A DNA stretch of 64,000 bases. Origin: Motilibacter rhizosphaerae. GTDB lineage: Bacteria; Actinomycetota; Actinomycetes; Motilibacterales; Motilibacteraceae. The translations under genes were made by a program, and so were the position numbers. Below, piece after piece: positions 1-64,000 of the stretch. Under the pieces are notes generated by a model. The model was given only the letters and a program-made list of their open reading frames with translations. It was not told where the DNA came from and ran no database searches. Each line of letters starts with the position of its first letter. Within the stretch, counting starts at the first letter, position 1. The stretch lies in contig NZ_SGXD01000004.1 of NCBI RefSeq assembly GCF_004216915.1, positions 62,001 through 126,000 on the forward strand, written 5' to 3'.

Positions 1-1809
1 ATCGCGCTGGACGACGTGGGCGCCGACGACCTCTCGCTGGCCTTCATGCCGCTGCTGCGCCCGGACATCGTCAAGCTCGACCTGCGCCTCGTCCAGGAGA
101 GGCCGGGCCCGGCCGTCGCGGGCATCATGAACGCCGTCAACGCGTACGCCGAGCGGACCGGTGCCGTCCTGCTCGCCGAGGGCATCGAGCACGAGGGGCA
201 CGTCGCGGTCGCGCGCGCCCTGGGCGCCCGGCTGGGCCAGGGGTGGCTGTTCGGACGGCCCTCCCCCGCGCTCTCGCCCGTGCTGCCGGTCGGTGACCTG
301 GCGCTGCCCCGGGTACCCGCCGCGCGCGCCGACGGCGCCTCGCCGTTCCGCTGCCTCCCGGCCGGCACCGTGCTGCGGCGCTCCTCCAAGCCGCTGCTGG
401 TCGAGGTGAGCAAGCACCTCGAGCGCGAGGCGCTGCGCCTCGGCGGGACGGCGGTCGTCGTCTCGACGTTCCAGGAGGCCAAGCACGTCACCCCGCACAC
501 GGCGCACCGCTACCGCGAGCTGGCCGAGCGGGTCGGCTTCGTCGCCGCCATCGGGCAGGGGCTGCCGCGCGAGCCCGTCGCCGGCGTACGCGGCGCCGAC
601 CTGCTCGCCGAGGACCCGGTCCGCGACGAGTGGGACATCGCCGTGCTGGCGCCGCACTTCGCCGGCGCGCTGCTCGCCCGCGACCTCGGTGACACCGGGC
701 CCGACCGGGAGCGGCAGTTCGAGTTCGCGCTCACCTACGACCGCGACGTCGTCGCCGACGCCGCCGGTGCGCTGCTCTCCCGCGTGCTGCCCGAGGAGGC
801 CGTGCGCAGCGCCGTCGCCGCCACGCTGGCCGCGGAGCAGGGCGTGCAGCAGGAGGAGCAGCCGCAGGTCCGCAGCACCGCGGAGCCGCAGGACATGGAG
901 CGCACGCTGCGCCGCGCGCTCGCGGCCACCGGCAACGGCGTCACCATCGCCGACATGACCCGCGCGGACCAGCCGCTGGTCTACGTCAACACCGCCTTCG
1001 AGCGGCTCACCGGGACGCGCGCCGAGGACGTCGTCGGCCGCAACTGCCGCTTCCTCCAGGGGGAGGGCACCGACCGCGAGGCGGTCGGCCGCCTGCGCGC
1101 GGCCGTGGCCGAGGGGCGCGAGGCGCGGGAGACCCTGCTCAACTACCGCGGCGACGACCGGTCGCCCTGGTGGAACGAGATCTACCTCGCCCCGGTGTTC
1201 GCCGACGACGGCCGCCTGGTGCAGTACATCGGCATCCAGAGCGACGTCACCGCGCGGGTGGAGGCGGAGGCGCGGCTGCGCGCCGAGCGGGAGCGGGCCG
1301 AGGCGTACGCCGCGGAGATCGAGTCGCTCGCCTACCGCGACCCGCTGACCGGCGCCCTCAACCGGCGCAAGCTGCCGGAGGTGCTGGAGAGCACGCTGCT
1401 GCACGCGCAGGTCTCGGGCACCGGCGTGGCCGTGCTGTACCTCGACCTCGACGGCTTCAAGCAGGTCAACGACGCCCATGGGCACCTCACCGGCGACGAC
1501 CTGCTCAAGGCCACGGCCCACCGGCTGCAGACCCGCCTGCGCCGCGGTGACGTCGTCGCCCGGCTCGGCGGCGACGAGTTCCTCGTCGTGCTCGCCGGGC
1601 TGGACCGCGACGGCGCGTGGGACGAGGGCGAGCGCGTCGCCGGCGAGCTGGCGACCCTGCTGGCGCTGCCGGTGCAGACCCGGCGCGGTCAGATCGCGGT
1701 GCGGGCGAGCATCGGGGTCGGCGCGTACCCCCACGACGGCGCGGACTTCGACGCGCTGCTGCACGCCGCCGACCAGCGCATGTACGCCGTCAAGCACACC
1801 GCGCGCTAG
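1..1809 (+). CDS. EAL-DICT-LOV-GGDEF c-di-GMP signalling protein (5' end outside window)
   Basis: Reading frame is open from base 1, so the N-terminus and most of the EAL domain are missing. Visible in order: the end of an EAL phosphodiesterase domain (IALDDVGAD, PDIVKLD, LLAEGIE, GWLFGRP; about 1-285), a DICT sensory domain (about 340-850), a LOV-type PAS domain (about 900-1260) and GGDEF (about 1315-1800). The LOV core GRNCRFLQG holds the photoactive Cys (1045-1047); the flavin-contacting Asn/Gln positions LLNY, WWNE and GIQSD are also kept. GGDEF is intact (1567-1581) and has an RxxD inhibitory site, RRGD, five residues upstream. Inference: a cytoplasmic blue-light-responsive enzyme that can make, and perhaps degrade, c-di-GMP. 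Whether the EAL catalytic Glu exists cannot be seen. Confidence 0.92.
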   Translation: MALDDVGADDLSLAFMPLLRPDIVKLDLRLVQERPGPAVAGIMNAVNAYAERTGAVLLAEGIEHEGHVAVARALGARLGQGWLFGRPSPALSPVLPVGDLALPRVPAARADGASPFRCLPAGTVLRRSSKPLLVEVSKHLEREALRLGGTAVVVSTFQEAKHVTPHTAHRYRELAERVGFVAAIGQGLPREPVAGVRGADLLAEDPVRDEWDIAVLAPHFAGALLARDLGDTGPDRERQFEFALTYDRDVVADAAGALLSRVLPEEAVRSAVAATLAAEQGVQQEEQPQVRSTAEPQDMERTLRRALAATGNGVTIADMTRADQPLVYVNTAFERLTGTRAEDVVGRNCRFLQGEGTDREAVGRLRAAVAEGREARETLLNYRGDDRSPWWNEIYLAPVFADDGRLVQYIGIQSDVTARVEAEARLRAERERAEAYAAEIESLAYRDPLTGALNRRKLPEVLESTLLHAQVSGTGVAVLYLDLDGFKQVNDAHGHLTGDDLLKATAHRLQTRLRRGDVVARLGGDEFLVVLAGLDRDGAWDEGERVAGELATLLALPVQTRRGQIAVRASIGVGAYPHDGADFDALLHAADQRMYAVKHTAR

Positions 1810-1822
1810 CGCTGCCCGACGC

Positions 1823-2797
1823 CTACTCGACGACGACGTAGACCGGCTGGGGGCGCAGGGCCAGGACCTCGGCGGGGCGCATCACGCGGCCGCCGCGGTC
1901 ACGGTCCTCGTCGCGGAACAGCTTGAACCCCGCGCGCACGAACGCCGGCCGCGTCGCGATGACCTGGTGGTAGGTGCCGGTCTTCGCGCCCGGGGTGCCG
2001 ATGCCGTCGACGGTCTTGACGATGTCCACGCCCGGGTGGCGGTGCAGCCCCGCCTCGCCCGTGACGATCTGCGGCGCGAGCTGGTGGTAGACCATGACCT
2101 TCTCGGGCAGGTGCGCGTCCCGCACCACGCCCGAGAGGTACGCCGCCACCCCGTCGAGCTCGTGCCCGGTCGTGCGGCCGAAGACCCGCCCGGGCAGGTC
2201 GTGCGGGCCGACCGCCCACTCCGGGTCGAGGGCGACGCCGACGTCGGGCTCGCGCAGCCACCGCTCGTAGGCCTGCACCTCCGGCAGGAAGTCGGCCCGG
2301 CCGGGCTGGATCCCGAGCAGCAGCAGCCCGTGCGCCCGCCGCACCTCCGCGAGGTAGCGCCCGACGAGCTCGTCGTCGGCGCGGGCGCGGTACATCCCGT
2401 CGTCTCCCGCTCCCCCGCGCACGACCGTCGCGATCAGCTCGAAGACGGGGACGGGGCGACGACCCGGCCCGGCGTACGCGCGGGCGGCGGCGCGCACCTG
2501 GCGGGCCTTGTCCGACAGCGGGCCGATGCCGAGCACGCCGAGGCCCGGGGACAGCTCGTGGCCCGCCCAGCCGACGAGGACGTGGCCGGGGAACAGCGGG
2601 CCGCGCCCCCAGGGTGCCGCGGCGGTCGTCGGGGACGGGCGCGGTGCCGGCGTCGGAGCCGCGGTGGTGCCCGTGACGGTGGGCGCGGCAGTCGGCGACG
2701 CGGCTGCGTCCCGGTCGGCGGCGTCGGAGCCTCCCGTGCAGGCGGCCAGCGGCGCCAGGGCGAGCAGGGCCAGCGCGGCGAGGGGACGGAGTCGCAC
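1823..2797 (-). CDS. Secreted lipoprotein of unknown function
   Basis: 324 residues. N-terminal Arg, hydrophobic stretch and lipobox LAPLAAC at about residue 20 mark a lipoprotein signal; then an Ala/Pro/Thr-rich linker to about residue 65. The remaining 260 residues look like one globular domain with motifs such as ALDPEWAVG and YHQLAPQIV; the spacing of short beta segments and acidic residues suggests a TIM-barrel, glycosidase-like fold, but I do not recognise the family. The GTG start fits a leaderless transcript: TACGCT (2805-2810) lies 7 nt upstream. It diverges from the MFS gene and converges with the c-di-GMP protein 13 bp away. Probably anchored to the outer face of the cytoplasmic membrane. 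Confidence 0.8.
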   Translation of the reverse strand: MRLRPLAALALLALAPLAACTGGSDAADRDAAASPTAAPTVTGTTAAPTPAPRPSPTTAAAPWGRGPLFPGHVLVGWAGHELSPGLGVLGIGPLSDKARQVRAAARAYAGPGRRPVPVFELIATVVRGGAGDDGMYRARADDELVGRYLAEVRRAHGLLLLGIQPGRADFLPEVQAYERWLREPDVGVALDPEWAVGPHDLPGRVFGRTTGHELDGVAAYLSGVVRDAHLPEKVMVYHQLAPQIVTGEAGLHRHPGVDIVKTVDGIGTPGAKTGTYHQVIATRPAFVRAGFKLFRDEDRDRGGRVMRPAEVLALRPQPVYVVVE

Positions 2798-2829
2798 GCG
2801 GAGGAGCGTACCGGGGCATCTCGCCAGGA

Positions 2830-2843
2830 TGTATCGGTACAAT
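2830..2843 (+). promoter_or_regulatory. Palindrome TGTATCGGTACA overlapping the -10 box of the MFS gene
   Basis: TGTA-TCGG-TACA (2830-2841) is an inverted repeat whose right arm overlaps the -10 hexamer TACAAT (2838-2843). The GTG start follows 8 nt after the hexamer, so the transcript would be leaderless. Position suggests a repressor operator; the regulator is unknown. Confidence 0.5.
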
Positions 2844-2851
2844 CCTGCCCT

Positions 2852-4018
2852 GTGCCGTCCTCCCCGCTGGTCCGCGCCCGCAGCTCCGTCGCCGCGCTGT
2901 TCGTCCTCATGGGCACGGTCAGCGGCAGCTGGGCCGGCCGCATCCCCGGGGTGCGGGCCCAGGTCGGCGTCTCCGAGGGCCGCTGGGGACTGCTCAGCAC
3001 CGCCGGCACCGTCGGCTCGCTCGTCGGGATCGCCCTCGTCGCCTCGCTCGTGCGGCGGACGGGCCCGCGGCGCCTCGCGCTCGCCGGCGCCGCGCTGCTG
3101 CTCCTCGACGCGCCCGTGGCCGCGCTGTCCGGCGGGCCCCTCGCCCTCGTCGCCGCCCTGCTCGTGCAGGGCTTCGCCTTCAACCTGCTCTCGACGCCCA
3201 TGAACGCGCAGGCCGTCGAGGTCGAGCGGGAGTACGCCCGCCCGATCCTCGCGACCTTCCACGCCTGCTTCAGCGTCGGTCAGCTCACTGGCGGCCTGCT
3301 CGGCATCCTCGCCGCGCAGGCCGGGCTCTCCCCCGCGCGGCAGCTCGGCGTCACCGCGGTCGTCCTCGCCGGGCTGCTGCTCGCCGCGTCGCACGGGCTC
3401 CCGGCCGACGTCCCTCCCCCCGCCCGGGAGCACCGGCGCGGCCTGCGCTCCCGGGTCACCCCGCAGCTCGCGCTGCTCGGCGCGATCGCCTTCTGCTCCT
3501 CGATCGGCGAGGGCGGGGCCGGGCAGTGGAGCGCGCTCTACACCAGCGACACCCTCGGCGCCGGGGCGGCGCTCGGCGCCGCGACGTTCTCCTGCTTCTC
3601 GCTCGCGATGTTCCTCGCCCGCAGCAAGGGCGACGTCATCGTCGCGCGGCTCGGCCGCGTCGCGTTCCTGCGCGCCGCCGCCCTGGTGGCCGCCTGCGGG
3701 ATCGGCCTCGCCCTCGTGGGAGGAGTGCCCGCCACGGCGCTGATCGGCTTCGCCGTGCTCGGTCTCGGGCTGGGCTGCATCGTGCCCACGGCGTACGGGC
3801 TGGCGGGCAACCAGCCCGGCCTCACTCCTGGCGAGGGCATCTCGGTGGCGGTGCTCGGCCAGTGGCCGGCGTTCCTCCTCGGCCCGCCGCTCATCGGTGC
3901 GCTCGCGCAGGCCAGCAGCCTGCGCGTCGCCCTGCTCCTCGTCGTCGCTGCGGCGCTCGCGGTCACGATGCTGTCGACGCGGCTCCACGGCGCGGAGCGG
4001 GCACCCGTCACCGCCTGA
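2852..4018 (+). CDS. MFS transporter
   Basis: 388 residues with about 12 hydrophobic segments and the MFS layout of two six-helix halves; the loop GRIPGVRAQVGVSEGRWGLL before helix 2 resembles the YbjJ/FucP-like branch often annotated as sugar or drug permeases. Substrate unknown. GTG 2852 is chosen because TACAAT ends 8 nt before it and no Shine-Dalgarno is needed for a leaderless message; an in-frame extension upstream would run into the promoter. Converges on the aldo/keto reductase with 4 bp between stops. Integral cytoplasmic-membrane protein. Confidence 0.85.
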   Translation: MPSSPLVRARSSVAALFVLMGTVSGSWAGRIPGVRAQVGVSEGRWGLLSTAGTVGSLVGIALVASLVRRTGPRRLALAGAALLLLDAPVAALSGGPLALVAALLVQGFAFNLLSTPMNAQAVEVEREYARPILATFHACFSVGQLTGGLLGILAAQAGLSPARQLGVTAVVLAGLLLAASHGLPADVPPPAREHRRGLRSRVTPQLALLGAIAFCSSIGEGGAGQWSALYTSDTLGAGAALGAATFSCFSLAMFLARSKGDVIVARLGRVAFLRAAALVAACGIGLALVGGVPATALIGFAVLGLGLGCIVPTAYGLAGNQPGLTPGEGISVAVLGQWPAFLLGPPLIGALAQASSLRVALLLVVAAALAVTMLSTRLHGAERAPVTA

Positions 4019-4022
4019 GGCG

Positions 4023-4898
4023 TCAGGAGCCGATGCGGTCCAGCGCCTCCAGCACGACGTCGGACAGCTCGAGGCCGGCGGCCGCGACGTTCTCCCGCAG
4101 GTGCTCCACGGAGGACGTCCCGGGGATCAGCAGGATGTTCGGCGAGCGCTGCAGCAGCCAGGCGAGCGCGACGGCCATCGGCGTGGCGCCGAGCTGCTGG
4201 GCGACGGCGTCGAGCTCGGAGGACTGCAGGGGCGAGAAGCCGCCGAGCGGGAAGTACGGCACGTACGCGATGCCCTGCTCGGCCAGCGCGTCGACGAGCT
4301 CGTCGTCCTGGCGGTTGGCGATGTTGTACATGTTCTGCACGCAGACGACCGGCGTGATGGCCTGCGCCTCGGCGACCTGCTCCGCCGACACGGTGCTCAG
4401 CCCGACGTGCTTGACGAGGCCCTGCTGCTGCAGCTCGGCGAGCGCCTCGACCTTCCGCCCGATCGAGCCGCGGGTCGGGCGCTCCTGCCCGCCCACCCGC
4501 AGGTTCACGACGTCGAGGGCGTCGAGCCCGAGCCGCTCGAGGTTGTCGCGCACCTGCTGCTGGAGCTGGTGCGGCTCGCGCTGCTGCAGCCAGTTGCCCT
4601 TGTCGTCGCGGACGGCGCCGACCTTGGTGACGATGTGGAGGTCGTCGGGGTACGGCGACAGCGCCTCGCGGATGATCTCGTTGGTGATGTGCGGGCCGTA
4701 GAAGTCGGCCGTGTCGATGTGGGTGATGCCGAGCGACACCGCCTCGCGCAGCACCGCGACGGCAGCCGCGCGGTCCTTCGGCGGGCCGAAGACGTGAGGA
4801 CCGGCGAGCTGCATGGCGCCGTAGCCGACGCGCGTGAGGACGACGTCGTCGGCGAGCGCGTACGTCCCGCCCGGCAGGGTGGTGGGAGTGCTGGTCAT
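4023..4898 (-). CDS. Aldo/keto reductase
   Basis: 291 residues, the usual size for a single-domain NADPH-dependent AKR barrel. Catalytic Asp and Tyr lie in HIDTADFYG, catalytic Lys in IVTKVG; the C-terminal cofactor segment LIPGTSSVEHLREN is typical. The position that carries the catalytic His in most AKRs reads VVNLRVGG here, so the tetrad is incomplete, as in some YdbC-like AKRs. ATG 4898 is preferred over an upstream start because GGAAGGAG sits about 9 nt upstream. It lies 123 bp downstream of the molybdoenzyme pair, separated by a hairpin. Substrate unknown. Confidence 0.88.
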   Translation of the reverse strand: MTSTPTTLPGGTYALADDVVLTRVGYGAMQLAGPHVFGPPKDRAAAVAVLREAVSLGITHIDTADFYGPHITNEIIREALSPYPDDLHIVTKVGAVRDDKGNWLQQREPHQLQQQVRDNLERLGLDALDVVNLRVGGQERPTRGSIGRKVEALAELQQQGLVKHVGLSTVSAEQVAEAQAITPVVCVQNMYNIANRQDDELVDALAEQGIAYVPYFPLGGFSPLQSSELDAVAQQLGATPMAVALAWLLQRSPNILLIPGTSSVEHLRENVAAAGLELSDVVLEALDRIGS

Positions 4899-4971
4899 GT
4901 ACGGGGTTCTCCTTCCCGGTGCGATGCTCCCAGCGTGCGCCTCGCCGCGCACCCGGGGCAGTGCTCCCGTC

Positions 4972-4996
4972 CTCCACGGACCAGCGGTCCGGGGAG
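4972..4996 (-). terminator. Hairpin downstream of the molybdoenzyme operon
   Basis: CTCC-AC-GGACC-AGC-GGTCC-GG-GGAG forms an interrupted 9-bp stem with a 3-nt loop, 26 bp past the stop of the 153-residue gene. No T-tract, as is common in high-GC genomes. It may reduce read-through into the aldo/keto reductase. Confidence 0.45.
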
Positions 4997-5021
4997 CGGC
5001 AGGACCCCCTCTGGCCCGGCG

Positions 5022-5483
5022 CTAGTCCGGAGGCACGAGCATCGCCTGCGGCGCCGCCTGCTCCGCGCGCGTCCCCACCCAGGCGAGGACCTTCGAGGCG
5101 CCCTGCTCCGCCTCCCCCACGGCGGCGAGCAGCTGCTCGTCACGCTCGCCCTGCGCGACCTGGCCGAGCAGCGTCCAGCCCTGGTCCACCCAGGCGGCGA
5201 GGGCGTAGAGCTCCAGCAGGTCGAGCACGAGGCCGGTGCCGTCAGGCCCGTTGCCGGCGAGCGCGGCGCGGGCGATGCCGGGCGCGTGCGGCACGAGCGC
5301 AGCCGGCCCCAGCGCGCGCAGCTGCGCAGCGCGCGCGTCGCCGTGCTCGGCGAGCACGTGGGCCGTGTGGACCACGTCCGCCTCGGCCGCGTGCCGCTGG
5401 CCCACCTCGCGCAGCGCGGCCGCGAGCTGCTCCTCCCCCGCCAGCAGCTCGGCGACGAGGACGGGGAGCTGCCGTCCGCTCAC
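5022..5483 (-). CDS. Uncharacterised helical protein coupled to molybdoenzyme
   Basis: 153 residues, not recognised. Rich in Ala, Leu, Glu and Gln, with no membrane segment or signal peptide; it should fold as a helical bundle. One region (DVVHTAHVLAEHGDAR) is His-rich, loosely like ferritin/hemerythrin-type bundles, but no full metal-binding pattern is visible. Its GTG start overlaps the stop of the upstream molybdopterin oxidoreductase by 4 bp (GTGA, 5480-5483), so translation is coupled. Inference: an accessory protein such as a maturation chaperone (TorD/NarJ proteins are also helical) or small subunit. Confidence 0.75.
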   Translation of the reverse strand: MSGRQLPVLVAELLAGEEQLAAALREVGQRHAAEADVVHTAHVLAEHGDARAAQLRALGPAALVPHAPGIARAALAGNGPDGTGLVLDLLELYALAAWVDQGWTLLGQVAQGERDEQLLAAVGEAEQGASKVLAWVGTRAEQAAPQAMLVPPD

Positions 5484-7810
5484 CCCTCCTCCAGCGGGCG
5501 GACCCGGCAGGCGCCGATCTTGAACAGCGGCTGCTTCGAGACCGGGTCCCAGGCGGTGATGGTGAGCTCGTTCGCGGCGGTGTGCGGCTCGCCCTTGCGC
5601 TGGCCGTAGTGCCACGGGATGAACACCACACCCGTACGCGTCCGCCCGATCCGCACCTCGGCCTCCAGCGCCCCCCGCGGGGACTCGACACGGACCCGCT
5701 GTCCCGCAGCCACTCCTGCCGACTCGGCGTCCTCGGCGCTCAGCTCCACCCACACCCGAGGAGCCGCCTCACGCAGCTGGCGCGCGCGACCGGTCTTCGT
5801 CCGCGTGTGGAAGTGGTAGACCGTCCGCCCCGTCGTGAGGACCAGCGGGAACTCCGCGGACGGGACCTCGGGCGGCGGGGAGTGGTCCACGACGCGGAGG
5901 AACGCCCGACCTGCAGGCGCCATCGCCTTGTGCTGCTCCTCCGTCGTGCTGGCGCCGGTCTCCAGGTCCTGGCCCCAGCTCTCGGCGTAGTCCGTGTCCG
6001 TCCCGAAGTGCGCGTCGGGGTAGAGCCTGGCCGTCCCCGACGGGCGCTCCGCCGTCACCGGCCACTGCACCGGGCCCTCGGCGAGCCGCTCGTAGGTGAG
6101 GCCGGAGTAGTCGCAGGGGCGCCCCTTCGAGCACTCCTTCCACGCCTCGAAGACGTCCTCCGGTGTCTGCCAGGGAATGAGCGGCTGGCCGTCCTTGTCG
6201 CGGAAGTCCATGCGGCGGGCGTAGTCGAGCCAGATGTCGAGGTCGCTGCGGGACTCACCGTAGGGCTCGACGGCCTGCTGCGCGAGGTGCACGTAGCGGC
6301 TGGCGTTGGTGAAGGTGCCGGTCTTCTCGCCCCACATCGCGGAGGGCAGCACCACGTCGGCGAGCTCGGCGGTCTCGGTCAGGAAGCCGTCGTTGACGAC
6401 GGTGAACAGCCTGTCCTGCTGCAGGATCTCGCGGATGCGCGGTAGCTCCGGCAGGGAGACCGCAGGGTTGGTCGCGCTGATCCAGAGGAAGCCGATCGAC
6501 CCCTGCTCCGCGTAGCGCCAGATCTGCATGGCATGCGTCGGTGGCGCCCAGTGCGGGATCGTCGAGGGCTCGACGTTCCACAGCTCCGCGAGCTGCCGCA
6601 CGTGCTCCTCGTTGCTCCAGTTGCGGAAGGCCGGCAGGTCGCCGTCGGCCCCGCACTCCCGGTTGTTCTGCGCGGTGGGCTGGCCGTTCATCTGCAGGAC
6701 GCCGGCGCCCGGCCGCCCGATCATCGCGCGCAGCAGGTGGAGGTTGTTGACGGCGACGGAGGCCGCCGTCGCCTGGTGCGACTGGTAGAAGCCCTGGAGC
6801 ACCGTGGACAGCACCCGGTCGCGGGTGCCGAAGATGCGCGCGGCATGGGCGATCTCGGCTGCCGGCACCCCGCACACCTCGGCGGTGCGGTCGAGCGTCC
6901 AGGGCTCCACGGTGCTGCGCATCTCCTCGAGCCCGATGGTGTGCGCCTGCACCCACGCCTCGTCCCACCAGCCGTGGTGCAGCAGCTCGCGCGTGAGCCC
7001 CAGCATGAGGGCCTGGTTGGTGCCGGGCAGCACACGCAGGTGCACGTCGGCCTTGGCCGCCACAGGCGTCTCGCGCGGGTCGACGAGCACGAGGGCGGGG
7101 CGGTCGGGTGCTTCGAGCCGGTCGAGCATCCGGCGCCAGAGGACGGTCTGCGTCTCGGCGACGTTGTGTCCCCACAGGAACAGCGCATCGCAGTGCTCGA
7201 TGTCGTCATAGGTCCCCGGCTGGCCGTCCGTGCCGAAGCTCTCCTTCAGCGAGGCGGCCGCGGTCGCGGTGCAGAGGCGCGTGTTCCCGTCCATGTGTGG
7301 CGTTCCGATGCCGGCCTTGCCGATCACGCCGAGCGCGTAGTACTCCTCGAGCATGAGCTGGCCGGAGGTGTAGAACCCCATGCCCAGCGGGCCCTTCTCG
7401 GCCAGCACCCGGCGCGATGCCTGCACGACGGCATCCATCGCCTCGTCCCAGCCGACCTCGACGAGCTCGCCGTCCTTGCGCAGCAGGGGGCGGGACAGCC
7501 GCTCGCGCGAGTGCGACCACGGGGTGCTGGCGAACAGCCCCTTCGGCCCCAGCCGCCCGAGGTTGACCGGGTCGGAGGCGCGGCCGCGTACGCCGACCAT
7601 CCGCCCGCCCGCGACGGCGATCTCGCAGCCGCAGCCGTTGCTGCAGAGCACGCAGGCCGAGGGGACCCACCGCTCCACGGCGTCCTCGCCCGTCCCGGGC
7701 TCCAGCCACAGGTCCTGGCGCACCGACCACGGCGTGCCCTGCGGATGGGGGGCGGCGAGCCCCCACGGGTCCTCGATGCGGTCGACGCTGACCTCGCGCT
7801 CCACGGTCAC
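5480..7810 (-). CDS. Molybdopterin oxidoreductase (nitrate reductase/formate dehydrogenase-like)
   Basis: 776 residues in the DMSO-reductase/MopB superfamily: N-terminal Fe-S region (residues 48-92), MGD-binding domains and a C-terminal molydop-binding domain (about 650-770, ending FIPWHYGQ and ITAWDPVSKQP). NTRLC near residue 185 is placed where NasA/NapA-type enzymes carry the Mo-ligand Cys. The cluster motif shows C53-x2-C56-x3-C60-x-C62, but the usual fourth Cys (LCPKG) is Gly in GRLGPKG, so the 4Fe-4S cluster may be absent or altered. No Tat signal: cytoplasmic. An assimilatory-type role is possible; substrate unproven. moaA lies 43 kb away in this window. Confidence 0.88.
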   Translation of the reverse strand: MTVEREVSVDRIEDPWGLAAPHPQGTPWSVRQDLWLEPGTGEDAVERWVPSACVLCSNGCGCEIAVAGGRMVGVRGRASDPVNLGRLGPKGLFASTPWSHSRERLSRPLLRKDGELVEVGWDEAMDAVVQASRRVLAEKGPLGMGFYTSGQLMLEEYYALGVIGKAGIGTPHMDGNTRLCTATAAASLKESFGTDGQPGTYDDIEHCDALFLWGHNVAETQTVLWRRMLDRLEAPDRPALVLVDPRETPVAAKADVHLRVLPGTNQALMLGLTRELLHHGWWDEAWVQAHTIGLEEMRSTVEPWTLDRTAEVCGVPAAEIAHAARIFGTRDRVLSTVLQGFYQSHQATAASVAVNNLHLLRAMIGRPGAGVLQMNGQPTAQNNRECGADGDLPAFRNWSNEEHVRQLAELWNVEPSTIPHWAPPTHAMQIWRYAEQGSIGFLWISATNPAVSLPELPRIREILQQDRLFTVVNDGFLTETAELADVVLPSAMWGEKTGTFTNASRYVHLAQQAVEPYGESRSDLDIWLDYARRMDFRDKDGQPLIPWQTPEDVFEAWKECSKGRPCDYSGLTYERLAEGPVQWPVTAERPSGTARLYPDAHFGTDTDYAESWGQDLETGASTTEEQHKAMAPAGRAFLRVVDHSPPPEVPSAEFPLVLTTGRTVYHFHTRTKTGRARQLREAAPRVWVELSAEDAESAGVAAGQRVRVESPRGALEAEVRIGRTRTGVVFIPWHYGQRKGEPHTAANELTITAWDPVSKQPLFKIGACRVRPLEEG

Positions 7811-7816
7811 GAGGCG

Positions 7817-7847
7817 GGCCTACCCAGCGACAGGTGCTGTGATGCAA
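7817..7847 (-). promoter_or_regulatory. Promoter of the molybdoenzyme operon
   Basis: On the minus strand TTGCAT (7842-7847), a 19-bp spacer, then TAGGCC (7817-7822), 6 nt before the GTG at 7810. Fits a sigma-A-like promoter giving a leaderless mRNA. The spacer is longer than ideal. Confidence 0.4.
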
Positions 7848-7921
7848 CTGTCCGGGCGCGGGGGCGGCGGGTAGCGTGCGCGCGTGGCTAGGACGCGCGC
7901 CGAGCGGGTACGCCGGTGATC

Positions 7922-8734
7922 ATGAGCTTCGAGCCGCGCCGTGCGGTGGTGACGGGGAGCGAGTCGGGCATCGGGCGCGCCACCGCCGTGGCCCTGGCCC
8001 GCGCCGGGTGCGACGTGGGCGTCACGTGGTACCGCGAGGAGGAGGCGGCTGAGCGGACCGCGGACGAGGTACGCGCCCTGGGCCGCCGCGCGGAGGTGCG
8101 CCACCTCGACCTCACCCGGTTGCCGGAGGCCGCCGGTGCGGTGGACGAGCTGGCCGACGCCCTGGGCGGGATCGACGTCCTCGTCAACGACGCCGGGGTG
8201 GGCGTCAGCGCGCCGTTCCTCGAGATGGCGTACGACGACTGGCGCCGGGTGCTGTCGGTCGACCTCGACGGCGCGTTCCTCTGCGCGCAGCGCGCCGCGC
8301 GGCGCATGGTCGCGCAGGGCGCGGGCGGGCGGATCGTCAACGTCACGAGCATCCACGAGCACCTGCCGCTGCTCGGGAACGCGGCGTACTCCGCGGCGAA
8401 GGGCGGGCTGGGCCTGCTGACCAAGGCGATGGCGCTCGAGCTGGCCCAGCACGGCATCACGGTCAACGCGGTCGCCCCCGGCGAGATCGCCACGCCGATG
8501 ACGGGGCAGGAGGACGAGGACCCCCGCTCCGACGGCATGGCCGGGCAGGACCGGCCGGGCGTGCCCGTCGGGCGGCCGGGCGACGCGCGGGAGGTCGCCG
8601 CGACCATCGCCTTCCTCGCCTCGCCCGACGCGGCGTACGTCACGGGCGCGAGCTGGCTCGTCGACGGCGGCATGCAGCTCATGGGCCCGGTCGCCGGGCC
8701 CCACCTCCGCGACCGCTCCTGGCTGCAGCAGTGA
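7922..8734 (+). CDS. SDR-family oxidoreductase
   Basis: 270-residue classical short-chain dehydrogenase/reductase. Cofactor motif TGSESGIG, structural NDAG (where NNAG is usual), catalytic Ser in VTSIHE, YSAAK as YxxxK, and C-terminal TGASWLVDGG. Start ATG 7922 is favoured because TACGCC (7909-7914) lies 7 nt upstream; GTG 7916 is the alternative. The downstream aldehyde dehydrogenase begins just after its stop, so the two probably act in one pathway, oxidising an alcohol to aldehyde and then acid or a related sugar/alcohol conversion. Substrate not readable. Confidence 0.88.
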   Translation: MSFEPRRAVVTGSESGIGRATAVALARAGCDVGVTWYREEEAAERTADEVRALGRRAEVRHLDLTRLPEAAGAVDELADALGGIDVLVNDAGVGVSAPFLEMAYDDWRRVLSVDLDGAFLCAQRAARRMVAQGAGGRIVNVTSIHEHLPLLGNAAYSAAKGGLGLLTKAMALELAQHGITVNAVAPGEIATPMTGQEDEDPRSDGMAGQDRPGVPVGRPGDAREVAATIAFLASPDAAYVTGASWLVDGGMQLMGPVAGPHLRDRSWLQQ

Positions 8735-8766
8735 CCACCCCCACCTCCCCCAGCGAAAGGCCCCCC

Positions 8767-10164
8767 GTGACCCACGCCCAGCACCTGCTCGACGGCACCT
8801 GGAGCACCGACGGCGTCAGCTCCTTCGACATCCTCGACCCGTCCGACGGCTCGCTCGTCGGGACGGTCCCCGTCGCCGGCCCCGAGCAAGTCGCCGCTGC
8901 CCTCGCCGCCGCCGGCAAGGCCCGCGAGGCCTGGGCGCGGACGGCGCCGGGCGAGCGCGGGGCCTGGCTGGCGGGCGCTGCGCTGCGGGTCCGTGAGGCG
9001 GCCGACGAGCTCGCCGAGCTCACCCGCCGCGAGATGGGCAAGCCGCTCGACGACGCGCGCGGCGGTGTGCTCGCGGGGGCCGGCACCCTCGCGCAGTACG
9101 CCGAGCTCGGCCCGCTGCACCGCGGGCGCGCCCTGCAGGGCGGCTGGGGCGCGACCGACCTCATGGTCGCGCAGCCGCGAGGCGTCGTGGCCGCGGTCGT
9201 CCCCTGGAACGACCCGGTCGCCGTGGCCTGCGGGCTGCTCGGCGCCGCGCTCGTCACCGGCAACGTCGTCGTGCTCAAGCCCAGCGAGCGCGCCACCCAC
9301 GTCGCGGTGCGCCTGGCCGAGATCCTCGCCGAGGACCTCCCGGCCGGGGTGCTCACCGTGCTCTGCGGCGACGGTTCGACCGGCGCGCTGCTCGCCGCGG
9401 CCGAGGGCGTCGACGTCGTCGCGCACGTCGGCTCCACCGCGACCGGCCGCTCCATCGCCGAGGCCACCGCGCGGACGGGCGCCAAGACGCTGCTGGAGAA
9501 CGGCGGCAACGACCCCCTCGTCGTCGACGCGGGCGTCGACCCCGCGTGGGCGGCGGCGCAGGCGGCTCTCGGCTCCTTCGCGAACGCCGGCCAGATCTGC
9601 ACCTCCGTCGAGCGCATCTACGTCCACGCCGACGTGGCCGAGCCCTTCCTGGCCGCGCTGGTCGAGCGCGCCCGGACGTTCGCCATCGGCCCGCTCGTCG
9701 ACCGTCGCATGCGCGACGCGGTCCACGCCCACGTGGCGGCCGCGGTCGAGGCAGGCGCGACCGTGCTCACCGGCGGCGAGGTCCCGGACGGGCCGGGGGC
9801 GGCGTACCCCTGCACCGTCCTCTCCGGCTGCACCGAGGACATGGACGTCATGCGCGAGGAGACCTTCGGCCCGGTTGCGCCGGTGCGCGTCGTCGCGTCG
9901 TTCGACGAGGCGCTCGCGCTCGCCTGCGCCGGCCCGTACGGCCTGGCGGCGACGGTGCTCACCGCCGACCAGGAGCACGCCCAGCGCGCCTGGCGCGAGC
10001 TGCCGGTCGGCACCGTGAAGGTCAACGCGGTCTTCGGCGGGGCGCCCGGCGGGGCTGCCCAGCCGCGCGGCCGTTCGGGCTCCGGGTTCGGCTACGGCCC
10101 CGAGCTGCTCGACGAGATGACGACGACGAAGGTCGTCCACCTGGAGCCCGCTCCGCGCTCGTGA
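8767..10164 (+). CDS. Aldehyde dehydrogenase family protein
   Basis: 465 residues from GTG 8767. ALDH hallmarks: VPWNDP, general-base Glu in LLENGGND, nucleophilic Cys in FANAGQICTS, and EETFGPV. GAAAGG (8755-8760) lies 6 nt before GTG 8767; the alternative GTG at 8731 overlaps the SDR stop by 4 bp and would add 12 weakly conserved-looking residues. It oxidises an aldehyde to the acid with NAD(P)+, most likely the product of the adjacent SDR. A strong hairpin follows the stop. Confidence 0.9.
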   Translation: MTHAQHLLDGTWSTDGVSSFDILDPSDGSLVGTVPVAGPEQVAAALAAAGKAREAWARTAPGERGAWLAGAALRVREAADELAELTRREMGKPLDDARGGVLAGAGTLAQYAELGPLHRGRALQGGWGATDLMVAQPRGVVAAVVPWNDPVAVACGLLGAALVTGNVVVLKPSERATHVAVRLAEILAEDLPAGVLTVLCGDGSTGALLAAAEGVDVVAHVGSTATGRSIAEATARTGAKTLLENGGNDPLVVDAGVDPAWAAAQAALGSFANAGQICTSVERIYVHADVAEPFLAALVERARTFAIGPLVDRRMRDAVHAHVAAAVEAGATVLTGGEVPDGPGAAYPCTVLSGCTEDMDVMREETFGPVAPVRVVASFDEALALACAGPYGLAATVLTADQEHAQRAWRELPVGTVKVNAVFGGAPGGAAQPRGRSGSGFGYGPELLDEMTTTKVVHLEPAPRS

Positions 10165-10171
10165 CGGGGGC

Positions 10172-10214
10172 CCCGGGGACGAGTTGACCGGGTTTTGGCC
10201 AACTTCGCCCCGGG
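10172..10214 (+). terminator. Long hairpin after the aldehyde dehydrogenase
   Basis: Arms CCCGGGG (10172-10178) and CCCCGGG (10108+100 = 10208-10214) enclose a second pair, AGTTGACC (10182-10189) and GGCCAACT (10197-10204), around the loop GGGTTTT. The inner arm AGTTGACCGGG belongs to the palindromic motif seen again at 36.3 and 52.9-53.2 kb. Confidence 0.6.
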
Positions 10215-10265
10215 CACGATCTCCGACGTCAGAGACGAAGGACCCCCAGCGGAAGGACGATGCAG

Positions 10266-10733
10266 ATGAGCACGGTCGAGCAGAGCATCGACGTCGATGT
10301 CCCGGTGAGCGCCGCCTACAACCAGTGGACGCAGTTCGCCGAGTTCCCGAACTTCATGGAGGGCGTCGAGCGCATCGACCAGACCAGCGACACGATGACC
10401 CACTGGGTCACCGAGATCGCCGGCCAGAAGCGCGAGTTCGACGCCGAGATCACCGAGCAGCACCCCGACGAGCGCGTCGCGTGGAAGTCCGTGGACGGCA
10501 CGTCCCACGCGGGCGTCGTCACCTTCCACCGCCTCGACGCCGCCAAGACCCGCGTCATGGTGCAGATGGACTACCAGCCCGAGGGCTTCGTCGAGCAGGC
10601 CGGCGACAAGCTCGGCTTCGTCGAGCGCCGCGTCAAGGGCGACCTCGAGCGCTTCAAGACCTTCATCGAGTCGCGCGGGGGCCAGGAGACCGGCGCGTGG
10701 CGCGGCGACGTGCAGGCGCCCCCGACCGCCTGA
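10266..10733 (+). CDS. SRPBCC-family protein (polyketide cyclase/dehydrase-like)
   Basis: 155 residues, one START-like SRPBCC domain: IDVDVPVSAAYNQWTQF at the N-terminus, ITEQHPDERVAWKS in the middle and a C-terminal amphipathic helix LERFKTFIES. This actinobacterial type occurs widely near stress and lipid genes and usually binds a hydrophobic ligand; no enzymatic role is evident. ATG 10266 is chosen over ATG 10260 because GGAAGGA (10251-10257) is 8 nt from it and only 2 nt from the other. Bounded by hairpins on both sides, so monocistronic. Confidence 0.85.
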   Translation: MSTVEQSIDVDVPVSAAYNQWTQFAEFPNFMEGVERIDQTSDTMTHWVTEIAGQKREFDAEITEQHPDERVAWKSVDGTSHAGVVTFHRLDAAKTRVMVQMDYQPEGFVEQAGDKLGFVERRVKGDLERFKTFIESRGGQETGAWRGDVQAPPTA

Positions 10734-10747
10734 CCGGCAGCACCAGC

Positions 10748-10778
10748 GAGCCCCGGCAGCCACGCGCTGCCGGGGCTC
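10748..10778 (+). terminator. Perfect 13-bp hairpin terminator
   Basis: GAGCCCCGGCAGC (10748-10760) pairs perfectly with GCTGCCGGGGCTC (10766-10778) around a 5-nt loop, 14 bp after the SRPBCC stop. No T-run follows. It also sits right before the rlmA promoter. Confidence 0.8.
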
Positions 10779-10796
10779 CTGCGTACGCTCCCCCGC

Positions 10797-11600
10797 GTGA
10801 CGCCGCTCGACCTGCTCGCCTGCCCCGTCTGCCGCGGCGCGCTCTCCTCCACGCCCAGCGGCGCGGAGTGCGGGCGCGGCCACGCGTACGACCGGGCCCG
10901 GCAGGGCTACCTCAGCCTGCTCCAGCCGGGCGCGCACACCGGCACCGGGGACGAGCCGGGCCAGGTGGCCGCGCGCCAGCGCTTCCTCGCCGCCGGCTGG
11001 TACGCCCCGCTGCGCGACCGCCTCGCGGAGCTGGCCGCGGGCCTCGAGCTGCCGGCGGGCGGCGTGGTCGACCTCGGCGCCGGGACCGGCTGGTACGCCG
11101 CCGCCGTCCTCGACGCGCTGCCCGGTCGTCCCGGGCTCGCCCTCGACACCTCCAAGCCCGCCCTGCGCCTGGCGGCACGGGCGCACGAGCGGCTGCTCGC
11201 CGTCGCGGCGGACGTCTGGGCGCCGCTGCCCGTGGGCGACGGCGCCGCCGCGCTCGCCCTCGTGGTCTTCGCGCCCCGCGCGCCCGCCGAGACGGCCCGC
11301 GTCCTGGCACCCGCCGGCGTCCTGCTGACGGTCACGCCGGGGCCCGGGCACCTGCGCGAGCTGCGGGAGGAGGCCGCGCTCATCGGCATCGAGGCCGGCA
11401 AGGAGGAGCGGCTGGAGGAGCAGCTCGGCGCGCACCTCGAGCCGCTGGACCGCGAGGAGCTGGCGCTGCCGCTGGAGCTCGACCCGGCGGCCGCCGGTGA
11501 CCTCCACGCGATGACGCCCTCGGCACGGCACACGACGTGGGAGCCCCGGGCGGTGCGGGCCACCGCGGAGTTCGTCCTGCGCGGCTGGCGCAGGCGCTAG
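10797..11600 (+). CDS. rlmA: 23S rRNA (guanine-N1)-methyltransferase, RlmA/TlrB family
   Basis: 267 residues. N-terminal zinc ribbon CPVC (residues 9-12) with C and H in ECGRGHAYD, then a Rossmann SAM-binding domain with VVDLGAGTGWY. The family methylates G745 or G748 of 23S rRNA in the peptide exit tunnel; the actinobacterial RlmA-II/TlrB branch can affect tylosin or mycinamicin sensitivity. The exact base cannot be decided from sequence alone. GTG start is supported by TACGCT (10784-10789) 7 nt upstream, a leaderless promoter. Ends 1 bp from the convergent hemerythrin-like gene. Confidence 0.88.
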   Translation: MTPLDLLACPVCRGALSSTPSGAECGRGHAYDRARQGYLSLLQPGAHTGTGDEPGQVAARQRFLAAGWYAPLRDRLAELAAGLELPAGGVVDLGAGTGWYAAAVLDALPGRPGLALDTSKPALRLAARAHERLLAVAADVWAPLPVGDGAAALALVVFAPRAPAETARVLAPAGVLLTVTPGPGHLRELREEAALIGIEAGKEERLEEQLGAHLEPLDREELALPLELDPAAAGDLHAMTPSARHTTWEPRAVRATAEFVLRGWRRR

Positions 11601-11601
11601 C

Positions 11602-12165
11602 TCAGACCGCCTGGCGGAGCGAGATCTCCGTGGCGAAGGCCTCCCGCAGCGAGTGGAGCATCCCGACGCCCGGCCACGTCGTGACGTCGTGGCCGCCGGT
11701 GAGCTTCGGGTGCGAGTGGGTCGAGCCGGGCTCCTGGGTCGGCGTCACGCGGGCGCCGAGCTCGACGAGGTCGCCCGCCGGCAGCGCCTGCGCCAGGCGC
11801 GGGAGCAGCCCGTGGCGCTGGTCGGACGCGAGCTCCGCGGCGTAGTCGGCGACGGCGTCCAGGGCCGGGCCGCCGGTCGCCATGTCGAGCGCCTCGAGGC
11901 CGCCGACGAGCTCCTCGAGCCGGTCGAGCCGGGCGACCTCGCGGTCCACCACGGCGGGGCCGTCGTCGAGCACCTCGGCGGCGACCGGGAGGAGGAACGC
12001 CCGCTCGTACGCGCTGAGCCGGACCGCCTCCAGCGCGAGCTTGCCGACGAGGGAGTTGGCGGCGCGGTTCTCGCGCTCGCGCTGCACCCGGGCGAGCTCG
12101 GCGATCTGCACGAGGTCGCGCAGGTAGCCGGCGAACAGGGCGTCGAGCGGCGTACGGGAGGTCAT
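11602..12165 (-). CDS. Hemerythrin-like helical protein with degenerate ligand set
   Basis: 187 residues, no membrane segment. The central part (DREVARLDRLEELVGGLEAL and RHGLLPRLAQAL) follows the helical spacing of HHE hemerythrin domains, and the tail (THSHPKLTGG, then PGVGMLHSLREAF) resembles the tails of actinobacterial hemerythrin-domain proteins. Most of the iron-binding His and Glu positions are replaced, so oxygen/iron binding is doubtful. ATG 12165 is chosen because TACTCC (12172-12177) is 6 nt upstream; a start at 12201 is possible. Function unknown. Confidence 0.55.
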   Translation of the reverse strand: MTSRTPLDALFAGYLRDLVQIAELARVQRERENRAANSLVGKLALEAVRLSAYERAFLLPVAAEVLDDGPAVVDREVARLDRLEELVGGLEALDMATGGPALDAVADYAAELASDQRHGLLPRLAQALPAGDLVELGARVTPTQEPGSTHSHPKLTGGHDVTTWPGVGMLHSLREAFATEISLRQAV

Positions 12166-12197
12166 GATCGAGGAGTACCCCGCCGGCGCGGGTTGAC

Positions 12198-13100
12198 TCA
12201 CCCGTGGCGCGTGTCGGCGACGGGCGTGGGCAGCCGCTCCCAGCGGTCCTCGACGCGGTCGGCCTGCGCCACCGCGGCGAGCAGCATCGTGGCGGCCAGG
12301 GCGGCGGCGACCGCGACGAGCCCGACCCGGCGGGGGGCCGCCGGGTCCAGCAGGGCGCGGACGCGCTCCGCGGAGTCACCCCCGCCGGCGGCGAGGCCGG
12401 CCGCCGGGGCGCGTGTCGCGAGCGCGGCCCGCGCGAGGCTGCGCGCCGCGACCGTACGGTCCCCCACCTCGCGGGCGGCGACCTCGTCGGCCCACCGCTC
12501 GACCTGCTGGGCGCTGACCCGGACGACCGGGCGGAGCAGCGGGTTGGCGACGGCGCAGGCGCGGACGAGCAGCCGGTGCAGGTGGTGCCGGTGGCGCAGG
12601 TGGGCCCGCTCGTGGGCGAGGAGCACGGCGCGCTCCTGCGGCTCGAGCAGGGCGAGCATGCCGGTCGAGACGACGACGAGGCCCCCCGCGGCGGGCACGG
12701 CGTAGGCCTCGGGAGCGCTCTCCTCGACGACGAGCAGGCCGTCCGGCGGTCGCACCGCCGGGCAGGCCCGACGCGCCCGCCACCAGTCGCGCGCCGCGGG
12801 GCCGGCGACCGGCAGCACCGCGAGCAGGCCGACCCCGGTGCAGGCGACGGCGAGCCCGGCGATGACCGGTCCCCCGGGGCGCGGGCTGCGCGGCCACAGC
12901 TCGACCAGCTCGCCCAGCGAGAGCCCCGAGACGAGCGCGACCAGCGTCACCACGGTGGAGGCGGCGCAGCCCAGGGCCAGCAGCCCGAGCAGCCACGTCG
13001 CGGTCGCCGGGTGCAGCCGACGGGCCACGGCGGGGGCGCAGCGCGCGAGGACGAGGGCCTCGACCACGGGCGCGACGAGCGCGGCGGGGCCGACGAGCAC
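12198..13100 (-). CDS. M56-family membrane metallopeptidase (BlaR1-type)
   Basis: 300 residues, about four membrane helices (two N-terminal, one near residue 95, one C-terminal). The zinc motif HERAH (in LLAHERAHLRH) and a downstream acidic residue in ERWADEVAA match M56 peptidases. It lacks the large extracellular penicillin-binding sensor of BlaR1/MecR1, like the mycobacterial Rv1845c type. The GTG start is 5 bp past the blaI stop. Expected to cleave or inactivate the BlaI-like repressor in response to an envelope signal. Last gene of the heptose operon run. Confidence 0.85.
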   Translation of the reverse strand: MLVGPAALVAPVVEALVLARCAPAVARRLHPATATWLLGLLALGCAASTVVTLVALVSGLSLGELVELWPRSPRPGGPVIAGLAVACTGVGLLAVLPVAGPAARDWWRARRACPAVRPPDGLLVVEESAPEAYAVPAAGGLVVVSTGMLALLEPQERAVLLAHERAHLRHRHHLHRLLVRACAVANPLLRPVVRVSAQQVERWADEVAAREVGDRTVAARSLARAALATRAPAAGLAAGGGDSAERVRALLDPAAPRRVGLVAVAAALAATMLLAAVAQADRVEDRWERLPTPVADTRHG

Positions 13101-13105
13101 GGGGG

Positions 13106-13516
13106 CTAGCCGCCCGCTGCGGCCGAGCCGGGTGCCCGCTCGGCCTGCGCCAGCAGGTCGGCCAGCACGGCCTCGTCGTCGGCGGGCAGCTCGGCGACGA
13201 AGCGGGCCAGCACCCCACGCCGGTCGGCCCCGGAGTCGAGCAGCTTGCGCATCCGCCGTGCGGCCACGCGGACCTCGACGCTGTCCGGGCCGGAGACGGC
13301 GGCGTAGAGGTAGGCGCGGCCCGCGCGCTCGCGCGTCACCAGCCCCTTGTCGTGCAGGCGCACGAGCACCGTCGTCACCGTGGTGTAGGCCAGCTCGGCG
13401 CCCTGGTCCAGCGCCCGCTGCACCGCTGCCGGCGTGAGCGGCTCGGGCGCTGCGGCGAGCACGGCGAGGACCTCGGCCTCGAGCGAGCCGCGCGGGCGGC
13501 GGACGGAGCTGATCAC
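13106..13516 (-). CDS. BlaI/MecI-family transcriptional repressor
   Basis: 136 residues. Winged-helix fold: PRGSLEAEVLAVLAAA, LAYTTVTTVLVRLHDKGLV and RAGRAYLYAA follow the BlaI pattern, then a helical dimerisation tail. GTG 13516 has GAGGGGG (13525-13531) 8 nt upstream; GTG 13525 is the alternative. Paired with the M56 peptidase as in Rv1846c-Rv1845c. No beta-lactamase gene is nearby; its co-linear position 13 bp after a glycosyltransferase suggests control of envelope functions. Confidence 0.88.
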   Translation of the reverse strand: MISSVRRPRGSLEAEVLAVLAAAPEPLTPAAVQRALDQGAELAYTTVTTVLVRLHDKGLVTRERAGRAYLYAAVSGPDSVEVRVAARRMRKLLDSGADRRGVLARFVAELPADDEAVLADLLAQAERAPGSAAAGG

Positions 13517-13529
13517 GGAGCGCACCCCC

Positions 13530-14543
13530 TCATGGTGCACCCCGGCCGGCCCGGGCACGCAGCGGGGCGCGCGGGGCGTCCAGCACGCGCTCCACCGCGG
13601 CCAGCACCTCGCCGGGCAGGACGCGCGCCAGCAGCGGGTCGAGGGCGGCGCCGTAGACGTCGCCCTGGGCCCACGGGTCCGCCGGGTCCCCGTGCCAGAG
13701 CACGGCGTGCTGCGGGCGGGGCGGCGGCGACCAGCGGGCGGGCGGGGCGGGGCCGAAGAGCACGACCGAGGCCACGGCGTACGCGCTGGCGAGGTGCGCG
13801 ACGCCGGTGTCCCCCGAGACGACGAGCTCGGCGGCCGCGACCAGGGCGGCGAGCTCGTCGAGCGAGGTCCGGCCGGCGAGCACGGCGTCGTCGGGGAGGC
13901 CGGCGGCCGCCGCGACCGCGAGCGCGTCGGGACGCTCGGCGGCGCTGCCGGTGAGCACGACCCGGTGGTCGGCGGCCAGGGCGGAGGCGACGGCCGCCCA
14001 GCGCTCGACTGGCCAGCGGCGGCTGCCGTAGCCCGCGCCGACGTGGAGGACCGCAGCCCCTGCGACGGGAGGCGCGACGGAGGGCACGGCCAGCGCGACG
14101 TCGTCGGGGTCCGGCCCGGGGTGGGCCGGACCGAGCCCGGCGCGGACGAGCCGGCACCAGCGCTCCCGCTCGTGCTCGTGCTCCACCCACGCGGGTCCGT
14201 CGGGGTGGTCGGGCGGGCAGGCGAAGGCGACCAGCCGCCCCGGCCCGGCGGCGGCGAGCAGGGCGTGCGACTGGGGGCCGCGGCCGTGCAGGTTGACGGC
14301 GACCGGCGCACCCGCGAGCTCCACGGGCAGGGGGTCGTCCAGGCCGCGCACGTCGACCACGTGGTCGACGGCGCCGGTCAGCGCCGCCACCGGAGCGAGC
14401 GCGCGCGGCGCCGCGAGGACCAGGGGTTCGGGCAGCGCCGCGCGCAGGGCCTTGAGGGCCGGGACGGCGACCAGCAGGTCGCCGAGGGCGAGCGCCCGGA
14501 GGACGAGGACCCCCGGGCGCTGCGCGGGTCCCGCTAGGGCCAC
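13530..14543 (-). CDS. Glycosyltransferase family 9 (heptosyltransferase-like)
   Basis: 337 residues, GT-B fold typical of GT9 ADP-heptose transferases: N-terminal VLRALALGDLLVAVPALKAL, HVGAGYGSRRWPVERWA in the middle and the donor-site signature VSGDTGVAHLASA. The GTG start lies 10 nt inside the end of the upstream SDR gene, so translation is coupled. In Gram-negatives GT9 enzymes add heptose to LPS core; this actinomycete has no LPS, so the acceptor is some other envelope glycan. Second GT9 of the operon. Confidence 0.87.
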   Translation of the reverse strand: MALAGPAQRPGVLVLRALALGDLLVAVPALKALRAALPEPLVLAAPRALAPVAALTGAVDHVVDVRGLDDPLPVELAGAPVAVNLHGRGPQSHALLAAAGPGRLVAFACPPDHPDGPAWVEHEHERERWCRLVRAGLGPAHPGPDPDDVALAVPSVAPPVAGAAVLHVGAGYGSRRWPVERWAAVASALAADHRVVLTGSAAERPDALAVAAAAGLPDDAVLAGRTSLDELAALVAAAELVVSGDTGVAHLASAYAVASVVLFGPAPPARWSPPPRPQHAVLWHGDPADPWAQGDVYGAALDPLLARVLPGEVLAAVERVLDAPRAPLRARAGRGAP

Positions 14544-15220
14544 GAGGGCTCGACGCTGGCGGCCACCATGAGCTCGCGCACCTCGCACCCCTCGGGCTGC
14601 TGGAGGGCGAAGAGCACCGCCTGCGCGACGTCGTCGGGGCGGTTGAGCTTCGCGTCGGGGCCCGGCTTGTACTGCGGGTCGCGGTCGTCGAAGAAGTGCG
14701 TCTGCATCCCGCCGGGGACGAGCAGCGTGACGCCGAGCCGCCCCTGCGTCTCGACGTTGAGCGCGCGGGTGAAGCCCACGACGCCGAACTTCGAGGCGCA
14801 GTACGCCGTGGCGTCGGACAGCGCCCGCCAGCCCAGCGTCGACGCGACGGTGACGACCTTGCCGCGCACGGCGAGCAGCTCGGGCAGCGCCGCCCGGACG
14901 ACCGAGACGGTGCCGAGCAGGTTGACCATGACGACGCGGTCCCACTCCTCGGCAGGGACGTCCTCGAGCTTGCCGCAGCGGTCCATGCCCGCGGCGGTCA
15001 CGACGGCGTCGAGGCCGCCGGCCTGCTCGACGAGGCGGCGCGTCGCCTGCTCGGCCGCGCGGGGGTCGGCGAGGTCGACGAGCTCGTGGGCCACGCCGTC
15101 CGCGGGCGCGACCCGGTCGAGGACGTACGGCGTGCCGCCGGCCTTCTCGACCGCCTGGACCACGGCGGCGCCGAGGCCCGAGGAACCACCGGTGACGAGG
15201 ACCTTGCCGACGTCGGTCAT
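14534..15220 (-). CDS. SDR-family oxidoreductase in the heptose operon
   Basis: 228 residues, classical SDR: TGGSSGLG cofactor loop, VASTLGW with catalytic Ser, YCASK catalytic pair, LVPGGMQTHFF after it. It is not the extended SDR expected of HldD (ADP-heptose 6-epimerase), so it more likely oxidises or reduces a sugar or lipid intermediate. The ATG overlaps the hldE stop by 4 bp (ATGA). Location between hldE and a GT9 implies a role in making or tailoring the glycan. Confidence 0.87.
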   Translation of the reverse strand: MTDVGKVLVTGGSSGLGAAVVQAVEKAGGTPYVLDRVAPADGVAHELVDLADPRAAEQATRRLVEQAGGLDAVVTAAGMDRCGKLEDVPAEEWDRVVMVNLLGTVSVVRAALPELLAVRGKVVTVASTLGWRALSDATAYCASKFGVVGFTRALNVETQGRLGVTLLVPGGMQTHFFDDRDPQYKPGPDAKLNRPDDVAQAVLFALQQPEGCEVRELMVAASVEPSWP

Positions 15221-16692
15221 GCGCTCTCCTGCTTCGTCGAGTGGTGCGTGGTGGGTCGGGTGGCGCCCGCGAGGGCGTCGAGGTCGATGGTGCCGGTGCG
15301 CCGCGCGGTCGCGACGAGCGAGGTCGTCGAGCGGCCGTCGAGGTAGGGCAGCACGACCGCCGCCCCGCCCCAGCCCTGCACGAGGCGGGCCTCCGGCAGG
15401 TCGGCGCCGGCGTAGTCGCCGCCCTTGGCCCAGACGTCGGGCCGCAGCTCGGCGAGCACGGCCTCGGGGGTGTCCTCGCCGAAGACGACGACCGCGTCGA
15501 CGCAGCCCAGGGCGCCGAGCACGCGGGCCCGGTCGTCCTCGGTCTGCAGCGGGCGCTCCGGGCCCTTGAGCCGGCGCACCGAGTCGTCGCTGTTGAGGCA
15601 GACGACGAGGCAGTCGCCCAGCGCGCGGGCCGCCTCGAGGGTGGCGACGTGGCCGGCGTGGAGCAGGTCGAAGCAGCCGCCCGTGGCGACGACCGTGCCG
15701 CCGGCCGCGCGGACCCGCGCGATGACGTCCGCGGCGGAGCCGCTGGTGGGCTCCGCGACGGAGCCGCCGGCAGGCGGCGCGGCGGCGGGGGCCGGGGCGT
15801 CGACGCGGACGGAGGCCGCCCCGCCGGCGGCGACGAAGGCGGACGCGGCGGCGACCGCGCCCTGCACCGCCTCGGTCGGGAGCGCGCCGTCGGCGAGCAG
15901 CCCCGCCGCGGCGGAGGCGAAGCGGTCGCCCGCTCCGCACGGGTCGACGCACGCCACCGGCGGCGCGGGCACGACGAGGGGGGCGCCGTCGCCGTACGAC
16001 ACCAGCGCGCCGCGCGCGCCGAGCGTGACGGACACCGCGGTCGCGCCCCAGCGGCGCACCAGCTCCTGGGCCTGCGCGGCGGCGGGGCCGACGCCCTTCC
16101 CCGGCACCCCGGACGCCCCGGCGGCCTCCGCCGCGTTGGGGGTCACGAGGCGCACGCCGGCGACGGGGGCGCTGCCGCGCGGGTGCGGGTCCCAGACCAC
16201 GGGGACACGGACAGCCGTCGCAGCGAGCAGCGCGCGGAGGGGCTCGGAGGCGGTCGCGCCGCGGCCGTAGTCCGCCACGAGCACGGCGCCGGCGCCCTGC
16301 AGGACCTGCTCGGCCTCGGGCGTCACGGCGGTGACGCTGCCGGGCGCGCCGCCGGTGTCGATGCGGACGAGCGACTGGCCGGCGGAGCGGACCCGGGTCT
16401 TCACGGCGGTGGTGCCGGTCCAGGGCAGCCCGACGACGCGGACGGTGCCGGCGAGCAGGGCGCGCAGGCGCTGCGCGCCCTCGTCGTCGCCGAGCGGCGT
16501 GACGAGCACGACCTCGCGGCCGTCGCGCGCCGCCAGCAGGGCGGCCAGCGCGGCGCCGCCGGGCCGCGGCACCTCCTCGACCACGTCGAGCACGGGCACG
16601 GGCGCGTCGGGCGCGACGCGCTCGACCGCGCCGAGCAGGTCGACGTCGAGCAGGGCGTCGCCGACGACGACGAGCGGACCGGTGCCGCTCAT
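15217..16692 (-). CDS. hldE: Bifunctional heptose-7-phosphate kinase / heptose-1-phosphate adenylyltransferase
   Basis: 491 residues, two domains. Residues 1-310 are a PfkB-type kinase ending in VDPCGAGDRFASA (anion hole and catalytic Asp), phosphorylating D-glycero-D-manno-heptose 7-phosphate at C1. Residues 335-470 are an RfaE-II nucleotidyltransferase with GGCFDLLHAGH (HxGH), LNSDDSVRRLKGPERP and WAKGGDY, forming ADP-heptose. Both active-site motifs are complete. A low-complexity Ala/Pro linker joins them. Overlaps its neighbours by 4 bp on both sides. Together with gmhB it supplies ADP-heptose to the two GT9 enzymes. Confidence 0.93.
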   Translation of the reverse strand: MSGTGPLVVVGDALLDVDLLGAVERVAPDAPVPVLDVVEEVPRPGGAALAALLAARDGREVVLVTPLGDDEGAQRLRALLAGTVRVVGLPWTGTTAVKTRVRSAGQSLVRIDTGGAPGSVTAVTPEAEQVLQGAGAVLVADYGRGATASEPLRALLAATAVRVPVVWDPHPRGSAPVAGVRLVTPNAAEAAGASGVPGKGVGPAAAQAQELVRRWGATAVSVTLGARGALVSYGDGAPLVVPAPPVACVDPCGAGDRFASAAAGLLADGALPTEAVQGAVAAASAFVAAGGAASVRVDAPAPAAAPPAGGSVAEPTSGSAADVIARVRAAGGTVVATGGCFDLLHAGHVATLEAARALGDCLVVCLNSDDSVRRLKGPERPLQTEDDRARVLGALGCVDAVVVFGEDTPEAVLAELRPDVWAKGGDYAGADLPEARLVQGWGGAAVVLPYLDGRSTTSLVATARRTGTIDLDALAGATRPTTHHSTKQESA

Positions 16693-17990
16693 CGCACCGC
16701 CTCGCGCGTCGTCAGGTCGATGGTCGGCCCGTCGTCGAGCTCGTCGAGGTCGTCCGCCGCGACCTCGGCGGGGGGCACCGCGGCGCTGGGCGCGACGAGC
16801 GAGGCGTAGACCGACTCGGTGTCGAGGGCGACGCGGTCCCAGGCGTAGCGGGCGCGCGCCCGGTCGACCCCGGCGAAGCCGAAGGCCTCCCGGCGCACCG
16901 GGTCGGCGAGCAGGCGGCGCAGCGTCTCGGCGAGCGCCTCGGGGTTGCGCGGCGGCACCAGCAGCCCGGTGGTGCCGTCGACCACGGTGTCCACGAGGCC
17001 CCCCACCGCCGACGCGACGACGGGCAGCCCGCAGGCCATGGCCTCGAGCGGCACGATGCCGAAGGGCTCGTACCACGGCACGGTCACGAGCGCGTCGACG
17101 GAGCGCATGAGCGCCGGCATCCGGTCGCGGGTGACCTGGCCGAGGAAGACGACCCGGTCCAGCACCCCGGCGCGCGCGGCGACCTCGCGCAGCCGCACCG
17201 CCTCGGGGTCGATGTCCATCTCGGCGGCCGGCGGGCCGCCGGCGACGACGAGCTCGGTGTCGCGCAGCCGCGCCATCGCGCGGATGACGTCGTCGACCCC
17301 CTTGCGGGCGACGAGCCGGCCGACGACGAGCAGGCGGTGCCGCCGACCGGTCGTCGGCAGCTCGAGCCGCGGGCCCGTCGGGGTGAAGTGCTCGACGTCG
17401 ACGCCGCACGGCACGACCGAGATGCTCGTGCGCCGCGCGCCCATGCGGACGAGCTCGGCGACCTCGTCGCTGCAGGTGGCGACGATCCGGTCGGCGTCGT
17501 GGGCGACCGCCCGCTCGATGCGCAGCCGCTGCGGCGGGCTGGTGTCCGAGGTGCCCTGGTGACGGCGCTTGACCGTGCCGAGGGCGTGGAACGTCTGCAC
17601 GACGGGCACGCCCGTGCCGCGCGTCGCGAGCAGGGCGGCGAGCCCGCTCATCCAGAAGTGCGCGTGCACGACGTCCGGGCGCTCGTCCACGATCCGGTCG
17701 GCGACGCCGCGCCCGAGGTCGGGGATGTGCGGCAGCAGCTCGTCCTTCGGCACCTCGGCCGGCGGCCCGGCCAGCACGTGCTCGACGGCGTAGCCGTCCG
17801 CGGTCTCCACGCGGTCGGGAAGCGCGGTGGTGTCGCGCCGGGTGTAGACGGTGACGTCGTGACCCCGGCGCGCCAGCCCCGCCGCGAGCGCGGCGACGTG
17901 GACGTTCTGCCCTCCGGCGTCGACGCCCCCGACGACCGCCAGCGGGCTCGCGTGCTCGGAGATCATCGCGATCCTCATCGGCCCGGTCAT
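16689..17990 (-). CDS. Glycosyltransferase family 4
   Basis: 433 residues, GT-B. N-terminal VVGGVDAGGQNVHVAALAAGL is the acceptor-side glycine loop seen in MshA/sucrose-synthase-like GT4 enzymes; HALGTVKRRHQG and the C-terminal EPFGIVPLEAMACGLPVVA (E-x7-E) mark the nucleotide-sugar site. An acidic tail (DDLDELDDG) follows. Donor and acceptor unknown; an MshA role is unlikely given the heptose operon context. ATG overlaps the upstream stop by 4 bp. Confidence 0.88.
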   Translation of the reverse strand: MTGPMRIAMISEHASPLAVVGGVDAGGQNVHVAALAAGLARRGHDVTVYTRRDTTALPDRVETADGYAVEHVLAGPPAEVPKDELLPHIPDLGRGVADRIVDERPDVVHAHFWMSGLAALLATRGTGVPVVQTFHALGTVKRRHQGTSDTSPPQRLRIERAVAHDADRIVATCSDEVAELVRMGARRTSISVVPCGVDVEHFTPTGPRLELPTTGRRHRLLVVGRLVARKGVDDVIRAMARLRDTELVVAGGPPAAEMDIDPEAVRLREVAARAGVLDRVVFLGQVTRDRMPALMRSVDALVTVPWYEPFGIVPLEAMACGLPVVASAVGGLVDTVVDGTTGLLVPPRNPEALAETLRRLLADPVRREAFGFAGVDRARARYAWDRVALDTESVYASLVAPSAAVPPAEVAADDLDELDDGPTIDLTTREAVR

Positions 17991-18955
17991 GTGCGCACCA
18001 CCTCTCTCAGCAGGGCGTCCCAGTCGCGCAGGAAGCGGGCGAGCCCGTAGCGCTCGAGCGCGTACGCCCGGGCGGACTTCCCGGCCAGCCGGGCCGCGTC
18101 GTGGTCGTGGAGGTACTGGCGCAGGGCCTCGGACAGGACGTCCACCCGCGTGCTGAGGCACCCCGCGTCGCGAGGCACCGCCTCCACGGACTCCGTCGTC
18201 GCCAGGACGACGACGGGCATCGCCATGTGCATGGCCTCGATCAGCGACAGGCCGAGCGAGGTCCAGCGCAGCGGGTGCAGGTAGACCCGCCGCCTGGCCA
18301 TCTCCCGGTGCATCTCGTGCTGCGGCGGGTCCTCGTGGAGGGCCACCCGCTCCGGGTCCAGGCCGTACGCCTCGTGCAGCCCGGCGAGCCGCATGCCGAA
18401 GACGTCCAGCGGCGCGGCGTCCTGGAAGCGGCGCAGCAGGTCGCTGCCCGTCACCCGGCCCCGGCGCACCGGCTCGTTGACGGCGACGCCCGCGCGCGGG
18501 AGCTCGCCGGTGTAGAGCTCGCCCGGGTCGACCACGCCGTGCTCGACGACCACGGTCGGCGCGGAGCCGTTGTCGTAGAAGAGCTCGTTGAAGTGCGTGA
18601 CGTGGGCGATCGGGATGGCGGTCTGGTCGGCGAGCGGGTGGCGCGTCATCGGCACGTCGCCCCTGGGCGTGTTGTGCTCGACGAAGACCGCGGGCAGGTC
18701 GCGCCCCGGCTCGCGCCCGAGCCACTCCCGGCACAGCTCGATGTCGCGGGTCCGCTGGAGGACGACGACGTCGACCTCCTCGTCGCGCAGCCGGTCGAAC
18801 GGCACCTCGCGGGCGCTCGCCGGCCAGTCCCAGGTCCGCGCCCGGCCGCCGCCGTCGCCGCTGCGGTCCGGGACCAGCGGCAACAGGTAGTCGTGCCCGC
18901 CCTGGACGAACGACGTCGTCCACGACCCGTGCACGTGCCAGACGAGGACCCTCAC
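17987..18955 (-). CDS. GT-B glycosyltransferase, GT4-like
   Basis: 322 residues. Starts with RVLVWHVHGSWTTSFVQGGH, then FVEHNTPRGDVP, and the C-terminal SLGLSLIEAMHMAMPVVV carries the E-x7-E-like donor site. This form accompanies hldE and GT9 genes in other actinomycetes (from memory, not searched). GTG 18955 overlaps the upstream GT9 stop by 4 bp (GTGA). Cytoplasmic; adds one sugar during assembly of the operon's glycan. Donor unknown. Confidence 0.82.
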   Translation of the reverse strand: MRVLVWHVHGSWTTSFVQGGHDYLLPLVPDRSGDGGGRARTWDWPASAREVPFDRLRDEEVDVVVLQRTRDIELCREWLGREPGRDLPAVFVEHNTPRGDVPMTRHPLADQTAIPIAHVTHFNELFYDNGSAPTVVVEHGVVDPGELYTGELPRAGVAVNEPVRRGRVTGSDLLRRFQDAAPLDVFGMRLAGLHEAYGLDPERVALHEDPPQHEMHREMARRRVYLHPLRWTSLGLSLIEAMHMAMPVVVLATTESVEAVPRDAGCLSTRVDVLSEALRQYLHDHDAARLAGKSARAYALERYGLARFLRDWDALLREVVRT

Positions 18956-20019
18956 GACACCCCCTCCCGCTGGCGCAGCCCGACCGGGCTGCCCCCGAGC
19001 TTCTCCACGGCCGCGACGACGTCGGCGCCGGACACGCCCGCGAGGCACGGGTGCCCGGGCACCGGGCACACCCGTGCGCGGGACCCGCGGCACGGGGCGT
19101 CCTGGTCGCCGAGCAGGACCGTCTCCACGGCGTACGGCGCCCAGCGCTGCGCCGGCACCGTCGGTGCGAACAGGCTCACGACCGGGGTCCCGACGGCCGC
19201 CGCGAGGTGCGCCGGGCCGGTGTTGCCGACGACCACGGCCGCGGCGCCCGCGAGCAGCCGTGCCGTCTGGCCGAGCGAGGTGGCCCCGCCGAGGTCGGTG
19301 CCGCGGGTGCCCGCGACCGTGCGGGTGAGCTCCCGCTCCCCTGCCGTGCCGGTGACGAGCACGCGCCAGCCGGCGTCCGCGAGCAGCTCGACCGCCTCCG
19401 CGCACCGCTGCGGGGTCCAGGCGCGCGCGGGCACCGAGGCGCCCGGGTGGAGGACGACGTACGGGTCGGCCGTGAGCGCCGCGACCTCCGCCGGCAGCTC
19501 CGGCAGGGGGTGGCGCAGCGCGAGGCGGCCGTCGTCGCCCGCGGGCAGCGCGAAGCCCGCGGCCGCGGCGAGCGCGAGGTGGCGCTCGGGCTCCGGGACG
19601 TCGACGGCCTCGTCGACCTGGTGGCGCACGTCGAGCAGCGAGCCCGGGTAGTCGGTGCTGGTCGCGCTGACGTTCGCGACGCCCGCGAGGCGGAGCAGCA
19701 GAGCGGTCGGCAGCGCGCTCTGGTGGAACGAGGTGAAGACGACGGCCTCGTCGACCTCGAGCGCGGCGACGCGCGCGACGAGGTCGGCGACGTCGGCCGG
19801 GTCCACCGCGGGCGCGTCGCCCACGATCCACGGGCAGGTCCAGACGAGCACCTCGTCGACCCCGGGCAGCAGCCGGGCGGCCGCGGCGCCCTGCGGACCG
19901 GCGAGCAGCACCACGCTGCTCGCGCCGGCGGCGACCGCCCTGACCGCAGGCCCGGTGACGAGGACGTCGCCCGCGGAGTCGAGGCGGACGCAGAGGACGC
20001 GCGGAGCGCCCGCCGTCAC
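18952..20019 (-). CDS. Glycosyltransferase family 9 (heptosyltransferase-like)
   Basis: 355 residues, the first GT9 of the operon. Key features: VLCVRLDSAGDVLVTGPAVRAV near the N-terminus, VLHPGASVPARAW at the donor domain start and VVGNTGPAHLAAAVGTPVVSLF at the donor site. A Cys-containing tail (CRGSRARVCPVPGHPC) is typical of GT9. GTG start overlaps the gmhB stop (GTGA, 20016-20019). Probably transfers heptose from ADP-heptose to a non-LPS acceptor. Confidence 0.88.
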   Translation of the reverse strand: MTAGAPRVLCVRLDSAGDVLVTGPAVRAVAAGASSVVLLAGPQGAAAARLLPGVDEVLVWTCPWIVGDAPAVDPADVADLVARVAALEVDEAVVFTSFHQSALPTALLLRLAGVANVSATSTDYPGSLLDVRHQVDEAVDVPEPERHLALAAAAGFALPAGDDGRLALRHPLPELPAEVAALTADPYVVLHPGASVPARAWTPQRCAEAVELLADAGWRVLVTGTAGERELTRTVAGTRGTDLGGATSLGQTARLLAGAAAVVVGNTGPAHLAAAVGTPVVSLFAPTVPAQRWAPYAVETVLLGDQDAPCRGSRARVCPVPGHPCLAGVSGADVVAAVEKLGGSPVGLRQREGVS

Positions 20020-20582
20020 GCGCAGCCGCCGAGCAGCAGGTCGACGGCGGCGAGCAGGTCCGGCGCGGTCTCGCGCGCGGCGCGGACCTCCTCGTCCCGG
20101 GTCACGGGCGTGGGGACGAGCACACCGCGGGCGCCGGCCGCGGCCGCCGCGCCCACGTCGCTGCCGATGTCCCCCACGACCGCCACCTCGCTCGCGTCGA
20201 CCCCGAGCTCGGCCGCGGCTGCCAGCACCATGCCGGGGCGCGGCTTGCGGCAGGAGCAGCCGTCGGCCTCGCCGTGCGGGCAGACCTGGACGGTGTCGAA
20301 CCCGCCGAGCAGCTCGGCGACCCGTGCGTTGACCGCGTCGGCCTGCGCGCGGGTCAGCAGCCCGCGCGCGATCCCGCTCTGGTTGGTCACGAGCCCGACC
20401 GGGACGCCGGCGGCGCGCAGCCGCCCGACGGCGCGCTCGGCGCCGGGGGCGAGGACGACGAGGTTGGGGTCGCCGTTGTAGGGAACGTCCACCACCAGGG
20501 TGCCGTCCCGGTCGAAGAGGACCGCCCGCGGGACCCGCTGAGACACCCCGGCGACCGGCGCGTCAGGAGCGGCCTGCACCAC
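20016..20582 (-). CDS. gmhB: D-glycero-D-manno-heptose 1,7-bisphosphate 7-phosphatase (HAD-IIIA)
   Basis: 188 residues. HAD motif I FDRDGTL, motif II LVTNQSG, zinc loop CPHGEADGCSCRKPRPGM and motif IV VVGDIGSDVGAA identify GmhB. It removes the C7 phosphate of heptose bisphosphate, between the kinase and adenylyltransferase steps of HldE. GTG 20582 is chosen because AGGAGAGG (20591-20598) lies 8 nt upstream; GTG 20579 is adjacent. First gene of the operon; a promoter should be in 20600-20700 but I see no convincing hexamers. gmhA (sedoheptulose-7-phosphate isomerase) is not in this window. Confidence 0.9.
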   Translation of the reverse strand: MVQAAPDAPVAGVSQRVPRAVLFDRDGTLVVDVPYNGDPNLVVLAPGAERAVGRLRAAGVPVGLVTNQSGIARGLLTRAQADAVNARVAELLGGFDTVQVCPHGEADGCSCRKPRPGMVLAAAAELGVDASEVAVVGDIGSDVGAAAAAGARGVLVPTPVTRDEEVRAARETAPDLLAAVDLLLGGCA

Positions 20583-20763
20583 GAGCGACCCCTCTCCTGC
20601 GCCTGCATGCCCGGGCCGGATCCACGGAGCACATGATCGTGGACTACCTGCCGTGCTCCTCGGACAAACCCGTCCGCGGAGACTACTACTCACCGTGACC
20701 GGTCGCCCCACGAGCCGCTGGCGGTCGGGTGTAGGCGGCGCGCCAGCCGGTGAGAACCCCCCC

Positions 20764-20985
20764 ATGACCGGTGTCGAGCCCACTGCCCTGTCCGAGGACG
20801 ACCTGCTGCGCGAGCTGCACTCGCTGCACGCGACGCGCACCGAGACCCTGCGCCACGGCTCCGACGACGCGCTGCAGGCGCACACATCCCGCAGCGCCGC
20901 GCTCGAGCAGGAGTACCTCCGCCGCCACCCCGGGCGCGAGGTGGACCCCGAGCGCCTCCGCGAGGGCGCCCGGGCGCGGGGCTGA
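20764..20985 (+). CDS. Small conserved actinobacterial protein (DUF6158-like)
   Basis: 73 residues, charged and helical (DLLRELHSLHATRTETLRHG, LEQEYLRRHPGREV). It matches my memory of the DUF6158 family, small soluble actinobacterial proteins of unknown function; not verified by search. Start ATG 20764 has only a weak GGTGAG about 9 nt upstream. It ends 3 bp before the epimerase start, so the pair is probably co-transcribed. Confidence 0.7.
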   Translation: MTGVEPTALSEDDLLRELHSLHATRTETLRHGSDDALQAHTSRSAALEQEYLRRHPGREVDPERLREGARARG

Positions 20986-20988
20986 CGC

Positions 20989-22026
20989 GTGCGGGTCGTC
21001 GTCACCGGGGCCAGCGGCAACGTCGGGACCGCGCTGCTGCGCGCGCTGGCGCGGGAGCGGCCCGAGTGGCGGGTGACCGGCATCGCCCGCCGCCCGCCCC
21101 ACCCCGAGGCGGGGCCGCCGTACGACCGGGTGCGCTGGGTCTCGCTCGACCTCGCCTCGCCCGACGCCGTCTCCGGGCTGCGCTACGCGCTGGAGGGCGC
21201 CGACGCGGTGGTGCACCTGGCGTGGGCCATCCAGCCGAGCCACCAGCCCGCGGTGATGGCGGCCGTCAACCTCGACGGCACGCGGCACGTCGTCGAGGCC
21301 GTCCTCGCCGCCGGGGTGCCGCACCTCGTGCACGCCTCCTCGCTCGGCACGTACGCGCCGGTGCCCCGCGGCCGCACGCCGAAGCCGCGCGTCGACGAGT
21401 CGTGGCCGGCGACAGGCGTCCCCGCCTCGCTCTACAGCCGGCACAAGGCGGTGGCGGAGCGGCTCCTCGACGGCGTCGAGGGGCCCGTGGTCGCGCGCAT
21501 CCGGCCGGGCCTCGTGCTGCAGCCGGTCGCCGGCTCCGAGATCGGGCGGTACTTCCTCGGCCCGCTCGCCGCGGGGATCCGGCTGGCGCGCGCGGGCCTG
21601 CCCGTCGTGCCGCTCCCCCGGGAGATGGTCGCCGACGCGGTGCACGCCGACGACGTCGCCGACGCGCTGGTGCGCATCCTCGACCAGCGCGCGGGCGGCG
21701 CCTTCAACCTCGCCGCCGAGGACCCGCTCTCGCCGCCGGTCATCGCCGAGGCGCTGCGCGCGCGGTGGGTGCCGGTGCCGTACACCGTGCTGCGCGGGGT
21801 CCTCAGCGCCTCCTGGTACGCCCGGGTGCAGCCGACCGACACGGGCTGGCTCGACCTCGCGCGGGCCGTGCCGCTGCTCGACACCGGTCGCGCGAGGAGC
21901 GAGCTCGGCTGGGCACCGCGGCACACCGCGCGGGAGGCCCTGCTCGCGCTGACCGCGGCCATGTCGGCGGGGCGCGGCGGCCGCTCCCCCGTCCTCGAGC
22001 CCCGCGCGGACCAGGGGACCAGCTAG
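20989..22026 (+). CDS. NAD-dependent epimerase/dehydratase (extended SDR)
   Basis: 345 residues. TGASGNVGTAL at the N-terminus binds NAD(P); VHLAWAIQPSH and HASSLGTYAP follow; catalytic pair in LYSRHKAVAE (YxxxK). Substrate is probably a nucleotide sugar or other sugar-like compound; it could also be a carotenoid/quinone-type reductase. GTG 20989 follows the upstream stop by 3 nt. Its TAG stop shares the tetranucleotide CTAG (22023-22026) with the convergent membrane-protein gene. Confidence 0.85.
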   Translation: MRVVVTGASGNVGTALLRALARERPEWRVTGIARRPPHPEAGPPYDRVRWVSLDLASPDAVSGLRYALEGADAVVHLAWAIQPSHQPAVMAAVNLDGTRHVVEAVLAAGVPHLVHASSLGTYAPVPRGRTPKPRVDESWPATGVPASLYSRHKAVAERLLDGVEGPVVARIRPGLVLQPVAGSEIGRYFLGPLAAGIRLARAGLPVVPLPREMVADAVHADDVADALVRILDQRAGGAFNLAAEDPLSPPVIAEALRARWVPVPYTVLRGVLSASWYARVQPTDTGWLDLARAVPLLDTGRARSELGWAPRHTAREALLALTAAMSAGRGGRSPVLEPRADQGTS

Positions 22027-22553
22027 TCCGGGTCCTCGTGCAGCAGGACGATCTCGCTGCGGCGGCGGACGGCGAGCGGCCACGCGTACCACAGCACGAG
22101 CAGCGCGAGCACCGCGCCGCCGAGCACGCACCACATGAACGCGCCGGCCCCGACGACGACGTCGAGGACGAGCACGAGCGCGCTCAGCACCGCGAGCGCC
22201 ATCGCCCCGAGCCCGGCGACCATGAGCCGCTGGGCCGCGTCGACGAGCTGCTCCTTGGCGCGGCGACGGAAGACGACCCGGTGGAAGCTCGCCGGCGCGA
22301 TGAGCAGGACCGCGGCGAGCGTGGTGAGCACGAGCGTCGAGGCGTACGCGTGCCGCTGGAACGCCGTCAGCTCCCCGAACCGCGCCTGGAACGGGATCGC
22401 GAGCAGCGCGGCGAAGAGGAACTGCACGCCCATCTGCGCGACCCGGAGCTCCTGCACGAGCTCGACGAGGTTGCGGTCGAGCTGCTCGGCGCGCGTCTCG
22501 TGCCGCGCCTCGGCGTCCCACTCGGCCTGTCGCCGGTCCTCGTCCCCGCCCAT
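22023..22553 (-). CDS. DUF6328-like four-helix membrane protein
   Basis: 176 residues. Soluble N-terminus, then NLVELVQELRVAQMGVQFLF leading into the first of four membrane helices; ends with a short charged tail. The NLVELxQELRVAQ signature is that of DUF6328 (function unknown, actinobacterial). The ATG is leaderless: TACAGT (22562-22567) is 8 nt upstream. Shares CTAG as overlapping stops with the epimerase. Confidence 0.8.
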   Translation of the reverse strand: MGGDEDRRQAEWDAEARHETRAEQLDRNLVELVQELRVAQMGVQFLFAALLAIPFQARFGELTAFQRHAYASTLVLTTLAAVLLIAPASFHRVVFRRRAKEQLVDAAQRLMVAGLGAMALAVLSALVLVLDVVVGAGAFMWCVLGGAVLALLVLWYAWPLAVRRRSEIVLLHEDPD

Positions 22554-22614
22554 GGCGGGCCACTGTAGCCAGCGCACGCCGTTTGCCGGTGCGCTGCTCG
22601 GGGAGCCTCGGAGC

Positions 22615-22866
22615 ATGACCGTGCCCCCCGACGAGCCACCCCAGGAGCGCGTGACCGGCCTCGAGCCCGGCGGCGGCGTGCCCCCGGGCGAGACCCCTCC
22701 AGCGGAGGGCAGCGAGAGCTGGGCCGGTGGCGCGGACTACAAGCAGCCCGAGCTCGGCCACGAGACGTTCTGGAACCGCTTCGGGGTCGTCACCGTGCTC
22801 AGCGGCGCGGTGCTGGTGGGCGTGCTCTTCCTCGTCTACGCCATCCTCCACGCCGTCAACGGGTAG
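22615..22866 (+). CDS. Small single-span membrane protein (DUF6480-like)
   Basis: 83 residues. Pro/Gly-rich N-terminus (VTGLEPGGGVPPGETPPAEG) typical of the actinobacterial DUF6480 family, then one membrane helix near the C-terminus (residues about 58-80). Function unknown. GGGGAG (22601-22606) about 8 nt before the ATG serves as ribosome binding site. Faces the rRNA methylase gene with 7 bp between stops. Confidence 0.75.
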   Translation: MTVPPDEPPQERVTGLEPGGGVPPGETPPAEGSESWAGGADYKQPELGHETFWNRFGVVTVLSGAVLVGVLFLVYAILHAVNG

Positions 22867-22873
22867 TCGCCGC

Positions 22874-23686
22874 TCACTGCCGGACGGCGTACCTCAGCGC
22901 GTAGAACGCCACCGCTGCGGCGGCGGCGACGTTGAGCGAGTCGATCCCGCCCTCCATGGGGATCTGCACGCGGAGGTCGGCGGCGGCCAGCGCCCGGGCG
23001 GAGAGCCCGTCGCCCTCGGTGCCGAGCAGCAGCGCGTCGCGCTCGGCGGGGACCAGGTCGGGGAGGGCCACGGCGTCCGGCGCGGGGGTCAGGGCCAGCA
23101 GCCGGAAGCCCGCCCCCGTGACCTCGTCGAAGCACTCCGGCCAGGACGCGGCCCGCGCGTACGGCACGGAGAACACCGCGCCCATCGACACCTTCACCGA
23201 GCGGCGGTACAGCGGGTCGGCGCAGCGCGGCGTCAGCAGCACGCCGTCGACGCCGAGCGCCGCGGCGCTCCTGAAGACGGCCCCGAGGTTCGTGTGGTCC
23301 ACCACGTCCTCGAGCACCGCCAGCCGCCGGGAGGACGCCAGCAGCTCGGCCGGCTCCGGCAGCGGGCGGCGCTCCATCGCGACCAGCGCGCCGCGGTGCA
23401 CGACGTAGCCGGTGACCTGCTCGAGCACCTCCGGCGCCGCGACGTACGCCGGGGCGCCCGCCGCCGCGAGCGCGTCGGCGAGCCCGGGCAGCCAGCGCTC
23501 CTCGAGGAACGCGGCCCGCGGCCGGAACCCCGCGGCGACCGCGCGGAGGACGACCTTCTCCCCCTCCGCGAGGAACATCCCCTCCTCCGGCTCTCGACGG
23601 CGGCGCAGCGCCACGTCGGTGAGGCCCACGAAGTCGGCGAGGCGGGGGTCGGCGGGGTCGTCGACCCGGATCACGTCGATCGGCAC
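22874..23686 (-). CDS. SpoU/TrmH-family RNA 2'-O-methyltransferase
   Basis: 270 residues. N-terminal substrate-binding domain (FLAEGEKVVLRAV) and C-terminal SPOUT knot with the three motifs LEDVVDHTNLGAVFRSAAAL, LLGTEGDGLS and PMEGGIDSLNVAAAAAV. Methylates ribose in rRNA or tRNA with SAM; the target is not predictable. GTG 23686 lies 7 nt after GACACT, a leaderless-type arrangement with the same CTCCTCCG spacer as at 2797 and (partly) 36188. Confidence 0.88.
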   Translation of the reverse strand: MPIDVIRVDDPADPRLADFVGLTDVALRRRREPEEGMFLAEGEKVVLRAVAAGFRPRAAFLEERWLPGLADALAAAGAPAYVAAPEVLEQVTGYVVHRGALVAMERRPLPEPAELLASSRRLAVLEDVVDHTNLGAVFRSAAALGVDGVLLTPRCADPLYRRSVKVSMGAVFSVPYARAASWPECFDEVTGAGFRLLALTPAPDAVALPDLVPAERDALLLGTEGDGLSARALAAADLRVQIPMEGGIDSLNVAAAAAVAFYALRYAVRQ

Positions 23687-23764
23687 GCGGAGGAGTGTCC
23701 CGCAGCACACTGGGAGCACGGGCACCCGGCTTCAGCCGGGCGCTGGTCCAGCCGAGGTGATGTC

Positions 23765-25303
23765 GTGCGCGGTCGTGCGGCGAGCAGTCGCCCCCTCCCG
23801 CCCCGTCGGTCGGGGGGAGCGGGGCCGCTCTCCCTCGCCGTCGTGCTGGTGCTCGCGCTCGCGCCCGTGCTGTACGCGCGCTCCGGCGGCCCCGCGGCCC
23901 GGCTGGTCGACGACCTCGCCCAGCTGCTGGCCGCGCTGACGGCGACGGTGTCCAGCGCGCGGCGCGGCCTGCACGGCGAGCCGCGGGCCAGGCGCGCCTG
24001 GCTGCTGCTCGCGCTGGGCACCGGGCTGTGGGCGGCGGGCGAGGCGTACTGGACGTGGGCGGAGGTCGCGCGGCCCGGGCTGCCGTTCCCGAGCTGGGCG
24101 GACGCCGGGTTCCTGCTCTTCCCGCCCGCGGCAGCGGCGGGCCTGCTGTCCTGGCCGACCGCGTCCCTGCGCGGCCCGGCCCGCTGGCGCAGCCTGCTCG
24201 ACGGGCTCATGGTCGCCGGGTCGCTGTTCGTGCTCAGCTGGGCGACGACGCTCGGCGCGATCGTCGCCGGGGGCGGCCGGCCGTTCCCGCTCGCGGTCTC
24301 CCTCGCGTACCCCGTCTGGGACGTCGCGCTGCTCTCGGTGACCCTGGTCGTCGTCATGCGCACGCGCGAGCGCGCGCGCTCGGCGCTGGCGCTCGTCAGC
24401 GCCGGGCTGGCCGCGCTGGCCTTCGCCGACTCCGCGTTCTCCTACCTCGTCGCGCTGGACCGCTACGCCACGGGCTCCGTCGTCGACGCCGGGTGGGTGG
24501 GCGGCTTCCTCCTCCTGGCACTGGCTGCTGCCCGCGGCACCATCGGGCCCGAGGTGCCCGTGGCCGGAGCGCCCCGGGTCGTGCCGGGCTCGCGGGCGCT
24601 GTTCGCGTACGTGCCGGCGGTGCTCGCCGTCGTCGTCTGCGCCACCGGCGACGTCCGCGACCGCGTCGACCGCGTCGTCGACAGCGCGACGCTGCTCGTC
24701 ATGGGGGTGCTGCTCGTCCGCCAGCTGCTCGTCGTGCTCGACAACCGCCGGCTGCTCGCCCGGCTGGTCACCGCGGAGCACGAGCTGCGCCACCGCGCCT
24801 TCCACGACGGGCTGACCGGGCTGGCGAACCGCGCCCTGCTCGGCGACCTGCTCCACGCCGCCTGCGACACCCACCGCGCCGAGGGCGTGCCGGTCGCCCT
24901 CGTCTACTGCGACCTGGACGGCTTCAAGGTCGTCAACGACGAGCTCGGCCACGACGCCGGCGACCAGGCCATCTGCGCCTCGGCCGAGCGGCTCCGCGCG
25001 GTGACGCGGGCGAGCGACACGGTCGCGCGGGTGGGCGGCGACGAGTTCGCCATCCTCCTGCAGGACGCGGCGTCCGCCGACCTCGTCGCCGAGCGCATCG
25101 TGGCGGCGTTCGCGCAGCCGGCGTCGGTCGCGGGCGCGGAGGTCCGCCTCGGGGCCAGCGTCGGCGTCGCCGTCGTCGGTCCGGACGACGCCCCCGTCAC
25201 GCCGTCGGAGCTGCTGCACCGCGCGGACACCGCGATGTACGCCGCCAAGCGCGCGGGCAAGGGGCGGGCCGTGCGCTGGCCCGTCGCGCACGCGCTCCCG
25301 TAG
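23765..25303 (+). CDS. Membrane-bound diguanylate cyclase (GGDEF)
   Basis: 512 residues. An N-terminal block of about 8-10 membrane helices (to residue about 325), then one GGDEF domain with intact RVGGDEF and an RxxD inhibitory site (RASD) five residues before it. It should make c-di-GMP with product feedback. The membrane block carries DAGFLLFPP, YPVWDVALLSV and ADSAFSYL, also found in altered form in the GGDEF-EAL protein at 38105, so both use the same uncharacterised input domain. GAGGTGA (23754-23760) precedes GTG 23765. Confidence 0.9.
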   Translation: MRGRAASSRPLPPRRSGGAGPLSLAVVLVLALAPVLYARSGGPAARLVDDLAQLLAALTATVSSARRGLHGEPRARRAWLLLALGTGLWAAGEAYWTWAEVARPGLPFPSWADAGFLLFPPAAAAGLLSWPTASLRGPARWRSLLDGLMVAGSLFVLSWATTLGAIVAGGGRPFPLAVSLAYPVWDVALLSVTLVVVMRTRERARSALALVSAGLAALAFADSAFSYLVALDRYATGSVVDAGWVGGFLLLALAAARGTIGPEVPVAGAPRVVPGSRALFAYVPAVLAVVVCATGDVRDRVDRVVDSATLLVMGVLLVRQLLVVLDNRRLLARLVTAEHELRHRAFHDGLTGLANRALLGDLLHAACDTHRAEGVPVALVYCDLDGFKVVNDELGHDAGDQAICASAERLRAVTRASDTVARVGGDEFAILLQDAASADLVAERIVAAFAQPASVAGAEVRLGASVGVAVVGPDDAPVTPSELLHRADTAMYAAKRAGKGRAVRWPVAHALP

Positions 25304-25346
25304 CTGCCGCGCTGCGCCGGCCCGGGCGCAGCGGTTGGATGGCCGG

Positions 25347-26441
25347 GTGGAGCAGTGGGACCTCGTCGTCGCGGGCGCCGGGCCGGCGGGAGCCGCCGCC
25401 GCCCTCGCGGCGCTGCGCGCGCGTCCCGGCGCGGCCGTGCTCCTGCTCGACCGCGCGGACTTCCCCCGGGACAAGGTCTGCGGCGACGGCCTGGCCCCGC
25501 ACGCGGTCGACGTGCTCGCCGGGCTCGGCGTCGACCCGACCGAGGGCTACCCGGAGGTCCGGGACCTCCGCGTCGACGTGGTCGGAGGCGCGGAGGCCCG
25601 GGGCCGGCTCCCCGCCCGGTCGTACGTCGTGCCCCGGCGCGTCCTCGACGCCCGGCTCGTCGAGGCCGCGCAGTCCGCGGGTGCCCGGCTCGTGCGGCAC
25701 CGGGTGCGCTCCGTCCGCACGACCGGCGAGGGCGTCGTCGTCGACGACCGCTGGCGCGCACCGGTCGTCGTCGGCGCGGACGGCGCGTCGTCCGCCGTGG
25801 CCCGCGCCTGCGGCGTGGCGCCGTCGAGCCGGCTGGCGCTCGCCGTCCGGGGCTACGTGCCGGCGACCGGCGCCGCCCAGCGGCTCCGGCTGGTCCCCCG
25901 CCGCGCCGTCCCCGCGTACGCGTGGGAGTTCCCCGTCGGCGACGGCAGCGCCAACACGGGGTACGGCGAGGCCCTCCCGCCCGGCGGCCTGCGGCGGGCG
26001 CAGCTCGCGGACCGGCTCGCCGAGCTGCTCCCCGACGCCGTGCCGGGCGAGCTCACCGGCCACCTGCTCCCGCTCTCGTCGGGCCGCGCCCGGCTCGGTC
26101 CCGGCCCGGTCCTGCTGGCCGGCGACGCGGCGGGGCTCGTCAACCCGCTGAGCGGCGAGGGGATCTACTACGCGGTGGAGAGCGGGCGGCTCGCCGGCGA
26201 GGTCGCGGTCAGCGGGGTCGCGGACCCCGGCACCGCGTACGCCGCCCGGCTGCGCGCGCGGCTCGGGCCGCACCTGCGGGCCACGGCGCTCGCCGCCTCG
26301 CTGGCCGCCCGGCCCGGCGTGCTGCGGGCGGGGGTGCGCGCCGCCGCACGCGACGAGCGGGCCTTCGCCGACCTCGTGGAGCTGGCGCTCGGCCGCGGGC
26401 GGCTCACCCCGCGGCTCGTCGGCGGGCTGCTGCTGCCCTAG
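25347..26441 (+). CDS. Geranylgeranyl-reductase-family FAD oxidoreductase
   Basis: 364 residues. FAD-binding GAGPAGAAAA at residues 9-18, DFPRDKVCGDGLAP as the family's second signature, and GDAAGLVNPLSGEGIYYAVESG for the ribityl-binding region. The family reduces isoprenoid double bonds (menaquinone, phospholipid, chlorophyll tails) or acts as halogenase/hydroxylase-like enzymes. Actinobacterial members often reduce menaquinone. GTG 25347 follows TTGGAT by 6 nt. Shares a CTAG stop with the convergent small gene. Confidence 0.85.
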   Translation: MEQWDLVVAGAGPAGAAAALAALRARPGAAVLLLDRADFPRDKVCGDGLAPHAVDVLAGLGVDPTEGYPEVRDLRVDVVGGAEARGRLPARSYVVPRRVLDARLVEAAQSAGARLVRHRVRSVRTTGEGVVVDDRWRAPVVVGADGASSAVARACGVAPSSRLALAVRGYVPATGAAQRLRLVPRRAVPAYAWEFPVGDGSANTGYGEALPPGGLRRAQLADRLAELLPDAVPGELTGHLLPLSSGRARLGPGPVLLAGDAAGLVNPLSGEGIYYAVESGRLAGEVAVSGVADPGTAYAARLRARLGPHLRATALAASLAARPGVLRAGVRAAARDERAFADLVELALGRGRLTPRLVGGLLLP

Positions 26442-26659
26442 CCGTCCGCGTCCTCGCCGAGCGACTCGCGGGCGTGCTGCACCGCGTCGTACGACTCGTC
26501 CACGCCGATCTCGGGGTCGGGCGTGCGGAACGGCGTGTCGCGCTGCTCGCCCTCCACGCCGAAGCCGGGGGCGGTCTCGGGCGCACCGGCGCCGGGGTCG
26601 GCGGCGGCGACCTCCTCGTCGCGGTCGGGGTGGGGCACGAACGGCTCGATCGTCGACAT
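26438..26659 (-). CDS. Small acidic protein of unknown function
   Basis: 73 residues, strongly acidic, Pro-rich, no membrane segment, likely disordered; not recognised. Supported by a leaderless start (TACGCG, 26666-26671, 6 nt before ATG) and by the CTAG stop overlap with the neighbouring gene. Lies 17 bp downstream of the TauE/SafE gene in the same direction. Confidence 0.6.
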   Translation of the reverse strand: MSTIEPFVPHPDRDEEVAAADPGAGAPETAPGFGVEGEQRDTPFRTPDPEIGVDESYDAVQHARESLGEDADG

Positions 26660-26676
26660 GCCCGTCGCGTACCCCG

Positions 26677-27429
26677 TCAGCGCAGCAGCGAGACCAGCGC
26701 GCAGAGCCCGATGACGACGACGAGCCCGCGCAGCCAGGGCGCGGGCAGCTGCCGGCCGTACCTCCCGGCGACGACGCCGCCCAGTGTCGAGCCGACCGCG
26801 AGCAGGAGCGCGGCGACCCAGTCGACGTGCGCGACACAGGCGAAGACCACCGCCGCGGTGCCGTTGACGAGCGCGGCGAGGACGTTCTTCGCCGCGTTGA
26901 TGCGCTGCAGCGACTCGTCGAGCAGGGCGCCCATCATCCCGATGAGCAGCACCCCCTGGGCGGCGCCGAAGTAGCCGCCGTAGACCCCCGAGCCGAGCAC
27001 CCCGACCCACAGCAGCGGGCCGCCGGTCCGCGGCTCGTCGCGCTGACGGGCGGCCGCGCGCGCGGCGATGCGCGGCTGGAGCACGACCAGCACGCACGCG
27101 AGCGCGACGAGGACCGGCACGACCGCCTTGAACGCCGCCGGCGGCAGCACGAGGAGCAGCACCGCGCCGACCAGGCCGCCGAGCGCGGACAGCGACCCGA
27201 GCAGGAGCAGCCGCGAGCGCTGGCCGGAGAGCTCCCGGCGGTAGCCCACGGCGCCGCTCACCGACCCCGGCACCAGCCCGAGGGTGTTCGAGACGTTGGC
27301 CGTCACGGGCGGGAGGCCGACCGCGAGCAGCACCGGGAAGGTCACGAGCGTGCCCGACCCGACGAGGGTGTTGATGCCGCCGGCGGCGACCCCGGCGGCC
27401 GCCACGGCGAGGGCCTGCAGCGGGCTCAC
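26677..27429 (-). CDS. Sulfite exporter TauE/SafE family protein
   Basis: 250 residues, about eight membrane helices. Family motif GGINTLVGSGTLVTFPVLL near the N-terminus and a second-half repeat GGYFGAAQGVLLIG. TauE/SafE proteins export sulfite, sulfoacetate or other organic anions. GTG 27429 overlaps the PfkB kinase stop by 4 bp (GTGA), so the two are coupled, perhaps because the kinase pathway yields an anionic product. Substrate unproven. Confidence 0.87.
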   Translation of the reverse strand: MSPLQALAVAAAGVAAGGINTLVGSGTLVTFPVLLAVGLPPVTANVSNTLGLVPGSVSGAVGYRRELSGQRSRLLLLGSLSALGGLVGAVLLLVLPPAAFKAVVPVLVALACVLVVLQPRIAARAAARQRDEPRTGGPLLWVGVLGSGVYGGYFGAAQGVLLIGMMGALLDESLQRINAAKNVLAALVNGTAAVVFACVAHVDWVAALLLAVGSTLGGVVAGRYGRQLPAPWLRGLVVVIGLCALVSLLR

Positions 27430-28484
27430 GCGTCGGAGGCCCGGGCGAGGGTGGCGCTGGCGCGGCGCCCGCTGCGCAGCGGCGGCGGCGGCAGCACGTC
27501 GGGCAGGAACGCGTAGCGCGCCCGCCACTCCCGGGCGACGGTCGAGCCCGCGTCCGCCTCCTGCGAGACCCGTGCCCACCAGTCGGCGAGGTCCCCCCAG
27601 CCGGGTGCGGCGAGCGAGCCGCCCACCTCCTGCACCGAGAGGGCCGCGCAGAGGTTGGCGAAGGCGAGCCGCTGCGCCAGCGGCCACCCCTCGAGCGTCC
27701 CGAGCACGAGGGCGGCGCCGAAGACGTCACCCGCGCCCGTCGGGTCGTACGCGTCGACGGGCAGCGACGGCGCCCACTCCTCCTCGCCGGTCGTCGCGTC
27801 GACCGCGATCGAGCCCTGCCCGCCGCAGGTGACGACGGCGAGCGGGACGCGGTCGGCGAGCCGGGCGAGCGCGGCCCGGGGGTCCTCGGTGCGGGTGTAC
27901 GCCATCGCCTCCACGCTGTTGGGCAGGAAGGCGTGGCAGCCCGCGAGGCGGTCGAGGGTGCTCGTCGGCCACTCCTGGGCCGGGTCCCACCCGAGGTCGG
28001 CGAAGAGCAGGCCGCCGCGGGCGCGGGCCGCCGCGAGCAGGTCGTCCTCGTCGGAGGCCAGGTGGACGAAGCCCGCCCGCGCCGGCGGGGTGTGCTCGAG
28101 CAGCTCGCGGGCGGCGACCGGGCTGCGGTGCTCGTGGGTCACCATGCTGCGGTCGCGGGAGACGGCGAGCGAGACGGTGACCGGCGAGTGCCAGCCGGGG
28201 ACCCGGCGGCTCCCCCGCAGGTCGACGCCCTCCTGGTCGGTCAGCGTCGACCAGCAGAAGTCGCCGTAGACGTCGTCGCCGAAGGTCGAGGCGAGCGTCG
28301 TGCGCAGCCCGAGCCGCGCCGCCGCCACGGCGAGGTTGGCGACGCCGCCCGGGCAGGAGCCCATCCCCTGCGCCCAGACCTCGGCGCCCGGGGCCGGCAT
28401 CGCGGGCAGCCCGGTGAGGACGATGTCGAGGTACACCGTCCCGTGCAGCCAGAGGTCGTGCTCCACGGCGTCCCCGGACTCCAC
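27426..28484 (-). CDS. PfkB-family carbohydrate kinase
   Basis: 352 residues. PfkB motif 1 GSCPGGVANLAVAAARLG and motif 2 YDPTGAGDVFGAALV with catalytic Asp. Phosphorylates a sugar or nucleoside. Start is uncertain: GTG 28484 has AGGTGGG 3 nt upstream, GTG 28466 has GGGGAC. The C-terminal extension with WWARVSQEADAG and a basic tail is longer than usual. Divergent from the GH4 glycosidase 46 bp away and coupled to TauE/SafE, so likely part of a local sugar pathway. Confidence 0.87.
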   Translation of the reverse strand: MESGDAVEHDLWLHGTVYLDIVLTGLPAMPAPGAEVWAQGMGSCPGGVANLAVAAARLGLRTTLASTFGDDVYGDFCWSTLTDQEGVDLRGSRRVPGWHSPVTVSLAVSRDRSMVTHEHRSPVAARELLEHTPPARAGFVHLASDEDDLLAAARARGGLLFADLGWDPAQEWPTSTLDRLAGCHAFLPNSVEAMAYTRTEDPRAALARLADRVPLAVVTCGGQGSIAVDATTGEEEWAPSLPVDAYDPTGAGDVFGAALVLGTLEGWPLAQRLAFANLCAALSVQEVGGSLAAPGWGDLADWWARVSQEADAGSTVAREWRARYAFLPDVLPPPPLRSGRRASATLARASDA

Positions 28485-28529
28485 GTCCCACCTGCTCCCC
28501 TGCTCGGCGCTGCGGCTAGCGTTCCCCTC

Positions 28530-29870
28530 GTGCGGCTCGCCGTGGTCGGTGGCGGGGGCTTCCGGGTCCCCCTTGTCTACCGTGCGCTCCTCGCGGGCCG
28601 CGCGGGGGCTCCGCGCGTCTCCGAACTGCGGCTCACCGACACCGACCCCGCCCGGCTCGACGTCGTCGCGCGGGTGCTCGCCGGGATGGGCGCCGGACGC
28701 GCCGACGCGCCGCGCGTCGTCGCCGCGCCCTCGCTGGCCGCGGCCCTGCAGGGGGCGGACGCGGTCTTCGCCGCCGTGCGCGCGGGAGGCGCCGCCGGGC
28801 GGGTGCGCGACGAGCGGACCGCGCTCGGGCTCGGGCTGCTGGGGCAGGAGACCGTCGGTGCCGGCGGGCTGTCGTACGCCCTGCGCAGCGTCCCGGCCGC
28901 GCTCGAGCTGGCGCACGCCGTGGCCGAGCACGCTCCGCGCGCCTGGGTCGTCGACTTCACCAACCCCGCGGGCATCGTCACCGAGGCGATGCAGCAGGTC
29001 CTCGGCGAGCGGGTCATCGGGATCTGCGACTCCCCCGTCGCGCTCGCGCGGCGCGCCGCCAGGGCGCTCGGCCTGGACCCCTCCGCGGTGCAGCCGGACT
29101 ACGTCGGGCTCAACCACGCGGGCTGGTTGCGGGCGCTCGTCGCCGACGGCGTCGACCACCTGCCGCGGCTGCTCGCCGACGACGCCGCGCTCGCGACCTT
29201 CGAGGAGGGTCGGCTGTTCGGCGGGGAGCTGCTGCGCGCGCTCGGCGCCCTGCCGAACGAGTACCTCTGGTACCACTACCGCCGGGCGGCCGCCCTGGGC
29301 TCCGTCGACGCGCAGGAGCGCACCCGCGGCGAGGTGGTCCGCGCCCAGCAGGAGGAGTTCTACGCCGCGGCCGCCGGCGCCGCTCCCGAGCAGGCGCTGG
29401 GGGCGTGGCTGCGGGCACTGGGGGCGCGGGAGGAGACGTACTTCGCCGAGGGCCGCTCCGGGGCCGCCCGCGACGCGGCGGACGTGGCCGACGAGGGCTA
29501 CGAGGGCGTCGCGCTGGACCTGCTCGGTGCGCTGTCCGGCGCCGGGGCGCGGCGGCTGGTGCTCGACGTGCGCAACGGGACGACGCTGCCGGCGCTGCCC
29601 GCCGACGGGGTCGTCGAGGTGGTCTGCGAGGTGGACGAGCACGGCGCGCGCCCGCTGCCCGCCGCGCCGCTCACGCTGCACCAGACGGGGCTGCTCGCGG
29701 CGCTCAAGGCGAGCGAGCGCGCCGTCCTCGCCGCCGCCACGACGCCTCCGGGCAGCGCCCAGGACGCGGAGCTGCTGCGGGCGTTCACGTACGCGCCGCT
29801 CATCGCCGACGTCGACCGGGCGCGGGACCTGCTGCGCGGGTACGGGCTGGGCGGGGACGGGCCGGTCTAG
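28530..29870 (+). CDS. Glycoside hydrolase family 4 (6-phospho-beta-glucosidase type)
   Basis: 446 residues. NAD+-binding VVGGGGFRVPLVYRALL at the N-terminus, VDFTNPAGIVTEA, metal-binding Cys in IGICDSP and His in LNHAGW. GH4 enzymes hydrolyse phosphorylated or plain disaccharides by an NAD+/Mn2+ redox-elimination route. Similarity points to the 6-phospho-beta-glucosidase branch (CelF/LicH). No PTS genes are in the window. Leaderless start: TAGCGT (28517-28522), 7 nt, GTG. Stop shares CTAG with the next gene. Confidence 0.9.
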   Translation: MRLAVVGGGGFRVPLVYRALLAGRAGAPRVSELRLTDTDPARLDVVARVLAGMGAGRADAPRVVAAPSLAAALQGADAVFAAVRAGGAAGRVRDERTALGLGLLGQETVGAGGLSYALRSVPAALELAHAVAEHAPRAWVVDFTNPAGIVTEAMQQVLGERVIGICDSPVALARRAARALGLDPSAVQPDYVGLNHAGWLRALVADGVDHLPRLLADDAALATFEEGRLFGGELLRALGALPNEYLWYHYRRAAALGSVDAQERTRGEVVRAQQEEFYAAAAGAAPEQALGAWLRALGAREETYFAEGRSGAARDAADVADEGYEGVALDLLGALSGAGARRLVLDVRNGTTLPALPADGVVEVVCEVDEHGARPLPAAPLTLHQTGLLAALKASERAVLAAATTPPGSAQDAELLRAFTYAPLIADVDRARDLLRGYGLGGDGPV

Positions 29871-30034
29871 CGGGCGGGACGCACCCGCACCGGCTGGGCG
29901 AGGCGCTGCGCGACGGTCTGCCGCGCGGTGGCGCGGGCGCGCTCGCGCGCCTCGCGGAAGTACGTGTCGGCGTCGATCTCGCCGCTGACCCAGCGCTGGC
30001 CCTGCACGTCGGTGACCGCCTCGCGCCGCACCAT
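29867..30034 (-). CDS. Small basic protein of unknown function
   Basis: 55 residues from ATG 30034, with a near-perfect AGGAGG 5 nt upstream; a GTG at 30091 would give 74 residues but has no such site. Sequence contains QRWVSGEIDADTYFREARE, reminiscent of short actinobacterial proteins with an SHOCT-like helix, followed by a basic helix. 58 bp downstream of the GAF gene, probably co-transcribed. Stop overlaps GH4 through CTAG. Confidence 0.65.
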   Translation of the reverse strand: MVRREAVTDVQGQRWVSGEIDADTYFREARERARATARQTVAQRLAQPVRVRPAR

Positions 30035-30092
30035 GCGCGCCTCCTGCCGCCGGGGGCGGCCGCTGCTGCGGCCCGCCCGTCCTGGTCCCACG

Positions 30093-30890
30093 CTACATCC
30101 CTTCCCCTCGCACGAGGGCCTCAGCCAGGCCGGCCGCCAGCAGGCCCGCGAGCACGCGCACCACCTCGACGTCGGTCGCCGTGAGGTCCCCCACCGCGGG
30201 CGCGTCGACGGTGAGCAGCCCGAGCGGCGTCGCCCCGGCCTGCACCGAGGCGGCGATGACCGTGCGGTAGCCGCTGCGCGGGCTCGGGGTCACCAGCGGG
30301 TTCGCGTCCACGTCGTCGACCAGCACGATGTCGCCGGTGTGGACGAGGTCGAGGACGTAGTCGCCGTCGGCCGTGCCGCTCTGGAACGACGCGCGCGGCG
30401 GCGCGGGCCGCCCCGCCCAGGTCTCGCGCTGCAGCACCTCGAGCTGGTCGTCGAGCCGGTAGAACGCGCTGCGCGCCGCGGCGGTCGTCACGCGGACCGC
30501 GGCGTCCACCGCCGCCTGCGCGAGCCGGCCGGTGACGAGGCTGCGGTCCTCGGCCGTGGGCGCGACCGCGAGCTCGCCGAGGTACGCCGTGAGCGGGGCC
30601 AGCGCGCCGTTGAGCGTGAGCGCGAACGCGACCTGCGCGTCCTCGGCGACCCGCTGGGCGGTCTCGACGCGCGCCGCGTCCCTGCGCTTCTGCAGCGCGG
30701 TCGCGAGGACCCCGGTCACCGCGCAGAGCACGCCGGCGGCGAGCAGCCAGGCCCGCTCGGCGCCGGACGCCCGCCCGGCGAACGCGCCGCAGAGGACGCC
30801 GCCGCCCGCGGCCGCCGCGGTGACGGCGATGAGCGCGACGGTGAGCGCCCGCTCCCGCTCCGGGCTCGCCGCCGCCGCCACCTCGTCCAC
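30093..30890 (-). CDS. Membrane-anchored GAF-domain protein
   Basis: 265 residues. Two adjacent membrane helices (about residues 15-65), a coiled-coil-like helix (QKRRDAARVETAQRVAEDAQ) and a C-terminal GAF domain (about 110-255, with FQSGTADGDYVLDL and TPLGLLTVDAP). No kinase or output domain, so it may sense a small ligand and pass the signal by protein contact. Leaderless: TACTGT (30898-30903), 7 nt, GTG. Divergent from the LamG protein gene. Confidence 0.8.
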   Translation of the reverse strand: MDEVAAAASPERERALTVALIAVTAAAAGGGVLCGAFAGRASGAERAWLLAAGVLCAVTGVLATALQKRRDAARVETAQRVAEDAQVAFALTLNGALAPLTAYLGELAVAPTAEDRSLVTGRLAQAAVDAAVRVTTAAARSAFYRLDDQLEVLQRETWAGRPAPPRASFQSGTADGDYVLDLVHTGDIVLVDDVDANPLVTPSPRSGYRTVIAASVQAGATPLGLLTVDAPAVGDLTATDVEVVRVLAGLLAAGLAEALVRGEGM

Positions 30891-30962
30891 GTCCCGGACA
30901 GTAGCGGCCGGCACCGACAGCCCCGGACCGCACGCGCCCGTCCGCTCAAGGAGGGCGGCCCG

Positions 30963-33900
30963 GTGGCCGACATCCGGGGTGTGCGGGGGCGTTCGAGGCG
31001 GTGGCTGGTCCCCGTGGTGGCCGTGGCGGTGCTGCTCGGCGCACCCGCGGCCGCCCTCGCGGCCTTCACGGCCACCGGCACCTCGTCGTCCACCCTGACG
31101 GCCGCGAGCCACTTCAACACCTACCGCGAAGCGGTCGCGGCGAACTCCGCGTCCTCGTCCTACCGGCTGGACGAGAGCCGGTCCTCGAGCGCCCAGTCGG
31201 CGATGACCGACAGCGGGACGGCCGCGGCGAACGGCGTCGTCGAGCCGCCCACCAACGGCGCCCTCGGCATCTGGTCGTTCGACAGCCTGAACGCCGGGCA
31301 GAGCACGGCCAGCACGGCGTACGACGACTCGGGGGCCGCGAACTCCCTCGTGCTCGGCGGCGGGGCCCGCATCGACAGCACCGGGCACGCCGGCTCGGCC
31401 CTGGCCACCACCGCCGACGGGGCCGTCACCTCGTCGAGCGTCCCCTTCCACACCAACGCGAGCTTCACGGCGTCGACGTGGGTGTGGCTGACGGACGCGG
31501 AGTCGTCCTGGCGCACGGCCCTGGCGGCCCGGGGGGCCGCGGGCAGCGCGTTCTTCCTGCAGTACAACTCCCAGGTCGGCAAGTGGTCCTTCGTCGCGAC
31601 GCGCAGCGACGCCAACGCTCCCGTCGCGGACTCGGCGATCGGCACCTCGACGCCGCAGACGAGGACGTGGACGCTGCTCACCGGTGTCTTCGACGCCACC
31701 GCCGGGACGATCTCGCTCTACGTCAACGGGACCCTCGAGAGCACGGTCGCCCACACCACGACGTGGGACGCGCAGACCGCGGTCTACGCCGGGCAGAACT
31801 GGTACGGCTCCCAGGCGGTCGACCAGTGGCGCGGCCGCATCGACGACGCCACGGTCTGGCAGCGCGCCCTGTCGGGCAGCGAGGTGTCGACGCTCGCCGG
31901 CGGCGGGTCGGTCAGCTCGACCGGCCTGGCGCTGAGCTGGTCGATGGCCGAGGGCACCGGCACCACGACGGCGGACGGCTCGGGGAGCGGCGTGACCGGC
32001 ACGCTCACCGGCGGGGCGACCTGGCTGAGCGGGCGGGTGGGAGGCACGTACGCCGTCGCGATGGGCGGCGGGCACGCGGACGCCACGCGCAGCGACCTCG
32101 ACATCACCAAGCCGTTCACCGTCGCGGCCTGGGTGTTCCTCAAGGGGACGAGCACGCACTTCCAGACCGCGGTCAGCGTGCCTGACGGGCCGGCGTGGGA
32201 CGGGGCCTGGCTGCAGGCGGACAGCAGCGGCAAGTGGCGGTTCGCGATGAGCAACCTCGCGGCGTACAACGCCAGCGGGACCAGCGACAACGCCATCAGC
32301 AGCGCCAGCGCCGCGACCAACACCTGGGTCTACCTCACCGGGGTCTACACCGGCACCCAGCTCCTGCTCTACGTCAACGGCACCCAGGACGGCTCCATCG
32401 CCCACACGCAGACCCAGGCGTCGACGGGACCACTGCGCCTGGGCCAGGCCATCAGCGACGCCTCGACCTCGGACCAGTGGACCGGCTCCGTCGACGACGT
32501 CCGCGTCTGGCAGCGCGCCTTCACCGCCAGCGACGTCACCGCGGTGACCACCGCCGTCGGCCAGCCGCCCGCGACCGAGTACCCCCTCGACGGCGGCAGC
32601 GGCACCACGGTCGCGGACGCCTCCGCGCACGGGAACCTGGGGACCGTCACCGGGGCGGTCACCTGGTCGTCGGGCTCGGCCACGACCTCGATGGGCGCGC
32701 ACCTGGAGTTCCCCGGCTCGACGTCGGCGTACGTCTCGGGCGCGAAGCAAGCGGTGCGGACCGACCAGACCTTCACGGTCGGGGCGTGGGTGCGCCCGAC
32801 GGCCACCGGCGCGTACCGGACGGCGGTCGCGGAGTACGGGTCGACCGCCCCGGCCTTCAACCTGCAGGCGACGAGCTCCGGCAACTGGAGCTTCACGATG
32901 CTCAGCCAGGACACCGCGGCGCCCAGCGCGTACGCGTCCTTCGGGGGCGCCCCCGTGGTGGGCCAGTGGACCTACCTCACCGGCGTCTACGACGCGACGG
33001 CCGGCACCGCGACGCTCTGGATCAACGGCGTCGCGCAGTCCCCCGCGACCGTGAGCGCGCGCTTCAACGGCGCGAACCTCCGGGTCGGCGGCAGCCTCTA
33101 CGCCGGCGCCTCCGTCGACGGGTGGTCGGGCGGGATCGACGACGTGCGCCTGTGGCAGCGGGCGCTCTCGAGCGCCGAGATCACCGCCCTCGCCGAGGGG
33201 CGGGGGCAGACGATGGCCACGGAGTACCGCCTGGACGAGGGCTCGGGGACCGCGCTGACCGACACGTCCACGGCCGCGACCAGCAACGCCGGCACGGTCA
33301 CGGGGTCCGCGACGTGGGCGACCGGCTCGGCGACCACGCCGTACGGCGCGCACCTGGAGTTCAGCAACGACGTCACCTCCTACGCCGGCAGCGCCTCGCC
33401 GGGGATCGACACGAGCCAGAGCTACACGGCCAGCGCGTGGGTGCGCCTCAACGCCGTCGACGGCACGTACCGCACGGCCGTCTCCGAGGTGAGCACGACC
33501 GTCGCGGCGTTCTTCCTCCAGTACGACGCGGTCAACGGGGACTGGAACTTCACCGTCACCGGCTCCAACGCGTCGAGCCCTGCTCGCTACATGGCCCACG
33601 GCGGCGTCCCTGCCGCCGGGGTGTGGACGCTGCTGACGGGCGTCTTCGACTCCTCCGCCGGGACCGCGACGCTGTACGTCAACGGCGGGCAGGTCTCCAG
33701 CGTCAGCGGGGTCTCGAGCTGGGCGGCGCCGAGCCTGCGCATCGGGCGGGCGAGGTACGGCGGCGCGGCGACCGACCCGTGGAACGGCGGCGTCGACGAC
33801 GTCCGCCTCTGGCAGCAGGCGCTGAGCGCCAGCCAGGTCTCGGCGCTCGCGGGCGTCCCCCGCCCGGACGTGCGCGCGGTAGCTGGACTCCCCGGCGCCC

Positions 33901-34451
33901 TGCAGGGCGCCCAGCAGGGGCTCCAGTCGACGACGGCGCTGGGCTTCCCCGGCAGCGGCTCCACCGCGCACACGGCCGGCGCGGTCACGGCGCCGACGAC
34001 GTTCAGCCTCGACGGCTGGTTCCGCTCGACGGGCACCGCGGGAGGGACGATCGTGGCGTTCGGCAGCAGCCCCAACGGTCCAGCGACGACGACCGACCGC
34101 GCGCTGTACCTCACCGCGAGCGGGGGCGTGCGGTTCCAGGCCAGCGCCAGCAGCGGGGTCGCGTCGACCCGGACAGGGCTCGCGGACGGCGCGTGGCACC
34201 ACGTGCTCGTCTCGGTCTCGGCGTCCGCCGGCACGTCGCTCTACGTCGACGGCAAGCTCGACGGCACCGACGCCACGGTCAAGCCCTCGACGAGCTACGC
34301 CGGCTACTGGCGGCTGGGCAGCGGGAACCTCGCTGGCCTCCCCTCCCGCCCGCCGAGCGACGGGCTCACCGGCACGCTCGACGAGATCGCGGTCTACCCG
34401 ACGGCGCTCTCGGCGCAGGACGCCGCACTGCACTACCACTCGAACCACTGA
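30963..34451 (+). CDS. Secreted multi-LamG-domain protein
   Basis: 1162 residues. Signal peptide (RRWLVPVVAVAVLLGAPAAALA, cleavage after ALA near residue 37). Then FTATGTSSSTLTAASHF, like the start of SipW-processed surface proteins. Five LamG/concanavalin-like domains at about residues 98-315, 320-530, 536-746, 751-965 and 993-1160; most start TEYxLDxGSG and end DDVRLWQRALS. A sixth, partial LamG start (SYRLDES, residues about 62-95) precedes the first full domain. No sortase signal or anchor seen, so it is released or bound by its repeats. Binds sugars or matrix by analogy. AAGGAGG (30948-30954) is 8 nt before GTG. Confidence 0.9.
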   Translation: MADIRGVRGRSRRWLVPVVAVAVLLGAPAAALAAFTATGTSSSTLTAASHFNTYREAVAANSASSSYRLDESRSSSAQSAMTDSGTAAANGVVEPPTNGALGIWSFDSLNAGQSTASTAYDDSGAANSLVLGGGARIDSTGHAGSALATTADGAVTSSSVPFHTNASFTASTWVWLTDAESSWRTALAARGAAGSAFFLQYNSQVGKWSFVATRSDANAPVADSAIGTSTPQTRTWTLLTGVFDATAGTISLYVNGTLESTVAHTTTWDAQTAVYAGQNWYGSQAVDQWRGRIDDATVWQRALSGSEVSTLAGGGSVSSTGLALSWSMAEGTGTTTADGSGSGVTGTLTGGATWLSGRVGGTYAVAMGGGHADATRSDLDITKPFTVAAWVFLKGTSTHFQTAVSVPDGPAWDGAWLQADSSGKWRFAMSNLAAYNASGTSDNAISSASAATNTWVYLTGVYTGTQLLLYVNGTQDGSIAHTQTQASTGPLRLGQAISDASTSDQWTGSVDDVRVWQRAFTASDVTAVTTAVGQPPATEYPLDGGSGTTVADASAHGNLGTVTGAVTWSSGSATTSMGAHLEFPGSTSAYVSGAKQAVRTDQTFTVGAWVRPTATGAYRTAVAEYGSTAPAFNLQATSSGNWSFTMLSQDTAAPSAYASFGGAPVVGQWTYLTGVYDATAGTATLWINGVAQSPATVSARFNGANLRVGGSLYAGASVDGWSGGIDDVRLWQRALSSAEITALAEGRGQTMATEYRLDEGSGTALTDTSTAATSNAGTVTGSATWATGSATTPYGAHLEFSNDVTSYAGSASPGIDTSQSYTASAWVRLNAVDGTYRTAVSEVSTTVAAFFLQYDAVNGDWNFTVTGSNASSPARYMAHGGVPAAGVWTLLTGVFDSSAGTATLYVNGGQVSSVSGVSSWAAPSLRIGRARYGGAATDPWNGGVDDVRLWQQALSASQVSALAGVPRPDVRAVAGLPGALQGAQQGLQSTTALGFPGSGSTAHTAGAVTAPTTFSLDGWFRSTGTAGGTIVAFGSSPNGPATTTDRALYLTASGGVRFQASASSGVASTRTGLADGAWHHVLVSVSASAGTSLYVDGKLDGTDATVKPSTSYAGYWRLGSGNLAGLPSRPPSDGLTGTLDEIAVYPTALSAQDAALHYHSNH

Positions 34452-34494
34452 CCCCGGGTCCCCCAGGTCCGTCAGCTGCTGGTCTGCTGTCCAC

Positions 34495-34518
34495 GCCGGA
34501 TCGTCAGCCGGATCGTCA
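34495..34518 (+). repeat. Tandem 12-bp repeat before the DUF1330 gene
   Basis: GCCGGATCGTCA occurs twice head to tail, followed by GC, ending 4 bp before the GGAGG of the next gene. A 12-bp period is close to one helical turn; could be an operator or a chance duplication. Confidence 0.7.
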
Positions 34519-34533
34519 GCATGGAGGTCGCTC

Positions 34534-34827
34534 GTGCCCAAGGGCTACTGGGTCAGCATCTACCGCGTCGTCTCGGACCCGGACAGGCTGGCGGCGTACA
34601 ACGCGCTCGCGGGTCCCGCCGTACGGGCCGCGGGCGGGCGCACCGTCGTCCGGGGCGGCCGGATCGTGGCGCACGAGGCCGGGACCGCCGTGCGCACCGT
34701 GCTCGTGGAGTTCGAGAGCTTCGACGAGGCGGTGGCGGCGTACGGGAGTGCGGCGTACCAGGAGGCGCTGGCCGCGCTGGGCGACGGCGCCGAGCGCGAG
34801 TTCCGCATCGTCGAGGGCGTCGACTGA
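34534..34827 (+). CDS. DUF1330 family protein
   Basis: 97 residues, one dimeric alpha/beta-barrel domain: KGYWVSIYRVVSDPDRLAAYN at the start and VLVEFESFDEAVAAYGSAAYQEAL in the second half match DUF1330. Function unknown; related folds are small oxygenases or ligand-binding proteins. GGAGG (34523-34527) is 6 nt before the GTG start. A hairpin follows. Confidence 0.88.
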   Translation: MPKGYWVSIYRVVSDPDRLAAYNALAGPAVRAAGGRTVVRGGRIVAHEAGTAVRTVLVEFESFDEAVAAYGSAAYQEALAALGDGAEREFRIVEGVD

Positions 34828-34856
34828 CCGGTTACCCCGCTCCGCTGGGACGACGA

Positions 34857-34885
34857 GGGCCACGGCAGCAGTGCCGCCGTGGCCC
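34857..34885. terminator. Hairpin between convergent DUF1330 and MFS genes
   Basis: GGGCCACGGC (34857-34866) and GCCGTGGCCC (34876-34885) pair perfectly around a 9-nt loop, 29 bp past the DUF1330 stop. Could work in both directions. Confidence 0.7.
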
Positions 34886-34958
34886 CGTCCAGCGTGACCG
34901 TCAGGTCCAGGTGTGCCCGCGCATGACGTCCCCCCCTCACCCTCCAGGGAAGCCGCCG

Positions 34959-36188
34959 TCAGCTCCGCGAGGCGACAGCAAAGCACGCGTCGTCGTCCTG
35001 CGGAGCGGGTTCGGGAACGCGCGCCAGCGCGATTCCCCCGATCAGGGCAGCCGTCGCCCCCGGCAGCGCGAGGACCGCGATGGCCCGCCCGGCCGGCATC
35101 ACCCCCGCGAGCAGCGCCCCCGCCTCCACGGCGAGGAGCTGGACGACGGACAGCGCGCCCTGCAGCAGGGAGAAGGCCGTGCCCCGGCAGTCGCTCCCGA
35201 CCGTCTGCGTGATCACCTGTGCGGCGGGGATCGTGCTGACCGCGCTGGCGCCGAGCGCTGCGAGGCCCGCTGCCGCGGCCCAGGGAGCGGGGTCCGCGAG
35301 GAAGACGACCGCGCACACCCCGCTGCCGACGAGCTCGAGCACGATGACGGTGGCGGCCAGGCGTCGTGCGGAGGTCTGCGCGGGGAGTGCCGCGGCGAAG
35401 ACCACTCCGCCGGCGGGGGTGAGCGCCAGCAGGCAGCCGTACGCGAGCCCGTGGCCGAGGTGGTGCTGCGTCGCGTAGATCACCAGCAGCGACTCCGACC
35501 CGATGCTGGCGGCGCTGCCCACCGTCGCGACCACCGCCACCCACCTGGTCGTGGTCGCGCTCCACAGCCCCGTGGCGGCGGCGCGCAACAGGCCGGCAGA
35601 GGACCGGGCCGATGCAGCGGACCGGGTGAGCGGCAGCAGCAGCAGGAGGCCGGCGCTGCCGAGGAAGGACAGCGCGTCGACCGCGAGCGCCGCCCGCGCC
35701 CCTATCGTGCCGACGAGGAGCCCGCCCGCGACGTACCCGCTGAGCACGGTCGCCTGCGCGGTCGCGTAGAGCGCCTTCAGCGCGCGCGCGTAGCGCTCTC
35801 CGCTGACCAGGGGCAGGGCTGCCGCACCGGCTGCCGAGTGGACGGGCGAGACGAGCGCGCTGACGAGCGCGAGCGGCAGCAGCAGGACCGGGTCCTGGAC
35901 GGCCGTGACCATGACGACGTACACGCCGGCACGGAGCAGGTCGGCCGCGACCATCACCGTGCGGTGGGGGAGCCTGTCGGCGAGCGTCGCGAGGTACGGA
36001 CCGGGGCCGAGCCACGGGACGAGGCCCACGGCGAAGGCGAGTGCGGTGAGCGAGGGGCTGCGGCTCCTGTCGTAGACGAGCACCGCGAGGGCGACGCGCC
36101 CCGCCCAGTCGCCGATGCCGGAGACCGCTCGGGCGCAGAGCAGGACGCGGACGCCACGCGCCGTGCCCGTCACCCCCGCCGTCGCCAC
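34959..36188 (-). CDS. MFS transporter (exporter-like)
   Basis: 409 residues with about 12 membrane helices. GIGDWAGRVALAVLVYD in helix 1 and DRLPHRTVMVAADLLRAG in the loop to helix 4 resemble the MFS_3/EntS group of siderophore or drug exporters. GTG 36188 is chosen because CACACT is 6 nt upstream; the frame stays open to 36242. The 200 bp upstream hold several inverted repeats (for example GGTGAGC 36249-36255 with GCTCACC 36287-36293) that could be operators. Substrate unknown. Confidence 0.82.
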   Translation of the reverse strand: MATAGVTGTARGVRVLLCARAVSGIGDWAGRVALAVLVYDRSRSPSLTALAFAVGLVPWLGPGPYLATLADRLPHRTVMVAADLLRAGVYVVMVTAVQDPVLLLPLALVSALVSPVHSAAGAAALPLVSGERYARALKALYATAQATVLSGYVAGGLLVGTIGARAALAVDALSFLGSAGLLLLLPLTRSAASARSSAGLLRAAATGLWSATTTRWVAVVATVGSAASIGSESLLVIYATQHHLGHGLAYGCLLALTPAGGVVFAAALPAQTSARRLAATVIVLELVGSGVCAVVFLADPAPWAAAAGLAALGASAVSTIPAAQVITQTVGSDCRGTAFSLLQGALSVVQLLAVEAGALLAGVMPAGRAIAVLALPGATAALIGGIALARVPEPAPQDDDACFAVASRS

Positions 36189-36337
36189 CGGAGGAGTGTG
36201 GGGCACCCTCGGCCGCACCGCAGCGGTTCTGCCGGGAAGCACCTGGACGGTGAGCGACCTCGGCCTCGGGTGCAGGTGCTCACGGGGCTCACCCCGAGCA
36301 GATGGGGGTCGTCCCGAGGAGATGCCCTCGCGCTGAC

Positions 36338-36370
36338 CCCCAGTTGATCGGGGTCCCCGATCAACTGGGG
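36338..36370 (-). terminator. 16-bp perfect inverted repeat after the ABC ATPase gene
   Basis: CCCCAGTTGATCGGGG (36338-36353) and CCCCGATCAACTGGGG (36355-36370) are separated by one base, 18 bp beyond the ABC gene's stop. It can act as a terminator. Its core AGTTGATCGGG is also found at 10.2 kb and in the element at 52.9-53.2 kb. Confidence 0.75.
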
Positions 36371-36387
36371 CGAAGGGCGCCCCCCTG

Positions 36388-37170
<783 letters not shown>

Positions 37171-37257
37171 GCGCGCTCACACCGCGACCCTACAAGCGGA
37201 CCGCCGCCCGGCCCCGTGCACCCGTTGGCCGGCGCCCGCGACCTAGGCTGGACGACC

Positions 37258-38079
37258 GTGCGCGCCCTCCCCCGCTCCGCCGTGCTCGCCGCCTGGGGCG
37301 GCGCGCTGCTCCGTGGCGCGGCCCCGGCCGACGCGCTGGGCGGCGTGCTCCCCCGCGAGGAGCACCACTCCGTCACCGGTCTCGGCCCGGACGACCCGCC
37401 CTGCTCGCCGCTCGTCGCCCTGGGCCTGCTGCGCCGGGCCGGTGCCACGGGCCTCGCGCTCGCGCTGCCCGTGCCGGGCGACCCCGGTGGCCTCGCCGGT
37501 CCCCCGCCGACCAACGCCGCGGCGCTCGTCGCCGGTGAGGCGGTGCTGGCGGTCGGCGGCCCCACGACCTACGCGCTGGTGCCCGAGGTCGCGCTGCGCG
37601 GGTCGAGCCTCGTCGAGGTCTCCTGGCGCGCGCTGCCCGCGCAGCCCCCCGTCCTCGCCACCACGACGCTCGCCGAGGCCGACCGGCAGCTCAAGGAGAC
37701 CCTGCAGGAGGCGACGGCCGAGCTCGTCCGGCTCGACGTCGCGCGCTGGCGCCCGGAGGTGGCGGAGGCGCTGGCCGAGCTGCGCCGAGGGGCCGGCGCC
37801 CAGGAGCTGCCGGCGGACTACTCGCCCCGCGCCCGGGACGTGCTGACCCGCGCGCAGCTGCTGCTCGGGGTGGCCGACCTCGCGCTCGCCGACCCGGGCG
37901 GCGCGCTGAGCGCCGGGGAGATCGGCCTGCGCGGGTCCGCGCTGCGCGGGCTCGCGGCAGCGGCGCGCCGCGGCGTCGTCTGCGCGGTGAACTCCCCCCT
38001 GGAGCGGGTGGCGGCCGCGGCGCCGGCGACCCCGACTCCTCAGGCGGCACCCCGCGCGGTCGAAGGGGAGGCGACGTAG
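37258..38079 (+). CDS. Conserved hypothetical protein
   Basis: 273 residues, soluble, Ala/Leu-rich; family not recognised. N-terminal half is beta-rich with HHSVTGLGPDDPPCSPLVALG and ATGLALALPVPGDPGGLAGPP; C-terminal half is helical (ADRQLKETLQEATAELVRLD). It looks like an actinobacterial protein conserved as a whole. Leaderless start: TAGGCT (37244-37249), 8 nt, GTG. Ends 25 bp before the GGDEF-EAL gene. Confidence 0.7.
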   Translation: MRALPRSAVLAAWGGALLRGAAPADALGGVLPREEHHSVTGLGPDDPPCSPLVALGLLRRAGATGLALALPVPGDPGGLAGPPPTNAAALVAGEAVLAVGGPTTYALVPEVALRGSSLVEVSWRALPAQPPVLATTTLAEADRQLKETLQEATAELVRLDVARWRPEVAEALAELRRGAGAQELPADYSPRARDVLTRAQLLLGVADLALADPGGALSAGEIGLRGSALRGLAAAARRGVVCAVNSPLERVAAAAPATPTPQAAPRAVEGEAT

Positions 38080-38104
38080 CCGCAGCGGCAGGACGGGGGG
38101 ACGC

Positions 38105-40378
38105 GTGACCGGGAGAGCCAGCGTGCGCGCGGTCCTGCCCGCCTGCGCCGCGGCCGCCCTCCTCTCGCTCGGCCTCGGTGCCGCTGGCCCCGGCGCCGTC
38201 CCGTGGGTGCTCGACCACCGGGTGCTGCCCGTGCTGATGGGGCTGTTCGCGCTGCCGGCGACCGGCGCGCTGCGCAGCGCCCCCCGCCGGACCTGGCGCC
38301 GACCGCTCGCCGGCGCGCTGCTGTCCTGGTCGGTGGGCTACGCGCTCTGGGCCCTCCCCGGGCGGTTCGCGATGGGACCGGTCACACCGTCGGACGCCTG
38401 CTTCGTGCTCTTCTACCCGCTGGCGGGGGCCGGGCTGTGGCGGCTGCTTCGCGGCCAGGGCCGGCGCGTCAGCGCGGCGACGGTCCTCGACGCGGTGGTC
38501 GCCGGGCTCGGGGCGTTCAGCGTCATCACCGCGCTCGCGCTGCCCGTCGTCGGCTCCCCGCTGCGCCACCTCGAGCCCGCGACCCTGCTCAACGCCTGCT
38601 ACCCGGTCGGCGACGCGGTCCTCCTCTCGGTCGCGGCCAGCCTGCTCGCGCTGCGCGGCGCCGGCGACCGTCGCGCGCTGCTGCTCACCCTCACCTTCGC
38701 GCTGCTGACCGGCGCCGACACGACGTACGCGACGGCCACGGCCGGTGGCGCCGCCGAGGCGTCGACGTGGCTCGTCAGCGCCCTGTGGGCGCTCGCGTGC
38801 GTCGGCGTCGGCAGCGCGCTGCTCGTCCGGGACTGCCGCCAGGAGGACGCTCCCCGCGAGACGCGCGTCGGGGCGGTCCCCGTCGTCGCGGCGCTCGGCG
38901 CGCTCGGCGTGCTGCTCACGGCCTCGCGCGTGCACGTCAGCGTCCCGGCGCTGGGGCTGGCGGTCGGCGCGCTCGTCGCGGCGTCCCTGCGCGGGCGCCT
39001 CGACCTGCGCAGCCTGCAGGAGCTGGTCCGCACCCGCCGCGACGCTCACCTCGACGACCTCACCGGCCTGGGCAACCGCCGCCACCTCGACGCCCGGCTG
39101 CAGGAGCTGCTCGAGGCGGCCGGCGAGGAGACGCCGCTGGCCCTGCTGCTCGTCGACCTCGACCGCTTCAAGGAGGTCAACGACGCGTACGGCCCCGGCG
39201 CCGGCGACGACCTCCTCCAGCAGGTGGCCGCCCGGCTGGTCGAGGCCGTGCCGCAGGCCGCCGCGCTCAGCAGGCTCGGCGACGACGAGTTCGCCCTGGC
39301 GCTGCCGACCGCCGCGGCGTCCGGCCTCGGCGGCCCGACCGAGCACCTGCACGCCGCGCAGCGCATCGTCGCCGCGCTCGCCGCGCCGTTCGAGGTCGCG
39401 GGCGCTGCCATGCACGTGACGGCGAGCATCGGGATGAGCGTCGCGGCTTCCGGCTGGACGAGCACCGAGCTCGTGCGCACCGCCGACGTCGCCATGCACG
39501 AGGCCAAGCGGGCCAGCGGCGACGGCAGCCACTACCGCCTGTACGACGTGACCACCGACGACAGCGGCCTGCGCCTCGCGCTCGGCCGCGACCTGCGCCG
39601 CGCGGTGGAGCAGCGCGAGATCACCCTGCACTACCAGCCGCAGCTCGACATCGCCGGCGACCGGGTCGTCGGCATGGAGGCGCTCGCGCGCTGGTCCCGA
39701 CCCGGGTACGGGCCGGTGCCGCCCGACGTCTTCGTCCCGCTCGCCGAGGAGCTCGGCCTCATGCCCGCGCTCACCGAGCTCGTGGTCGGCGAGGCGCTGC
39801 GCCAGTGCGCGGAGTGGCGCGCGCTCGGCCACGACCTGCGGATCTCGGTCAACATCACGGCCAGCGGCCTGCTCGACCCGGGCCTGGTCGAGGGGCTCTC
39901 GGGGCGCCTCGCCGGGCTGGGCCTGCCGGCCGAGGCGGTCGTCCTCGAGATCACCGAGAGCACGCTGATGTCGGACCCGGCCCGGGCCCGCGAGGTCATC
40001 GAGCAGCTGCGCCTGCTGGGCGTCGACGTCTCGGTCGACGACTTCGGCACCGGCTACTCCTCGCTCGCGTACCTCCGCCGGCTGCCGGTCACCGAGGTCA
40101 AGCTCGACCGGGCCTTCGTCATGGGCATGCTCGAGGACCCGATCGGGCCGGACGCGGCGATCGTGCGCGCGGCGAGCGAGATGGCCCGCGCGCTCGGCCT
40201 GCGGGTCGTCGCCGAGGGCGTCGAGGACGTCGTGCTGCTCGGCACGCTGCTGCGCACCGGCTGCGCCCTCGCCCAGGGCTACGGCATCGCCCGCCCCTCA
40301 CCCGCCGGCCACGCGCTGGCGGCGGCGCTGGCGCACGAGCAGCGGCGCAGCGCGGCCTACGCCCCGGCGGAGCGGTAG
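38105..40378 (+). CDS. Membrane GGDEF-EAL protein, probable c-di-GMP phosphodiesterase
   Basis: 757 residues. About 8-10 membrane helices (to about residue 305), GGDEF (about 315-475), EAL (about 490-745). The GGDEF signature reads RLGDDEF and no RxxD site precedes it, so cyclase activity is doubtful. The EAL domain has EALARW, NITASG, EITES, VDDFGTGYSSL, KLDRAF and AEGVED: all catalytic residues. Net role is likely c-di-GMP breakdown. The membrane block shares SDACFVLFYP, YPVGDAVLLSV and ADTTYAT with the protein at 23765. Its last 22 bp overlap the glgM end. Confidence 0.9.
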   Translation: MTGRASVRAVLPACAAAALLSLGLGAAGPGAVPWVLDHRVLPVLMGLFALPATGALRSAPRRTWRRPLAGALLSWSVGYALWALPGRFAMGPVTPSDACFVLFYPLAGAGLWRLLRGQGRRVSAATVLDAVVAGLGAFSVITALALPVVGSPLRHLEPATLLNACYPVGDAVLLSVAASLLALRGAGDRRALLLTLTFALLTGADTTYATATAGGAAEASTWLVSALWALACVGVGSALLVRDCRQEDAPRETRVGAVPVVAALGALGVLLTASRVHVSVPALGLAVGALVAASLRGRLDLRSLQELVRTRRDAHLDDLTGLGNRRHLDARLQELLEAAGEETPLALLLVDLDRFKEVNDAYGPGAGDDLLQQVAARLVEAVPQAAALSRLGDDEFALALPTAAASGLGGPTEHLHAAQRIVAALAAPFEVAGAAMHVTASIGMSVAASGWTSTELVRTADVAMHEAKRASGDGSHYRLYDVTTDDSGLRLALGRDLRRAVEQREITLHYQPQLDIAGDRVVGMEALARWSRPGYGPVPPDVFVPLAEELGLMPALTELVVGEALRQCAEWRALGHDLRISVNITASGLLDPGLVEGLSGRLAGLGLPAEAVVLEITESTLMSDPARAREVIEQLRLLGVDVSVDDFGTGYSSLAYLRRLPVTEVKLDRAFVMGMLEDPIGPDAAIVRAASEMARALGLRVVAEGVEDVVLLGTLLRTGCALAQGYGIARPSPAGHALAAALAHEQRRSAAYAPAER

Positions 40379-41544
40379 ACCTCGAGGGTCTGCTCGGCCA
40401 CCGCCGACCAGGAGAAGGCGTCGACCGCGCGCTGCCGGCCCGCCAGGCCCATCGCCCGCGCCCGCCCGGGGTCCGCGAGGACCTCGCCCAGCCGCTCGGC
40501 GAGGTCGTGGGCGAACTGCTCGGGGTCGACCGGCGTCCCCGTACCGCCGGCGACCTGCTCGACCGGGACGAGCAGCCCGCTCGTCCCGTCCTGCACGACC
40601 TCGGGGATGCCGCCCGTCGCGGTGGCGACGACCGCGGTCTCGCAGGCCATCGCCTCGAGGTTGACGATGCCCATCGGCTCGTAGATCGAGGGGCAGACGA
40701 ACACCGTGGCGTGCGTGAGGACCTGGATCACCTGCTCCTTCGGGAGCATCTCCTGCACCCAGAGGACCCCCGAGCGCGACTCCTGCAGACGGGACACGAG
40801 GCCCTCGACCTCCGCGGCGATCTCGGGGGTGTCGGGCGCGCCCGCGAGGAGCAGCAGCTGGACGTCGGGGTCGAGGTGCTCGGCGGCGCGCAGCAGGTAG
40901 GGCAGCCCCTTCTGCCGCGTGATGCGCCCGACGAAGGTGACGTACGGGCGGGACAGGTCGACGCCCAGCCGCTCGACGACGTCGGTCGCGGGGTCCGGCG
41001 CGTACAGCCCGGTGTCGATGCCGTTGTAGACGACCCGGACCTTGTCCGGGTCGAGCGAGGGGTACGCGTCGAGCACGTCGCGCCGCATGCCCGCGCTCAC
41101 GCTGATGACCGCGGCCGCCGCCTCCAGGGCCGTCTTCTCCACCCAGCTCGACAGCGCGTAGCCGCCACCCAGCTGCTCGGCCTTCCACGGCCGGTGCGGC
41201 TCGAGGCTGTGCGTCGTCACCACGTGCGGGACGCCGTGGAGCAGCGAGGCGACGTGGCCGGCCGCGTTGGCGTACCACGTGTGGCTGTGCACCACGTCGG
41301 TCCCCGCGCAGTCGCTCGCCATCGCCAGGTCGACGGCCATCGTGCGCAGCGCGGCGTTGGCGCCGGGCAGCACGCTGCTGTCGTCGTAAGCCGTGGTCCC
41401 GGCCTCGTCGCGAGGGGCGCCGAAGCAGCGGACCTGCACGTCGGTGCCGGTCGCCCGCAGCGCGCGGGTGAGGTACTCGACGTGGACGCCGGCGCCGCCG
41501 TAGACGGCCGGCGGGTACTCGCGGGTGAGGAGGTCGACGCGCAT
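40357..41544 (-). CDS. glgM: Alpha-maltose-1-phosphate synthase / ADP-glucose glycosyltransferase
   Basis: 395 residues, GT4. N-terminal LTREYPPAVYGGAGVHVEYL, HTWYANAAGH, GRITRQKG and C-terminal EPMGIVNLEAMACETAVVA. This actinobacterial 'GlgA' type (mycobacterial Rv1212c, GlgM) uses ADP-glucose to make maltose 1-phosphate for GlgE-type glucan synthesis. Divergent pairing with glgC is the same as Rv1212c-Rv1213, which supports the name. RBS GGAAGGG lies about 8 nt before ATG 41544. Confidence 0.92.
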   Translation of the reverse strand: MRVDLLTREYPPAVYGGAGVHVEYLTRALRATGTDVQVRCFGAPRDEAGTTAYDDSSVLPGANAALRTMAVDLAMASDCAGTDVVHSHTWYANAAGHVASLLHGVPHVVTTHSLEPHRPWKAEQLGGGYALSSWVEKTALEAAAAVISVSAGMRRDVLDAYPSLDPDKVRVVYNGIDTGLYAPDPATDVVERLGVDLSRPYVTFVGRITRQKGLPYLLRAAEHLDPDVQLLLLAGAPDTPEIAAEVEGLVSRLQESRSGVLWVQEMLPKEQVIQVLTHATVFVCPSIYEPMGIVNLEAMACETAVVATATGGIPEVVQDGTSGLLVPVEQVAGGTGTPVDPEQFAHDLAERLGEVLADPGRARAMGLAGRQRAVDAFSWSAVAEQTLEVYRSAGA

Positions 41545-41589
41545 GGAGGGACCCTTCCACAACGGGCGGCGCGCCACTACCCGCGGGGC

Positions 41590-41617
41590 TTGAACACCGT
41601 GGCCGTACGGGTACGGT
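41590..41617 (+). promoter_or_regulatory. glgC promoter
   Basis: TTGAAC (41590-41595), 16-bp spacer, TACGGT (41612-41617), then 6 nt to the ATG of glgC. The best two-hexamer promoter seen in the window; the message would be leaderless. Confidence 0.6.
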
Positions 41618-41623
41618 GCGCAC

Positions 41624-42871
41624 ATGGCTGACGTCCTCGCGATCGTCCTGGCCGGCGGAGAGGGCAAGCGGCTCATGCCGCTGACCGCTGACCGGGCCAA
41701 GCCCGCCGTGCCGTTCGGCGGGAACTACCGGCTCATCGACTTCGTCCTCTCGAACCTCGTCAACGGCGGCTTCCTCAAGATCGTCGTGCTGACGCAGTAC
41801 AAGTCGCACAGCCTGGACCGCCACATCACCAAGACGTGGCGCATGTCCAACCTGCTGGGCAACTACGTGACGCCGGTGCCGGCGCAGCAGCGCCTGGGGC
41901 CGCGGTGGTTCGCGGGCTCCGCCGACGCGATCTACCAGAACCTCAACCTCATCGACGACGAGCGCCCGAAGTACATCATCGTGTTCGGCGCCGACCACAT
42001 CTACCGCATGGACCCGCGGCAGATGCTCCAGCAGCACATCGAGTCCGGCGCCGGCCTCACGGTCGCCGCGGTGCGCCAGCCGCTGCGCGAGGCCGACCAG
42101 TTCGGCGTCATCGACACCGCGACCGAGGGCCCCGACGCGGGGCGGCTCATCAGCCGGTTCCGCGAGAAGCCCAAGGACGCCGTCGGCCTCGCGGACGCGC
42201 CCGACCAGATCTACGCCTCGATGGGCAACTACATCTTCACGACGCGGGCGCTCGTCGACGCGGTGACCCGCGACGCGATGAACCCCGAGAGCAAGCACGA
42301 CGTGGGCGGCAACCTCGTGCCGATGTTCGTGGAGAAGGGCGACGCGCAGGTCTACGACTTCACCCAGAACGTCGTCCCGGGCTCCACCGAGCGCGACCAC
42401 GCCTACTGGCGCGACGTCGGGACCCTCGACTCGTTCTACGAGGCCAACATGGACCTCATCTCGGTCCACCCGGTCTTCAACATGTACAACTACGACTGGC
42501 CCATCTACACCGCCTACGACCCCATGCCGGCCGCGAAGTTCGTCCGCGGGGCCGACGGCACCGAGGGCCAGGCGCGCGGCTCGATGGTCTCCCCCGGCGC
42601 CATCATCTCCGGCTCGTTCGTCGAGGACTCCGTCGTGTTCCCGCGCACCTCCGTGCTCCAGGGCTCGTTCGTCTCGGCCTCGGTGCTCATGGACCGCGTC
42701 GTCGTCGAGCCGGGCGCCCGCGTGCAGCGCGCGGTGCTCGACAAGGGCGTCGTCGTGGAGTCCGGCGCGCAGATCGGGATCGACCTCGCCCACGACCGGG
42801 CGCGCGGCTACACCGTGTCGGAGGGCGGGATCGTCGTCGTGGGCAAGGGCCAGCGGGTGACCGCGGGCTAG
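41624..42871 (+). CDS. glgC: Glucose-1-phosphate adenylyltransferase
   Basis: 415 residues, full-length. Nucleotide site [21 protein letters not shown], substrate loop [12 protein letters not shown], metal Asp in GADHIY, FREKP, and a C-terminal left-handed beta-helix with hexapeptide repeats (SFVEDSVVF and following). Forms ADP-glucose from glucose 1-phosphate and ATP, the committed step for glycogen and GlgM products. The palindrome CGGGCTAGCCCG (42864-42875) covers its stop. Confidence 0.96.
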
Positions 42872-42981
42872 CCCGGCGTCCGGGTGATCCGGCGCACCCC
42901 CGCTCATCCGGCCGTCCGCCCGGCCGACGAGGAGGCCGTACCCGGCCGTTCCTGGGCCGGATCCACGGGGGTGGGTCGCAG

Positions 42982-44595
42982 ATGGCAGGCGGATCAGCAG
43001 GGCGCAGCGTCCTGGACAGGGCGTTCGGGGACCGGGGGCTGCTGACGAAGGTCCTCGCGGCCGTCGCCACGATGGCGGCGGTGGCGCTGGCCGTCGGCGT
43101 CCTCGCGGTGGTCCGCATGGACGCCATGGAGAAGGGCACCGCGGCGCTCTACTCCGACGGGCTCCAGCACGTCGAGGCGATCGACAAGGTCGTCGTCGAC
43201 ATGCAGACGACCCGCCGCGACGTGCTGAACCACGCCGTCTCGGACAGCGCGGACGACCGCGCGAAGTACCGGACGGCGGTCGCTGCCGACGAAGCGGCCT
43301 TCGCCAAGGACCTCGACGCGTACGTCGCCTCCGGTGGCGACAAGGCCCCCGCCGACGAGCTGCGCTCCGTGTGGGCGCAGTACCAGCAGGTCGTGAGCAG
43401 CACCATGCTGCCGGCGTCCGACCGCCGCGACCTCGCCACGGTCGCGCAGACGCGCGACACGCAGACCAAGCCGCTGACCACCAGGGCCGAGCAGATCACG
43501 TCGGCCATGACCGCGGCCGAGAACGACCAGGCGAAGGGCCTGCGCGACGCGACCGCCGCGGACTACCGCTCGAGCCGGACCGTGGTCCTGCTCGGGCTGC
43601 TGCTCGGCACGCTGCTCGCCGGCGCCGTCGCCGTCGCGATCGCGACGTCGGTCAAGCGCTCGCTGGCCCGGGTGTCCGCCGTCGCAGCCGCTCTCGCCGA
43701 GCTCGACCTGACCCGCACGGTCGGCGCGAGCACCGGGGACGAGCTCGGCCGCATGGGCCAGGCGCTCGACCGCGCGGTCGACGGCCTGCGCCGCACCGTC
43801 GCGACGATGGCCGGTACGGCCACCTCGCTGGCCGGGGCCGCCAGCGAGCTCTCCGGCGTCTCCGGCGAGCTGAACGACGGCGCCCTGGAGGCGTCGCGCA
43901 AGGCCGAGGAGGCCGCCGGCGGAGCCGGCGCGGTCAACTCCTCCGTGCAGTCGGTCATGGTCGGCGCCGAGCAGATGTCCGGCTCCATCCGGGAGATCGC
44001 CTCGACGGCCGGCCGCGCCGCGCAGGCCGCCGCCGACGCCCGCACCGTCGCAGCCGACGCCAGCGCGCAGATCCTCGAGCTCGCCGACGCCAGCGCGCGC
44101 ATCGGCACCGTCGTCAAGCTGATCACGTCGATCGCGGAGCAGACCAACCTGCTCGCCCTCAACGCCACCATCGAGGCGGCACGCGCCGGCGAGGCCGGCA
44201 AGGGGTTCGCCGTCGTCGCGAACGAGGTCAAAGAGCTCGCCAGCGAGACCGGGCGCGCCACCGAGGACATCACCCGCCGCATCAGCGCCCTGCAGGCCAG
44301 CGCCACCGGAGCGGCCGAGGCCGTGACGCGCATCGAGACCGCCATCGCCGAGATCTCGGAGTCCGGCACGACCATCGCCGCCGCCGTCGAGGAGCAGGCC
44401 GCGACCACCGCGGAGATGACCCGCTCCATCACCGACGCCGCCGCGAGCAGCGGGCGCGCCGCAGCGACCTTCGGCGCCGTCTCCGAGGTCACGACGGCCA
44501 CCGCGAGCACCGCGGGCGCCACGCGCAGCGCGGCCGTCGAGCTCTCCGGGCTCGCGAGCACGGTGAACGAGCTCGTCCAGTCCTTCACCTACTGA
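42982..44595 (+). CDS. Methyl-accepting chemotaxis protein
   Basis: 537 residues. Membrane helix 1 (about 20-44), four-helix-bundle periplasmic-type sensor (45-195), membrane helix 2 (197-220), HAMP (220-270) and the signalling domain, whose hairpin tip [21 protein letters not shown] is strictly conserved. Passes ligand signals to CheA/CheW, implying flagellar motility. No che or fli genes are in the window. A hairpin follows; two short genes of sensory type come next. Confidence 0.93.
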
Positions 44596-44614
44596 CCCGT
44601 ACCACGCGCACGAC

Positions 44615-44646
44615 GGGCGTCCCGGCAAGCAGGGCCCGGGACGTCC
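44615..44646 (+). terminator. Hairpin after the chemotaxis receptor
   Basis: GGGCGTCCCGG (44615-44625) pairs with CCGGGACGTCC (44636-44646), with one G-U pair and a 10-nt loop, 19 bp after the MCP stop. Confidence 0.6.
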
Positions 44647-44732
44647 GGCCCCACCGCTCGGGGGAGCGGAGCGGCGCCGACCGGCGCCGACACTCCTCCA
44701 GCGCCACCCGTCACCGCCGCCCGGGAGACTCC

Positions 44733-45038
44733 ATGCCCAGCACCGCTACGCCAGTCCTGACCGCCACCGGCCCGTACGGCCTGGTCCTGCCCGACCTCGA
44801 CGACGTGCGCGAGTCCGTGTGCCGCGTCGACCCGGACGGCGAGGCCGCCTGGACCGGGGTCCTCGCCCGCGCGGGCCTCAGCGGCGCCGAGACCGACCGC
44901 GACAGCCTCGAGCGCGCCCTCCGCGCGCTCGAGGAGCGCAGCCCCGTCGGCGCCCTCTGCGCGCGCGCCCTGCGCATCCGCCTCAACAGCTACGACCACC
45001 TGGCACACGCCCAGGCCCTCGTGAGGAGCACCGCATGA
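44733..45038 (+). CDS. Small protein of unknown function upstream of GAF protein
   Basis: 101 residues, soluble, not recognised. Two predicted helices (ERALRALEERSPVGALCARAL and the segment ending LAHAQALVRSTA). GGGAG about 7 nt before ATG 44733. Its stop overlaps the start of the GAF gene (ATGA, 45035-45038), so the products are made together and may interact. Placed after an MCP, it may be a signalling adaptor. Confidence 0.65.
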   Translation: MPSTATPVLTATGPYGLVLPDLDDVRESVCRVDPDGEAAWTGVLARAGLSGAETDRDSLERALRALEERSPVGALCARALRIRLNSYDHLAHAQALVRSTA

Positions 45039-45541
45039 TCGACCACGACGCCCTGACCTCGCCGGAGCGGCTCGTCGCCCTCGCGGGGTACGACCTCGAC
45101 TCCCCCGAGCTGCGCTCGGACCTCGACGCCCTGTGCGCCCGCGTCGCCGCCGACCTCGAGGTGCCGATCAGCCTCGTGACGCTCGTGCTCGACAGCGCCC
45201 AGATGAACCTCGGCCAGCGCGGCATCGACGGCACGTGGGTGAGCGCCGTCGGCGGCACGCCGGTCGAGTGGTCGTTCTGCGCGCACTCCGTCGGCAACGG
45301 CCGGCCGTACGTCGTCGACGACATGTCCGCCGACCCCGAGCAGCGGGACAACCCGCTCGTGCGGGTCGACGGCGTGGCGGCGTACGCGGGGGTGCCGCTC
45401 GTGACCGGGGCCGGCCACGTGCTCGGCAACGCCTGCGTCGTCGACGTGCAGCCGCACGCCTTCTCGGTGGCGGAGCTCGCCCGGCTCGAGGCGGCCGCGG
45501 CCGAGGCGCTGGCGCTGCTCGAGGCGCACCGCGTGGCCTGA
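45035..45541 (+). CDS. GAF-domain sensor protein
   Basis: 168 residues, essentially one GAF domain: ISLVTLVLDSAQMNLGQRG, EWSFCAHSVGNGRPYVVDD and AGVPLVTGAGHVLGNACVVD. The WSFCAHS/DD pattern is that of GAF sensors that bind small ligands or chromophores and often precede kinases or cyclases; no output domain here. GAGGAG lies about 8 nt before the ATG, within the upstream gene. Confidence 0.82.
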   Translation: MIDHDALTSPERLVALAGYDLDSPELRSDLDALCARVAADLEVPISLVTLVLDSAQMNLGQRGIDGTWVSAVGGTPVEWSFCAHSVGNGRPYVVDDMSADPEQRDNPLVRVDGVAAYAGVPLVTGAGHVLGNACVVDVQPHAFSVAELARLEAAAAEALALLEAHRVA

Positions 45542-45572
45542 CGCCGCCGGCTCGACGGCTACGCTGCGGCGC

Positions 45573-46766
45573 GTGCCAGCGCCGCGTACCCTCCTGCTCA
45601 CCCTGACCGGGCACGACCGCCCGGGCGTCACGTCGCGCCTGTTCGCCGCCCTCGGCGCGGTCGACGCGGTCGTGCTCGACGTCGAGCAGGTGGTCGTGCG
45701 CGGCCGGCTCGTGCTCGGGGTGCTGCTGGAGGCGAAGGGGCGGGCGGCCGACGCGCTCGCCGAGGCCGCGGCAGGGGTGGCGGCCGAGCTGGAGCTGGAG
45801 CTCGAGGTCAGCGCCGGGCGCGGCGAGCCGGAGCAGCGCCCGCTGCGCAGCCACGTCACCGTGCTGGGGTTCCCGCTGCGCCCGGCGGCCCTCGGCGCCA
45901 TCACCGGCCGGATCGCCGACGCCGGGGCCAACATCGACCGGATCGTCCGGATCGCCCGCTACCCCGTGACAGCGGTGGAGCTCGAGGTCTCGGGCGCCGA
46001 GAGCCACGGCCTGCGGGCCGCGCTCGCGCGCGAGGCGGCCCAGCAGCAGGTGGACGTCGCGGTCCAGCGGGCGGGGCTGCACCGCCGGGGCAAGCGCCTC
46101 GTCGTCATGGACGTCGACTCGACGCTCATCCAGGGCGAGGTCATCGAGATGCTCGCCGCGCACGCTGGCGTCGAGGACGAGGTCGCCGCCGTGACCGCGG
46201 CCGCGATGCGCGGCGAGCTCGACTTCGCCGCGTCGCTGCACCAGCGGGTGTCGCTGCTCGCCGGCCTGCCCGCGACGGTGTTCGAGCAGGTGCGCGCCGA
46301 CGTCGAGCTGACGCCCGGCGCGCGCACGCTCGTCCGCACCCTCAAACGGCTCGACACGCGCGTCGCGGTCGTCAGCGGCGGGTTCACCCAGGTCGTCGGT
46401 CCGCTCGCCGCGGACCTCGGCATCGACTACGCCGCCGCGAACACCCTCGAGGTCGTCGGGGGCCGGCTCACCGGCCGGATCACCGGGCGGGTCGTCGACC
46501 GGGCGGGCAAGGCGGAGGCGCTGGAGCGCTTCGCCGCCGACGCGGGAGTGCCGCTCGCGCAGACGGTCGCCATCGGCGACGGAGCCAACGACCTCGACAT
46601 GCTGGCGCGTGCCGGGCTCGGCGTCGCGTTCAACGCCAAGCCGGTCGTGCGCGCAGCGGCGGACGCCGCGGTCACCGTGCCGTACCTCGATGCGGTGCTC
46701 TACCTGCTGGGGATCCCGCGTGACGAGGTCGAGGAGGCTGACGCGGCGGACCCGTTCCTGGCATGA
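45573..46766 (+). CDS. serB: Phosphoserine phosphatase with N-terminal ACT domains
   Basis: 397 residues. Two ACT-like domains (about 1-170; TLTGHDRPGVTSRLF begins the first), then a HAD phosphatase with MDVDSTLIQGEVIEMLA (motif I), VVSGGFTQVV (motif II) and GDGANDLDML (motif IV). Hydrolyses O-phosphoserine to serine; ACT domains bind serine for feedback. Same architecture as Mycobacterium SerB2. Leaderless: TACGCT (45560-45565), 7 nt, GTG. Confidence 0.93.
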   Translation: MPAPRTLLLTLTGHDRPGVTSRLFAALGAVDAVVLDVEQVVVRGRLVLGVLLEAKGRAADALAEAAAGVAAELELELEVSAGRGEPEQRPLRSHVTVLGFPLRPAALGAITGRIADAGANIDRIVRIARYPVTAVELEVSGAESHGLRAALAREAAQQQVDVAVQRAGLHRRGKRLVVMDVDSTLIQGEVIEMLAAHAGVEDEVAAVTAAAMRGELDFAASLHQRVSLLAGLPATVFEQVRADVELTPGARTLVRTLKRLDTRVAVVSGGFTQVVGPLAADLGIDYAAANTLEVVGGRLTGRITGRVVDRAGKAEALERFAADAGVPLAQTVAIGDGANDLDMLARAGLGVAFNAKPVVRAAADAAVTVPYLDAVLYLLGIPRDEVEEADAADPFLA

Positions 46767-46842
46767 TCGGTCGCCACGAGGGGCAATGATCTCGTGACGC
46801 ACAGCAAGGCTGCCCACGCACGACGGCACCACGGGGGACGCG

Positions 46843-47496
46843 ATGACGGGTTCCGGTCCAGCGAGCTCTGCGGCGGAGGGGCGGCTGTCCGCTGCGCCGC
46901 CTCCCGGCAGCGCCGTCACGCTGGTGCCCGCGCTCGACGCGCGGCTGCTGACCGGCGTCCTGCTCTGGTGGGAGGCCCCGGAGGGCTCCGAGGTCGACGA
47001 CCGGGTCGGGCTGGGCGTCGACATCGCCCCCTCCCGCGCGCGCTCGCCCGAGGTGCCGGTCTGGGCCACCGTCAACGCGCCCGGCGGGGACATCCTCGTG
47101 CTCTCGGCCGTCGCGCACGGCGACGGGGAGACGACGGTGACGCTCGACGGCCGCGTCGCCGTCCGCGAGCCGCGCCGGCGCAACGTCCGCGCCGCGGCCC
47201 ACGTCGACGTCGACCTCACGCTCGGCGGCGCCAGCAACCGGGTCACGGGGCGCACGCTCGACCTGTCCGCCGGCGGCTGCCGCATCGCGCTGGAGTCCGG
47301 GGACGAGCCGCTGCCCCACGTCGTCGCGGGCGAGCCGACGGACATCGTCATCCACCTCGACCAACAGAACCGCCCGCACATGATGGGCCACGTCCACGCG
47401 GTGCGGCCGGGCGGTCAGCTCGTCATCCGCTTCGACGAGGTGCCCTCGACCGTGGTCGAGCAGATCGAGCGCTACGTCTACGCGACGCTGCCCTAG
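46843..47496 (+). CDS. PilZ-domain c-di-GMP receptor
   Basis: 217 residues. N-terminal YcgR-like beta domain (about 20-105) and C-terminal PilZ (about 105-215) with the c-di-GMP signature RRNVR (RxxxR) and DLSAGGCRI (D-x-S-x-x-G). Likely binds c-di-GMP and acts on motility or envelope targets. A GGGGGACGCG precedes the ATG. Its stop is 3 bp from the convergent sixA stop. It is the only c-di-GMP receptor seen in the window. Confidence 0.88.
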   Translation: MTGSGPASSAAEGRLSAAPPPGSAVTLVPALDARLLTGVLLWWEAPEGSEVDDRVGLGVDIAPSRARSPEVPVWATVNAPGGDILVLSAVAHGDGETTVTLDGRVAVREPRRRNVRAAAHVDVDLTLGGASNRVTGRTLDLSAGGCRIALESGDEPLPHVVAGEPTDIVIHLDQQNRPHMMGHVHAVRPGGQLVIRFDEVPSTVVEQIERYVYATLP

Positions 47497-47499
47497 CGG

Positions 47500-47985
47500 C
47501 TAGTCCTGCTCCCCGCGCGGGACGGCGCTCGCCACCAGCCGGCAGGCGGAGGACGGGGTGTCCGCCCACGCGCTCGGCACCTCGATGACCGCGACGCCGC
47601 ACGTCGGCAGCTCGACCCGGCTGCCGGTCAGCTCCGCGACGAGCAGGCTGAGGCCGGGGTCGTGCCCCACCAGCGCGATCGTGCCCTCGTCGTCGTCGAG
47701 TCCGCGCACGACGCGCAGCAGGTCACCGAGCGACGCCTCGTAGATGCGCTCCTCCACGACGACGGAGACCTCGGCGCCCCAGCCGCGCTGCAGCCCCTCG
47801 ACGGTCTCGCGGGTCCGCAGCGCCGGGCTGGTCACGACCAGCCCGGGGGCGCCGGTCGATCCCGCGACCCACTCCCCCGCCGCCTGCGCGTCGGCCCGTC
47901 CCCGGCGCAGCAGCGGACGGTCGAGGTCGTCGACACCCCCCGGCCGGTCGGCCTTGGCGTGCCGCACGACGACGAGGGTCGGCAC
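47500..47985 (-). CDS. sixA: SixA-type phosphohistidine phosphatase
   Basis: 161 residues, histidine phosphatase superfamily: VVRHAKADRPG supplies the catalytic RHxK motif and VGHDPGLSLL the second His. SixA removes phosphate from protein histidines; actinobacterial roles are little known. GTG 47985 is only 2 bp past the fabI stop, so it is the third gene of the fabG-fabI operon. Confidence 0.85.
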   Translation of the reverse strand: MPTLVVVRHAKADRPGGVDDLDRPLLRRGRADAQAAGEWVAGSTGAPGLVVTSPALRTRETVEGLQRGWGAEVSVVVEERIYEASLGDLLRVVRGLDDDEGTIALVGHDPGLSLLVAELTGSRVELPTCGVAVIEVPSAWADTPSSACRLVASAVPRGEQD

Positions 47986-47987
47986 GG

Positions 47988-48755
47988 CTAGGCGCCGATC
48001 GCGTGCACGCCGCCGTCGACGTGGACGATCTCGCCGGTCGTGCGCGGGAACCAGTCGGAGAGCAGGGCGACCACGGCGCGCGCCGCGGGCTCCATGTCGG
48101 TGACGTCCCAGCCGAGCGGCGCCCTCTTGTCCCACACGTCCGTGAGCTGGTCGAAGCCCGGGATGTGCTTCGCCGCCGTGGTCCCGAGCGGACCGGCACT
48201 CACGAGGTTCACCCGGACGCCGCGGGGCCCGAGGTCGCGGGCGAGGTAGCGCGCAGTCGACTCGAAGGCGGCCTTCGCGACGCCCATCCAGTCGTACTGC
48301 GGCCAGGCGACGGTGGCGTCGAAGTCGAGGCCCACGACGCTCGCGCGCTCGCCGAACAGCGGCGCCGCCGCCATCGTCAGCGACTTCAGCGAGTACGCGC
48401 TGGTGTGCAGCGCGGTCGCCACGTCGTCCCACGCGGTGTTGAGGAAGTTGCCGCCGAGGGCGGCCTGCGGCGCGTACCCGATGGCGTGGACGACGCCGTC
48501 GAGCCCGTCGACGTGCTGGCGCAGCGTCTCCGCGAGCCCGTCGAGGTGCTCGGCGTTCGTCACGTCGAGCTCGATGACGGGAGCCTCGGACGGGAGCCGC
48601 TTGGCGATGGCCGCGGTCAGCCGCAGGGCCTTGCCGAACGACGAGAGCACGACCTCGGCGCCCTCCTGCTGCGCGATCTTCGCCACCGAGAACGCGATCG
48701 AGCTCTCGACGAGGACGCCGGTGACGAGCAGGCGCTTGCCTTCGAGGATGCCCAT
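47988..48755 (-). CDS. fabI: Enoyl-ACP reductase, FabI/InhA type
   Basis: 255 residues. GKRLLVTGVLVESSIAFSVA replaces the usual SDR Gly motif as in FabI/InhA, and catalytic YDWMGVAK gives Y-x-x-M-x-x-x-K. Reduces trans-2-enoyl-ACP with NADH in the last step of fatty acid elongation. AAGGAG (48764-48769) precedes the ATG. Downstream of fabG, like the mycobacterial fabG1-inhA operon. Confidence 0.93.
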   Translation of the reverse strand: MGILEGKRLLVTGVLVESSIAFSVAKIAQQEGAEVVLSSFGKALRLTAAIAKRLPSEAPVIELDVTNAEHLDGLAETLRQHVDGLDGVVHAIGYAPQAALGGNFLNTAWDDVATALHTSAYSLKSLTMAAAPLFGERASVVGLDFDATVAWPQYDWMGVAKAAFESTARYLARDLGPRGVRVNLVSAGPLGTTAAKHIPGFDQLTDVWDKRAPLGWDVTDMEPAARAVVALLSDWFPRTTGEIVHVDGGVHAIGA

Positions 48756-48806
48756 GGGGAGAACTCCTTGGTAGTGCTGCTGGTGTGCTGTCTGCCGCGG
48801 TAGCGG

Positions 48807-49535
48807 CTAGTGACCCATCCCGAGGCCGCCGTCGACGGGGAGCACGCTGCCCGTGACGTACGCCGCGGCGGGCGACGCGAGGAACTCGACGACGCCGGCG
48901 ACCTCCTCGGGGGAGGCGAGGCGCTTGAGCGGCACCGAGCCGAGGATCTCCTTGCGGCGGTCCTCGGAGAGCACCGCGGTCATGTCGGTCTCGACGAAGC
49001 CGGGGGCCACGACGTTGACCGTGATGCCGCGCGAGCCGACCTCGCGGGCGAGCGAGCGGGCGAGCCCGACGAGCCCGGCCTTCGACGCCGCGTAGTTGAC
49101 CTGCCCCGCACTGCCGCTCAGCGCGACGACCGACCCGACGAGCACGATGCGCCCGCGGCGGAGGCGGAGCATGCCGTTGGCCGCGCGGCGCGCGACGCGG
49201 AAGGCGCCGGCGAGGTTCGTGTCGAGGACGGAGGTGAAGTCCTCGTCCGGCATGCGCATGACGAGCTGGTCCTTGGTGACGCCCGCGTTGGCGACGGCGA
49301 CCTCCACCGGACCGTGGGCCTGCTCGGCGGCAGCGAACGCCGCGTCGACGCTGGCGGTGTCCGTGACGTCGGCGCGGACCCAGTGGACGCCCTCGACGCC
49401 CTCCGGCGGCTCGCCGCTGCGGTACGTCGCGGTGACCCGGTCCCCCGCCGCGACGAACGCGCGGACCACGGCGAGCCCGATGCCGCGGTTGCCGCCCGTG
49501 ACGAGCACCGAGCGCCCAGCCGACGCTGCCTCCAC
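48807..49535 (-). CDS. fabG: 3-oxoacyl-ACP reductase
   Basis: 242 residues. TGGNRGIGLAV, NAGVTKDQLVMRM, VGSVVAL with catalytic Ser, NYAASK catalytic pair and TGSVLPVDGGLGMGH end: a FabG of the FabG1/MabA type. Reduces 3-oxoacyl-ACP with NADPH. A -10-like TAGGGT (49612-49617) lies 77 bp upstream, giving a leadered transcript. Start GTG 49535 has AGGAAGG only at a long distance, so an internal start is possible. Confidence 0.92.
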   Translation of the reverse strand: MEAASAGRSVLVTGGNRGIGLAVVRAFVAAGDRVTATYRSGEPPEGVEGVHWVRADVTDTASVDAAFAAAEQAHGPVEVAVANAGVTKDQLVMRMPDEDFTSVLDTNLAGAFRVARRAANGMLRLRRGRIVLVGSVVALSGSAGQVNYAASKAGLVGLARSLAREVGSRGITVNVVAPGFVETDMTAVLSEDRRKEILGSVPLKRLASPEEVAGVVEFLASPAAAYVTGSVLPVDGGLGMGH

Positions 49536-49611
49536 TCGCGACCACTGCCTTCCTGCCGTCGTGCCGGGACGCCCTCCGCTCCCGCGCTCGGCCGCGTACG
49601 CAGCCCGCCGG

Positions 49612-49617
49612 ACCCTA
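49612..49617 (-). promoter_or_regulatory. Candidate fabG operon -10 box
   Basis: TAGGGT on the minus strand in a 160-bp intergenic gap, the only good -10 hexamer before fabG. No clear -35. Predicts a 5' leader of about 70 nt. Confidence 0.35.
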
Positions 49618-49696
49618 TCGCCTCGGCCGCTGCGGGCGGTCCTGCGCCGGGTCGTCCCGGCGTGCCGGTCGACCCGCCCCGGCGTACCGTTGGAGC

Positions 49697-50038
49697 GTGC
49701 CAGCCGCCCAGTTCCGCCCCGACAGCCGCCAGGCCTACGAGATCACCGGGCTGGCGCGCAGCCGCGCGGAGGACATCGCGGCCCGCCGCCGCCGCTACAC
49801 CTTCGGCATGGCGCTGCGCACGATCTGCTTCGTGAGCGCGATCGTCACGACGGGCTGGGTCCGCTGGACGTTCGTCGTCGGCGCGATCGTGCTGCCCTAC
49901 ATCGCGGTGGTCATCGCGAACGCCGGCCGTGAGCCGAACCGCACGCTGCCTCCGGTCGCGATGCCGGAGCGGCGGGCGCTGCCCGCCCCGCCGTCGGCGC
50001 AGCTGCCGCCGCAGGCGGACCACGCCGCCCAGCGCTAG
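49697..50038 (+). CDS. DUF3099 family membrane protein
   Basis: 113 residues. N-terminal AYEITGLARSRAEDIAARRRRYTFGM then two membrane helices and a Pro-rich tail: the DUF3099 layout common in actinobacteria, function unknown. Leaderless start: TACCGT (49685-49690), 6 nt, GTG. Lies between fabG and moaA as in many actinomycetes. Confidence 0.85.
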   Translation: MPAAQFRPDSRQAYEITGLARSRAEDIAARRRRYTFGMALRTICFVSAIVTTGWVRWTFVVGAIVLPYIAVVIANAGREPNRTLPPVAMPERRALPAPPSAQLPPQADHAAQR

Positions 50039-50071
50039 GCGCGCGGCGCTCCTCGAGGTCCCCGGGGCAGG

Positions 50072-51061
50072 TCAGCCGCCGATCGCGGACATCGGCCGCG
50101 ACGGCTGGAGGAACCCCGGCTCGTCGATCCCGTGGCCCGGGAGCTTCGCCGCGACGGAGCCGCGCAGCACCTCGGCGATGTCGTCGTCGCTCCCCCCGCC
50201 GCGCAGCAGGCCGCGCAGGTCGGTCTCGCCGCGGGCGAACAGGCAGTTGCGCACCTGGCCGTCGGCCGTGATGCGCATCCGGTCGCAGGCACCGCAGAAG
50301 GGGCGCGTGACCGAGGCGATGACGCCGACGCGGCCGAGCTTCACGCCGTCGCGCAGCACCCACCAGCGCTCCGCGGGCGAGCTGCCGCGGTGGGCGTCCT
50401 CGAGCAGGACGAAGGCGCGGCTGAGCCGGTCGAGGACCTCCTCCGCGGTGACCATGCGCTCGCGCTCCCAGGCGCCCTGCGCGTCGAGCGGCATCTGCTC
50501 GATGATGCGCAGCTCGTAGCCCTCGTGCAGCGCCCACTCGACGAGCGGCACGGCCTCGTCGTCGTTGACCCCGCGCACCAGCACGCTGTTGACCTTCACC
50601 GGCCCGAGGCCCGCGTCGCGCGCGGCGGCCAGCCCGGCGAGCACGTCGTCGAGCCGGTCGCGCCGGGTCACCGTGGCGAAGACGTCGCGGCGCAGCGTGT
50701 CCAGCGAGACGTTGACCCGGTCGAGCCCGGCGGCCGCGAGCGGGCCGGCCAGCCGGGCGAGCCCGACGCCGTTGGTCGTCAGCGCGAGGGAGGGCCGGTC
50801 GGGCAGCGCCGCGAGCCGCTCGACGAGCCCGACGAGACCGCGGCGCAGCAGCGGCTCCCCGCCGGTCAGCCGGACGTCGCGCATCCCCAGTCCGACCGCG
50901 ACCCGCACCAGGCGGACGACCTCGTCGTCGGTGAGGACCTCCTCGCGCTGCAGCCAGGCGAGCCCCTCCTCCGGCATGCAGTACGAGCACCGCAGGTTGC
51001 ACCGGTCGGTCAGCGACAGCCGCAGGGAGGCGGCGACGCGGCCGTACCGGTCGGTGAGCAC
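50072..51061 (-). CDS. moaA: GTP 3',8-cyclase
   Basis: 329 residues. Radical-SAM cluster CNLRCSYC near residues 21-28, TGGEPLLR, and the C-terminal GTP-side cluster FCGACDRMR with RNCLF. Converts GTP to 3',8-cyclo-GTP, the first step of molybdenum cofactor synthesis; supplies the molybdoenzyme at 5.5 kb. No other moa genes are nearby. Leaderless: TAGGCT (51068-51073), 6 nt, GTG. Shares a 26-bp promoter region with SURF1. Confidence 0.94.
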   Translation of the reverse strand: MLTDRYGRVAASLRLSLTDRCNLRCSYCMPEEGLAWLQREEVLTDDEVVRLVRVAVGLGMRDVRLTGGEPLLRRGLVGLVERLAALPDRPSLALTTNGVGLARLAGPLAAAGLDRVNVSLDTLRRDVFATVTRRDRLDDVLAGLAAARDAGLGPVKVNSVLVRGVNDDEAVPLVEWALHEGYELRIIEQMPLDAQGAWERERMVTAEEVLDRLSRAFVLLEDAHRGSSPAERWWVLRDGVKLGRVGVIASVTRPFCGACDRMRITADGQVRNCLFARGETDLRGLLRGGGSDDDIAEVLRGSVAAKLPGHGIDEPGFLQPSRPMSAIGG

Positions 51062-51067
51062 TCCCCC

Positions 51068-51081
51068 AGCCTAGGTAACGT
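51068..51081. promoter_or_regulatory. Back-to-back divergent -10 boxes of moaA and SURF1
   Basis: TAGGCT on the minus strand (51068-51073) and TAACGT on the plus strand (51076-51081) are 2 bp apart, each 6 nt from a GTG start. The whole intergenic region is 26 bp, so each -35 region must lie inside the other gene. Confidence 0.6.
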
Positions 51082-51087
51082 TCCAGG

Positions 51088-51885
51088 GTGCTGCGTACCC
51101 TGCGCCAGCCCCGCTGGATCGGCCTGAGCCTGACGGTGGTGCTGGTGAGCCTGCTCTTCGCGCGGCTGGGGCTCTGGCAGTGGCACCGCGCCCAGGCGAA
51201 GTGGGCGTTCAACGACGCGGTCGCGGCCCGCTCCCACGCGGCCCCGGTCGACGTCGGGACCCTCCTGCAGCCGGGCGTCCGCCCACCGAAGCGGGTCGAG
51301 TGGCGCCAGGTCGAGCGCACCGGGACGTACGACACGGCGCGGACCGTGCTGCGGCGCAACGACACCTACGACGGCAACCGCGGCTACACGGTCATCGTGC
51401 CGCTGGTCACCCCGGGGCAGCCCGCGCTGCTCGTCGACCGCGGCTTCGTCCCCGCGCCGCAGACCGGCGGCGCGCTGGCGCTCCCGAGCGTGCCCGCCGC
51501 GCCCTCGGGGACCGTCACCGTGCGCGGGCTGCTGCGCCGGCCCTCGAGCGCCTCGCTCGGCCTGGACCGCATCGGCGGCGCGACGACCGTCGGGCACCTC
51601 GTCCCCGACGGGATCGCGGCCGCGACGGGGCTCGGGCCGGTGCTCGACGGCTACGTCCAGCTGGTCGCCGAGCAGCCCTCGGCGGGCACGCCGCTCTACA
51701 CCGACGACCTGCCGCACCAGGACGTCGGGCTCAACCTGGCCTACGCCGTGCAGTGGTACGCCTTCATCCTCATCGCCGTCGCCGGCTGGGTCGTGCTGCT
51801 GCGCCGCGAGCAGGCCGAGGAGGAGGCGGGCGCCGCGGGGGCACCGCCGGCGACCGAGCCGGCCCGCGAGCCGCAGAGCAGCTAG
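51088..51885 (+). CDS. SURF1-family cytochrome oxidase biogenesis protein
   Basis: 265 residues. Membrane helix near residue 15-30 (SLLFARLGLWQWHRAQAK, the SURF1 start), soluble extracytoplasmic domain with VLRRNDTYDGNRGYTVIVPL and LLVDRGFVP, then a C-terminal helix and QWYAFI. SURF1 helps insert haem a into aa3-type cytochrome c oxidase. Leaderless (TAACGT). Its TAG shares CTAG with the small gene downstream. Confidence 0.9.
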   Translation: MLRTLRQPRWIGLSLTVVLVSLLFARLGLWQWHRAQAKWAFNDAVAARSHAAPVDVGTLLQPGVRPPKRVEWRQVERTGTYDTARTVLRRNDTYDGNRGYTVIVPLVTPGQPALLVDRGFVPAPQTGGALALPSVPAAPSGTVTVRGLLRRPSSASLGLDRIGGATTVGHLVPDGIAAATGLGPVLDGYVQLVAEQPSAGTPLYTDDLPHQDVGLNLAYAVQWYAFILIAVAGWVVLLRREQAEEEAGAAGAPPATEPAREPQSS

Positions 51886-52016
51886 CCGCGCGGGATCCCC
51901 TCGTCGAACACCGGCCCCACCTGCGAGCCGACGAGGCCGACGGCCGCGCTCACGGCGGCGATGGCCAGGGTCCGGGCGACGCGCCGGCGGGCGGGCGTAC
52001 GCAGCAGAGCGCTCAT
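51882..52016 (-). CDS. Small single-helix membrane protein
   Basis: 44 residues: a basic N-terminus (RTPARRRVAR), one membrane helix (TLAIAAVSAAVGLVGSQV) and a short outside tail. Not recognised. Supported by the CTAG stop overlap with SURF1 and by the motif GATGCT 6 nt before the ATG; otherwise thin evidence. A very short protein like this may be a real membrane peptide or an artefact. Confidence 0.5.
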   Translation of the reverse strand: MSALLRTPARRRVARTLAIAAVSAAVGLVGSQVGPVFDEGIPRG

Positions 52017-52136
52017 GCCAGGAGCATCGGCAGCGCCGGCGGCGACCGGAGGGCCGTGCGGCAGCGGGCGCGTGACGATCGGGCAACGCGCAGGGGATCG
52101 CGGCGGGGGGAGGGCGCGGCGTGCGAGGATGATCGT

Positions 52137-52898
52137 GTGGATCTCGGTCTGGCGGGGCGCGTCTACGTCGTCACCGGCGGCAGCCGGGGCCTCGGCTACG
52201 CCACGGCGCGCGCCCTCGTCGCCGAGGGGGCGCAGGTCGCGCTGTGCAGCCGCGACGAGACCACGCTGCGCGCGGCGGCCGACACCCTCGGCGGGCCCGA
52301 CCACGCCCTCGCCGTCGCCGGCGACATCGCCGAGCCCGGCACGCCGACCCGGCTGGTGGCGGCGGCAGCCGCGCGCTACGGCCACGTCGACGGCGCCCTC
52401 ATCAGCGTGGGCGGCCCGGAGCCCGGCGCGGCCCTGGCGCTGAGCGACGAGCAGTGGCGTGCGGGCTTCGAGAGCGTGTTCCTCGGCCCGCTGCACGTGG
52501 TGCGCGCCCTGGCGACGGAGATCACGCCGGGCGGCTCGATCGCGCTCGTGCTGTCCACGTCAGTCCGCTCGCCGATCGAGGGGCTCGCGATCTCCAACGC
52601 GCTGCGCCCGGCCCTCGCGATGACGACGAAGAGCCTGGCCGACGAGCTCGGCCCGCGCAGCATCCGGGTCAACGGCCTGCTGCCGGGGCGCATCGACACC
52701 GACCGGCTCCGCGAGCTCGAGGTCGCCGGCGGGCGCCCGGTGACCAGCCGGCGCGAGTGGGAGCGCCAGGTCCCGCTGGGCCGCTACGGCGACCCGCTGG
52801 AGTTCGGCAAGGTCGCCGCCTTCGTCCTCTCCCCCGCCTCGTCGTACGTGACCGGCGCGATGATCCCCGTCGACGGCGGGCTCAGCCGCTCGTTCTGA
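52137..52898 (+). CDS. SDR-family oxidoreductase without YxxxK
   Basis: 253 residues. TGGSRGLGYATARAL and SVGGPEPGAAL match the SDR fold, and the end TGAMIPVDGGLSRSF is typical. The catalytic YxxxK is replaced by SNALR, though the Ser of STSVRSP remains; a group of SDRs carries this SNxxR form. GTG 52137 lies 6 nt after GAGGAT, a weak -10-like sequence. Its stop is 11 bp before the repeat element. Confidence 0.82.
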   Translation: MDLGLAGRVYVVTGGSRGLGYATARALVAEGAQVALCSRDETTLRAAADTLGGPDHALAVAGDIAEPGTPTRLVAAAAARYGHVDGALISVGGPEPGAALALSDEQWRAGFESVFLGPLHVVRALATEITPGGSIALVLSTSVRSPIEGLAISNALRPALAMTTKSLADELGPRSIRVNGLLPGRIDTDRLRELEVAGGRPVTSRREWERQVPLGRYGDPLEFGKVAAFVLSPASSYVTGAMIPVDGGLSRSF

Positions 52899-52909
52899 GC
52901 GGCCTCCTC

Positions 52910-53236
52910 GCCCGGGCTGCCGGGGAAGTTGATCAGGTTGCCCCTCGAGTTCGGGCTCCGGCAGCACGGAGTTGCGCTCAGCAGCACCAGGTGGTCGCCG
53001 TGCGGGCGGGATCTCGTGCTGCCGGGCACCACTTCGTACGGCCGAGCCGCGCCGTGCCGTCGCCCGTGCCCGGGCACTGCCGGAGCTGCCCGCCGGCACG
53101 GTCCGGCTGCCCGCGCACGGCCGACCGCACCAGGTGGTCGCCTTGAGGACGAGATCCCGTGCTGCTGGGCACCACTCCGTACGGTCGGGCGAGAAGCTGA
53201 TCAGGCGACCTGATCAACTTCCCAGGCGGCCCGGGC
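52910..53236. repeat. 327-bp intergenic element with 33-bp terminal inverted repeats
   Basis: The whole 345-bp gap between two convergent genes (52899-53243) holds no gene. Ends 52910-52942 and 53204-53236 are inverted repeats matching at 30 of 33 positions; both contain AGTTGATCAGG. Inside, two direct repeats of 64 bp (52984-53047 and 53127-53190) match at 55 of 64 positions. A further AGCTGATCAGG at 53195-53205 pairs with the right end. No target-site duplication or coding capacity seen. It could be a MITE-like element, a composite terminator or a structured RNA. Confidence 0.75.
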
Positions 53237-53243
53237 GCCGCCG

Positions 53244-55106
53244 TCAGGCCGGCGCGAACTGCGTGGCGTGCAGCTCGGCGTAGAGCCCGCCGAGGGCGAG
53301 GAGCTCGTCGTGCGTACCGCGCTCGACGATGCGGCCGCCCTCGACCACGAGGATCTGGTCGGCGCCGCGGACGGTCGAGAGGCGGTGGGCGACGACGATG
53401 CTCGTCCGCCCGGCGAGCGCGGTGTCGAAGGCGCGCTGCACGGCCGCCTCGGACTCGGAGTCGAGGTGCGCGGTCGCTTCGTCGAGCACGACGACGCGCG
53501 GGGCCTTGAGCAGCAGCCGGGCGATGGCCAAGCGCTGCTTCTCGCCGCCGGAGAGCCGGTAGCCGCGGTCGCCGACCACGGTGTCGAGCCCGTCGGGCAG
53601 GCTGTCGACGAGGTCGGCGATCTGCGCGGCGCGCAGCGCCTCGTGCAGCTGCTCGTCCGTGGCCCCGGGCGCGGCGTAGCGCAGGTTGGCGCGGATCGTG
53701 TCGTGGAACATGTGCGCGTCCTGGGTGACGACGCCGAGCGCCGCGCGCAGCGAGGCCTGGGTGAGGTCGCGGACGTCGTGGCCGCCGACGCGCACCGCGC
53801 CTGACGTCGCGTCGTAGAGCCGGCCGACGAGCGCCGTGATGGTGGTCTTGCCCGCGCCGGAGGGACCCACGAGGGCCACCAGCTGGCCGGGCTCGACGGT
53901 GAAGGACACGTCGCTGAGCACCTGGGCCGACGGGCTCGCGTCGAGGGTCGCCACGGACTCGAGGGAGGCCAGCGAGACCTCGTCCGCCCTCGGGTAGCGG
54001 AAGGAGACCCCGTCCAGCTCGACGCTCGCCGGCGCGTCGGCCGGCAGGTCGAGCGCGCCCGGGCGGTCGGCGACCATCGGCGCGAGGTCGAGGACCTCGA
54101 AGACGCGGTCGAAGCTCACCAGCGCGGTCATGACGTCGACGTGGACGTTCGACAGCGCGGTGAGCGGGCCGTACAGCCGCAGCAGCAGCGCGGAGAGCGC
54201 CACCAGCGTGCCGATGCCGAGCCGGCCGTCGATGACGAGGATGCCGCCGATGCCGTAGACCACCGCGGTCGCGAGCGAGGCGATGACGGTCAGTGCCGTG
54301 AAGAAGACGCGGGAGTACATCGCCGACACCACGCCGATGTCGCGGACCCGCGCGGCCTTCGCGTCGAACTCCGCCGTCTCCTGGTCCGCGCGGCCGAAGA
54401 TCTTGACGAGCAGCGCGCCCGAGACGTTGAAGCGCTCCGTCATCGTCTGGCTCATCGCGGCGTTGAGGGTCATCGACTCGCGCGTGATCGTCTGCAGCTT
54501 GCCGCCGACCCACTTCGCGGGCAGCACGAACAGCGGCAGCACGAGCAGGGAGACGAGGGTGATCTGCCACGACAGCCAGAGCATCGTCGCGAGCACGAGC
54601 AGCAGCGTCACCGCGTTGCTTACCACCGACGACAGCGTCGAGGTGAACGCCTGCTGCGCCCCGATGACGTCGCTGTTGAGCCGGCTGACGAGCGAGCCGG
54701 TCTGGGTGCGGGTGAAGAAGGCGACCGGCATGCGCTGCACGTGGTCGAAGACCCGGCTGCGCAGGTCGTAGATCAGCCCCTCGCCGATGCGTGCGGAGTA
54801 CCACCGCTGCGCGAGCCCCACGACGGCGTCGACGAGCGCCAGGGCCGCGACGGCGCTCGCGCCCCACACGACCACCGAGCGGTCGTGGTGCCCGACGCCG
54901 TCGTCCAGGACGGTCTTGAGCAGCAGCGGCGTGCCCACCGTGATCGCTGCGTCGGCGACCACGAGCACGAGGAACAGCACGAGCTCACGGCGGTACGGCC
55001 GCCCGAACTCGGCTATCCGCCGGAGGCTCTCCCGCGAGACGCGGCGCCCGCTGACGGTGTCCGCCCGCGTGTAGGACCGCAGCGCCATCCACTGCTGGTG
55101 CGACAT
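53244..55106 (-). CDS. ABC exporter, fused membrane and ATPase domains
   Basis: 620 residues. Six-helix membrane domain (about 35-330), then ATPase with Walker A LVGPSGAGKTT, signature LSGGEKQRLAIARLL, Walker B VVVLDEATAHLD and AHRLSTVR. Half-transporter of the MsbA/MdlB/LmrA type; works as homodimer or with a partner (none adjacent). Export of lipids, drugs or peptides is the usual role. GGGAGG about 4-9 nt before ATG 55106. Confidence 0.92.
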   Translation of the reverse strand: MSHQQWMALRSYTRADTVSGRRVSRESLRRIAEFGRPYRRELVLFLVLVVADAAITVGTPLLLKTVLDDGVGHHDRSVVVWGASAVAALALVDAVVGLAQRWYSARIGEGLIYDLRSRVFDHVQRMPVAFFTRTQTGSLVSRLNSDVIGAQQAFTSTLSSVVSNAVTLLLVLATMLWLSWQITLVSLLVLPLFVLPAKWVGGKLQTITRESMTLNAAMSQTMTERFNVSGALLVKIFGRADQETAEFDAKAARVRDIGVVSAMYSRVFFTALTVIASLATAVVYGIGGILVIDGRLGIGTLVALSALLLRLYGPLTALSNVHVDVMTALVSFDRVFEVLDLAPMVADRPGALDLPADAPASVELDGVSFRYPRADEVSLASLESVATLDASPSAQVLSDVSFTVEPGQLVALVGPSGAGKTTITALVGRLYDATSGAVRVGGHDVRDLTQASLRAALGVVTQDAHMFHDTIRANLRYAAPGATDEQLHEALRAAQIADLVDSLPDGLDTVVGDRGYRLSGGEKQRLAIARLLLKAPRVVVLDEATAHLDSESEAAVQRAFDTALAGRTSIVVAHRLSTVRGADQILVVEGGRIVERGTHDELLALGGLYAELHATQFAPA

Positions 55107-55164
55107 CCCGCCTCCCGCCGGTCAGGGGGAAGGCTAGCCCCCGCCCCTGACGGCGAACGCCGTA

Positions 55165-55194
55165 CGCGGGCCGGGGCTTCCGCTCCGGCCCGCG
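55165..55194 (-). terminator. Hairpin between HTH gene and ABC exporter
   Basis: CGCGGGCCGG (55165-55174) pairs with CCGGCCCGCG (55185-55194) around a 10-nt loop, about 80 bp past the HTH stop and 58 bp before the ABC start. Separates the two transcripts. Confidence 0.65.
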
Positions 55195-55274
55195 GGTTCG
55201 CCGTGGGCTGACGCCACCCGGCCGGAGCAGGGTGACGACGGTGGGGGCTACGACACGGGGACGACGACAGGGCG

Positions 55275-55487
55275 CTAGGACGCGCGCTTGGTGCGGGTCG
55301 CCCCGCCGCGCCCGCGCAGCTCCGCGCCGGACTCCGTGAGGATCCGGTGGACGAAGCCGTAGGAGCGACCGGTCTCGCTCGCGAGGTCGCGGATGCTGGT
55401 GCCCTCCGCGTACTTCTCCTTCAGCTGGCTGGCGAGGGAGCTCCGGTCGTCTCCGGTGACCCTCGCGCCCTTCTTGAGCTCGTTCAC
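55275..55487 (-). CDS. Small helix-turn-helix DNA-binding protein
   Basis: 70 residues. TSIRDLASETGRSYGFVHRIL is a helix-turn-helix (split here: IRDLASETG and SYGFVHRIL helices), followed by the basic tail LRGRGGATRTKRAS. This compact form is highly conserved in actinomycetes; its targets are not known to me. GTG 55487 has GGAGG 9 nt upstream. Its 150-bp upstream gap holds TACAGG (55568-55573), the inverted repeat CCCCGTGAAGGGG and two GAACACG copies 19 bp apart. Confidence 0.82.
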   Translation of the reverse strand: MNELKKGARVTGDDRSSLASQLKEKYAEGTSIRDLASETGRSYGFVHRILTESGAELRGRGGATRTKRAS

Positions 55488-55644
55488 TTCCGTCCGCCTC
55501 CGCGCCGCGTGCTCCGGGTCCTGGGGACGGCGGTGGGAGTCGTGCGAAGCCCTGCGCCGTCGAGGGTCCTGTACCCCGTGAAGGGGACGGAACACGCGCA
55601 ACCGGGACGAACACGTACGCGGCAGTAGCCGCGCCGCGCAGCGA

Positions 55645-57261
<1,617 letters not shown>

Positions 57262-57314
57262 GTGGCGGACCCTCGGTTGCGCGGACGGCGGGCGGGCGGC
57301 GAGCGGTGCGGTGG

Positions 57315-60038
57315 CTACGCCGCGCCTGAGCGGCCCTGCTGGAGGGCCGCGCCTGCGCGGCCGGTCGACAGCGCTGCCGCCCGACCCGGCGCGGCGCCCG
57401 TGGGGGCAGCCGCGGTGACCGCGCGGGACTTCCCGCTCGCCTTCGCAGCGTACATCGCGGCGTCGGCGTCCCGGACGGCTGCGTCGGCACCGTCCTCCGC
57501 GGAGCGCTCCCCGTACGCCGTGAGCGAGCCCACGATCCCGATGCTGGCCGTCACGCTGACCTGCGTCCCGTCCACGTCGACGGGGGCGGCGATGGCGGCG
57601 ATGAGCCGGGCCGCCACGTGCTGCGCGGCGCGCGGGGTGCCGTCACCGCCGGTGAGCAGGACCGCGAACTCGTCGCCGCCGAGGCGCGCCGCCACGTCGA
57701 CCGAGCGCAGCTGCGCCGAGATCCGGCCGGCGACCTCGACGAGGAGGCGGTCGCCCGCCGCGTGCCCGAGCCGGTCGTTGACCGGCTTGAACCCGTCGAG
57801 GTCGAGGAAGAGCAGCGCGCTCGTCGGCTGCTCGCGCACCGCGGCCGTGAGCCGGTCGAGGAAGAGGATGCGGTTGCCGAGCCCGGTGAGGGAGTCGTAG
57901 AGCGCGTCGCGCCGCAGCCGGTCCTCGAGCAGCTTGCGCTCCTCGATGTCGGTGAGCGAGCCGACGAGGCGGACCCGCCCGCTGCGGCCGTCGTCGACGC
58001 GCAGGGCGCGCGCGAGCATGCGCCGCCAGTGGTCCCCGCCGGTGCGCAGCCGGTGCTCGACCTCGAGCACGCCGCAGTCGACGTCGAGCGCCGCGCTCAC
58101 GGCCGCGTCCACGCGCGGGCGGTCGTCGGGGTGCACCCGCCGCAGCCAGTGCCCGGGGGTCACGACCTCCCCGGCCGCCTCGTCGCCGAGCAGCGCGCCC
58201 CAGCGGGAGGAGACGTACATCGTCCCGGCCTCGACGTCCCAGTCCCACAGGCCGTCGTTCGCGGCCTCGGCGGCCACGGCGTACCGCTCCTCGGACGCGC
58301 GGAGCCGCTGCAGCGTCTGCTCGTGCTGCAGGGCGACCGAGAGCAGCGCCCCCCACTGGTTGACGGACTCCTGCCCCGTCGTCACCTGGGTCTCGATGCG
58401 CCCGGTGATCGCGAGGTACGCCGTGCGGCCCTCAGGGACCGGCACCGGCACGACGAAGACGAGGACGCCCTCGTGCGTGTCCGCCCGGTCGAGCAGGTCG
58501 CGCGGCGGGAAGGTGGCGCGGGGCGCCGGGGTGCCCGGCGCCTGCCCCGGTGTCCCGCGGTCGGCGAGGTAGACGCCCTCCACGAGGAGGTCGGGCGCCG
58601 CCGCGGCCGCGCCCACGACCGAGAGCCCCTCCCGGGCGCGGTCGGTGGTCACCGCGAAGCACCCGGCCTGCGCGGGCGTGCGACCGAGCCACGACAGGCT
58701 CCGCGGCTCGACGACGCCGCTCTGCAGCAGGTCCCCGCTGACGGCGTACTGGCTGGTGAGCAGCTCGCGGACCTGGTGGAAGTCGCGGTGGGCCTGCTGC
58801 CGCCCGGCGCGCGCGAGGGCGCGCCACAGGGCGGTGGCGAGGACGTCGAGCTGCGCTCCCCCCGCGGGACCGGGCAGGCCGAGCCTGGTCGCGTGCGCGC
58901 GCGCCGCCAGGACGAGCTCACCGGTGCACTCCTGGTCGCGGCTGCGCAGCAGCAGCTCGCCGAACGCGTCGAGCAGCTCCGGGGTGCGCCCGTCGCGCCC
59001 CTGGCCCGCGGTGCTGATGGCGGTGTGCGCCAGCAGCGCGGCGCGCCGGGCGAGCGGGCGCTGGCCCGGCAGGCCGCCGACGAGCCGCAGCAGGACCTCC
59101 TCGAGCACGTCCTGCGGCGCCTGGGGGGCAGCGAGGGGAACGGCGAGCGGGTCCGGGCGCGACTCGCTCAGCTGCCCCGGCGAGGCGCAGCCGCAGGACT
59201 CGCGCGGCACCAGCCGCGTGGGGACCGCGCGGGTGCCGGCGGCGCCGCGCCCCTCGGCCTGGGCCAGCAGCAGCTCGGCTGCGGCCTGGCCGAGCGCGTC
59301 GAACTCGAGGCTCACCGACGCGAGCGACGGCGTGCGCTTGCCCGCGTCGGCGACGTCGTCGAAGCCGACGACCGCGAGGTCGCGCGGCACCTCGACGCCG
59401 TGCAGCGCGAGCTCGTCGAGCAGCCCGAAGGCGTTGAGGTCGGTGCCGCAGAGCAGTGCCGTGAGGTCGTCGTGCCCGCCGAGCCGGCCCTCCGCGACGA
59501 GCCGCTGGGCGACGGCGCGGCCACCGGGCGCCAGGTTGTCCGGCGCGTGGAGGAGCCAGTCCTCCTCGGGCTCGATGCCGTTCTCGCGCAGCATGTCGAC
59601 GTAGGCCTGGTGCCGGGCCCGCAGGTCCGGCTGGACGAGGTTGCCCAGCCAGCCGATGCGCCGGTGCCCGTGCTCGAGCAGGTGGAGCACGGCCTCGCGC
59701 ACCCCGCTCGCGTTGTCCGGCACCACCCGGCAGGCCGTGGGGTCGGCGTCGCCGGAGATCTGGACGACGGGGCGCCCGGCGCGGCGCAGCACCTGCTCCT
59801 GGGCGAGCGGGATGCCCTGGGCCACGCAGACGTAGCCGAGGATGTGGTCGGCGGCGAGCCCGAGGTCGAACTCCGGGGGCGCGGCGTACTCCGCGTGCGT
59901 GCGGCCGGCCGGGAGGGTCTGGATGGCGAGCACGTCGAGGTCCGCGGCGGCCGCAGCCGTCGCGATCCCCCGGAGCAGCCCGCCGTAGTAGAACCCCCCG
60001 AGCAGGGGCGCCAGTACGCCGATGGTCCCTCTCGCCAC
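57315..60038 (-). CDS. LacI-type sugar-sensor/PAS/GGDEF diguanylate cyclase
   Basis: 907 residues, no signal or membrane segment. Residues 1-275 form a periplasmic-binding-protein-like LacI/GalR sensor (GFYYGGLLRGI, EHGHRRIGWLG, VVGFDDVADAGK) without the HTH. Residues 280-575 are a less clear helical/GAF-like region; 580-695 a PAS domain (ASEERYAVAAEAANDGLWDW); 710-880 GGDEF with intact RLGGDEF (787-791) and RSVD as RxxD site. Inference: an intracellular sugar or ligand level sets c-di-GMP synthesis. GTG 60038 is the first in-frame start after the inverted repeats; RBS weak. Confidence 0.9.
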   Translation of the reverse strand: MARGTIGVLAPLLGGFYYGGLLRGIATAAAAADLDVLAIQTLPAGRTHAEYAAPPEFDLGLAADHILGYVCVAQGIPLAQEQVLRRAGRPVVQISGDADPTACRVVPDNASGVREAVLHLLEHGHRRIGWLGNLVQPDLRARHQAYVDMLRENGIEPEEDWLLHAPDNLAPGGRAVAQRLVAEGRLGGHDDLTALLCGTDLNAFGLLDELALHGVEVPRDLAVVGFDDVADAGKRTPSLASVSLEFDALGQAAAELLLAQAEGRGAAGTRAVPTRLVPRESCGCASPGQLSESRPDPLAVPLAAPQAPQDVLEEVLLRLVGGLPGQRPLARRAALLAHTAISTAGQGRDGRTPELLDAFGELLLRSRDQECTGELVLAARAHATRLGLPGPAGGAQLDVLATALWRALARAGRQQAHRDFHQVRELLTSQYAVSGDLLQSGVVEPRSLSWLGRTPAQAGCFAVTTDRAREGLSVVGAAAAAPDLLVEGVYLADRGTPGQAPGTPAPRATFPPRDLLDRADTHEGVLVFVVPVPVPEGRTAYLAITGRIETQVTTGQESVNQWGALLSVALQHEQTLQRLRASEERYAVAAEAANDGLWDWDVEAGTMYVSSRWGALLGDEAAGEVVTPGHWLRRVHPDDRPRVDAAVSAALDVDCGVLEVEHRLRTGGDHWRRMLARALRVDDGRSGRVRLVGSLTDIEERKLLEDRLRRDALYDSLTGLGNRILFLDRLTAAVREQPTSALLFLDLDGFKPVNDRLGHAAGDRLLVEVAGRISAQLRSVDVAARLGGDEFAVLLTGGDGTPRAAQHVAARLIAAIAAPVDVDGTQVSVTASIGIVGSLTAYGERSAEDGADAAVRDADAAMYAAKASGKSRAVTAAAPTGAAPGRAAALSTGRAGAALQQGRSGAA

Positions 60039-60073
60039 GGGTCGTCCATCGGCCGCTCGGACGGCGATCTGAC

Positions 60074-60119
60074 CCCTGGGCTGTGGCCCAGGGCACCAGA
60101 GTCCCCCGAAGGGAGGACT
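60074..60119. promoter_or_regulatory. Two inverted repeats between GGDEF sensor and glycosidase genes
   Basis: CCCTGGGC-TGTG-GCCCAGGG (60074-60093, perfect 8-bp arms) and AGTCCCCC-GAAG-GGAGGACT (60100-60119, arms matching at 7 of 8) lie side by side in the 115-bp divergent region. Fit operators or a hairpin in the leader of either gene. Confidence 0.5.
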
Positions 60120-60153
60120 GAACCGCGCGCAGGGGTCCGCCTCTCCTCCATGT

Positions 60154-61410
60154 GTGAGATGCCGTACGCCCCACCTGTCCCGGTCCGTCCTCCACACCGC
60201 CGTCACCGGCGCCCTGCTCGCCGTCCTCGCCGCGCTGGCCCCCGCGCCACCGGCCGCCGCCGCGCCCGCGACGATCAGCCGGGCGCTGTTCGGCCTGCAC
60301 CAGACCGGCATCGCGAGCGCGAGCTGGCCCGACGCGGAGCCCGGCACGGTCCGCCTCTGGGACACCGGCACGCGGTGGGCGGACGTCGAGCCCTCGCGCG
60401 GCCGGTTCGACTGGACCGCGCTGGACCACGCGGTCGCCACCGCCCGCGCCCACCACGCCTCGGTGCTGCTCGTGCTCGGGCAGACGCCGCGGTGGGCCTC
60501 GTCGCGCCCCTCGCAGATCAGCACCAACGGCCTCGGCGCCGCGGCGATGCCGAGGAGCATCACCTACTGGCGCGAGTACGTCGCGGCGGTCGCGCACCGC
60601 TACCGCGGGCGCATCGCGGCGTACCAGGTCTGGAACGAGCCGAACGTGCAGACCTTCTTCACCGGCACCCCGAAGCAGATGGTGCAGCTGACGCAGGAGG
60701 CGCAGCGGCTCGTCAAGCACTACGACAAGCGGGCCATCGTCTCCAGCCCGTCGTTCGCGACCCGGCTGCGCACGAACATCCCGTGGATGCAGCAGTGGCT
60801 CGCCGCGGGCGGCGCGCGCTACGTCGACGTGGTCTCGCTGCACCTCTACCCGCTCCCGACGAGCGGGCCGGAGGGCTCGATGACCCTGCTCGCGAAGGCC
60901 CGCGCCGCACTGGCGAAGGCCAAGGTCAGCAAGCCGGTCTGGGACACTGAGATCAACTACGGGGCGGGGGTCGGCGGTGCGCCGGCGCGGCACTTCTCCA
61001 GCGCGAGCGGGGCGGCGTACGTCGCCCGGACCTACCTGCTGAGCGCCGCCAACGGGGTCAGCCGCGTCTACTGGTACGGGTGGGACACCTCCGGCCCGCT
61101 GAGCATCTCGCTCAGCAAGGGCGGCGAGGCGACGGTGGCCGGCGAGGCGTACCGCACGGTCGAGGACTGGATGGTCGGGGCGAAGGGCTACGGGTGCACG
61201 CGCGACCGCGCGGGGACGTACACCTGCCTTCTGCGCTACCCCGGCTCCTGGGGGAAGGTCGTGTGGAACCCCGGCCGCGCCTTCGGGATGCGTGCCCCGG
61301 CCGGCACGGTGTCGGTCAACGCGCTCGACGGGACGTGGCGGAGCGCGCGGCGCGGGAGTCGCGTGCAGGTCAGCGGCGTCCCCGTCATGATCCGGACCAC
61401 CGTGCGCTGA
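60154..61410 (+). CDS. Secreted clan-A glycoside hydrolase (GH39/GH5-like)
   Basis: 418 residues. Signal peptide (SVLHTAVTGALLAVLAALAPAPPAAAA, split about residue 40). TIM-barrel with acid/base Glu in YQVWNEPNVQ, conserved LHLYPLP and nucleophile Glu in VWDTEINYG, the GH-A clan arrangement; SRALFGLHQTG and GTVRLWDTGTRWADVEP resemble GH39 xylosidases. C-terminal beta domain with a Cys pair (CTRDRAGTYTC). Acts outside the cell on a polysaccharide, perhaps beta-xylan or mannan. Divergent from the sugar-sensor GGDEF gene. Confidence 0.85.
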   Translation: MRCRTPHLSRSVLHTAVTGALLAVLAALAPAPPAAAAPATISRALFGLHQTGIASASWPDAEPGTVRLWDTGTRWADVEPSRGRFDWTALDHAVATARAHHASVLLVLGQTPRWASSRPSQISTNGLGAAAMPRSITYWREYVAAVAHRYRGRIAAYQVWNEPNVQTFFTGTPKQMVQLTQEAQRLVKHYDKRAIVSSPSFATRLRTNIPWMQQWLAAGGARYVDVVSLHLYPLPTSGPEGSMTLLAKARAALAKAKVSKPVWDTEINYGAGVGGAPARHFSSASGAAYVARTYLLSAANGVSRVYWYGWDTSGPLSISLSKGGEATVAGEAYRTVEDWMVGAKGYGCTRDRAGTYTCLLRYPGSWGKVVWNPGRAFGMRAPAGTVSVNALDGTWRSARRGSRVQVSGVPVMIRTTVR

Positions 61411-61424
61411 CACCAGCGCATGCC

Positions 61425-61495
61425 GAGGAGCCCCTGCTCCGCAGCATGTCCTCCGCTCTCCCTCGGGCGGAACTGCTGCGTGGCAGGGGCTCCTC
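61425..61495 (+). terminator. Long two-part hairpin after the glycosidase
   Basis: GAGGAGCCCCTGC (61425-61437) pairs with GCAGGGGCTCCTC (61483-61495), and inside it GCAGCA (61441-61446) pairs with TGCTGC (61474-61479), a stem of about 20 bp with bulges and a 27-nt loop. Large for a terminator. Confidence 0.65.
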
Positions 61496-61711
61496 TGCGT
61501 CTGCGCGGCAGGACGTGCTGCAGCGCAAGCGATCCGTGCGGTGGGAGTCGTCCCTCCACGGCACGTGTACGCTGCGTAGGGTTGAGGCGACTGACAGTGG
61601 TTCTCCCCGATTGCGCAGAAAGTCCCTCCACGACCGCTCCGCCTTCCCTACAGTCTCGCTCGAACGGGTGACGACGGGGTCTGGCCCCGGACCGGCGACG
61701 AGGGGACGACG
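61496..61711 (+). promoter_or_regulatory. Upstream region of the haemoglobin operon
   Basis: The gene-free stretch 61411-61711 has the hairpin at its start and then 216 bp with no ORF worth calling. Candidate -10 boxes: TACGCT and TAGGGT near 61569-61583, and TACAGT (61649-61654), which would give a leader of about 50 nt. GTCCCTCCACG occurs twice (near 61550 and 61623), possibly regulator half-sites. No NO-responsive motif could be named. Confidence 0.35.
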
Positions 61712-62083
61712 ATGTCCATCTACGACGAGCTGCAGCAGGACAAGGGCATCGCTGCCGCAGTGGACGAGTTCTACCGGCGCGTCACGCTGGACCCGCAGCT
61801 GGCGGGGTACTTCCAGGGCGTCGACATGGGGCGCCTGCGCGCCCACCAGGCCAAGCTCATCTCCCAGGTGACCGGGGGCCCGGTGACCTACGACGGGCGC
61901 AGCCTCGCCGAGGCCCACGCGGGCCTGCACATCAGCGACGCCGACTTCGACCGGGTCGTCGAGCACCTCGCGGGCACCCTCACCGACATGGGGGTCGCGG
62001 ACTCCACGATCGCCCAGATCGCGGCCGTGCTGGGAGCGCACCGGGGCGACGTGGTCGGCGACCCGGCCGGGCTCCCGGGCTGA
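61712..62083 (+). CDS. Group I truncated haemoglobin
   Basis: 123 residues, the size of GlbN-type globins. FYRRVTLDPQLAGYFQGVDMGRLRAHQAKL and LAEAHAGLHISDADFDRVVEHL show the two-over-two fold; the proximal His is in EAHAGL. (Both quoted runs are split here: helix B-E starts FYRRVTLDP, helix F starts LAEAH.) Binds O2/NO; truncated globins detoxify NO or handle oxygen. Followed 29 bp later by the flavohaemoprotein. Confidence 0.9.
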   Translation: MSIYDELQQDKGIAAAVDEFYRRVTLDPQLAGYFQGVDMGRLRAHQAKLISQVTGGPVTYDGRSLAEAHAGLHISDADFDRVVEHLAGTLTDMGVADSTIAQIAAVLGAHRGDVVGDPAGLPG

Positions 62084-62112
62084 CGGCCCGGTCCCGGCCA
62101 GGAGGGGGAGCC

Positions 62113-63276
62113 GTGGACATCGTCCGGATGAGGAAGAGCTTCGAGGCGGTCGCCGCGCACGGGGACGAGGTGCCGCTCTGGTTCTACTCGCACCTGTTCC
62201 TGTCGCACCCCGAGACCCGGGCGATGTTCCCGGTCTCGATGGCCCAGCAGCGCGACCGGCTGTTCGGCGCGCTCGGGCACATCGTCACCAAGGTCGACGA
62301 CTCCGAGGCGCTGGTGCCCTACCTGCAGCAGCTCGGCCGCGACCACCGCAAGTTCGGCACGCAGACCGCGCACTACCCCGCGGTCGGCGCGAGCCTGCTC
62401 GCCACGCTCGCGCACTTCGCCGGCCCGGACTGGACGCCGGAGGTCGAGGCCGACTGGACCGCGGCGTACGGACTGGTGGCGGGGGTGATGTCCGGTGCGG
62501 CGGACGCCGCCGCTGACGCACCCGCCAGCTGGGACGCCGACGTCGTCGCCCACGAGCTCCGCACGCCCGAGATCGCCGTGGTGCGGCTGCGCCCCCGGGA
62601 GCCGTACCCCTTCTCCCCCGGGCAGGCGCTCACGCTCGAGACCGAGCGCCGACCACGGCTCTGGCGGACCTACTCCATCGCCAACGCGCCGCGCGAGGAC
62701 GGCACGCTCGACCTCCACGTCCAGGCGATGGACGGCGGCCCGGTCAGCCTCGCCCTCGTCCGGCACCTCGAGGCCGGCGACGTCGTCCGGCTGGGCCCGC
62801 CGCTCGGCACCATGACCCTCGACCCGGACTCCGAGCGCGACCTGCTGCTGGTGGGCAGCGGCACCGGCTTCGCGCCGCTCAAGGCGATGATCGAGCAGAT
62901 CGCCGGCTCCGCCGTCCCTCGCCGCGTGGACCTCTTCCTCGGCGTGGGCAGCGGACGGGAGTTCTACGACCTGGACGACCTGCAGCGGCTCCAGCAGGAG
63001 CACGGCTGGCTCTCGGTCGTGCTCGCCGCCACCCGGCCCGACCCGCTCGAGGACCGCACGGGGGTCGAGGAGGGCCACGTGACCGACGTGGTCGTGCGGC
63101 GGGGTCCCTGGCCCGGCCGGGACGGGTACGTCTGCGGCTCCAGCGAGATGGTGGGCTCCACCGTCGCCCGGCTCGTGGACGCGCACGTGCCGCGCCATCG
63201 GATCCGCAGCGAGGTGTTCCTGCCGAGCCGACCCGCTCCGACGACGACTCCGACCACCACAGGGGACCCGGCATGA
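62113..63276 (+). CDS. Flavohaemoprotein-like globin-FAD/NAD reductase
   Basis: 387 residues. Globin domain (1-135): B10 Tyr in LWFYSHLF, E7 Gln in MAQQRDRLF, proximal His in GRDHRKFG. FAD domain (150-245) with RTYSIANAP; NAD domain (250-375) with LVGSGTGFAPLKAM and CGSSEMVG. NO dioxygenase is the known function of this architecture (NO + O2 + NAD(P)H to nitrate). GGAGG is 7 nt before GTG 62113. Its stop overlaps the next gene's ATG (ATGA). Confidence 0.9.
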   Translation: MDIVRMRKSFEAVAAHGDEVPLWFYSHLFLSHPETRAMFPVSMAQQRDRLFGALGHIVTKVDDSEALVPYLQQLGRDHRKFGTQTAHYPAVGASLLATLAHFAGPDWTPEVEADWTAAYGLVAGVMSGAADAAADAPASWDADVVAHELRTPEIAVVRLRPREPYPFSPGQALTLETERRPRLWRTYSIANAPREDGTLDLHVQAMDGGPVSLALVRHLEAGDVVRLGPPLGTMTLDPDSERDLLLVGSGTGFAPLKAMIEQIAGSAVPRRVDLFLGVGSGREFYDLDDLQRLQQEHGWLSVVLAATRPDPLEDRTGVEEGHVTDVVVRRGPWPGRDGYVCGSSEMVGSTVARLVDAHVPRHRIRSEVFLPSRPAPTTTPTTTGDPA

Positions 63277-64000
63277 CGACCACGGACCCGGAGGCCGGCG
63301 GGTTCCGCACCGGCCGCATCACGCCCTCGGACGTCCGCAACGTGCTCTTCTCGCGCGCGGGCATCGGGCGGCACGGCTACGACGAGATCGAGGTCGACAT
63401 CTTCCTCGAGCGCGTCGAGCACGAGCTCTTCCGCCTGGTGGGCGAGAAGGGCGAGCTGCGCGACGAGGCCGACCGGCTGCGGCGCCGCCTCGCCGGCAGC
63501 GACGGGGACGGGGGCGGGGCGGAGGCCTCCGCGCAGGCGGTGCGGGTCCTCTCAGCTGCGCAGCAGACCGCCGACCAGTACGTCGCCGAGGCCGAGCTCT
63601 ACGCCAAGCGGCTCAGCGTGGAGACGCGGGTGGCCTGCGAGCGGATGATCGACGAGGCCCGGGCCCGCGCCCAGCAGATCCTCGACGACGCCGAGCGGAT
63701 CGCCGGTGACGCGGGGGGCACGGCCGAGGGGGCCGGGGCACGGGTCCTGGGCGGGCAGCAGGCTCCGGCCGCTCTGCCGCCGGGCTCCGGCGCCACGTCC
63801 GCCGCCGCGCGCCAGGAGCTCGAGCAGCAGGTCGCGTACCTCCAGGCGTTCGGGCGCGCCTGCCGCACGCAGCTGCGCGCGTACCTCGAGGCGCTGCTCC
63901 ACGACGTCGAGGACGAGTGGGGCCGGGCGCACCCGGAGGTCCTCGGGAGCATGGCGGCGCGCACTCCCGGCGGCGGCCCCGTCGGGAGCGCCCTGCTACC
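63273..64000 (+). CDS. DivIVA-domain coiled-coil protein (3' end outside window)
   Basis: At least 242 residues, open at the window end. N-terminal DivIVA/Wag31-like domain: ITPSDVRNVLFSRAGIGRHG and YDEIEVDIFLERVEHEL; then long coiled coil, a second Ala-rich helix (TADQYVAEAELYAKRL) and a Gly/Pro linker. DivIVA proteins mark curved or polar membranes and recruit growth or signalling proteins. The ATG overlaps the flavohaemoprotein stop, an unusual partner. AGGGGA is about 6 nt upstream. Confidence 0.85.
   Translation, partial: MTTTDPEAGGFRTGRITPSDVRNVLFSRAGIGRHGYDEIEVDIFLERVEHELFRLVGEKGELRDEADRLRRRLAGSDGDGGGAEASAQAVRVLSAAQQTADQYVAEAELYAKRLSVETRVACERMIDEARARAQQILDDAERIAGDAGGTAEGAGARVLGGQQAPAALPPGSGATSAAARQELEQQVAYLQAFGRACRTQLRAYLEALLHDVEDEWGRAHPEVLGSMAARTPGGGPVGSALL

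Follow-up and report, generated by a model that had tools for sequence, protein, structure and literature searches.

Hairpin-ended palindromic repeats dispersed through the genome of Motilibacter rhizosphaerae

The 345-bp gap between two convergent genes in the analysed window (64,000 nucleotides; positions 62001–126000 of contig C4 of the 4.3-Mb M. rhizosphaerae genome, G000, in 15 contigs) probably holds a REPIN-like palindromic element in compound form, one copy of a dispersed, non-coding family moved in trans and tolerated at gene ends. Each unit of this element is one long palindrome whose inverted ends carry a GATC-N9-GATC hairpin, and it measures 113 bp in the main family and 86 bp in others. 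The families are species-specific within a single genus, lie between genes with a preference for convergent pairs, and are missing from some of the orthologous sites in the sister species.

The window copy and its repeat unit

An earlier note, made from the letters of this stretch, had described inverted ends with a shared motif, two direct repeats and convergent flanking genes. All of these were recovered: the arms (52909–52942 and 53204–53237) are 34 nt long and 91% complementary, the direct repeats (52984–53047 and 53127–53190) are 64 nt long and 86% identical, AGTTGATCAGG is found within both ends, a third instance being AGCTGATCAGG close to the right end, and the neighbouring genes, encoding a short-chain dehydrogenase (SDR) and an ABC transporter, do converge (Table 1). 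Other copies do not share the outer ~16 bp of the arms as originally drawn (P = 0.21 for a match of the flanks). The combination of inverted ends and direct repeats arises because the copy contains two units that face outward and, since their cores are themselves palindromic, the 64-bp repeats read as direct and inverted at once; the 297-bp compound was most likely formed by two units joined in inverted orientation. Mechanical open reading frames span the gap, though no frame has coding statistics. The stop codons of the SDR and ABC transporter genes lie 26 bp from the left and 22 bp from the right edge of the element, respectively.

Table 1 Features of the window copy, its neighbours and a second-family hairpin (window positions)
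Feature	Position	Strand	Remarks
Compound repeat element, TIR to TIR	52925..53221	.	297 bp; made of two outward-facing family-1 units; ends GAAGTTGATCAGG / CCTGATCAACTTC; covariance-model matches on both strands
Left terminal GATC end	52925..52943	-	GAAGTTGATCAGGTTGCCC; inner hairpin partner degenerate
Left unit core palindrome, degenerate	52978..53058	.	Includes first 64-bp repeat
Right unit, complete	53121..53222	+	Core palindrome (model columns 1-68) and terminal hairpin
Right terminal hairpin GATC-N9-GATC	53199..53217	+	GATCAGGCGACCTGATCAA; signature recurs genome-wide
Left flank gene, short-chain dehydrogenase (SDR)	52137..52898	+	Pfam PF13561, E 2.3e-43
Right flank gene, ABC transporter	53244..55106	-	PF00664, E 3.3e-46; PF00005, E 1.6e-32
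Second-family solo terminal hairpin	36338..36370	.	CCCCAGTTGATCGGGGTCCCCGATCAACTGGGG; weak match to model R1

A BLAST search of the whole genome with the 327-bp stretch, the check that the note itself had proposed, returned 45 matches at many places and thus revealed a dispersed family. A covariance model (R1), built from 15 aligned copies, located ~37 places, nearly all of them intergenic, and a pattern for the end hairpin gave 95 strand-matches, as against 0 for its reversed control. The note had named chance repeats in a GC-rich spacer as the reading for a single copy that lacked relatives and covariation; copies and relatives exist, and chance is ruled out by the copy number together with the zero-match controls.

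The 15 copies align over 102 columns at equal length and without gaps. Columns 1–68 make up a single imperfect palindrome centred on 34.5, and columns 79–95 hold the GATC-N9-GATC hairpin, which is nearly invariant. Extended to both ends, the basic family-1 unit is a nested palindrome of 113 bp with such a hairpin at its ends; intact two-ended copies have exactly this length in five cases, and longer compounds of 166, 297, 310 and 349 bp also occur, the window copy being the 297-bp one. Invariant positions are symmetric about the axis, with four similar half-sites at 20-bp steps, and copies diverge from one another by 10–30%. Within the window, the complete right unit scored 108.8 bits against R1 (E 1.6e-26) and aligned gapless with 14 other copies, while the left unit scored 56.6 bits on the plus strand (52978–53058) and 44.8 bits on the minus strand (52924–53045).

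Several further observations were made at the loci that bear these elements. The solo hairpin at 36338–36370 lies just past the stop of the ABC-ATPase-like gene at 36388–37170 (minus strand), and another family-1 unit (L130, C1:1119160–1119261) separates an SRP (4.5S) RNA-like gene, recognised by eye, from a dnaX-like gene. At the right end of contig C7 (L004), long C and G runs beside a repeat copy are probably an assembly artefact. Another intergenic repeat, the third, has the core GTGATCATGCA, followed by about GTTCTTGGGG; the 264 kb of element loci from G000 contain it 32 times, including four in succession in L128 (3275–3440) as well as copies in L123, L124, L129, L134–L136 and L139; none was found in the window or in 101 kb of the sister genome.

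Families in the sister species and placement between genes

The nearest genome, that of a sister species of the same genus (G001), essentially lacks family-1 sequence: R1 gave one weak match (C9:435 kb). This genome has its own family of the same design and a different sequence, present at ~17 places, with two-ended units of exactly 86 bp. The lone weak match coincides with a member of that family, which suggests that the main families of the two species are distant relatives. Second families, again of exactly 86 bp, were found in both genomes. There are thus at least four sequence families across the two genomes, three of them with an identical hairpin-to-hairpin spacing of 63 bp, the value seen in the 86-bp families, as opposed to 84 bp in the 113-bp family; these distances correspond to 6.0 and 8.0 helical turns, a coincidence drawn from few independent cases and not one to lean on.

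The architecture is essentially restricted to this one genus. The end-hairpin pattern produced 95 strand-matches in G000 (reversed control, 0) and 57 matches in G001, compared with 0 in three more genomes from the same taxonomic family, and the two-ended pattern produced 11 and 31 strand-matches, respectively, with single matches in three of the 391 other genomes of the class (393 surveyed).

Elements rarely fall inside called genes (6 of 221 positions overall: 3 of 128 for G000, 3 of 93 for G001), and they favour convergent gene ends. In G000, 17 of 47 element-bearing gaps lie between convergent genes, whereas the other gene pairs converge in 37 of 225 cases (P = 0.003); in G001 the figures are 11 of 17 and 16 of 100 (P = 7e-5). 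These P values are approximate, because the background was drawn from the same loci that had been chosen for bearing elements and the genes were called with a simple codon-usage script. The same preference has been reported in a survey of REP sequences (PMC3733652).

As RNA, the stretch 52910–53236 is predicted to fold at –228 kcal/mol on the plus strand (z –11.6), the minus strand being almost as stable, and single units behave alike (z –12.8 for L138 and –11.9 for L222). The idea that the feature is a structured RNA, one of three layouts the note had offered, is borne out as far as this very strong hairpin on both strands goes; covariation, another of its suggested checks, is absent within families, as complementarity within copies of two families was no higher than with shuffled partners, which gives no sign of selection on RNA pairing. 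What is retained across four families of unlike sequence is the palindrome, and it is from this, rather than from covariation, that we infer that palindromy matters for the element. A structured regulatory RNA could explain why both strands fold so stably, but with no covariation in the two families, no family matched in an Rfam search and copies that lie between many unrelated genes, we consider it very improbable.

Mobility, mover and rival explanations

Comparison of syntenic sites, as the note had advised, showed two that are empty in G001: a 230-bp repeat-bearing gap of G000 corresponds to a gap of 3 bp (L125/L213), and one of 370 bp to a gap of 21 bp (L126/L207). At C3:520 kb, moreover, a repeat-bearing module with a DUF222 gene is absent from G001, where the neighbouring genes are 53 bp apart. 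Each empty site can be read as gain in G000 or as loss in G001, and the two cannot be separated; movement is favoured by the presence of different families at different sites in the two species. Mobility is thus well supported, and the identity of the family and its dispersal are established, although the family may no longer move, given that its copies differ by 10–30%.

Additional explanations for the placement of copies were tried and set aside. Insertion into pre-existing terminator palindromes, to be seen as matching outer flanks, was not significant, the flanks being no more alike than shuffled ones (P = 0.21), and a phage or plasmid origin found no match. The idea that a composite element had carried in an AbiEi-like gene (C5:163.0–164.3 kb) was rejected, as G001 has the orthologue in the matching position, between repeats of the other family. 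The gene evolves fast and matches AbiEi_4 weakly (L153 3217–4179; L205 2670–3566); it is 47% identical between the sister species and is flanked by inverted repeat units in both, the repeat family differing by species.

The reading of the stretch as a non-autonomous mobile element is supported by its dispersal, fixed-length units, common termini, empty syntenic sites and species-specific families; the stricter notion of a classical MITE with terminal inverted repeats and target duplication is not, since no duplication was found, nor any autonomous partner in the 36 repeat regions, which were examined as individual stretches of the genome. Consistent with the note's own remark that target duplication was lacking, none was detected at the 11 two-ended copies examined, apart from one 4-bp match. 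Derivation from an insertion sequence with a DDE transposase would fit the inverted repeats, the fixed length, the dispersal and the lack of coding capacity, but is improbable in view of the missing duplication, of hairpin ends on a wholly palindromic unit, which would be unusual for the end of an insertion sequence, and of the comparison of 36 repeat regions, in which no transposase gene recurred beside the copies. A search for the RAYT domain (Y1_Tnp, PF01797) gave 0 matches in G000 with E. coli positive as a control, and we therefore dismissed a RAYT-driven REP for this genome.

The sole kind of gene recurring beside the repeat in those 36 regions encodes a DUF222-HNH protein. G000 has 27 DUF222 genes in three subgroups (loci L068–L094; ~79–94% identity within subgroups). 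One subgroup shares a homologous block of ~1.6 kb (79–87% identity) with unrelated flanks, which in most copies runs from the outer edge of the repeat on the left to the stop codon. In two subgroups homology tends to stop at or very near the stop codon, and both ends of the 9.6-kb contig C11 fall inside two further DUF222-HNH copies (L157, L158). Together with the module's absence at C3:520 kb in G001, these data would allow the repeat to be the left end of a mobile, REP13E12-like DUF222-HNH module, with solo copies as derivatives or targets moved by the HNH protein. We regard this as rather unlikely: the right edge of the module lacks a repeat end, the end hairpin is missing from the two other G000 subgroups, and it is likewise missing from the DUF222 loci inspected in other genomes, among them G001, which has repeats of its own and 12 DUF222 matches. 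An amplified module could merely carry the repeat along, and the hairpin-free subgroups and genomes indicate that the link may be one of hitch-hiking. A variant in which a DUF222-HNH endonuclease drives a REPIN-like system in place of a tyrosine transposase, recognising GATC-N9-GATC hairpins at whole helical turns and copying both its own module and solo palindromes, likewise seems improbable to us.

Were the elements not mobile DNA but functional insulators or two-way terminators, shaped by selection and kept uniform by gene conversion, this would explain the convergent bias, stop codons often only 10–40 bp away, the extreme hairpin stability and the single 23-bp hairpins that stand alone between convergent genes (e.g., L379). 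We hold it to be unlikely, as many copies are found upstream of a gene or between genes in tandem, G001 manages with hardly any spacer at two sites, and a terminator needs neither a fixed 63- or 84-bp spacing nor common ends. The third layout proposed in the note, an array of protein sites, is possible as far as the symmetric conserved positions, the four half-sites at 20-bp steps and the whole number of helical turns between hairpins are concerned; yet for a chromosome-organising protein or a regulator the sequences differ strongly between families and species and no such protein is known, making a binding-site array quite improbable.

Under the preferred reading of a REPIN-like palindromic element, the element would spread non-autonomously as a hairpin. 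An enzyme supplied in trans, presumably other than a Y1/RAYT transposase, would recognise the terminal hairpins in single-stranded or cruciform shape. Copies would persist at the 3′ ends of genes because they do little harm there. The long hairpin, formable on either RNA strand, makes the window copy a candidate two-way terminator or stabiliser of transcript ends for the convergent SDR and ABC transporter genes.

Comparison with known systems

REP-like elements are understood mainly through the RAYT transposases of Proteobacteria. Here, one genus of Actinomycetes has several unlike families built on one design of terminal GATC hairpins at constant spacing, with no RAYT in G000. Either the work of RAYT falls to another enzyme, or the families persist after losing their mover. 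The question can be tested directly, because two related genomes offer different families and empty sites. The DUF222-HNH proteins, a large actinobacterial family of unknown role, offer one concrete candidate for the mover; if this proved true, a function would be found for the large DUF222/13E12 family.

To our knowledge, ERIC sequences have no known mover, as is the case for the G000 element. Going by the description of ERIC and the enterobacterial 127-bp RU-1 in PMC2759123, these sequences resemble the G000 family in being of similar length, intergenic and MITE-like; set against that description, the G000 family is limited to a single genus of actinobacteria and bears terminal GATC hairpins. 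With the REP13E12 or DUF222-HNH repeats of M. tuberculosis (PMC13061034, PMC10589994) it shares multicopy DUF222-HNH genes, some with a repeat at their left edge, whereas the solo repeat is non-coding, the window copy included, and the association is absent from G001. GTAG- and CGTC-tagged REPs (PMC3733652) are similarly palindromic, intergenic and close to the stop codons of convergent genes, but neither tag is conserved at the ends of the G000 element, GAAGTTGATC and GATCAACTTC; the phyla named in that survey for these tags do not include Actinobacteria.

The closest parallel is provided by REPINs, doublets of REP sequences that form hairpins, in Pseudomonas fluorescens SBW25 (PMC3116915). 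Both kinds of element have two inverted palindromic ends at fixed spacing, can pair along their full length, may adopt hairpin and clover folds, and are short, non-coding and intergenic, with several families and lone single ends. The G000 element differs in the lack of a RAYT/Y1 transposase in its genome, in ends made of GATC-N9-GATC hairpins, in a centre that is itself a long palindrome and in units of 86–113 bp. Because the GTAG tag and RAYT are both missing, it is not a strict member of the REPINs; with its inverted palindromic hairpin ends at fixed unit length and its dispersed, intergenic, multi-copy occurrence, it is an element that works like one.
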